Origin: a virus
Virus record (IMG/VR): IMGVR_UViG_3300000928_000463
Span: 1-26,598 of that record
Length of the DNA: 26,598 nucleotides
Strand: one strand, 5' to 3'
Below, piece after piece: positions 1 to 26,598 of this stretch; within the stretch, counting starts at the first letter, position 1, and every line of letters begins with the position of its first letter. Made by a program: the position numbers and the translations under genes. The notes under the pieces are model-generated. The model worked only from the letters and a program-made list of their open reading frames with translations, ran no database searches and was not told where the DNA came from.

Positions 1-1430
1 ATTACACTGCTGCTAATTGCGTGCCCCATTATTCGTTGATACCCTGTGGTCGGTGCGGTACTACTAACGGATGCATTCGTTGAGCCGAAAACAGTTTCAC
101 CTGCTGTCAGGTTCGTTGTCCCGTTTGGATTAACAAAACCTTTCAAAACAAAACCTTTAGCCACTGTTGTGCCTATAGCCATACCTAACAAAGCCTTTTG
201 TGGTGCTTCGGATGCAGTCGTGTAAAACACCCAAGCAGCACCCGAATAATAGTACAGCCTACCTGCTATAACAGAGGTTGCTGACGATCCTAAAAAAGTA
301 ATGTCTGCTCCATCTCCATATGCACCTGCAACCGTTAGTCCTGCTTCGTCCTGTTCAATCCCTGCTTCTGCTCGAAAAAGACCTTGTGCTTTTACAGGCA
401 TACCGCTGTCACCGAGTCCCAACTCATTACTGCCTGCTGTAATATAGGTGTCCGATGTGCCTGAATCTCTCAAGGTAAAATCCCCACCATTATTATCAAT
501 CGTCAAGCTGTTACCGTCCATGTCTAATGTACGGTTATTGTCTGCTGTCAGGTTTGCATTAGCTATGTTGGTGTTCGTTCCACCACCACTGCCGTTTGCT
601 GCTGCTGTTACCCTTCCTTGTGCATCAACTGTTATGTTAGCTGCTGTATAACTGCCTGCTGTAACGGCTGTATCTGCTAAATCAATAGTACCTGAACCTG
701 TAATCGTTCCACCATCTAAACCTGTTCCAGCAGTAATACTTGTAACAGTTCCTGCATTTAACGTTGGTTTATTTAAGATCTGTGATAGACCTGATGTAGC
801 GTTCCAATCAGATTGTACATTGCTTACTTTGGCTGTGTTTAATGTTACCGCGCTATTGGCTGCAACCCGTGCATCTGTAAAGTATTCATTGGTAGTGCCT
901 TCTGCAATGTCATCAGTATCTAATACTACAGCACCAATTTCAGTATTAACAGAAGTGACTACGTTTACTTCAGCCCCTGCCGCAATACCATCTAGTTTGC
1001 TCTTGTCTGCTGAACTCATAGCCCCACGCGCAGAAGGCGTAGCATCTGTAATGGCAATGGCTGGAGTAACGCCACCTGTGCTAGTGATCGGAGCAACTCC
1101 AGTTACACCAGTTACAGTCCCCGTAGGAGTCGTTTGAAGGCCCCCTGTGCCATCAATATACTGACTTGAGGTGCCAGCACCAGAAATAGTAATGGTGCCT
1201 GCTGTGGTCACGGGAGAGCCTGACGCGGTTAGTGCGCTTGGCACAGCCAAAGCAACACTGGTAACCGTGCCTGATCCACCTCCTCCACCGCTAGGCAAAG
1301 TGCTGACCTTAATTTTTTTACTGGTACCAGCAGAACCTCCTGTAGTATCGCTGATGTCTACAATGTGCAGCACATCATCGTTTTCAGGTGTAGTAGTTAG
1401 TTCTGTTAAGTCTGTTATTTTTGTTGCCAT
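1..1430 (-). CDS. Phage tail fiber protein, partial (C-terminus outside window)
   Basis: The frame opens at the ATG at 1430 (MATKITDLTEL) and stays open to base 1, giving about 476 residues with no stop, so the protein continues beyond the window. A Gly/Ser linker lies near residue 50. Near residue 137 is SSADKSKLDGIAAGAE and near residues 170-187 is DDIAEGTTNEYFTDARV, two motifs common in fibers that bind host surface receptors. The body is rich in Thr, Ser, Gly, Ala and Val with repeated TVTSV-like beta segments, as expected for a trimeric fibrous shaft. It is the last gene seen of the late block, 66 bases after the connector gene. Receptor binding is family knowledge; the host receptor cannot be read here. 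Confidence 0.85.
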   Translation of the reverse strand, partial: MATKITDLTELTTTPENDDVLHIVDISDTTGGSAGTSKKIKVSTLPSGGGGGSGTVTSVALAVPSALTASGSPVTTAGTITISGAGTSSQYIDGTGGLQTTPTGTVTGVTGVAPITSTGGVTPAIAITDATPSARGAMSSADKSKLDGIAAGAEVNVVTSVNTEIGAVVLDTDDIAEGTTNEYFTDARVAANSAVTLNTAKVSNVQSDWNATSGLSQILNKPTLNAGTVTSITAGTGLDGGTITGSGTIDLADTAVTAGSYTAANITVDAQGRVTAAANGSGGGTNTNIANANLTADNNRTLDMDGNSLTIDNNGGDFTLRDSGTSDTYITAGSNELGLGDSGMPVKAQGLFRAEAGIEQDEAGLTVAGAYGDGADITFLGSSATSVIAGRLYYYSGAAWVFYTTASEAPQKALLGMAIGTTVAKGFVLKGFVNPNGTTNLTAGETVFGSTNASVSSTAPTTGYQRIMGHAISSSV

Positions 1431-1496
1431 TTGTTCAGGTAGATTTTTAGCTTCAACTCATTGTCATTATTTCGACTGCCAAAATAGCCTCGCGGC

Positions 1497-2069
1497 TTAT
1501 CGGTTGAAGTATTTGATTCCAACTGCGTTAGCCCACGCTTTGATTTGATTGTTCGTGGTGAGCCTGGGGTATACGTTGAGTCCTCCAAAATAGTTTCGTG
1601 CTGATGGTGATAGATCGCTTCCTGTATTTGCCGTGTATTCTGGGAAGCTGCCTGAATTGAATTGCAAGTAGTCGATCAAACGTTCTCTATAGAACATTCC
1701 AATTTCTTGCGACTGCTCTACTACTTTGCGTATATCCTGCATTGATGCGCTATTCCCCATTTCGCTGCTGCCTACTACTACGCTATTGTTCGCAAAGCGT
1801 AATCGTACTACAAAAGCGACTTCCACAAATGCCAACTGCACCAGGCATGGCTGGATGTAATCCTCTAGTAAGGTTTGATATACACCTGTAATCGCGTCAT
1901 TATCAATATCAGTAGAAATCTTATCTGCTAACTGTGTTCCCAGGGCTGGTAGCACCCAGCGATCCTGGGCAATCTTAATGTAAGGCTGAAGCAAATTGTC
2001 ATCTACTGCGCTACCCAGTGCTGTATCCCTTTTTAATAGAGTAGAACTAATGTATAGTGTGGTTGCCAT
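1497..2069 (-). CDS. Head-tail connector / head completion protein
   Basis: A 190-residue protein starting MATTLYISST. Its N-terminal half has the pattern of phage gp6-like connector proteins: a short start, then LLQPYIKIAQDRWVLPALGT, an all-helical pattern that I associate with a Bacteroidota connector family (recalled, not searched). The start overlaps the portal stop by one base (TAATG), so the two are probably translationally coupled. A protein of this size immediately after the portal fits an adaptor ring under the portal. The C-terminal third is less typical. I am fairly sure of the structural class, less of the exact position in the connector. Confidence 0.7.
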   Translation of the reverse strand: MATTLYISSTLLKRDTALGSAVDDNLLQPYIKIAQDRWVLPALGTQLADKISTDIDNDAITGVYQTLLEDYIQPCLVQLAFVEVAFVVRLRFANNSVVVGSSEMGNSASMQDIRKVVEQSQEIGMFYRERLIDYLQFNSGSFPEYTANTGSDLSPSARNYFGGLNVYPRLTTNNQIKAWANAVGIKYFNR

Positions 2070-4066
2070 TATCCGTATTTTAAAGATCCCCTACTTGGGG
2101 TGTCGATCGGTGCCACGATTTCAAATCCTGGCTGTTCAATTTCAAAGTTGTTACCTACGCTGCGCATCACATCTTCCCAGGCTCCTTCAAAAGCCTTATC
2201 GTCTACTTCAGCTATTTCTCCGTCTGGAGCGTAGATATAAATCATTCTAACAAAGCCATGCCTACAGTATACGCCCCCCTTCCAATCAAAGATGCTGTAT
2301 GAACTTTTACCTGCTGGTGCAAAATTTCCGTTAACTCCATCATCACCCATTTCAATCAGATCTTCATAGCGAAATTCTAAACCATCATTTGATAGTTCCA
2401 TCATCTCTTCACAAAAATCTCTGGTCTTGTAGTTAGGATCTACTGGTGCCGTCTGTGCTGTTTCTTCGTAACGATAACGTACAGCAAAATAGTAATTGTC
2501 CCTGCTTACAATGTCGCGCTCTTCGCTTACCTCATCGTAGTTACTGTATTCCGCATAGAACATTTGCATTTTTGCCTCGTGCAGATCATGATCAAATTGC
2601 GCGTCCTGCACTTCTTCAGATTTCCAAAGTGTAAAATGCTCTGGTACTTTCCTGGCTCGCTCCCTTAACTGGGGTAGCCACTCGTCACCGCTTTTTTTTT
2701 TAGACATCTGCGTTTCTGCAACTGCTTCGTCTGATTCTTGTTCTTGCTCTACCTGGGCTATTGCGTCAATGCCTTGCACAAACAATGCTTCGGCTACCTC
2801 TGGCGTAAACTGAAGCATCTGCACCAGGAATACCTTAGCTTGTTCCTCTGTCAGAATACCTTCTTTTACTTTGACCAATACCTCTACAGCGGATGCAATC
2901 TGTGCGCCATTATAGCTGGCATCTTTATCACCTGTATCTGCGGAATTTGCCTGGCCCCATAGATTTTCGACCGTTAAGAAACTTGCTGGGCGCAATGGTT
3001 TAAAGTAAAGATCTAAGGTGATCCCTGATGCGGCAAATACAGGCCTTAGTCCGTCAAGCAGTAAACGCTGAAACGGCAATACAACTGTATTATAGAATAG
3101 ATCGTAGCTGTCTTTTAGTTCGTCTGCATTTGATCCAAAACCTCCACCTTCATTTCTAATTCCAAATAGCAATGGACTAGTAACTCGATGACCTGAAAGG
3201 ATTTTAACTACTACCTCTTTGCTTAAATAGTCATATACATTGTGAGCATCACTAATGTTGAAACTCTCAACGGTTGGAGCGTTTTCTGTCGAGTCGTTAA
3301 ACGTCATCAGGATCTTGCCTGCATTCGAAGCCCCACCAAATTTGTTATAGATCAGGCGTTCTAGTTCTGCTCGCTCATCCTCAGTCGGCACGCCATCATT
3401 AAAACTTAAAATTGTCGAAGGAAAAAAGCCATTATTTATACTGTTCAAATGGTACTCAGACAGTGCAGAATCTACTTCTATATAGTTTGTACTGCCTAAA
3501 TAATCTGGCAATCCGTACGAGAAAGACAAGGGATTGTACAGCTTAATGTGCAATATTTGACTAGCTGCTGTACGATCATTTGTGTTAAACGCTGGTATTG
3601 CCTGTGGCTCTTTATTGTCACTCCAATCAGCCTTGTGATAGAACGTTGTAATTTCATCCTCATCATTAGCAATGCCTGCTCGGATTGTAGCAGCAGGAGC
3701 ATGATGAATTTCTGAAATAGTAGTTCTGTCTACACTCCAGATAATGTTAAAGTAGCACTGACCATAAAGTTTTAAATCCAGGCTGCAACGCTTTAAGCAT
3801 TTTTGATCGCCAAAAATTTGCTGCACTTTAAGCCACTGCTCAATATTAAAATCTTTATAGATGGCATCAAGGCCTTCTCCATAAATCATTTCAGAAACAC
3901 CTTTTACTACTGCGCTGTGGATGCTGCTACTAACGTACAGTTCTTCCAGGTAGTGTGGGTAAAGGTTATCCTTTCCCATATCTACCCACTCGCGGTTTTG
4001 ACTCTCAACGAATTGAGGTGTATTTGTGCTAGTGTAATTTAAGACATTAAGAAATTGCTTCTTCAT
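2069..4066 (-). CDS. Portal protein with C-terminal MuF-like extension
   Basis: A 665-residue protein. Residues 1 to about 420 look like a portal: an N-terminal arm with NREWVDMGKDNLYPHYL, a central part with LYNPLSFSYGLPDYLGS, then RVTSPLLFGIRNEGGGFGS and a long helical stem. The portal is the dodecameric DNA channel at the capsid vertex and docks the terminase. From about residue 455 there is an extra charged region and then TRDFC (near 549) and KGGVYCRHGF (near 601). This Cys/Trp/His pattern resembles the C-terminal module of MuF-type minor head proteins, normally a separate gene. The whole is longer than a typical 400-500 residue portal, so I read it as a fusion. The start overlaps the upstream gene by four bases (ATGA). 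Confidence 0.85.
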   Translation of the reverse strand: MKKQFLNVLNYTSTNTPQFVESQNREWVDMGKDNLYPHYLEELYVSSSIHSAVVKGVSEMIYGEGLDAIYKDFNIEQWLKVQQIFGDQKCLKRCSLDLKLYGQCYFNIIWSVDRTTISEIHHAPAATIRAGIANDEDEITTFYHKADWSDNKEPQAIPAFNTNDRTAASQILHIKLYNPLSFSYGLPDYLGSTNYIEVDSALSEYHLNSINNGFFPSTILSFNDGVPTEDERAELERLIYNKFGGASNAGKILMTFNDSTENAPTVESFNISDAHNVYDYLSKEVVVKILSGHRVTSPLLFGIRNEGGGFGSNADELKDSYDLFYNTVVLPFQRLLLDGLRPVFAASGITLDLYFKPLRPASFLTVENLWGQANSADTGDKDASYNGAQIASAVEVLVKVKEGILTEEQAKVFLVQMLQFTPEVAEALFVQGIDAIAQVEQEQESDEAVAETQMSKKKSGDEWLPQLRERARKVPEHFTLWKSEEVQDAQFDHDLHEAKMQMFYAEYSNYDEVSEERDIVSRDNYYFAVRYRYEETAQTAPVDPNYKTRDFCEEMMELSNDGLEFRYEDLIEMGDDGVNGNFAPAGKSSYSIFDWKGGVYCRHGFVRMIYIYAPDGEIAEVDDKAFEGAWEDVMRSVGNNFEIEQPGFEIVAPIDTPSRGSLKYG

Positions 4067-4428
4067 TTGACGTATACGTTATATGTTTCTGTGTCTTGTT
4101 CTTCGTAAGCCGCAAATTGTGCTTCTTTAAACGCAGGAACAGATGAAACAAAGGCCAGGCGTGTTGCGTAAGTTACGGTATTATCATTGTTTTTTATCTC
4201 TGCCATATACAAACCTTCTACCATTTCGTGTGGTGCTGCTGGCGGTATAACCTGGATATTTTGATACCTACCATTTGTTGTTAACGGAGTCACAGATCCA
4301 AAGCTAGTTTTTTTTCCTGTAAGTTGATTAGTAAAACTTACCCTCACATTTGTTATTGTCGTTGCGCTGTATCCATCTAGTTTTAAAAAAAACGATTGGT
4401 AGGCATTCGCGTTTGTGATCTGGATCAT
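4063..4428 (-). CDS. Small virion-associated protein, unknown function
   Basis: A 121-residue protein of mostly predicted beta character (TNVRVSFTNQLTGKKTSFGS, then GRYQNIQVIPPAAPHEMVEGLY). It has no signal peptide or membrane segment. It is the first gene after a terminator and a sigma-70-like promoter, and its stop overlaps the portal ATG by four bases, so it probably travels with the portal on one transcript. The beta-rich make-up would suit a small virion or head-decoration protein, but I do not recognise a named family. Its ATG lies only five bases after the predicted -10 box, suggesting a leaderless message. Confidence 0.75.
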   Translation of the reverse strand: MIQITNANAYQSFFLKLDGYSATTITNVRVSFTNQLTGKKTSFGSVTPLTTNGRYQNIQVIPPAAPHEMVEGLYMAEIKNNDNTVTYATRLAFVSSVPAFKEAQFAAYEEQDTETYNVYVK

Positions 4429-4433
4429 ACTAG

Positions 4434-4462
4434 TTTATATACGTTTTCTAAATTTGTTTCAA
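4434..4462 (-). promoter_or_regulatory. Candidate promoter for the portal operon
   Basis: On the minus strand TTGAAA (4462-4457) and TATAAA (4439-4434) are separated by exactly 17 bases, close to the sigma-70 consensus. The -10 box ends five bases before the ATG of the gene at 4428. The site lies directly after a terminator, where a fresh promoter would be needed. It does not match the Bacteroidota TAnnTTTG -7 box well, so the sigma class is uncertain. Confidence 0.5.
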
Positions 4463-4494
4463 TGAAAAAGGGGCAGCTAAATTGCCGCCCCTTT
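4463..4494 (-). terminator. Intrinsic terminator after the tail tube gene
   Basis: The arms 4487-4494 and 4467-4474 form an 8-bp stem (AAAGGGGC with GCCCCTTT), with a further inner GC pairing around the loop. On the minus strand it is followed by T residues (TTTTTCATT). It lies 25 bases past the stop of the gene ending at 4520 and before the promoter at 4434-4462. It should end the capsid/tail-tube transcript. Confidence 0.8.
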
Positions 4495-4519
4495 CCTAAC
4501 CATATACTCAACCAAAAAT

Positions 4520-5083
4520 TTATGGCTGTGGATTAACTGTTGCGTTCGCTACAAGATCCAATGGGTAATCAGCACCTGCAACACCAGCGGCTGATGCAGT
4601 AGCCAAATAGATTGGATTCTCTTCACGCGCGGTAAAGTCAATCGTAAAACCATTCATATCACCAAACGCTGTACCTGTCTGGATGTTTCCACCAGTTACA
4701 TTGCATCCGTATTTCGCTCCGATCAACCAACACTTACCCATGTTATCGAGAACCCAAATATTAGGGCGGCCTTGACAAAGTGCTTTAATATCTGCGATGT
4801 CTTCAATCTCAAGGTTTTGAAAAGTACAGCTAAGAACCTGCTCAAAGAACGTAGTTCCGCTGGCCTTGTCAGCCTGATAGTTTACAGTCAAACTTGACAA
4901 CTCAGGGCGAAGTTCAAACGTATAAAACACTTGCGCTCCGATTGCTGAAATCGTATCGGATGCTGCTACAAAGGCAGCGTTGGTGGTCATTTCCTTATAT
5001 TCTGCGCTGATTAGAATACGGTTGATTCCACCAACTGAGTCAGCGCAATCTACAATTCTTCCATTTGCTATAGTACAAGCCAT
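4520..5083 (-). CDS. Major tail tube protein candidate
   Basis: A 187-residue protein starting MACTIANGRIVDCADSVGG. It is beta-rich, with alternating segments such as VFYTFELRPELSSLTVNYQ and PNIWVLDNMGKCWLIGAKYG, then GTAFGDMNGFTIDFTAREEN. Size, beta content and the C-terminal ...GFTIDFTARE pattern fit tail tube subunits, which stack as hexamers around the tape measure. I recall similar proteins in Bacteroidota siphophages but could not search. It starts 10 bases after the capsid stop and is closed by a terminator, consistent with very high expression of capsid and tube together. The location next to the capsid rather than next to the tape measure is unusual. A head decoration protein is the main alternative. 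Confidence 0.6.
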   Translation of the reverse strand: MACTIANGRIVDCADSVGGINRILISAEYKEMTTNAAFVAASDTISAIGAQVFYTFELRPELSSLTVNYQADKASGTTFFEQVLSCTFQNLEIEDIADIKALCQGRPNIWVLDNMGKCWLIGAKYGCNVTGGNIQTGTAFGDMNGFTIDFTAREENPIYLATASAAGVAGADYPLDLVANATVNPQP

Positions 5084-5093
5084 GACCTATAAA

Positions 5094-6161
5094 TTAAGCG
5101 AACAATGCTGCTGCACCACCTACTACTACATCGCCTGGTACTCCGACTTGCATACCTGTTCCGAATCGCATAGCGATCTTTACCTGGTCTGATCCGTCAA
5201 ATTGCCACGCGTCAATGTACTGGGCTGTGGTGTAATCAGTGTTCAAATTAGAACCTACTACCAAATTCTCTTCGTATGTAAGAATCAAAGCCTCATCATA
5301 CATACCTGGGCAAACGTGAATTGGAATACCTAGGTACTGCAATGTATCAAACGCTTGGTCTGTTGATCGCATATTCACACCTTGATGTGCGCCTGAAACC
5401 GCAAGACCTAGCATATAGGCACCTGCTGTTTTTGGCGAACAGTAGTAAGCAACGTCAGTTCGGTTCAAGATAGCAGGGCAGTTGGTCACGGCATTCTCGT
5501 AAACCAAATTGAATGCACCTGTTGCACCTACGATAACAGAAGCAGCACCTGCAAATGAAGCAGCGGCTGCTGTAACTTCATTGACAATAGCAGCACCAGC
5601 TCCATCGCGAGTACCGAGAATAGAAGCCTGATAGCCTGTAGCGTCTAAAGTCCCAGTATCTGAGAGAAAACCCTTTTGCCCTGCTGCCATAGCACCCTGC
5701 CAGATCCCGTTCTCTACGCCTTGTGCTGCATATCCTGCAACAGTTGCCATAGCAAACGCCTGAAATTCTGGTGATCCTGCACCCATAGTTTCCCGTGCGC
5801 CAGTCATTCCAGCCCAAGTAGGCAGAATTGTTTTGCGGCAAAGGGCCTCCATTACTGCCAGGTCAGTTAGTTCCAAAACGCGCTCACCCAAAATCAAATC
5901 GTTTCCATCAGCCCAGTCACAGTTGGCCGCTTGAATTACGTTTGTCACAGATGACAGGTTAGAAATTACTGCTTTGTTTTGGATGCCGTCAATCTGACGT
6001 ACAAATCCTTTGTTCAATGTGTCAGCCAATTTAAGGGCTGGTGCAACAAAAGGCGTAGAAAGTACACCTGCATACGTAGTAGCAGGGCTTACTGTCGGGC
6101 CTTGACCCGCAGCAAAATTGCGTTGACGCATTGAACGTCGTGTAGTTACTGGGTAACTCAT
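5094..6161 (-). CDS. Major capsid protein
   Basis: A 355-residue protein of low charge, rich in Ala, Gly and Val, starting MSYPVTTRRSMRQRN. It has the features of an HK97-fold capsid subunit: a basic N-terminal arm, a long central helix region (DLAVMEALCRKTILPTWAGM), an Ala/Gly-rich middle (AAAASFAGAASVIVGATGA), and a C-terminal strand segment (QVKIAMRFGTGMQVGVPGDV). It lies directly after the scaffold candidate, sharing ATGA with its stop, in a block with protease and portal. Its size is in the usual 300-400 range. The call rests mainly on composition and position, but no other gene in the window fits the role. Confidence 0.8.
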   Translation of the reverse strand: MSYPVTTRRSMRQRNFAAGQGPTVSPATTYAGVLSTPFVAPALKLADTLNKGFVRQIDGIQNKAVISNLSSVTNVIQAANCDWADGNDLILGERVLELTDLAVMEALCRKTILPTWAGMTGARETMGAGSPEFQAFAMATVAGYAAQGVENGIWQGAMAAGQKGFLSDTGTLDATGYQASILGTRDGAGAAIVNEVTAAAASFAGAASVIVGATGAFNLVYENAVTNCPAILNRTDVAYYCSPKTAGAYMLGLAVSGAHQGVNMRSTDQAFDTLQYLGIPIHVCPGMYDEALILTYEENLVVGSNLNTDYTTAQYIDAWQFDGSDQVKIAMRFGTGMQVGVPGDVVVGGAAALFA

Positions 6162-6694
6162 GTGTTCCGTAGTTTATTAATCATTTCTAATGCCTGCGCG
6201 GTTGCTCCTTTGGGCGCGTTCAATGCTGGGCCTTGTGGGGCTTTCACATCTGGACGGTTGCGTAGGGGCTGGGCGGCAGGTCGTGCGCCCAATTCAACTA
6301 GCTGCTTTTTCAAGTCAGCGTTTTGTCGCATCAATCGTCGCATTCGACGCTCTGTGCGATCTTCTTGGCTCATCTCCGATCGTCGTGAACGACGCGGTGA
6401 TTCGCTACGTCCAGCATTGCGTGCAAACCTGCTACGCTTAGTGCCTCGACGGGCACGGCTGGCTTCTACTTTAGTTTCTTCTTGCACTTCAGTATCTGTT
6501 GTTTCTTCGACTCCACCTGCATTGATTAGATCCATTGCCATTGAATGCACGGCTTCTGCCTGTTCTGCTGATAGCCCCATATCAACAAGGATTGTTACGA
6601 ATTGCTCGTGGGTGTCGGGGCCTTCACTCACGGTTTCTGTTACTTCGGTTGTAGTTTCTTCGACTACCTCTTCATCAAATTTGCGTCTTGCCAT
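6158..6694 (-). CDS. Scaffolding protein candidate
   Basis: A 178-residue protein with three zones: an acidic Glu/Thr-rich N-terminus (residues 1-75), a strongly basic Arg/Ser-rich centre (about 78-120, with SRARRGTKRSRFARNAGRS), then a short coiled coil (RRMRRLMRQNADLKKQLVEL) and a Pro/Ala-rich tail. Charged, helical, low-complexity proteins immediately before the capsid gene are usually scaffolds that guide procapsid assembly. The basic centre could also bind DNA or RNA. Its stop overlaps the capsid start by four bases. The 23-base leader is an extended relative of the junction element of the preceding acidic array. Confidence 0.65.
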   Translation of the reverse strand: MARRKFDEEVVEETTTEVTETVSEGPDTHEQFVTILVDMGLSAEQAEAVHSMAMDLINAGGVEETTDTEVQEETKVEASRARRGTKRSRFARNAGRSESPRRSRRSEMSQEDRTERRMRRLMRQNADLKKQLVELGARPAAQPLRNRPDVKAPQGPALNAPKGATAQALEMINKLRNT

Positions 6695-6720
6695 ATCTAT
6701 ATATATACGGGTGTTTATTA
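6695..6720 (-). promoter_or_regulatory. Extended junction element before the scaffold gene
   Basis: Between the stop of the last array gene and the scaffold ATG the minus strand reads TAAACACCCG, then TATATATAT, then AGATATG. This keeps both ends of the array junction (TAAACAACAG-AGATATG) with a nine-base TA-rich insertion. It may be a leader or a weak promoter; the TATATA core would suit a -10 box. Confidence 0.4.
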
Positions 6721-6987
6721 AATGGCAAAGTATGCCTCTCCTAAAAGTTCTTGGAATAAGTCAATGTCAATTCTGCGCATCACAATTGGGTATATCTCTT
6801 CGAATACACCATAGGCCCTTTCATAGTCTTCTTCTATAACTGCTTCCTCTACAATGTCTAAGCCATACAAGAATGTATCTTCTAGCACATAGTCCAGGCG
6901 AAATTCACCGATCATAGCCAGAAGTTCATCCTGGGCTGAGTTGGTGAAGCCATCCCAAATTCTACTGATCAGTGGGTTTCTATACAT
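6718..6987 (-). CDS. Small acidic array protein 8, unknown
   Basis: An 89-residue protein, MYRNPLISRIWDGF at the start, with about 20 Asp/Glu against 6 Arg/Lys. It appears all-helical, with a run of acidic helices in the middle (DIVEEAVIEEDYERAYGVFE). It has no cysteine and no membrane helix. It is the last of eight consecutive tiny acidic genes. The junction before it differs from the others (TAA, then ACGTTACTA, then ATG), so it may be an older or separate member. I do not recognise a family. By charge, size and company with ArdA it could be a DNA mimic or counter-defence protein; that is inference. Confidence 0.7.
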   Translation of the reverse strand: MYRNPLISRIWDGFTNSAQDELLAMIGEFRLDYVLEDTFLYGLDIVEEAVIEEDYERAYGVFEEIYPIVMRRIDIDLFQELLGEAYFAI

Positions 6988-6996
6988 TAGTAACGT

Positions 6997-7236
6997 TTAA
7001 CTGTATTTGTTGTAGAGTTGATTATCAACTATTTCAAAATCTACGCTCCGATCATCATACATAACGACAAGTAATTCTTCCCAATTTTTACCATCATCTA
7101 AATTAACTACGATAAAATCATCATCCATATAATGGTACAAAGTAAATAATGGAGTCAGTTTATATTCTTCTCCATAATCTAATGAGTCTAAAAGACGTGG
7201 AGTAATTTTATCTAATGCTTCATCTAATTCACTCAT
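6997..7236 (-). CDS. Small acidic array protein 7, unknown
   Basis: A 79-residue protein starting MSELDEALDKITPRLLDSL, with about 20 Asp/Glu against 6 Lys/Arg. A helical N-terminal third is followed by beta-like segments with acidic patches (HYMDDDFIVVNLDDGKNWEE). It has no Cys and no transmembrane segment. It is preceded by the conserved TAA-ACAACAGAGAT-ATG junction. I recognise no family; like its neighbours it looks like a compact soluble acidic domain that could imitate a nucleic acid surface. Confidence 0.7.
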   Translation of the reverse strand: MSELDEALDKITPRLLDSLDYGEEYKLTPLFTLYHYMDDDFIVVNLDDGKNWEELLVVMYDDRSVDFEIVDNQLYNKYS

Positions 7237-7247
7237 ATCTCTGTTGT

Positions 7248-7484
7248 TTAAACTATTAACGCAATGTTTTCAATTGCCTCACAATCAGACATGATTTCAA
7301 GCAAATCGTCACGTAAAAAATCATAACCCTCTGCCCATACATTACCCACTAATTCTCTTCCTGTGCAATCATTATAAATAATTACTTCGTACTCCATTGA
7401 AGTTCCTCCACGATCACGTTCAAAAGGAATGTCTTGCGTCCTAACATCGTAATCATCTAGAAAGTCTTGTGTAGTATATGCCAT
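7248..7484 (-). CDS. Small acidic array protein 6, unknown
   Basis: A 78-residue protein starting MAYTTQDFLDDYDVRTQD, with about 19 Asp/Glu against 5 Arg and no Lys. It has a central beta-like segment (MEYEVIIYND) and a C-terminal acidic helix (DFLRDDLLEIMSDCEAIEN) ending in a hydrophobic IALIV, an ending also seen in proteins 3 and 4 (VITLF, VTLLV). It carries the conserved junction on both sides. The family is unknown. The shared hydrophobic C-terminus hints at a common edge strand or docking point, but that is a weak inference. Confidence 0.7.
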   Translation of the reverse strand: MAYTTQDFLDDYDVRTQDIPFERDRGGTSMEYEVIIYNDCTGRELVGNVWAEGYDFLRDDLLEIMSDCEAIENIALIV

Positions 7485-7495
7485 ATCTCTGTTGT

Positions 7496-7723
7496 TTAGT
7501 AGCCAGGAAACACTTCAATAAAAAGTCCCTCTGCCGCCCTATACACGTCAAAATCCATATCAGCAAATTCTCGCTCAATATTACTTATTTCTGTTAAATA
7601 CGTTATTACATCTGAAGACGTTATGCCCGTGTCATCAATGTAAATCCCATCTGAATCTGCGCCTTGCACAGAAACACCGTAATCTTCTCTAAGTATTAGT
7701 GATAATAGCTCTAAATCGTACAT
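7496..7723 (-). CDS. Small acidic array protein 5, unknown
   Basis: A 75-residue protein starting MYDLELLSLILREDYG, with about 17 Asp/Glu against only 3 Arg and no Lys. The layout looks like helix, acidic turn (ADSDGIYIDDTG), helix, then strand (LFIEVFPGY). The IYIDD stretch also occurs in protein 1 (DIYIDDYG), where it again sits after an acidic turn, a faint sign that the array members may be related. It has conserved junctions on both sides. No family is recognised. Confidence 0.7.
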   Translation of the reverse strand: MYDLELLSLILREDYGVSVQGADSDGIYIDDTGITSSDVITYLTEISNIEREFADMDFDVYRAAEGLFIEVFPGY

Positions 7724-7734
7724 ATCTCTGTTGT

Positions 7735-8013
7735 TTAAACTAGTAATGTAACATAAACAATAAAGTCCCCATTATCATCTTCTGTGTCCCAAGTAAAATC
7801 ATAATACTCGTCCATCCACTCAGGAAATTGTTCCCTAACAAAAGCATCTAATTCAAACCTTTTAATGTCATCAATGAATAGGTCAAGGGCAAACTTACTT
7901 ACGTAAAATGCACTTCCCCTTTTGCTTGGTACATAGCCTATGTACTCGAAATCAGTTTCATCTGCTAAGAAGTCACCAAATGCTTCTTGCGCTCTATCGT
8001 TTGCGTATGCCAT
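7735..8013 (-). CDS. Small acidic array protein 4, unknown
   Basis: A 92-residue protein starting MAYANDRAQEAFGDF, the largest of the eight, with about 22 Asp/Glu against 7 Lys/Arg. It has a central helix (SKFALDLFIDDIKRFELDAF) followed by an aromatic acidic stretch (EWMDEYYDFTWDTEDDNGDF) and a hydrophobic end (IVYVTLLV). The many Tyr, Trp and Phe residues near acidic ones resemble the surface composition of known DNA-mimic proteins. It has conserved junctions on both sides. No family is recognised, and function is inferred only from context. Confidence 0.7.
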   Translation of the reverse strand: MAYANDRAQEAFGDFLADETDFEYIGYVPSKRGSAFYVSKFALDLFIDDIKRFELDAFVREQFPEWMDEYYDFTWDTEDDNGDFIVYVTLLV

Positions 8014-8024
8014 ATCTCTGTTGT

Positions 8025-8264
8025 TTAGAATAAGGTGATCACGATAGTTTCTTGAGTATAACTTGTTATGTCATAATCTCGGAATCCCATGTCCCACACA
8101 ATGTCTTTAATGTCATACTCCCATTCCATAGGATCACCTGCACCGTTTCGGTCAATGGTTGCTTCACCCTGTCCAAAACCATTAATGCCTGCGTACCTAA
8201 CGCTATAACCTAGACGTTCTACTTCGTCCATAAAGGCATCTAATTCTCTTTGTGTTACTTGCAT
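8025..8264 (-). CDS. Small acidic array protein 3, unknown
   Basis: A 79-residue protein starting MQVTQRELDAFMDEVERLG, with about 16 Asp/Glu against 6 Arg/Lys, the least acidic of the set. It opens with an amphipathic helix, then a Gly-rich part (YAGINGFGQGEATIDRNGAG) and an acidic aromatic part (MEWEYDIKDIVWDMGFRDYD), ending ETIVITLF. Its leader is the only variant copy of the common junction (ACAACACGGAT). No family is recognised. Confidence 0.7.
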   Translation of the reverse strand: MQVTQRELDAFMDEVERLGYSVRYAGINGFGQGEATIDRNGAGDPMEWEYDIKDIVWDMGFRDYDITSYTQETIVITLF

Positions 8265-8275
8265 ATCCGTGTTGT

Positions 8276-8506
8276 TTAGTATTCAATCAGTCTTTCATCA
8301 CCACCGTTCCGCAAAAACCAATCTTCCCATTCTCTATCTAAAAGCAATTCTCTTTGATTTAATTGCCAAACAAATTCAGGTTCGTTTACATCATAGTTAT
8401 ACGCAAAAAATGTTTCTAGAATTGACTCCGCTTCATAGCTATTTCTACCAAAATAATCATTGACTAAATCATATAACTCGCTCCAACTCCTAGGTGTACT
8501 ATCCAT
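8276..8506 (-). CDS. Small acidic array protein 2, unknown
   Basis: A 76-residue protein starting MDSTPRSWSELYDLVNDYF, with about 18 Asp/Glu against 6 Arg and no Lys. It appears all-helical and aromatic-rich (VWQLNQRELLLDREWEDWFL). It begins after a conserved junction and ends in TAC TAA at the next. It has no Cys and no membrane segment. No family is recognised; the DVNEPEFVWQLN stretch may be a useful search seed. Confidence 0.7.
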   Translation of the reverse strand: MDSTPRSWSELYDLVNDYFGRNSYEAESILETFFAYNYDVNEPEFVWQLNQRELLLDREWEDWFLRNGGDERLIEY

Positions 8507-8517
8507 ATCTCTGTTGT

Positions 8518-8763
8518 TTACAAATAATCAATCTCAACGTCTGGCTCCTCGTTTGCCAAATCTTCCATAACCTCAACGAAAAATGCTTCCTCGTCGAAAT
8601 CCAGGTTTACAGTGATTTCAACTAATCTACGCATATCGCCTTCGTCAGCATCGACATAACCATAATCATCAATGTAAATATCTAAATCATCTTCGCCTGC
8701 ATCTCTTTGGTCCAGGTAATCGTGTACCTCATTAAATGGTAAACCTTTAATTTCTACTATCAT
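8518..8763 (-). CDS. Small acidic array protein 1, unknown
   Basis: An 81-residue protein starting MIVEIKGLPFNEVHDYLDQ, with about 28 Asp/Glu against 4 Lys/Arg, the most acidic of the array. It has a long acidic middle (AGEDDLDIYIDDYGYVDADE) and an acidic helix near the end. Such a charge density is typical of DNA mimics such as Ocr or ArdA and unusual for ordinary phage proteins. It follows the ArdA-like gene by 17 AT-rich bases (no common junction) and is linked to protein 2 by the first conserved junction. No family is recognised. Confidence 0.7.
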   Translation of the reverse strand: MIVEIKGLPFNEVHDYLDQRDAGEDDLDIYIDDYGYVDADEGDMRRLVEITVNLDFDEEAFFVEVMEDLANEEPDVEIDYL

Positions 8764-8780
8764 AATAATTTAATTTATTC

Positions 8781-9506
8781 TTAGTATGCTCTAAAGATGT
8801 AACCTCCAATTTCTTCGAAGCCATCGTATCCAAGATCCTTTGCAAATTTCTTGTAGTCAAAGTAATCACTCATCTGATCACCCAGTGCAGATTTTATATC
8901 CCCGACTACATCATAGATATACCATTCAGCTACCTGAGTGTCTGACATTCGCATCATCTCATCATATATAGCTTGGGCTTCTGCTTCAGTGTCATAACGA
9001 TCTTCCCAATCATCCATGATCATTGCATAAATATCACCGTTGGCCTGTAGTGCATAACCAAAAGAATCAAAGTTAAAGTACCGTTCTGCTAGATCCTCAT
9101 CAATTCCAATGTCATCCAGCAATACATACGCATAATCCAGGACGCTATCTTCTTCGCCCTGGTACGCATTTTCCATAAAATCTTTGAAGTCATTGTAGCC
9201 TCCCATATCTGCGGCTGCCTGTACAATTACTTGTGCTGGTACTCCGTAATCCTTTGATACCTCAAATAGCTGTTCGTAATTACGCCATACTGTTTCGTCC
9301 TGATTAATGCTGTATGCTTCATTCTGACTCAGGAAATCCCAGTCTACAATTTCATAATCTACAAATCCTAAACTATCAACCTGGCTTTGGAAATCATCTA
9401 CAAATAGATCCCAGGTACGATACTTTAAAGGCTCAAACATGATGTCCGTGCTGCCTCCTGTCGGTAGGTAGATACGGTACCATACTGTTATATCTGTTCT
9501 GTTCAT
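8781..9506 (-). CDS. ArdA-like antirestriction protein with extra C-terminal half-repeat
   Basis: A 241-residue, strongly acidic protein. Family knowledge: ArdA is a dimeric DNA mimic that blocks type I restriction enzymes and is usually about 165-170 residues. Here VDYEIVDWDF (near 48) matches the ArdA segment EEYAIHDYE, AYQGEEDSVLDYAYVLLDD (near 114) matches its middle, and DLAERYFNFDSFGYAL (near 138) matches its terminal NYIDYQAYGRDL motif. About 80 residues follow, ending in a second version of that motif, DYFDYKKFAKDLG, then GGYIFRAY. The protein is thus an ArdA core plus a duplicated end. It heads the array of eight acidic genes and has its own promoter candidate. It lies in the head module, an unusual place for an antirestriction gene. 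Confidence 0.75.
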   Translation of the reverse strand: MNRTDITVWYRIYLPTGGSTDIMFEPLKYRTWDLFVDDFQSQVDSLGFVDYEIVDWDFLSQNEAYSINQDETVWRNYEQLFEVSKDYGVPAQVIVQAAADMGGYNDFKDFMENAYQGEEDSVLDYAYVLLDDIGIDEDLAERYFNFDSFGYALQANGDIYAMIMDDWEDRYDTEAEAQAIYDEMMRMSDTQVAEWYIYDVVGDIKSALGDQMSDYFDYKKFAKDLGYDGFEEIGGYIFRAY

Positions 9507-9512
9507 TGCTGC

Positions 9513-9541
9513 AATATATCTAATAATGATGTATTAACCAA
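9513..9541 (-). promoter_or_regulatory. Candidate promoter for the ardA-like gene and acidic array
   Basis: On the minus strand TTGGTT (9541-9536) and TATATT (9518-9513) are 17 bases apart. The -35 box overlaps the stop codon of the protease gene. The -10 box ends six bases before the ATG at 9506, so the transcript would begin at or near the start codon. This would allow the array to be expressed independently of the upstream tail genes. No experimental support is visible. Confidence 0.45.
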
Positions 9542-10505
9542 ATTTTTGTTTGTATTTGGCCTTGAGGTAATGACGGTAAAATGTAACCTTCTGCATATCC
9601 AGTTCCACCTTTTCCATTGCTACTACCTCATCGTTTTCTGTTTCAACCTGGGTTTCTTCTACTGCTTCGACCTGACCATCCCATTCAATTAAGACGTTAT
9701 CAAACACCTCTAGTTCAACGCCAGCCTCAGTTTTGTATTTGCCATTTGGCATATCATCTGGGTTACCCTCTGAGTTTATTTGTTTTACAATGCTTCCCGA
9801 TTCAAAGGCCTTATCCTCTGTACTTAAAACAATGCCGTTGTCCAGGGTAATTTCGCTGTAGAAAGTACGCCTACCCATTAGGCTAAGTACCTGTTTCCAT
9901 AGCTTATTTGCCATTGATTGATCAGTACGGCTCAAGCGTTTTTGCGGTTTGCGTTCGCTCATTTCTTCTACGCTGTCGATAAAATAACCTTCAATCGAAA
10001 AGCCACGAATAGATCCGTTTCGGACCTCTTCCCACATCTCATCGTTTGCCACTTGCACCCGTACCATCCAAGTCCCTTTCGGCATTTCCATCCCGTAATG
10101 CTTGCTTTTATCCATAGAAGGTTCTTCTACGATCCAGCTTTCCACTACGTGTACATCTTCAACAGGGCGTTCATGTTCGAACGTATGCGAATTAGTTCGG
10201 CTGTTCATCATGTACATCTCTGAGGCCTGGCGTACTGTAGACTCTGAGAAATAAACGTCGTACTCTTCGCCCGTGTTATCGTCAAACCTTGGGATTTCTT
10301 TTTCAGGAATTAAGGCAGGCCCAATTAGGGTGCGCTTATCCTCCTGAATCGCTGCGAGGCTCAAAGCCAAGGTGTTTTTACCTTTGCTAAAGAACACAAA
10401 ATTCTCTTCGATTGCAGGAAATTTAACCAGGCTAATTGCCTCCACTGGCAATCCCTCGGTTTCATCTCCAATAATCAATTCTACTAGCTTTCTGTTTGCT
10501 CCCAT
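9534..10505 (-). CDS. Head maturation protease, XkdF-like
   Basis: A 323-residue protein. Residues 1-175 follow the pattern of the XkdF-type serine protease: VKFPAIEENFVFFSKGK (28-43), LIGPALIPEKEIPRFDD (60-76), DVYFSES (83-89), then TNSHTFEHERPVEDVHVVES (104-123), DKSKHYGM (132-139) and NGSIRGFSIEGYF (163-175). S170 and H107 or H111 are the likely catalytic residues. The enzyme cleaves scaffold and capsid precursors in the procapsid. The C-terminal half has an acidic tail and a short basic helix at the end, possibly a scaffold-like segment. It lies between tape measure and antirestriction array, with a 20-base leader that resembles the array junctions. Confidence 0.8.
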   Translation of the reverse strand: MGANRKLVELIIGDETEGLPVEAISLVKFPAIEENFVFFSKGKNTLALSLAAIQEDKRTLIGPALIPEKEIPRFDDNTGEEYDVYFSESTVRQASEMYMMNSRTNSHTFEHERPVEDVHVVESWIVEEPSMDKSKHYGMEMPKGTWMVRVQVANDEMWEEVRNGSIRGFSIEGYFIDSVEEMSERKPQKRLSRTDQSMANKLWKQVLSLMGRRTFYSEITLDNGIVLSTEDKAFESGSIVKQINSEGNPDDMPNGKYKTEAGVELEVFDNVLIEWDGQVEAVEETQVETENDEVVAMEKVELDMQKVTFYRHYLKAKYKQKFG

Positions 10506-10528
10506 ATCTATGTATATACTGCTGTTTA
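10506..10528 (-). promoter_or_regulatory. Extended junction element before the protease gene
   Basis: After the tape-measure TAA stop the minus strand reads ACAGCAG, TATATACAT, AGAT and then the protease ATG. Both ends match the array junction (TAAACAACAG and AGATATG), with nine extra TA-rich bases between them. It could be a leader or hold a -10-like box; its likeness to the junctions at 6695-6720 and 7234-8520 suggests a shared origin. Confidence 0.4.
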
Positions 10529-12262
10529 CAAAACTGTTTGCTCCTGTAGCTTAGAGGCCATAGCCATTTGTCCCTGTAGTTGACTTTGTACTACGTAAGC
10601 CTGCATACTGTCTGGCGTATCCAATCTGGCTGGTAACGGTGTTTGGATGTTAGGGCTTGGGCCAAAGCCTGATCGACCAGCCCCACCTCCTCCACCTCCT
10701 CCACCAGTGCTGCCTCCGTTGTATTCCTGGTTTTTGATTTGCTTTACTCTTACCAGGCCAGACGCTACCGCTGCTGCTGCTGCCAATGTGCCCCTTATTG
10801 GTGCCGTAGGATCTGTAGGCACAGGCATAAACTGAGAAGTGTACGCCTTCTGTGCCGAGAAATAAGTGCTAATCAATGCTTCTGCTATGCTCAATTTTTT
10901 CTGTCGATCAAACGCCTGCTTGCTGTCTTTCTCTCCCTTCTTTGTAAACAGGGTGTTTAAACTTTGGATCGTGTCCAGAGTGTTCATGACATTCTGTTCT
11001 TGCAAACTCAATGCTTCTTGTTTGCCTCGTACAATATCTTGATCGGCTTTTAGTGCAGCATCCTTTTCTTTTTGAGCATCGGCTTTTGCTTTTTGAGCAT
11101 CGCGTGTTGCTTGCTCTTCTCTTTTAATCCTGAACTGCTCCGTCAGATCGGCAGTATCCATTTCGTACTGACGTTGCAAAGCCAGTAACTCACCATAACC
11201 AGCTTCTCTTGCATCCAATTCGGCTTTAGCATCTTCGTATTGAAGTTCACGTTTACGCTTCGCCCTGGCTTCTTCATCTTCTATACCTCTGAGTTCCAAA
11301 TCTCGCTGTATGGCCAGCAGTTTAGCAGCCCTAAATTCCGCATCGGCTTCTCTCTTTGCAGCATTTTTATCTCTAACGCGCTGGGCATCATCTTCTGCTT
11401 TCTGTGCGTTGTCATTTGCCCTTAGCTGATAACCTGCACGTTGGTTTTCTAGCTTCAACAACTGCTCTTCTGCCTTTTTTACAGCATCTTCTCCGCTTTC
11501 TTCTACGCCTTTAGGATCAAAAAGCAGATCGCCAATGCCTGTATATAGTCCTGTCGCTAGGTTTGTTTTTTCCGCTAACACTCCAATCCTTACTAAACCT
11601 TCACTTATTAAATCAATAGATGCCAAAACTGCGGCTACAGGAGCAGATACAAACATTAAAAGCCCTGCTACTACATCGCTGGCTTGTTGCGCGGCTGCCG
11701 CCTGTTCCGTTTTCTGCGACTTTAAAGCCTCTAGCATAATTCTTTGCGCTGCGATAGCCTCATCGGTGGCACTCATGCGCATTGCCAAAATCTCTTCTTC
11801 TGTCTTACCCTGTAGCTTTAATATATTTTCCTGGGCTGAAATGTTGTCTAGCTGCTCTTTGCTGGTTGCTACTAACTCCTGGCCGTATTTTACTTGCTCT
11901 TTCGTTTCATCTGTTGCGCTACTAATTGATCCCGATATAGCATCCCAGTTTGCCACTAACTCACCTAATGCCACCACAAGCAATCCCAGGCCCGTAGCTG
12001 CAATGGCACCCTTTAATACAGTGAAACTCTTAGAGAGCCTGCCGATCTGCCGCTGTGCGCCCTTAAAACCCCTAACGGTGCTTTGTAGTCCACGCGGCAA
12101 AAGGCTGCTAAACAGATCCCCAAATTGGGAAAAGTCTTTGCTTGACTTTTTACCGACTCGTTCGGTTTCTTTTCCTAAGTCACGTACAGCCCTAGTAGTT
12201 TTCTTGATCGGGCCTGTAGCCTTTTCAGTGCTAACTATGTTAATGTTCAGCGTGTTCGCCAT
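10526..12262 (-). CDS. Tail tape measure protein
   Basis: A 578-residue protein with the usual tape-measure make-up. It has a basic helical N-terminus, a hydrophobic segment at about 82-103 (AIAATGLGLLVVALGELVAN) and a second at about 197-220 (VVAGLLMFVSAPVAAVLASI). A long charged coiled coil follows from roughly 255 to 430, rich in Ala, Lys, Glu, Gln and Arg. Then come a Gly-rich linker (GGSTGGGGGGGGAG, about 525) and a short C-terminal domain. The tape measure sets tail length and enters the cell envelope during injection. At about 0.15 nm per helical residue this would give a tail near 85 nm, an estimate only. The ATG at 12262 overlaps the 59-residue gene upstream by 23 bases. Confidence 0.85.
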   Translation of the reverse strand: MANTLNINIVSTEKATGPIKKTTRAVRDLGKETERVGKKSSKDFSQFGDLFSSLLPRGLQSTVRGFKGAQRQIGRLSKSFTVLKGAIAATGLGLLVVALGELVANWDAISGSISSATDETKEQVKYGQELVATSKEQLDNISAQENILKLQGKTEEEILAMRMSATDEAIAAQRIMLEALKSQKTEQAAAAQQASDVVAGLLMFVSAPVAAVLASIDLISEGLVRIGVLAEKTNLATGLYTGIGDLLFDPKGVEESGEDAVKKAEEQLLKLENQRAGYQLRANDNAQKAEDDAQRVRDKNAAKREADAEFRAAKLLAIQRDLELRGIEDEEARAKRKRELQYEDAKAELDAREAGYGELLALQRQYEMDTADLTEQFRIKREEQATRDAQKAKADAQKEKDAALKADQDIVRGKQEALSLQEQNVMNTLDTIQSLNTLFTKKGEKDSKQAFDRQKKLSIAEALISTYFSAQKAYTSQFMPVPTDPTAPIRGTLAAAAAVASGLVRVKQIKNQEYNGGSTGGGGGGGGAGRSGFGPSPNIQTPLPARLDTPDSMQAYVVQSQLQGQMAMASKLQEQTVL

Positions 12263-12419
12263 TGCGTAGAATTAAACCCATTTTGTATAGGGTTGGATTG
12301 TTCAACTTATACCTGCCATACCATCGAGCCAGGACGGGATGCCCACTATATATATACGTTTTTGATAATCGTATGCTGTTAGGCACACCATATCCCACTG
12401 CGTTAATCCAATATTTCAT
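12240..12419 (-). CDS. Small basic 59-residue protein between tail protein and tape measure
   Basis: An ORF too short for many gene finders. The ATG at 12419 shares ATGA with the stop of the large tail protein, and the TAA at 12240 lies 23 bases inside the tape-measure gene. The product starts MKYWINAVGYGVPNSIRLSK and is rich in Tyr, Arg, Lys and Asn, with about 9 Lys/Arg against one acidic residue. It has no clear membrane helix. The overlap at both ends and the absence of any other use for this 150-base gap support a real gene. Function is unknown; by position it may be a small tail assembly factor. Confidence 0.6.
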   Translation of the reverse strand: MKYWINAVGYGVPNSIRLSKTYIYSGHPVLARWYGRYKLNNPTLYKMGLILRNGEHAEH

Positions 12420-15400
12420 AGCGGTAAATTGTAGTACATAGTTTCCTCTGGGTTTAGGTTGCCCGTTTCTACTATGGATGGATCAAGATTAAACCATATT
12501 GCCCTTGCTACAGTATCAGCTGTGCCTGATAGCTGCATGGAAGTTGTTTTCATATTAATGAACCAGTTGCCGTTTACATTGGCAGGGCCAGTACATTGCA
12601 CTTCGTAGAAGGAATTATCGCCATCTCTGACTTGAGTTTTTACAATGTCAACACTGCTTGTAACTCCTGCGTCTTTGTTTTCTGCAACGATCTGCGTAGA
12701 TCCAACCGTTCTAGTTACTGCCTTTTGAGAAGGCCCCGTTCTAGTGTTAGCGACGGTGCCTTGAATTTGACTGGTATTTGCTTTGCCAACAGTTCCTGAA
12801 GAACCACCCGTTTCTACAAATACCGCATCAAGTTGCAGATAAACGATCGTATCCAATGGGATTTGAAATAGCTGCTGCTGCGATACATTTCTTGCGCTTA
12901 TTGTTGTAGTTGAAACGCTGCTTGCGGTTAGCTGAATTTCGTTTGTAGTTCCTACAATTCCTTTCTGTGCAAATGGCTCGCTTCTGCTGGCTCTAGGAAA
13001 AGAATGATCTACTGCATTGGGTTGTGCGTTTTCATCCAGGTGACCTGGTTGGTGACTGTCACCACCTACACCACCCCCACCATTACCACCTCCACCGCCT
13101 TCGCCACCACCACCGCCATCATCAGGCGGCCTCCAAAAACAAACTTTTCTTTGTTCGTTCCAAACGTAACCAGCTAAAGTGCAACACGGTTCTGTAGCAT
13201 CAACTGCTGTACCATTAGCATCTACAAAGTTTACTGTGCCGTCAGTATTAAATGTGCCAGGTTGAGCATTACAATCATTACTGATTCTACCTACTGGCTT
13301 GTTGATGACCTTTAGCAGCGTTGCGTTTGCAAGGTCATTGCTGCCTATCACATAGTTGTTAATAGACAATACACGCCAGACGGTACCATCTAAATAAAGG
13401 TTGTCATTAAATCTAAGATTGTATAACTCACTGTAACTCAAGTTGATACGACACGCCATTATACGTGCTTCATCGCTGTAAATCTCATTGAACATCTGCG
13501 ACCAGTACGTATAAAACGCATAGTCCAAAGTTGTTCCTTCTGAAGTCAAGCCGCTAATAAAAGGAGCATTGAAATTATCTGGCCAGTCGTACCCCCAATT
13601 TAAACTCTTTGTACTTAGAGAAACTCCTACTTCGTTAAACTCTGAAAAATACGGGTATGTCGTATACAGCGATCCACCAAATTCAAATTGCGCTCCGTTG
13701 CCTATGCTTTGCAATCCATTGTAGTATGCCAGGACTGGCTTACAACTGGTAAATTCTTTCTGGTACATTTCAGCTTCCGATCCATCTTTCCAACTCCAGA
13801 AACAAGGCAGCAATACATTTGGAACTACACTGCTGCCCGTGTTTTGTATGTTAGAAAACAGTTCCCGATTACGAAGCGGCTGAAATATCTGCTCCGTTTT
13901 ACTGGTGCCTGTGGCAAAGTCATTGGTATTGTGATACGTGTACTTTCCTTTTACCCATCCGAAATTATGCTGCCACCAGGCGTTTGGAAAATCAGCACCT
14001 TCTGCATCACTAAATTCGTACGTCTGTTTTTGTAGCTTGGTAGTTGGTTCAATCTTAATGCTGTCCTGGTCTACTATTTCTGTCCAGTCCTGTAGATCAG
14101 TAGATTCAGCCCACCAATCTTTCCAAGGCTCAATTTGAACTACTGTTGGTGAATCCAACTTTGAAACTATTACCAGGTTGAATCGCTCAATTATTGATTT
14201 CAGCCATTTGTCTACGCTAAATCCAGGGAAGTTTTCTGATACGTCTACAAACTGATTGCTTGAGCCAAAACTTTCAAGGTTGATATTTGTGGTAGCATTG
14301 CTACCCGTAGCTGATACGGTAACCGCATTTGAGGAATTTGTGTGTGCTACATAGAATGTCACTTGATCGTTAGCCTCAAGGCTCAGACTAAACGAATGAT
14401 TGTGAACTGTTTCTGTTTGATTAAATGCTGATGATACCTGATCGTTTACAATCGAATTTCCGTTTATTAATACTTTGACATAAAAATAGTAACCGCCAGA
14501 AGTGGCACCTGCTGTTGTGTTAGTTACGAATGTAGTTGCCACGTTGAACACTCCCTGGTATGGAGCCTGAAATAAACCGTTTTGGATAAGGCCATCAGGA
14601 TCAAAAAACGGGCTGGTACTTTCGTTTGTAAATGCTACGTTGTGCCATACGCTCGCGTCACCTGCTGGCAATAGCAAGTCTTGACTAATGCCTACCCTAA
14701 ACCCGTATGTTACCCTGCCTGTAGCACGTATACGATCCAAGGCCAGAAACATATAAATTTTCTGAGCATCTGCACTTTGCATCCAATTGCTTTGCACCGT
14801 GTAGCCTGCTCGATTAAAAATGTATTCCAACACGTACGTAATACGTACTGCTGGCTTCATATTTAATACGCTCAGGGTAGTATCATTCATACCTATGTCC
14901 ACGATCCCTGAGTTCGTGAAACCTTGATTGTAATAAAAACCTAAGCCCGTTCCTGCCGACTGGCTGTTAAAGCCAAGGCCAGCACCTGAATCTGCTAATG
15001 GGTAAACAATAGTGCCTGCACCTACCGATCCCGTTGTAATGTCGTACGAGGTATCCCAGCTAAGGCGTACGTTTGACCAGTTTAAAGCATGATCCAAATC
15101 AGTGTCTACCAGGCCAGCATCGGTAGTAAACAACTGGTTAAAAGTCATACCCTTTACTAGATCAAAAACCTTAGCGATCTTTTCAAGAACACCAACTTCG
15201 TACCCGTCTTTTACCGCGTGCAGTTGTAAAACGCCTTCCATCATAAGCAGGCCATCTGCGTATATAACCGCTTCTGTTTTCACTAGAGCATCAAACGTTC
15301 CTTCGACTGCATTTGCGTTAAAATAGAAACTAAAGAATTTATCGTTAGCCCTGGAGAACGGCAGTACAAAATTTAGGCTGTGTGGGCTTCTGCTGCTAAA

Positions 15401-15514
15401 AGGTTTTGATGCGTCCCAGTAGCTTATGTTTAGTTCGATTGGAACGCTTGGGCTGTCTAGAAGCACCCGATCCCCTCCTGCCTGTGGAGTTACGTATAAT
15501 TGTACTTCGCTCAT
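12416..15514 (-). CDS. Large tail protein (tail tip / baseplate)
   Basis: A 1032-residue protein, the largest here, starting MSEVQLYVTPQAGGDRVLLD. The N-terminal 600 residues are beta-rich with many aromatic residues, as in tail-tip or baseplate hub proteins. Around residues 765-795 is a Cys segment (EPCCTLAGYVWNEQRKVCFW), a pattern I associate with Bacteroidota phage tail proteins. It is followed by a striking Gly-rich linker (PDDGGGGGEGGGGGNGGGG) and a C-terminal domain of about 210 residues that is Thr/Ser/Val-rich. The linker suggests a flexible joint to a terminal receptor-facing or carbohydrate-binding domain. It overlaps the gene before it by four bases. It probably sits at the distal tail; the exact position is uncertain. 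Confidence 0.7.
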   Translation of the reverse strand: MSEVQLYVTPQAGGDRVLLDSPSVPIELNISYWDASKPFSSRSPHSLNFVLPFSRANDKFFSFYFNANAVEGTFDALVKTEAVIYADGLLMMEGVLQLHAVKDGYEVGVLEKIAKVFDLVKGMTFNQLFTTDAGLVDTDLDHALNWSNVRLSWDTSYDITTGSVGAGTIVYPLADSGAGLGFNSQSAGTGLGFYYNQGFTNSGIVDIGMNDTTLSVLNMKPAVRITYVLEYIFNRAGYTVQSNWMQSADAQKIYMFLALDRIRATGRVTYGFRVGISQDLLLPAGDASVWHNVAFTNESTSPFFDPDGLIQNGLFQAPYQGVFNVATTFVTNTTAGATSGGYYFYVKVLINGNSIVNDQVSSAFNQTETVHNHSFSLSLEANDQVTFYVAHTNSSNAVTVSATGSNATTNINLESFGSSNQFVDVSENFPGFSVDKWLKSIIERFNLVIVSKLDSPTVVQIEPWKDWWAESTDLQDWTEIVDQDSIKIEPTTKLQKQTYEFSDAEGADFPNAWWQHNFGWVKGKYTYHNTNDFATGTSKTEQIFQPLRNRELFSNIQNTGSSVVPNVLLPCFWSWKDGSEAEMYQKEFTSCKPVLAYYNGLQSIGNGAQFEFGGSLYTTYPYFSEFNEVGVSLSTKSLNWGYDWPDNFNAPFISGLTSEGTTLDYAFYTYWSQMFNEIYSDEARIMACRINLSYSELYNLRFNDNLYLDGTVWRVLSINNYVIGSNDLANATLLKVINKPVGRISNDCNAQPGTFNTDGTVNFVDANGTAVDATEPCCTLAGYVWNEQRKVCFWRPPDDGGGGGEGGGGGNGGGGVGGDSHQPGHLDENAQPNAVDHSFPRASRSEPFAQKGIVGTTNEIQLTASSVSTTTISARNVSQQQLFQIPLDTIVYLQLDAVFVETGGSSGTVGKANTSQIQGTVANTRTGPSQKAVTRTVGSTQIVAENKDAGVTSSVDIVKTQVRDGDNSFYEVQCTGPANVNGNWFINMKTTSMQLSGTADTVARAIWFNLDPSIVETGNLNPEETMYYNLPL

Positions 15515-16890
15515 GCGTTTGGCCTTCTTCGGCTTATTTCAATGTTTACCTTATAGCTTTCTAGGCCATCGTTTACGCCTTTAGTATATCGAATCTGTGA
15601 CTCTCGCACCATAACTTGTACTAGACCTGATGATCCTGTCGGTTCTGATAGCCCAGTTTCTTTTCCATACAGATATACCCGTTCTGAATTTACGAGCGAC
15701 TGCACCAAAGGCGATAAGATTTCTGGACTTCCATTTGCCGTTGTCAGTTCCAGGGTTGTAGTTGTTTCAATTCGACCTGATCTTAGGCCTCCTTCATTAC
15801 TGCCTTTCTTGTAGGCATTAACAGATAGGCCCGTAGCACTGAAGCTATTGCCTCCTGAAGTTCTGTACGCTGCCTTTTTCATGTCCTGGCTTTGCATTGA
15901 CTTACCCGTAAAAGGTAGGCTGTCTACCCCTCCCTTGCTATTCCACCAGAAAAGTTGATAGTTGTTTTCTTGGTACCTTAAACAGTCAAGCCTTTCAAAG
16001 CGATAAATGTAGCTTGTTTGGTTTCCTGCTAAGGTTATGCTGCTGGCCATTTGAATATCATAGTGCGTCCATCCAGCATTTGCTGAAGGCCTTGATGCTG
16101 TAGCAATGTTTTGACTATCCAAATTAGCTGGGCCAACTCCTACATACAAAAGGCTTTGCTCGTCTGTCAGGCCTGACGCTGGTGCCTTACCACCTGTAAT
16201 TGTTGTGTTTTGGATAAAGCCAGTGCTAAGTTGCGTTGCCTGATTATAGAAAGTAACGTGCATATAATCAGGGCCAGTCGATCCTACATCATCACCATTT
16301 AGAAAAGCTAGGGCGGCATAGGATTTTGAATCTGTTTGGTACTGAACTGGGTATCTAACAACATCCTGGTTCACGTGTGCATCCGATAAAAAGAACCTTC
16401 TGCCTACTGTCATTTTGTATTCGCTCGCTGCTGCTATAGGCAAAGGCAAAGACGATCCCGTTTCCTGAAATGATCCGTTTACTACAAATACGCTCTGGGT
16501 AGTTCCTGGCTCAATTACTTGAACTGGTGGCTGGTTTGCAGTAGTCGTAAATTCATAACCGAAATCAGTAGTGACTGTGATTAACGCTTTTTCATTCAAG
16601 CCATAAATTGTAGTTGTCGATAGGTCACCAGCCATATTAACCTGGCCTAGCTGAAACGGGTTTAAATCTTGCTGAACATACGCCCTGGCTATATCGCTAA
16701 TCTCAAAGACAGCCGCCCCAGCATTATTAGGTAGCTGTTTCATAGTAATAACTACAGATCCATTGATCGTTACCTGGCATACGAACCTATAGTTAGGCTC
16801 AGTAATTTGTGTAGGATCAGCGACAACATAGATAAGTTCATCCCATGCTCCCTGTACTCCTGTAGTTTCTTGGTTAACCGTGTAAGCCAT
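15511..16890 (-). CDS. Tail structural protein
   Basis: A 459-residue, beta-rich protein starting MAYTVNQETTGVQGAWDELI, with an early RFVCQVTINGSVVITMKQLP segment. A later LRYQENNYQLFWWNSKGGVD stretch resembles a Bacteroidota phage tail family that I recognise only by memory. It has no membrane segment or Cys motif. It is placed between the tail completion protein and the tail-tip protein, sharing one base with the former and four with the latter. A distal tail or minor tail role is likely; the biochemical function is not known. Confidence 0.65.
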   Translation of the reverse strand: MAYTVNQETTGVQGAWDELIYVVADPTQITEPNYRFVCQVTINGSVVITMKQLPNNAGAAVFEISDIARAYVQQDLNPFQLGQVNMAGDLSTTTIYGLNEKALITVTTDFGYEFTTTANQPPVQVIEPGTTQSVFVVNGSFQETGSSLPLPIAAASEYKMTVGRRFFLSDAHVNQDVVRYPVQYQTDSKSYAALAFLNGDDVGSTGPDYMHVTFYNQATQLSTGFIQNTTITGGKAPASGLTDEQSLLYVGVGPANLDSQNIATASRPSANAGWTHYDIQMASSITLAGNQTSYIYRFERLDCLRYQENNYQLFWWNSKGGVDSLPFTGKSMQSQDMKKAAYRTSGGNSFSATGLSVNAYKKGSNEGGLRSGRIETTTTLELTTANGSPEILSPLVQSLVNSERVYLYGKETGLSEPTGSSGLVQVMVRESQIRYTKGVNDGLESYKVNIEISRRRPNA

Positions 16891-17546
16891 TATAGTTCAA
16901 TGTTAATTGTATAGGTACCAGCCAGATTTTCTTCGATGTACTGGTTTACATCCTGGCCGATCGCCACTGCTAAACGTGCCTTTGTTTGTTTGTAGCCCTT
17001 ATCTAAAGCCAGGGTATAGTAATTGGAAGGTGCTATTCCATACCTCCAAACAGAACTGGTGATCATACTTACCAATCTTTTGCGCGGTATAAACCTTCCC
17101 TTTGCATCTCTAATTGGGCCAACTGGTTTTCGAATCACCCACCTATCTATGCCTCCACGAATAGTACCTGGGCCTCCTTGCCCCGATCCAAATTTATAGG
17201 GGCTTTTGGGTGCGCGGTTTTCATAAGGTAAAGTGCCTTTTCCACTTGGGTTTTTTGGTGGATTGTATGGCCCTGCACCTTGAACGCCTTGGTTTACAAA
17301 GTCCCAATAAGGCGCACCTGCCGCAAACTCTAAAGTCATAGAGTCTTTGCCAGTATCTACAATGTAGTACAGGCTGTTCTTTAATTCACCGCTTACGACT
17401 TTACCCTGTTGATCCAGTTCTTGCTGGGCCTCTTCCACTACTAATGCGCCCAGGCGATCCATAGCTTTTCGCAGGCGCGTTAACTTTAGTTTGTAGGTCT
17501 GATCGTCTACCTCAATCTTTAAGGTTAGCGGTTCAGAAAGGGGCAT
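16890..17546 (-). CDS. Tail completion protein, HK97 gp10-like candidate
   Basis: A 218-residue basic protein starting MPLSEPLTLKIEVDDQTYKL. Its order of features fits HK97 gp10-like completion proteins: an N-terminal helix with VVEEAQQELDQQGKVVSGELKNSL, a strand with DTGKDSMTLEFAAGAPYWDFV near residue 65 (the substrate-like APYW turn is common in the family), and a C-terminal helix. A long Gly/Pro/Lys loop follows the strand. It starts 14 bases inside the preceding gene. Such proteins finish the head-tail joint. The assignment is by pattern only. Confidence 0.65.
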   Translation of the reverse strand: MPLSEPLTLKIEVDDQTYKLKLTRLRKAMDRLGALVVEEAQQELDQQGKVVSGELKNSLYYIVDTGKDSMTLEFAAGAPYWDFVNQGVQGAGPYNPPKNPSGKGTLPYENRAPKSPYKFGSGQGGPGTIRGGIDRWVIRKPVGPIRDAKGRFIPRKRLVSMITSSVWRYGIAPSNYYTLALDKGYKQTKARLAVAIGQDVNQYIEENLAGTYTINIEL

Positions 17547-17994
17547 CGCATAAATTTATAGCGTTTGGCAATCGAATTTCAAAAGAGGCTGACCAGCCCG
17601 TTAAAAGATTATCAAACCTAGCTGTAAATGGATCACAGACAATAGGCAAATTGAAGCCAAGATTTCTATCTACTATTCTGTTGCCGTCATAAACGGCAAA
17701 GTAGAATTTAGCTGCTACATCATTCAGGATCAAGAACGTTTCGCTGTATACCTGCGTTAAGAATTTCTCCTGTTTCTCTATAACCAAATCAGCTACCATC
17801 ACTTCGTAGGTCAGCACGGTAACCCCACTGTCTAAATCTGCGCTTGTGCATTGAGCATAAAGCAATGGAAATTTATTTACATCTAGTTTATCTACGTCCA
17901 TTCGATCCAGGCCACCTGTATCAAAAGATTTCAGTTCCAGGTGTTCCGCTGCAATTGCTTCGAAGGTGTTGTTTATGTCTACAATTGTATACAT
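17533..17994 (-). CDS. Tail terminator / completion protein candidate
   Basis: A 153-residue protein starting MYTIVDINNTFEAIAAEHLE. It has an N-terminal helix followed by alternating strands and helices (FPLLYAQCTSADLDSGVTVL, LTYEVMVADLVIEKQEKF), resembling small tail terminators that form a hexameric ring at the head-proximal tail end. It shares one base (TGATG) with the stop of the frameshift ORF upstream and overlaps the next gene by 14 bases. The fold suggestion is an inference from the alpha/beta order and the neighbours. Confidence 0.55.
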   Translation of the reverse strand: MYTIVDINNTFEAIAAEHLELKSFDTGGLDRMDVDKLDVNKFPLLYAQCTSADLDSGVTVLTYEVMVADLVIEKQEKFLTQVYSETFLILNDVAAKFYFAVYDGNRIVDRNLGFNLPIVCDPFTARFDNLLTGWSASFEIRLPNAINLCDAPF

Positions 17995-18275
17995 CAGATT
18001 TTCACTTTATCTCTAAGGTTTAGGTCTTTCTCGTAAGCCATAAACGTTAAGGCCTCATCTATGTATATACGTTCTACCTGATTCATTTTCGTTAAATCAC
18101 CCTGCGCTAATTGGTACATTAAGCCATACCATCCCCATTTGGCGTGTACTTTATCCTCTTCCCCTTCTTCGGTAGCTTCTGACCGTTTGTTAAATAGGGT
18201 TGCATAGTGGTAGATAATACCTCGGCTATGTCGCAAAAAAAAACCACTGCACCTACTACTACATCCATCGGGCAT
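17994..18275 (-). CDS. Tail assembly chaperone T domain, -1 frame of the G/GT pair
   Basis: A frame open from before 18275 to the TGA at 17994, overlapping the chaperone gene by 157 bases in the -1 frame. The ATG at 18275 is probably not used. I expect translation to enter this frame at the T9 run (18235-18243), so that 169 residues of the upstream protein are joined to LRHSRGIIYHYATLFNKRSE and on to the end, a product of about 249 residues. The part with GWYGLMYQLAQGDLTKMNQV resembles the T domain of lambda-type gpGT, which bridges the chaperone and the tape measure. Independent initiation at 18275 is the alternative. Confidence 0.75.
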   Translation of the reverse strand: MPDGCSSRCSGFFLRHSRGIIYHYATLFNKRSEATEEGEEDKVHAKWGWYGLMYQLAQGDLTKMNQVERIYIDEALTFMAYEKDLNLRDKVKI

Positions 18276-18742
18276 TTTAGCATTGCAGCCTCTCTGTCTT
18301 CGCTTGGCTCGTACCTTTCTATTTCGTACATCCCATTTTTTGTCCTGGTGATCGGCCTATACATTACCGACATAATTTTCTCCAGGTACTCAAACATCCC
18401 TTTGTTGCACATCGTTTCTAGATCGGCATATTCACCAACTGTTAAGCGTGTCCAGTCTGGTATGAATCCGTATTCTACCCCATCAATTTTTACCTTGTGC
18501 TTTACCTTGGTATTGCTTACAAAAGGATCGGGTTCACTTAATAGCCAATTCATTTTTGTGCTGGCGTTTTCAATGTCTTCCCAGGCAGCATCGGCTAATG
18601 TGTCGCGTTCTAATCCAGATAAGATTTCTATAGCCCTGCGCTGTGCATGAAATGCTTCTTCGTGCCTTTCATATTCAGCCCACAGATCTTTGTATTGCTG
18701 CACTGAAATTTCGGTGTAGTCTTCTGGTAGAGATATTTTCAT
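18119..18742 (-). CDS. Tail assembly chaperone, gpG-like
   Basis: A 207-residue acidic protein starting MKISLPEDYTEISVQQYKDL. The segment KIDGVEYGFIPDWTRLTVGE (about 85-104) followed by EYADLETM, EYLEKIMSVMYRPI and a C-terminal helix is a pattern I associate with tail chaperones of Bacteroidota phages. These coat the tape measure during tail assembly. The residues after 169 (CDIAEVLSTTMQ onward) would appear only in the unshifted product. It overlaps the terminase by four bases. In most siphophages this gene is far from the terminase, so its place here is unusual. Confidence 0.75.
   Translation of the reverse strand: MKISLPEDYTEISVQQYKDLWAEYERHEEAFHAQRRAIEILSGLERDTLADAAWEDIENASTKMNWLLSEPDPFVSNTKVKHKVKIDGVEYGFIPDWTRLTVGEYADLETMCNKGMFEYLEKIMSVMYRPITRTKNGMYEIERYEPSEDREAAMLKCPMDVVVGAVVFFCDIAEVLSTTMQPYLTNGQKLPKKGKRIKYTPNGDGMA
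18203..18243 (-). promoter_or_regulatory. Programmed -1 ribosomal frameshift site with hairpin
   Basis: On the minus strand nine T residues (18243-18235) are read GTT TTT TTT TGC in the chaperone frame, which contains the heptamer T TTT TTT. Slipping back one base gives TTG CGA in the T-domain frame. Four bases later a hairpin can form: CATAG (18230-18226) with CTATG (18207-18203), and inside it GGTA (18221-18218) with TACC (18212-18209). Slippery run, short spacer and stem-loop are the parts of a classic -1 site. Confidence 0.75.
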
Positions 18743-19890
18743 TGTATGGTATAGGTTCCTGTTTTACGTAGCAGTTTGTTTAAACATACATATCGCACAG
18801 CATCGACGCTGTGGTTCCATGCGTCTTCAGGAATTGGGAGCGTACGGTTGTTACGATCTGTTTTCCATTTGTAATTCCTGAACTCCTTTTGCGTGTCTAC
18901 GCTCTCTTTGTGGATGTACAATTTGTGCCTCCTCATTAGGTCTATGCCTTTACGTATGCTATCAGGCCCCTTCTTGCTTTTTTTAATATTGAAACCTGCC
19001 CTGTGTATCTCCTCTATACTTTTCGGTTCTGCGCTGTCTGCAATTATCTCGTCATGCCTGGCTATACCTAGCTGCTTCATCTCCTGTATAATGTCTTGAT
19101 TTGTCAAGCCTCCTGTATATAGGTGCTGCTCGATATACAAATCTTGGTCTACGCGCATCACCTTAACCAAGCTAGTCGGATCAGCACTAAATCCCCAATC
19201 CAAACCCCATGCAACAAACCTTGCGTTTTCTGGTAGTTCTTCATATATGTGACTTTCAAATATGGTAGCCTTCGACTGGCCACGCTCTCCCAACCCATAC
19301 ACCCTCCAGTAGTTTGCATCCGTATGTTTCAGCCTCTCAATCTCTGCAACCGTTTCTTTGTTTAAATACGGGTTGTCTAGGTAGGTAGTTTTAAAATAGT
19401 CGCAGTCATCCCTGGTAAGGATTTCATCATACAGCCAATGGTATTCTTCGGACGGGTTCCAATCAAGGAACAATTTATCGGTACATCTAAAACTCACCTG
19501 GCGAAACGTTTCCAAGGTCAGTTCGTTTGCCTCGTTTAGGAAGGCGTAATTTCGAGCAACTCCCCTAAGTTTTTGTGGCTGATCGGCTGACATAAAACGC
19601 CATAGATTACCAAACAAAGTGTACGTGTTTTCAGTCTTGTTATGGTTACGTTCATCATACCATTTTTCCCTCTCTAGTATGCCCAGAAAATCTCGATACA
19701 CTGACGCACGAAGGCTAGGAAAGGATGCCCTAATGACATCTATAACATACCCTGCATCCTGATAAGTATAGCACCACTCAATCAGCACGGTTAAAATAGA
19801 CATCGTTTTACCACTACGTGTACCTCCCTGACAGGCAACGATACGTTTGTTGCTGTTCAGTACGTCATAATAAGATTTGGGCTGCTTCAC
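18739..19890 (-). CDS. terL: Terminase large subunit
   Basis: A 383-residue packaging motor. The ATPase has a Walker A motif GGTRSGKT (22-29), Walker B with catalytic Glu in YAFLNEANE (115-123, E120), and a coupling motif FLDWNPSEEYHW (141-152). The nuclease domain has metal-binding acids in WGLDWGF (D231), IIADSAEPKS (D285) and NHSVDAVRY (D363). It cuts concatemeric DNA and pumps it into the procapsid through the portal. Length is slightly short but normal for the Terminase_3 group. It overlaps the gene before and the chaperone after by four bases each. Confidence 0.95.
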   Translation of the reverse strand: MKQPKSYYDVLNSNKRIVACQGGTRSGKTMSILTVLIEWCYTYQDAGYVIDVIRASFPSLRASVYRDFLGILEREKWYDERNHNKTENTYTLFGNLWRFMSADQPQKLRGVARNYAFLNEANELTLETFRQVSFRCTDKLFLDWNPSEEYHWLYDEILTRDDCDYFKTTYLDNPYLNKETVAEIERLKHTDANYWRVYGLGERGQSKATIFESHIYEELPENARFVAWGLDWGFSADPTSLVKVMRVDQDLYIEQHLYTGGLTNQDIIQEMKQLGIARHDEIIADSAEPKSIEEIHRAGFNIKKSKKGPDSIRKGIDLMRRHKLYIHKESVDTQKEFRNYKWKTDRNNRTLPIPEDAWNHSVDAVRYVCLNKLLRKTGTYTIQ

Positions 19891-20132
19891 AAATCGTCAA
19901 GGAATACGGGCGCGTTATCTCCAGTCGGCCTGCCTCCCAGGACGTTGTAATGTAAATGCTCCAGGGCCTCATCTGAATCCATGCCGTCTATCATCCACTG
20001 CTGTACAAGAATGGCGCAGCTATATACAGCTTGCACATTTGCACCTGCTGTTACTCCTATAATCCCATGATCTAAACCATCTGCAATAAGGCAGTTATTA
20101 TCTACGATTGCTAATGCGGTTGCTTTATCCAT
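19887..20132 (-). CDS. Conserved small phage protein between terminase subunits
   Basis: An 81-residue acidic protein starting MDKATALAIVDNNCLIADGL. The motif GLDHGIIGVTAGANVQAVYS, then DGMDSDEALEHLHYNVLGG and a final NAPVFLDDL, is a pattern I recall from many phage hypotheticals, usually near packaging or replication genes. It overlaps the small terminase candidate by eight bases and the large terminase by four, so it is co-translated with both. Its function is not known to me. Confidence 0.75.
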   Translation of the reverse strand: MDKATALAIVDNNCLIADGLDHGIIGVTAGANVQAVYSCAILVQQWMIDGMDSDEALEHLHYNVLGGRPTGDNAPVFLDDL

Positions 20133-20445
20133 CGGTCAATGGGTTTTCGCCTGTTGTGTCTTCACGATCCAACACCTCATCAAACCAAGAAGGAGGTTTG
20201 GGTGCCTCGCTAATCGTAATCTCTGACTCAATTTGCTTAGGCATGAAATAAGGAAACAAGCCTGATAGAGCCTTCAGGTACTTCTCTGGGCTGTTTTCAC
20301 GTAGTAGCCCTAGCGACTCCTCGATATGCCCTAGTTCCCCCTCCATAACGTCTAGAAACAATTCCTTACTTGCTTCTGATACTTTGTTCGGTGATCCCTT
20401 TGGCCTTCCCTTTGGGTTGCCGCTTTGTCCTTTCTTAAATGCCAT
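20125..20445 (-). CDS. Terminase small subunit candidate
   Basis: A 106-residue protein starting MAFKKGQSGNPKGRPKGSPN. This basic Gly/Lys/Arg N-terminus is common to a family found before large terminases in phages of several phyla and is probably a DNA-binding arm. A helical part follows (EASKELFLDVMEGELGHIEE) and an acidic C-terminal tail. The small subunit recognises the packaging site. It sits two genes before the large subunit, the usual place. The role is inferred from context; no HTH is evident. Confidence 0.6.
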   Translation of the reverse strand: MAFKKGQSGNPKGRPKGSPNKVSEASKELFLDVMEGELGHIEESLGLLRENSPEKYLKALSGLFPYFMPKQIESEITISEAPKPPSWFDEVLDREDTTGENPLTDG

Positions 20446-20463
20446 TGTATTTTATTGTTGTTT

Positions 20464-20688
20464 TCAGTCTAGATCACATACCTGCTTTAACCATTTATTC
20501 AATGCTTTTTGCGTAGGTGCGTAATCATAGTTTGGGCCTAACTTGTTTCCATCATACTTTGGGTAGCTAACAAATTCGGTATGTTCATAGCAGTATCCGC
20601 AGATGTCGCTATCTCCGTGTTGGTTTGATCCGCAGCATTCACTTACTAGGCTGTCGTTTTCGTATTCTTCACTCACTGATCCAGCCAT
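20464..20688 (-). CDS. Small zinc-finger-like protein
   Basis: A 74-residue protein starting MAGSVSEEYENDSLVSECCG. Four cysteines (C18, C19, C30, C33) and nearby histidines (H24, H36) form a CC...CxxC pattern likely to bind zinc. The C-terminus is helical (QKALNKWLKQVCDLD). It overlaps the winged-helix gene upstream by 20 bases. The function is unknown; such proteins often bind DNA or RNA polymerase. Confidence 0.7.
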   Translation of the reverse strand: MAGSVSEEYENDSLVSECCGSNQHGDSDICGYCYEHTEFVSYPKYDGNKLGPNYDYAPTQKALNKWLKQVCDLD

Positions 20689-20989
20689 TTTTGATCCCTT
20701 GCTTTCTCCACTTCTCGTACCTGTCTACCATCCTATGGTATCGTACCCGTTCTTGTTCCTGTTCATTTTCTGTAAGTTCGTAATCGCCATCTGCATCAAA
20801 GCGTACTATGCCTTTGTCGTGCATCTCACTTAACCTAGCTGATGCCGTCTGCATCTTTATCTCTAGTTCTGTTGCTATAGAATACAAACTTAAAGCCCCT
20901 TCACGGCCAAGATAGATTTGTATTCGCTGTTCAATAGATAGTTTCTGTGGCTTGATTTCTTCGTGTGCCTGGTATGATGCTTTACTCAT
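20669..20989 (-). CDS. Winged-helix DNA-binding protein
   Basis: I choose the ATG at 20989 (MSKASYQAHEEIKPQKLSIE), which overlaps the preceding gene by eight bases (ATGAGTAA), rather than an earlier ATG at 21154 that would overlap it by 173. The 106-residue product has a winged helix-turn-helix: SIEQRIQIYLGREGALSLYS, then ATELEIKMQTASARLSEMHD (recognition helix), then a wing GIVRFDADGDYELTENEQ. The C-terminal helix is basic and aromatic. It is likely a transcriptional regulator at the early-late border, possibly of packaging genes; the target is unknown. Confidence 0.7.
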   Translation of the reverse strand: MSKASYQAHEEIKPQKLSIEQRIQIYLGREGALSLYSIATELEIKMQTASARLSEMHDKGIVRFDADGDYELTENEQEQERVRYHRMVDRYEKWRKQGIKNGWISE

Positions 20990-21344
20990 CTGATAGTTTA
21001 GTTTTAAAGTGTTGAATAATTTCTTCAGTCTTCTGCTTATAGAATTTTTTAAAGTCCCCATTTTCGCCTTGTTGTTTCCAAAGCACGTACAGCACATTAC
21101 GTAAGCGTGCGCTCTGGCTTTTGGGTTCATCGTATAAGTCCAACTCAATCGCATCCAGTTCTTCTATCTCTTCATCGTTCATCTTCTCCTGGCCTCGAAA
21201 ATATAAAATGCCAAATGTGTCCAGCATCTCATCAATTTCTACTACCTCACTGCTGCTCTTCTCCTGTGTAATGAAACGTATTGAAACGCTCCGATCTTTC
21301 CTTCGTTGGTATCCATCTAGTATGCCTGCCGTAATTATTCGCAT
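20982..21344 (-). CDS. Conserved early phage protein, unknown
   Basis: A 120-residue protein starting MRIITAGILDGYQRRKDRSV. It has an N-terminal strand part (VSIRFITQEKSS), an acidic centre (DEEIEELDAIELDLYDEP) and a helical C-terminus (LRNVLYVLWKQQGENGDFKK). The last part resembles a motif that recurs in Bacteroidota phage hypotheticals next to terminase genes, but I cannot name the family. It starts 10 bases inside the gene before it. No function is assigned. Confidence 0.7.
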   Translation of the reverse strand: MRIITAGILDGYQRRKDRSVSIRFITQEKSSSEVVEIDEMLDTFGILYFRGQEKMNDEEIEELDAIELDLYDEPKSQSARLRNVLYVLWKQQGENGDFKKFYKQKTEEIIQHFKTKLSDE

Positions 21345-21748
21345 GAACCTTCGTACGCTTTTTCCAGTTCTAACATCCTACCCTTTACGCATGATCCGCA
21401 CCTGGTCTTTCTATGTCGCTTTCGATAGGTACGTTCATACATATCAATAACTATTTCCTGATGCGCCATCGTCAGAACATCCTTTCTAAGTGCTGGAGCC
21501 AGGACTTCTACCCATAGCTTCTTGTCTTGATCGCTCAAAGGTTTGAAGTAGGGAAACCGTTTGTTTAACCATTCCTTCCGTTTGTCGCATCCGCAATCCT
21601 CCCCTGCTATTTTGTTGACTACATCCTTCACTACTTCTGGTATCAACGCTTCCACCGTATCCCCTAATCCTTTGGGTGTTTTCTTCGAGGTGCGCTTGCG
21701 CGGTTTTGATTGCTTTGTAGATTGTGTTTTTACTGATTCCTGTGGCAT
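21335..21748 (-). CDS. Small cysteine-motif protein overlapping the sigma-like gene
   Basis: A 137-residue basic protein. Residues 1-26 are low-complexity Lys/Ser/Thr. From GLGDTVEALIPEVVKDVVNK through EDCGCDKRKEWLNKRFPYF it has a pattern I recall from many flavobacterial phage proteins next to a sigma-like gene. Cys pairs C52/C54 and C117/C120 may bind metal. The ATG at 21748 lies inside the sigma-like gene, whose frame runs on for 263 bases. No later ATG precedes the conserved part, so a large overlap is unavoidable unless a GTG or TTG is used. Function is unknown. Confidence 0.7.
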   Translation of the reverse strand: MPQESVKTQSTKQSKPRKRTSKKTPKGLGDTVEALIPEVVKDVVNKIAGEDCGCDKRKEWLNKRFPYFKPLSDQDKKLWVEVLAPALRKDVLTMAHQEIVIDMYERTYRKRHRKTRCGSCVKGRMLELEKAYEGSCE

Positions 21749-22184
21749 CTGATAGTGTGCTTAATGAATGTGAATGCAAATGGTATGCCTTGTATACTTC
21801 TGCATCAAACCATCTGATTTCCTGCAATATACAAAACACTTCGTCAATTTGGTTTTCTATTTCTTGGTGGTTTATTTCATCTATTTCTGTAGTATTGTCT
21901 TTCAACAAAACAAGTGGATAATCGTGTGCCATTTGCTCATCATGCTTCTTGTACTTATAGTAAAATCTGCTCTTTTTGCTAAACGAACAAATGTGAATAG
22001 TTCGGCATACATACCGCATCATCTCGTTTCTATCAATCAAAGCAATGTATTTATTTGGTTTCTCTAAATACACTACACACAAATCACCGATCAAATCAGC
22101 AGCAAGGCCTTTACCTACATACTTGTTTGCTACCCGTATTAGGTAGGCATAGTTTTCTTCTATCCAAGTATGTAGCAAACTCAT
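21486..22184 (-). CDS. Sigma-70-like (ECF-type) regulator
   Basis: I choose the ATG at 22184, which shares ATGA with the NinG stop (an ATG at 22205 is also in frame). The 232-residue product resembles region 2 of a sigma factor near its start (LIRVANKYVGKGLAADLIGD, then VVYLEKP and MMRYVCRTIHICSF). Region 4 appears around residues 130-165 (DAEVYKAYHLHSHSLSTLSD, then TGISKNTIYKAIKTAQAHL). It would direct host RNA polymerase to phage promoters. The last 60 or so residues (GYGGSVDTRSSEGC on) overlap the next gene in another frame and look unconserved. I am sure of the HTH, less of true sigma activity. Confidence 0.7.
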   Translation of the reverse strand: MSLLHTWIEENYAYLIRVANKYVGKGLAADLIGDLCVVYLEKPNKYIALIDRNEMMRYVCRTIHICSFSKKSRFYYKYKKHDEQMAHDYPLVLLKDNTTEIDEINHQEIENQIDEVFCILQEIRWFDAEVYKAYHLHSHSLSTLSDATGISKNTIYKAIKTAQAHLEENTQRIRGYGGSVDTRSSEGCSQQNSRGGLRMRQTEGMVKQTVSLLQTFERSRQEAMGRSPGSST

Positions 22185-22579
22185 TCTGGAAATCGTCTGT
22201 CCCACTCTTTGCGCATCTCTACAATTTCCTTTGTAGTAAACTTCTGCATTGTGTTTGATAGTCGAACAATTCGATCAGCAGTTCCTTCACCATACACCGC
22301 ATCTAACCTTTTACCGTAGGCATATTGCTGGCCTCCGTTAGTTAAATTGCAATGCTTGCACTGGGGCATCATATTCACCAGGCCATCCTCTGGTTTGTAT
22401 AGCCACCTCGTACTATACTTAGATCGCGTTTGAAAATGGCCGCAATCCATTTCGTACTTCCAACTGCCAGACTTACCACAAGTAAAACAAGCGCAGTTGC
22501 CATTGGCGTCTGCATTGCTTTTGCGTACATATCGACTAACTGCTGCGTCTAATTTTTTTACTTCGGTGCTTCTCTTCAC
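22181..22579 (-). CDS. ninG: NinG-like recombination nuclease
   Basis: A 132-residue protein with zinc-finger and HNH-like marks of the NinG/Rap family: CFTCGK (31-36), MDCGHFQTRS (44-53), then LVNMMPQCKHCNLTNGGQQ (67-85) with C74, C77 and N78. Lambda NinG (Rap) is a structure-specific endonuclease that acts on D-loops and Holliday junctions in phage recombination. The C-terminus is a helix pair typical of the family. It is near the replication genes and shares ATGA with the sigma-like gene. Length is somewhat shorter than lambda NinG (about 200). Confidence 0.8.
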   Translation of the reverse strand: MKRSTEVKKLDAAVSRYVRKSNADANGNCACFTCGKSGSWKYEMDCGHFQTRSKYSTRWLYKPEDGLVNMMPQCKHCNLTNGGQQYAYGKRLDAVYGEGTADRIVRLSNTMQKFTTKEIVEMRKEWDRRFPE

Positions 22580-22614
22580 GTTGCAATTTAAGCATCAGTA
22601 GATTAAAAACCCAA

Positions 22615-23220
22615 TCACTTTGTAGCCTTTTCCTCTGGTGCTAATTGATCTAATCGTTTGCGCAAGCGGCTTCCTAAACCGTGACCTTCTACTTTCTTTG
22701 GTGGTTCAGACTCTGGCAAAGTCTTAACTATTTCCCCGATCGGTGAAGTAGCTAACTCTTCAGTGCTGCTGCGTTCTGATTGGTAGCGTGAATCATTCAT
22801 GTTCCTTTCCAAAATCTCAACCCTTATTTCGCCTTCGTACCTGCGCAGAAAATCTAAGATTTCGGGTGTCTTTAATCGCTCATACAATTTTCCAAACTTC
22901 CCTTTGCGCACCATATCAAAACAGGTTCTTACCTCCTCCAGCTTTAATGTAGGGTGTTCCTCAAAGATGCTGTTGACGCAAAAGATTAATTCCTCGTCAC
23001 TTTGAATCGTAGTTTTTGCGCTCAGTTCTTTGCACAGCCTGCCTACTTCTGACATTACCCAGCCCCTGATCATTGCAGGGTTACTTTTCAATGCCGTAAT
23101 TATGTTAGTGCCTTTGCTCCAGGCATCATTAGGTTTTACGCTGACCAAGTTATCCTTCAGTAACATAACGGTGTAGGGCTTCAGAGTTGAAGTTGTCCTG
23201 GCTAAATCCTCGTTTTTCAT
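22615..23220 (-). CDS. Replication-region protein, possibly accessory to the initiator
   Basis: A 201-residue protein. The first ATG (23220) overlaps the initiator gene by 71 bases; an ATG at 23166 (MLLKDNLVSVKPNDAWSKG) would overlap by 17 and may be the true start. The middle (NSIFEEHPTLKLEEVRTCFD, then MVRKGKFGKLYERLKTPEIL) recalls a family found beside phage replication genes in Bacteroidota, perhaps a helicase-loader-like factor. No Walker motif is visible. The C-terminus is disordered and basic. The functional suggestion is only from position. Confidence 0.65.
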   Translation of the reverse strand: MKNEDLARTTSTLKPYTVMLLKDNLVSVKPNDAWSKGTNIITALKSNPAMIRGWVMSEVGRLCKELSAKTTIQSDEELIFCVNSIFEEHPTLKLEEVRTCFDMVRKGKFGKLYERLKTPEILDFLRRYEGEIRVEILERNMNDSRYQSERSSTEELATSPIGEIVKTLPESEPPKKVEGHGLGSRLRKRLDQLAPEEKATK

Positions 23221-23797
23221 TCTGGTGTTCTTTTTGTCTTCGTTTCCAATTCCTGGCAGTGGCTTTCCAGTCTTTAATTTTATTGCCTCCCTTTAGCTTC
23301 CAGCCTGTTTGCTCGTACCAATCCAAAAACTTTTGTGCCTCTTCTACGCTCATCCCTAATTCAAGAAAGTATTCTATACACTCTCCCTCAGTGGAGGGTT
23401 GCCCTTCTTTCTTTGGTTTAGTCGTTGGTTTAGTCCTTGTATTAGTAGTGCCTACCTGAAGGTGGTTTGTTGCCTCCGTCAAGTACGGTTGTATATCTCC
23501 TTCTATGGAGGTTACCACCCGTAGTACCCTACGGTAAACCTTGCCAATTTTACGTCGCTCGCGTTGCACTAATCCAATGTCTACCAAATGCTTTAAAACC
23601 TTTTCGGTTCCACTTTTACTAAGCTGTAGATGATCCGCTAAATGCTCGTTGCTAACAAAACAATCCAGCTTGTTTTTACTAAAGCTGTCTATCTCAATCA
23701 GCATTAGCTTATGGCTCCAGGTTAAATCGGTAGCCATATATAAAGACGCTGGTATCCATACGCCCTTAAATTGTCTTGGGCTGTTCTTCTGTTTCAT
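23150..23797 (-). CDS. Replication initiator / replisome organizer with winged helix
   Basis: A 215-residue basic protein. Residues 28-92 form a winged HTH (WSHKLMLIEIDSFSKNKLDC, then VSNEHLADHLQLSKSGTEKV and LKHLVDIGLVQRERRKIGKV). A Thr/Lys-rich linker follows, then a C-terminal helical domain with FLDWYEQTGWKLKGGNKIKD and WKATARNWKRRQ. This Trp pattern is common in phage initiators with DnaD-like ends that recruit the host helicase. No polymerase or helicase gene is in the window, so this protein probably hands phage DNA to the host replisome. Its start shares four bases with the previous stop. An origin may lie within or near it, but no iterons were seen. Confidence 0.75.
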   Translation of the reverse strand: MKQKNSPRQFKGVWIPASLYMATDLTWSHKLMLIEIDSFSKNKLDCFVSNEHLADHLQLSKSGTEKVLKHLVDIGLVQRERRKIGKVYRRVLRVVTSIEGDIQPYLTEATNHLQVGTTNTRTKPTTKPKKEGQPSTEGECIEYFLELGMSVEEAQKFLDWYEQTGWKLKGGNKIKDWKATARNWKRRQKEHQNEKRGFSQDNFNSEALHRYVTEG

Positions 23798-23976
23798 AGT
23801 TTATACTTCGTTTCTCCTGTGCGCCTGTTTAATTCGTAACCTACTAAATCTGCCTGTTCTCCGTACTCTTTATGCTTTGGATCGTATGGTGCAGTGTTGA
23901 CATACCTATACAAAAGGTATTTCCTCCTTCTCTTTAATTTCTCAATCGTTACCTCTGATAGCTTTAACATCTTCAA
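23794..23976 (-). CDS. Small basic protein, unknown
   Basis: A 60-residue protein starting MKMLKLSEVTIEKLKRRRKY, strongly basic with a Lys/Arg helix near the start. A second ATG two codons later gives MLKLSEV. It overlaps the HTH gene by about 35 bases and the initiator by four. It has no Cys or membrane segment. A nucleic-acid-binding role is plausible from its charge but not shown. Confidence 0.6.
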   Translation of the reverse strand: MKMLKLSEVTIEKLKRRRKYLLYRYVNTAPYDPKHKEYGEQADLVGYELNRRTGETKYKL

Positions 23977-24175
23977 TCCTTTGTTCGATCATGTCAATCA
24001 AATCTTGAGGTTGAGTTTCTGACCATTTAGCCATCTGAGGTAGGTACATAAAGAATCGTTTCGGATCGCTATTGTACCATCGGTTTACAGAATTTTTACC
24101 CAACCCTAGTGCTTCATTCAATCGAATGTGCGTGCCATAATTTACTTTGATCCATGTGCCTAACGTCATTTTCAT
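23942..24175 (-). CDS. Small helix-turn-helix protein, Cro/repressor-like
   Basis: A 77-residue protein starting MKMTLGTWIKVNYGTHIRLN. The stretch THIRLNEALGLGKNSVNRWY reads as a helix-turn-helix, with GKNSVNRWYNSD as the recognition helix, in a size typical of Cro-like or small regulatory proteins. It could bind the palindrome near 25883-25896 and control the early promoter, but this is inference. It shares ATGA with the gene upstream. Confidence 0.6.
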   Translation of the reverse strand: MKMTLGTWIKVNYGTHIRLNEALGLGKNSVNRWYNSDPKRFFMYLPQMAKWSETQPQDLIDMIEQRIEDVKAIRGND

Positions 24176-24378
24176 TTTAATTTTTTTATTTCGTTCATTA
24201 ATTCCTGGGCCAACACACGAGAAATTTGCGCGTACTGTTCATGCGTTAGCCCGTCTTTCTTTGTCACTTTCATAGCTTGTTCCATTGCCCAAACTTTAAT
24301 TGCCTGGTCTTCAAACGATGAATCAAATTCATAATCCACTGTCGGGTAATCAGGCAGGGTAGCTTTTAATTTTCCCAT
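24172..24378 (-). CDS. Small early protein, unknown
   Basis: A 68-residue protein starting MGKLKATLPDYPTVDYEFDS. It is helical in the second half (LTHEQYAQISRVLAQELMNE) and ends in a basic stretch, IKKLK. Its ATG shares one base with the stop of the gene before, and its stop shares four with the HTH gene. No family is recognised. The tight coupling with neighbours on both sides supports a real gene. Confidence 0.6.
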   Translation of the reverse strand: MGKLKATLPDYPTVDYEFDSSFEDQAIKVWAMEQAMKVTKKDGLTHEQYAQISRVLAQELMNEIKKLK

Positions 24379-24689
24379 TACAAGTCAATTTCTATTCCTG
24401 CTTTGCGCACTTCTTCTACTATGTATTCTGGTAATTCAAATACACCATCGTATCCAGTTAGCGATAGCTTGCCATTTACCTTTTCTATCTCCAAAACTCC
24501 TTCGGCATAAAAATCTTCGCCACCTGTTTCTGTATCAAACGTTTCAAAACATCCTCCGCTTTTATGAACTGGGCTAATCTCTATCTGCGTTTCCATCTGT
24601 ACATTTTCTTTTCTGTACAAATCATTTCCGTAGGCTGTAGTCATTGCCATAGTTGGAAGTTCCGTTGTAAATTTTTTGATATACTCCAT
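24378..24689 (-). CDS. Small acidic early protein, unknown
   Basis: A 103-residue protein starting MEYIKKFTTELPTMAMTTAY. The middle (SGGCFETFDTETGGEDFYAE) and end (GVFELPEYIVEEVRKAGIEI) are acidic and beta-like, with a closing helix. It lies directly after the SSB-like gene, sharing one base with it. A single Cys and no membrane helix are present. It may act with the single-strand binding protein, but only position suggests this. Confidence 0.6.
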   Translation of the reverse strand: MEYIKKFTTELPTMAMTTAYGNDLYRKENVQMETQIEISPVHKSGGCFETFDTETGGEDFYAEGVLEIEKVNGKLSLTGYDGVFELPEYIVEEVRKAGIEIDL

Positions 24690-25171
24690 TAGAAAGGCAT
24701 TTCATTTGGTTCAGCCATCTGAGAATCCCAAAACGCCCTGGTCACTTCGTCCATTTCAAACTTAGGAAACGTATCTCTAGCCTTTAAAAGTACGTCTGCC
24801 AGGCGTGCTGCCTGTGTCATATACTCTTTTACGCTGTCAATATTTACAGCCTTCAACGGTCCCATTATTTGCACCGCATGGCCCAGTGCCCACGATCGCT
24901 CAATGCGTTTCTGTGTATCATCGGATACTTTACCGCCTGATGGCTGCGCTGTATAGCCTCCAGGCTTTTGCACTTTGCCCCATGCGCCATAGCTATTGCT
25001 GCCGTTGACCTGGTATTCTACTTCATCGCCTGCCTTAAACGGGCAGCTTGCTGTTTTGTGATTTGCGCTTATTTCTGCGCCATCTTCGAATGTGTACATA
25101 AATTTGTACAGCATACCATGTGGGCTATCGTATGTTCCGTTAGCCTGAATCTCTGTTATTTTACTAATCAT
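24689..25171 (-). CDS. Single-stranded DNA-binding protein, SSB-like
   Basis: A 160-residue protein. Residues 1-68 read as an OB-fold-like strand series (MISKITEIQANGTYDSPHGM, then LYKFMYTFEDGAEISAN, then KAGDEVEYQVNGSNSYGAWG). A Gly/Pro linker follows and then a helical part. The C-terminus ends EPNEMPF, like the acidic tip with a final Pro-Phe by which bacterial SSB recruits repair and replication partners. It probably coats phage single strands in replication and recombination. Sequence likeness to E. coli SSB is low, so the call rests on architecture and the tail. Confidence 0.65.
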   Translation of the reverse strand: MISKITEIQANGTYDSPHGMLYKFMYTFEDGAEISANHKTASCPFKAGDEVEYQVNGSNSYGAWGKVQKPGGYTAQPSGGKVSDDTQKRIERSWALGHAVQIMGPLKAVNIDSVKEYMTQAARLADVLLKARDTFPKFEMDEVTRAFWDSQMAEPNEMPF

Positions 25172-25443
25172 TTTTCTTCAATATGTTCTGTTACTGATTG
25201 CTCTATTTTATCCCAATTTAATTCTCTGGCTAACTCTTCGCTGCATCCTGTAATATCCACCTCTACTCGCACTTTGTTTCCCTTTCCTGTGCCTACCCAG
25301 CTAACAAATTTGATGCTGTCTATTTCATGGCCTGACGGATCATTCGGTACGTCATAATCATTACTCTTCATTTCTGCCCAATGAGTATAACCAATTTCTA
25401 ACTGTACATCATCGGTTATCATAATCGTTAAAGCGTCTTTCAT
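25168..25443 (-). CDS. Small early protein, unknown
   Basis: A 91-residue acidic protein starting MKDALTIMITDDVQLEIGYT. A central strand part (DSIKFVSWVGTGKGNKVRVE) is followed by an acidic helix (CSEELARELNWDKIEQSVTE). It shares ATGA with the 52-residue gene before it and four bases with the SSB-like gene after it. No family is recognised. Confidence 0.65.
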   Translation of the reverse strand: MKDALTIMITDDVQLEIGYTHWAEMKSNDYDVPNDPSGHEIDSIKFVSWVGTGKGNKVRVEVDITGCSEELARELNWDKIEQSVTEHIEEK

Positions 25444-25598
25444 TTGTCTTTGATTTGGGTTTTTGCTACTAGCCTTAACAGGCCTGCCAAAGTTTCTTGC
25501 TCCTGCACCAGCTTTTCCTGGTGGTAGTTAATCGAGAAGCGCGTGCTGTCGATAATTTTTTGCACGGCTTCGCCTGCTAGTTTGTCTTGTTCCTTCAT
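25440..25598 (-). CDS. Small helical 52-residue protein
   Basis: A short ORF from the ATG at 25598, starting MKEQDKLAGEAVQKIIDSTR. It is almost entirely helical, with heptad-like leucines in the second half (EKLVQEQETLAGLLRLVAK), so it may form a coiled coil. It ends in TGA overlapping the next ATG (ATGA), which supports translation. It starts 16 bases after the previous stop. The function is unknown. Confidence 0.6.
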   Translation of the reverse strand: MKEQDKLAGEAVQKIIDSTRFSINYHQEKLVQEQETLAGLLRLVAKTQIKDK

Positions 25599-25614
25599 TT
25601 TATATAGGTTTTGG

Positions 25615-25860
25615 TTAATACTGTTTCATGTCCCTGATCAGTTCCGTAAACTTCTTCATCAGGTCTTCGCCTGTCGTGCGGTGCATACGTTCGTATTCCG
25701 CTAGGCGTTTGTTGCATATATCCATGCAGCCTTGCAATAGGGTTTCCAGGCCGTCACTTGCTCCTGCAATTTTGCACTCTTCAAGTTCTGACTCTAAAGC
25801 TATCGCCATCTTTAGCCACCAATTATAGTCGGCTCGATTCCAGGGTTTAATCTTCTCCAT
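25615..25860 (-). CDS. First early gene product, unknown
   Basis: I choose the ATG at 25860 (MEKIKPWNRADYNWWLKMAI), giving 81 residues; a GTG two codons upstream is also in frame but lies against the predicted -10 box. The protein is helical and amphipathic, with three Cys (near 29, 45 and 49) and a C-terminal Lys-rich helix (GEDLMKKFTELIRDMKQY). It is the first gene after the terminator and promoter, a place often held by host take-over or regulatory genes. No family is recognised. Confidence 0.65.
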   Translation of the reverse strand: MEKIKPWNRADYNWWLKMAIALESELEECKIAGASDGLETLLQGCMDICNKRLAEYERMHRTTGEDLMKKFTELIRDMKQY

Positions 25861-25863
25861 TGA

Positions 25864-25896
25864 CACAAATATAGGGCAAAAAATCTAAACTTAGAT
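25864..25896 (-). promoter_or_regulatory. Candidate early promoter with overlapping palindrome
   Basis: On the minus strand TATATTTG (25873-25866) matches the Bacteroidota -7 consensus TAnnTTTG. It ends five bases before the ATG at 25860. The inverted repeat ATCTAA-AC-TTAGAT (25883-25896) covers the position where a -33/-35 box would lie and could be a repressor operator. No good TTG box is present, so the promoter may need an activator or the phage sigma-like protein. Confidence 0.5.
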
Positions 25897-25906
25897 ACAT
25901 TACCAC

Positions 25907-25942
25907 AAAAAAAAGCCCCCTACAAACTAATGCAAGGGGCTT
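25907..25942 (-). terminator. Intrinsic terminator after the lysis genes
   Basis: The arms 25936-25942 and 25913-25919 form a 7-bp stem (AAGCCCC with GGGGCTT) and a loop of about 16 bases. On the minus strand the second arm runs into eight T residues. It lies 53 bases after the stop of the small holin candidate and before the early promoter, so it should insulate lysis from early transcription. Confidence 0.85.
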
Positions 25943-25981
25943 AACAGGCGGCTAAACCAATGAAGGAGAAGATCTAACCAG

Positions 25982-25995
25982 CACTAATATAGGGC
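25982..25995 (-). repeat. Second copy of the promoter-like 14-mer
   Basis: GCCCTATATTAGTG on the minus strand repeats GCCCTATATTTGTG at 25864-25877 with one change. This copy touches the holin stop codon and faces the terminator at 25907-25942, so any transcript starting here would be about 70 bases long. It could be a second promoter or a paired protein-binding site. Confidence 0.5.
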
Positions 25996-26171
25996 TATTT
26001 GCCTTTCTTTTGCCTGGTCTTTGTACGTCCAAAGATGATCGCGTTTAATACTCTGGATAACACAGCTACAATTTTATCATCGCGTGTGGATTCCGTTAAT
26101 GCTGTCAAGGTTGACAGTAAAGTAATTAGGGCCAGGGCTAATTCTGCCCAGTGATTAATTAGAAAGTTCAT
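25995..26171 (-). CDS. Small membrane protein, holin candidate
   Basis: An ORF from the ATG at 26171 to the TAG at 25995, 58 residues, starting MNFLINHWAELALALITLLS. It has a single hydrophobic helix (about 7-26) and then TESTRDDKIVAVLSRVLNAI and a strongly basic end (GRTKTRQKKGK). A short hydrophobic helix with a charged C-terminus, placed immediately after an endolysin with 17 bases of overlap, suits a holin that releases the amidase through the inner membrane. The DDKIV segment recalls a small Bacteroidota phage protein family. Topology was judged by eye. Confidence 0.7.
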   Translation of the reverse strand: MNFLINHWAELALALITLLSTLTALTESTRDDKIVAVLSRVLNAIIFGRTKTRQKKGK

Positions 26172-26589
26172 CTATTTTAAGTTTTAAGAATTCAAATTTA
26201 TCCTGCACGTTAAACGAAGGGCAGGCTTTACGGCTGTACTCGTTATGACCATGTAAAGTTAGTGGGCCAAACGTAGTACGTAATGAATCGACCAGGTGTA
26301 AGAATGAAATTTCCTGTTCCATCGTCATTGTATCTTTTGGTTTTGATTCTAGATCGACTCCTCCACAATAGGCAACCCCAATGCTGTCTGCGTTATGGCC
26401 TTTTGTATGACTGCCTTTGATCATTACAGGCCTGCCTATTTCGCACGTGCCGTCCTGATGTATCAAATAATGATAACCGCAATCTGACCATCCCTTGGCC
26501 TGGTGCCAAACTCTGATCGTTGCTACATCTACACGCATCGCTTTTGGCGTTGCAGTGCAATGCAAGATGATGCGGTTTATCTCTCTCAC
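26155..26589 (-). CDS. N-acetylmuramoyl-L-alanine amidase (endolysin)
   Basis: A 144-residue protein closely patterned on T7 lysozyme. It cuts the amide bond between MurNAc and L-alanine in peptidoglycan. Zinc ligands are H10 (IILHCTAT), H115 and C123 (LHGHNEYSRKACPSF). Y39 (GYHYLI) and K121 match the catalytic Tyr46 and Lys128 of the T7 enzyme. VWHQAKGWSDCGYHY and KGHNADSIGVAYCGG are also family motifs. The start used is a GTG at 26589; the frame is open to the window end, so a slightly longer N-terminus is possible. It has no signal peptide, so export would depend on the holin candidate. Confidence 0.92.
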   Translation of the reverse strand: MREINRIILHCTATPKAMRVDVATIRVWHQAKGWSDCGYHYLIHQDGTCEIGRPVMIKGSHTKGHNADSIGVAYCGGVDLESKPKDTMTMEQEISFLHLVDSLRTTFGPLTLHGHNEYSRKACPSFNVQDKFEFLKLKIDELSN

Positions 26590-26598
26590 TCGATGCCT

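Follow-up and report, generated by a model that had tools for sequence, protein, structure and literature searches.

Organization of the locus

Seven acidic open reading frames (ORFs) of 75-92 aa follow one another on the minus strand, from position 8763 to position 6997 of the window, by which the whole analysed stretch of viral DNA is meant (26,598 nucleotides). Each of these ORFs is treated here as one cassette, and the family numbers refer to the protein families described below. The first cassette (8518..8763, 81 aa) is acidic and its product has a predicted beta-alpha-beta-beta-alpha-beta fold (pLDDT 91). It is followed by cassette 2 (8276..8506, 76 aa), a member of family 7, which is found in five arrays, and by cassette 3 (8025..8264, 79 aa), which belongs to family 4, known from six arrays with seams of type S1 or S2 (defined below); for the latter an alpha-beta-beta-alpha-beta-beta fold was predicted, also with a pLDDT of 91. 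When the product of cassette 3 is set beside those of L017 and L033, the first 20 residues are near-identical and the middle is different, and an exchange within the cassette gene is possible. Cassette 4 (7735..8013, 92 aa, family 9) gave weak matches to DUF7167 (below the cut-off) and phrog_4124. The series is closed by cassette 5 (7496..7723, 75 aa, family 55), cassette 6 (7248..7484, 78 aa, family 8, which occurs behind S2 seams too) and cassette 7 (6997..7236, 79 aa, family 34).

The neighbouring genes lie on the minus strand as well. An ArdA-like antirestriction gene (8781..9506; PF07275, E=1.8e-8; phrog_2059, E=8e-9) adjoins the array, and next to it stands the gene of the head maturation protease (9534..10505; phrog_3017 and others), a fixed backbone gene which in many relatives is preceded by a seam of its own. 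The downstream limit of the locus is set by a conserved gene (6718..6987) which, according to the comparison of relatives' loci, belongs to the backbone and is not a cassette. A NinG/Rap-family recombination nuclease is encoded at a distance (22181..22579, minus strand; phrog_5034, 4.6e-20; PF05766). Besides these, the record of this 26.6-kb virus contains genes of a terminase, a portal protein, a tape measure protein, a replication initiator and an amidase. The terminase is closest to those of phages of Bacteroidota (Phocaeicola, 38.8%) and a distant relative of the protease occurs in Nonlabens phage P12024L (41%), hence the host is probably a member of Bacteroidota. Since many related records measure 27-31 kb, the window may fall short of the whole genome by 2-4 kb. 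A search of named phages yielded no DNA match, nor did it turn up relatives of cassette 1 or the putative major capsid protein.

Anatomy of the seam

Consecutive cassettes are joined by six minus-strand copies of TAA-ACAACAGAGAT-ATG, the seam. In each of the six the preceding ORF stops with the TAA, the following one starts with the ATG and the spacer measures 11 nt. Five copies are the exact 17-mer TAAACAACAGAGATATG (8504..8520, 8011..8027, 7721..7737, 7482..7498 and 7234..7250) and one, TAAACAACACGGATATG (8262..8278), carries two changes, which bears out the six-fold 17-base repeat described in the initial annotation; its remark that a repeated seam joins the ORFs also stands, and its figure of eight products has to be corrected to the seven ORFs that the seams link. 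A chance origin is ruled out by an expectation of 0.17 copies in the window and by shuffled sequences, none of which attained six. No further copy was found in the whole window at up to three mismatches; the motif is absent from the other gene starts of the window, and the seam is missing before the first ORF of the array (8518-8763) as well as before the next ORF downstream (6718-6987). Read directly, the 17-mer is asymmetric and has no inverted repeats. A sigma-70-type scan of positions 6900-9600, the coverage of which leaves out Bacteroidota promoters, returned neither an excess of promoters nor a terminator.

At the junction of the tape measure stop and the protease start a degenerate seventh seam was recognised (10503..10528, minus strand). 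It reads TGTAAACAgCAG-TATATACAT-AGATATG, where TATATACAT is a 9-nt insertion. Most relatives have a cassette array at this junction, and the degenerate seam is possibly a disabled or empty acceptor site.

Arrays in related viruses

A scan of IMG/VR for the 17-mer gave 66 loci, the singletons among which are partly due to chance; many have 3-7 exact copies on the same strand, and up to 11 when mismatches are allowed. The same scan of 84,980 bacterial and archaeal genomes gave 34 hits, all of them single (approximately the chance level) except for one 5-kb contig of a metagenome-assembled genome (MAG), L091, and the arrays are therefore viral; the view of the array as a feature of bacterial genomes was rejected. 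The L091/L404 array contig was binned in a Pseudomonadales MAG (isolate name DEBay), its cassette order is identical to that of phage L014/L195 and it is probably misbinned.

Further relatives, unselected for the seam, were added by a scan with protease alignments. Many of them carry the seam of the window (S1, ACAACAGAGAT), and others have like arrays with other seams: S2, ACCACAACGAT; S3, AAA-ACAACTTAAAG; S4, CCAACAGAGAT; and S5, CACACAGAGAT. The scan for the third seam yielded mostly AT-rich chance singles and only multi-copy loci were taken from it. After removal of near-identical arrays, 48 arrays with 270 cassettes in 122 BLAST families were left, 62 of the families being singletons; the median cassette product has 78 aa and 98% have a pI below 5. 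All arrays come from metagenome contigs. With the exception of L208, the arrays (47 of 48) lie in one region of the head module, in which the tape measure gene, position A, the protease gene, position B, ArdA, position C, a conserved ORF, another ORF and the capsid gene (MCP) follow in this order; the array occupies position A, B or C, and in part of the arrays ArdA is missing or located elsewhere.

L208, an 88-kb contig, represents an unrelated larger phage and has, at 11401-12585, repeated leaders of the form ACAATAGAGAT-ATG, which precede small ORFs that mostly encode basic or membrane proteins; two copies each of the same leader are present in L226 and in L246/L248. In L005, L030, L033 and L041 a gene of approximately 270 aa, probably structural, stands between seams as a cassette.

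Exchange of cassettes at the seam

Among 193 pairs of homologous cassettes from different arrays, 4 had a downstream neighbour in common, where shuffled labels lead one to expect 2.0; the cassette order across arrays is random. Junctions were profiled in pairs with a protein identity of at least 85% and different neighbours. On the 5' side (n=44) the DNA identity is 92-96% in the gene, stays high through the seam and falls to 26-31%, the chance level, in the gene beyond; with one pair per family the values are 94% in the gene, 97% in the seam and 30% beyond. On the 3' side (n=50) an identity of 83-91% in the gene stands against 28-32% beyond it. Inside S1 and S2 arrays 247 ends of BLAST homology blocks were counted, 84% of which are placed at a seam in both partners, while the seam zone makes up 16% of array positions and pseudo-seams moved by 60-140 nt catch 0-2% of the ends. 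The blocks begin on the left with the TAA and finish on the right at the ATG or just past it, which means that they extend from seam to seam. An insertion of a whole cassette is seen between L012 and L059, where a common block of 2986 bp (99.9% identical) begins at a seam and L059 has one extra seam-bounded cassette immediately before it.

Viruses whose proteases, and thus backbones, are at least 95% identical have only 23 of 87 cassettes in common, and cassettes 97-98% identical in DNA occur in viruses with proteases 58-61% identical; the turnover of cassettes is consequently much faster than that of the backbone. In L152, L155 and L156 the proteases are 98-99.7% identical and the arrays almost wholly different. 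These comparisons demonstrate that single genes are exchanged and that the boundaries of the exchange lie at the seam. Of the two readings offered by the initial annotation, re-initiation of translation and exchange of cassettes, the latter predicted different genes between identical seams, and this was observed in the form of neighbours at the random level, block ends at seams and seam-bounded insertions.

The genes that meet at a seam are unrelated, as had been noticed from the window alone. In a profile-profile comparison of the cassette families only 2 of the 1256 pairs compared exceeded a probability of 90%, joining families 15, 16 and 21 and no others, and a common ancestry of the families was rejected on this ground.

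Conservation of the seam and its role in translation

The initial annotation had held that its reading would fall if the seam diverged like third codon positions or was absent from relatives with homologous genes; neither was observed. Among S1 homologues with 20-50% protein identity the identity of the spacers is 96% and that of fourfold sites 35%, although the collection of seams at up to two mismatches biases the former value upward. The less biased search with proteins only gave 336 distinct starts of homologous genes, of which 245 (73%) have the seam, or approximately 80% if one backbone gene is left aside. Many of the starts that lack it belong to that backbone gene (6718-6987 in the window), to the first genes of arrays or to genes outside arrays.

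The seam always abuts the start codon and is retained before first genes that have no preceding stop, for which reason it probably serves as a translation start region too. Imperfect seams are unevenly spread across downstream gene families (permutation p=0.0135) and not across upstream ones (p=0.76), which fits a tuning of translation; in family 4 (8025-8264 in the window) the seam is imperfect in all five S1 copies, each changed differently. The variants do not track the cassette, as the same variant was found in 4 of 32 homologous pairs. The seams contain no Shine-Dalgarno core and, judged by reading, S1, S2 and S3 have no obvious common stretch complementary to 16S rRNA. RNA accessibility at the seam starts is nothing unusual (0.52 vs 0.56).

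Seam types and partners of exchange

Twenty-four families, that of the protease included, are found behind more than one seam type, generally with the seam resident in the given genome; the seam is thus a trait of the genome rather than of the gene. In the protease tree S2 forms one clade and S1 does not (at least two changes are forced), the window joining S3 and S4 members with support of 100/99. At a protease identity of 45-70%, a cassette at least 80% identical was found in 35 of 240 array pairs with the same seam versus 0 of 434 pairs with different seams; these pairs are not independent, and when collapsed to backbone groups the counts are 18 of 58 and 0 of 157. None of the 167 S1-S3 pairs share such a cassette and 31 of 226 S1-S1 pairs do, while the proteases are on average more alike in the former. 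This distribution speaks for a requirement of matching seams in exchange, without proving it. The gating by seam type may instead reflect the separation of lineages by host; contigs with S1 and S2 co-occur in one metagenome (3300021197), which makes a simple geographic separation less likely.

Possible function of the cassette proteins

The two predicted cassette structures are small alpha/beta plaits of different order. A fold search against the PDB gave no E below 0.001 and nothing functional, the matches being generic or designed alpha/beta plaits, and the cassettes gave no protein-family match above the cut-off. An ArdA-like gene was found in 14 of 26 records, among them the window, and such genes adjoin the locus. 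Small acidic proteins in the vicinity of a known antirestriction gene are a feature of anti-defence (DNA-mimic) proteins, and this feature is encountered here. It weakly suggests that the cargo would most likely be a changing set of anti-defence proteins. The head protease is fused to an ArdA-like domain in L016/L018 (544 aa) and to a cassette-type protein in L043 (10344-11543). Such fusions hint at packaging, and the cassette proteins are perhaps packaged with the head.

Mechanism and alternative explanations

It is considered probable that the locus is an integrase-free cassette array, in which the seam, placed at the translation start, also offers a short homology handle. Each cassette would consist of one small acidic ORF ending with TAA, followed by the constant 11-nt leader and the next ATG, and the leader would act as the translation start region of every cassette. 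The presence of the same leader at every junction would provide a short homology handle, with which co-infecting phages could swap, insert or delete single cassettes in frame. The exchange would be carried out by general phage or host recombination, probably, as we infer, of the RecA type with the NinG/Rap nuclease, or by annealing during replication. If recombination requires matching seams, phages with the same seam would form an exchange community; such a community would keep the seam uniform and would explain the lack of recent cassettes common to lineages with different seams.

NinG/Rap, encoded in 22 of 26 records, is the only recombination gene recognised and thus a candidate helper of recombination at the seam; no ERF-family annealase was found in the 26 records and no known recombinase besides NinG among the window ORFs scanned. 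In phage lambda the deletion of rap lowers RecA-mediated recombination 300- to 500-fold (PMC3945230). Against the homology handle count the lack of an annealase in these records, the shortness of 14-17 bp for RecA, a possible separation of lineages by host and the fact that the conservation of the seam, taken by itself, could stem from selection on translation. More tentatively, with confidence somewhat short of even, the locus can be regarded as a natural cassette system of a new kind where the leader itself is the exchange site, every gain, loss or swap is in frame and expressed, and the leader is a compatibility code determining between which phages genes can be traded, with at least three incompatible codes (S1, S2 and S3) in one viral clade.

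The point about selection can be extended to an explanation of its own, in which the seam is a translation signal only, illegitimate recombination strikes anywhere and selection keeps those recombinants whose leader is intact and correctly spaced. The constant contact with the start codon, also in first genes with no stop before them, speaks for it, and so does the skew of imperfect seams towards particular downstream families, as gene-specific tuning predicts. It is nevertheless unlikely, as it leaves unexplained why the sequences of different lineages work equally and yet stay uniform within each, and why recent sharing never crosses seam types; moreover, start accessibility is ordinary, the other genes of the phage manage without the motif and the variants do not follow the cassette.

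The precision of exchange from seam to seam, the uniformity of the site and the conservation of a phage nuclease would agree with programmed exchange at the recognition site of a dedicated enzyme, either a site-specific recombinase resembling those of integrons or a nuclease with sequence specificity such as NinG/HNH. Little credence can be given to it: the window ORFs scanned include no integrase or transposase, the seam, which is asymmetric and contains no inverted repeats, reads as a leader, and NinG is present too in phages not known for such arrays, for example lambda (PMC3945230).

Equally improbable is that the seam is an RNA or DNA site of a trans-acting regulator which switches all cassettes together, the seams of the lineages following their regulators as in the case of stoperators or of the start-associated repeats called SAS, which have been proposed as possible binding sites (PMC3203893). 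Seams uniform in each genome and different between lineages are consistent with it, and misregulation of foreign cassettes could account for the gating; however, the seams have no promoter or terminator features, no regulator was identified and a regulator alone does not explain the mosaic breakpoints. An assembly artefact, in which short repeats join unrelated metagenome fragments, has a negligible probability even though every contig is metagenomic, for 17 bp is below the usual assembly k-mer sizes, the same arrays occur in independent samples (e.g. L195, L014, L404; L004, L027) and the order 55-8-34 of the window is found again in L038, a recurrence which refutes it in substance.

Relation to known systems

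A description of such a seam array was not found in the open-licence papers searched. The nearest precedents are the boundary sequences of lambdoid phages, the PeSL elements of T4-like phages and the SAS repeats that mycobacteriophages of Cluster K carry. The lambdoid sequences, termed “boundary” or “linker” (Susskind & Botstein 1978; Clark et al. 2001), are outlined in PMC3029335 as short and conserved; they lie where genes meet, have been proposed to direct the exchange of modules through homologous recombination and are not findable at most mosaic boundaries. Like them, the seam is short, conserved and placed at module boundaries, and the mosaic breakpoints of the arrays coincide with it; a mechanism of homologous recombination would be supported for the seam indirectly, by the gating of seam types. 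Unlike them, the seam is one lineage-specific sequence which recurs at all junctions of a long array, connects individual genes and takes in the stop and start codons.

PeSLs (Arbiol 2010; Comeau 2014), as presented in PMC4503421, consist of an early promoter and a terminator stem-loop. On that account they resemble the seam as short repeated intergenic elements that mediate gene shuffling among related phages, but the seam has 11 nt, lacks a promoter or terminator and lies between tightly packed ORFs of the head module; it was not classed with PeSLs since the sigma-70-type scan of 6900-9600 revealed neither of the defining parts. SAS is a 13-bp repeat situated just before the start codon ATG in numerous genes without relation to one another; it possibly serves translation, and the inverted repeats linked to it differ between subclusters (PMC3203893). 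The position directly before start codons of unrelated genes is common to both, whereas SAS has a Shine-Dalgarno core, larger intergenic gaps and a location in the non-structural half, with no array and no cassette exchange shown; the seam, ACAACAGAGAT, does not conform to the SAS consensus GGGATAGGAGCCC with its core.

Integron arrays are similarly built of promoterless single-gene cassettes with a common site between them and a shuffled order. Here, however, the common site forms the leader of the gene that follows, and the locus was not assigned to integrons, as no integron integrase (tyrosine recombinase) was found among the window ORFs scanned, where 2-4 kb may be missing, and no palindromic attC is present. 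In archaeal viruses many small unrelated genes, probably with anti-defence roles, are marked by a common upstream regulatory sequence, an early promoter (PMC11065993). The likeness lies in the marking of such genes by a common upstream sequence; the difference is that the seam forms an 11-nt junction between genes and a boundary of recombination. What is new here is that the array is built gene by gene, that its seam runs from stop codon through leader to start codon, and that the codes of the lineages agree with the pattern of exchange partners.

Significance for phage mosaicism

Whether phage mosaicism arises from short boundary homologies or from random illegitimate joining followed by selection is a long-standing question. 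The locus described here makes the boundary explicit, repeated, near-invariant and coincident with 84% of exchange points, the other seams serve as natural controls and the question becomes testable by swapping an 11-nt sequence. In addition, TAA-11-ATG seams offer a search key to small acidic proteins beside ArdA, a large pool still without annotation and plausibly a store of anti-defence genes.
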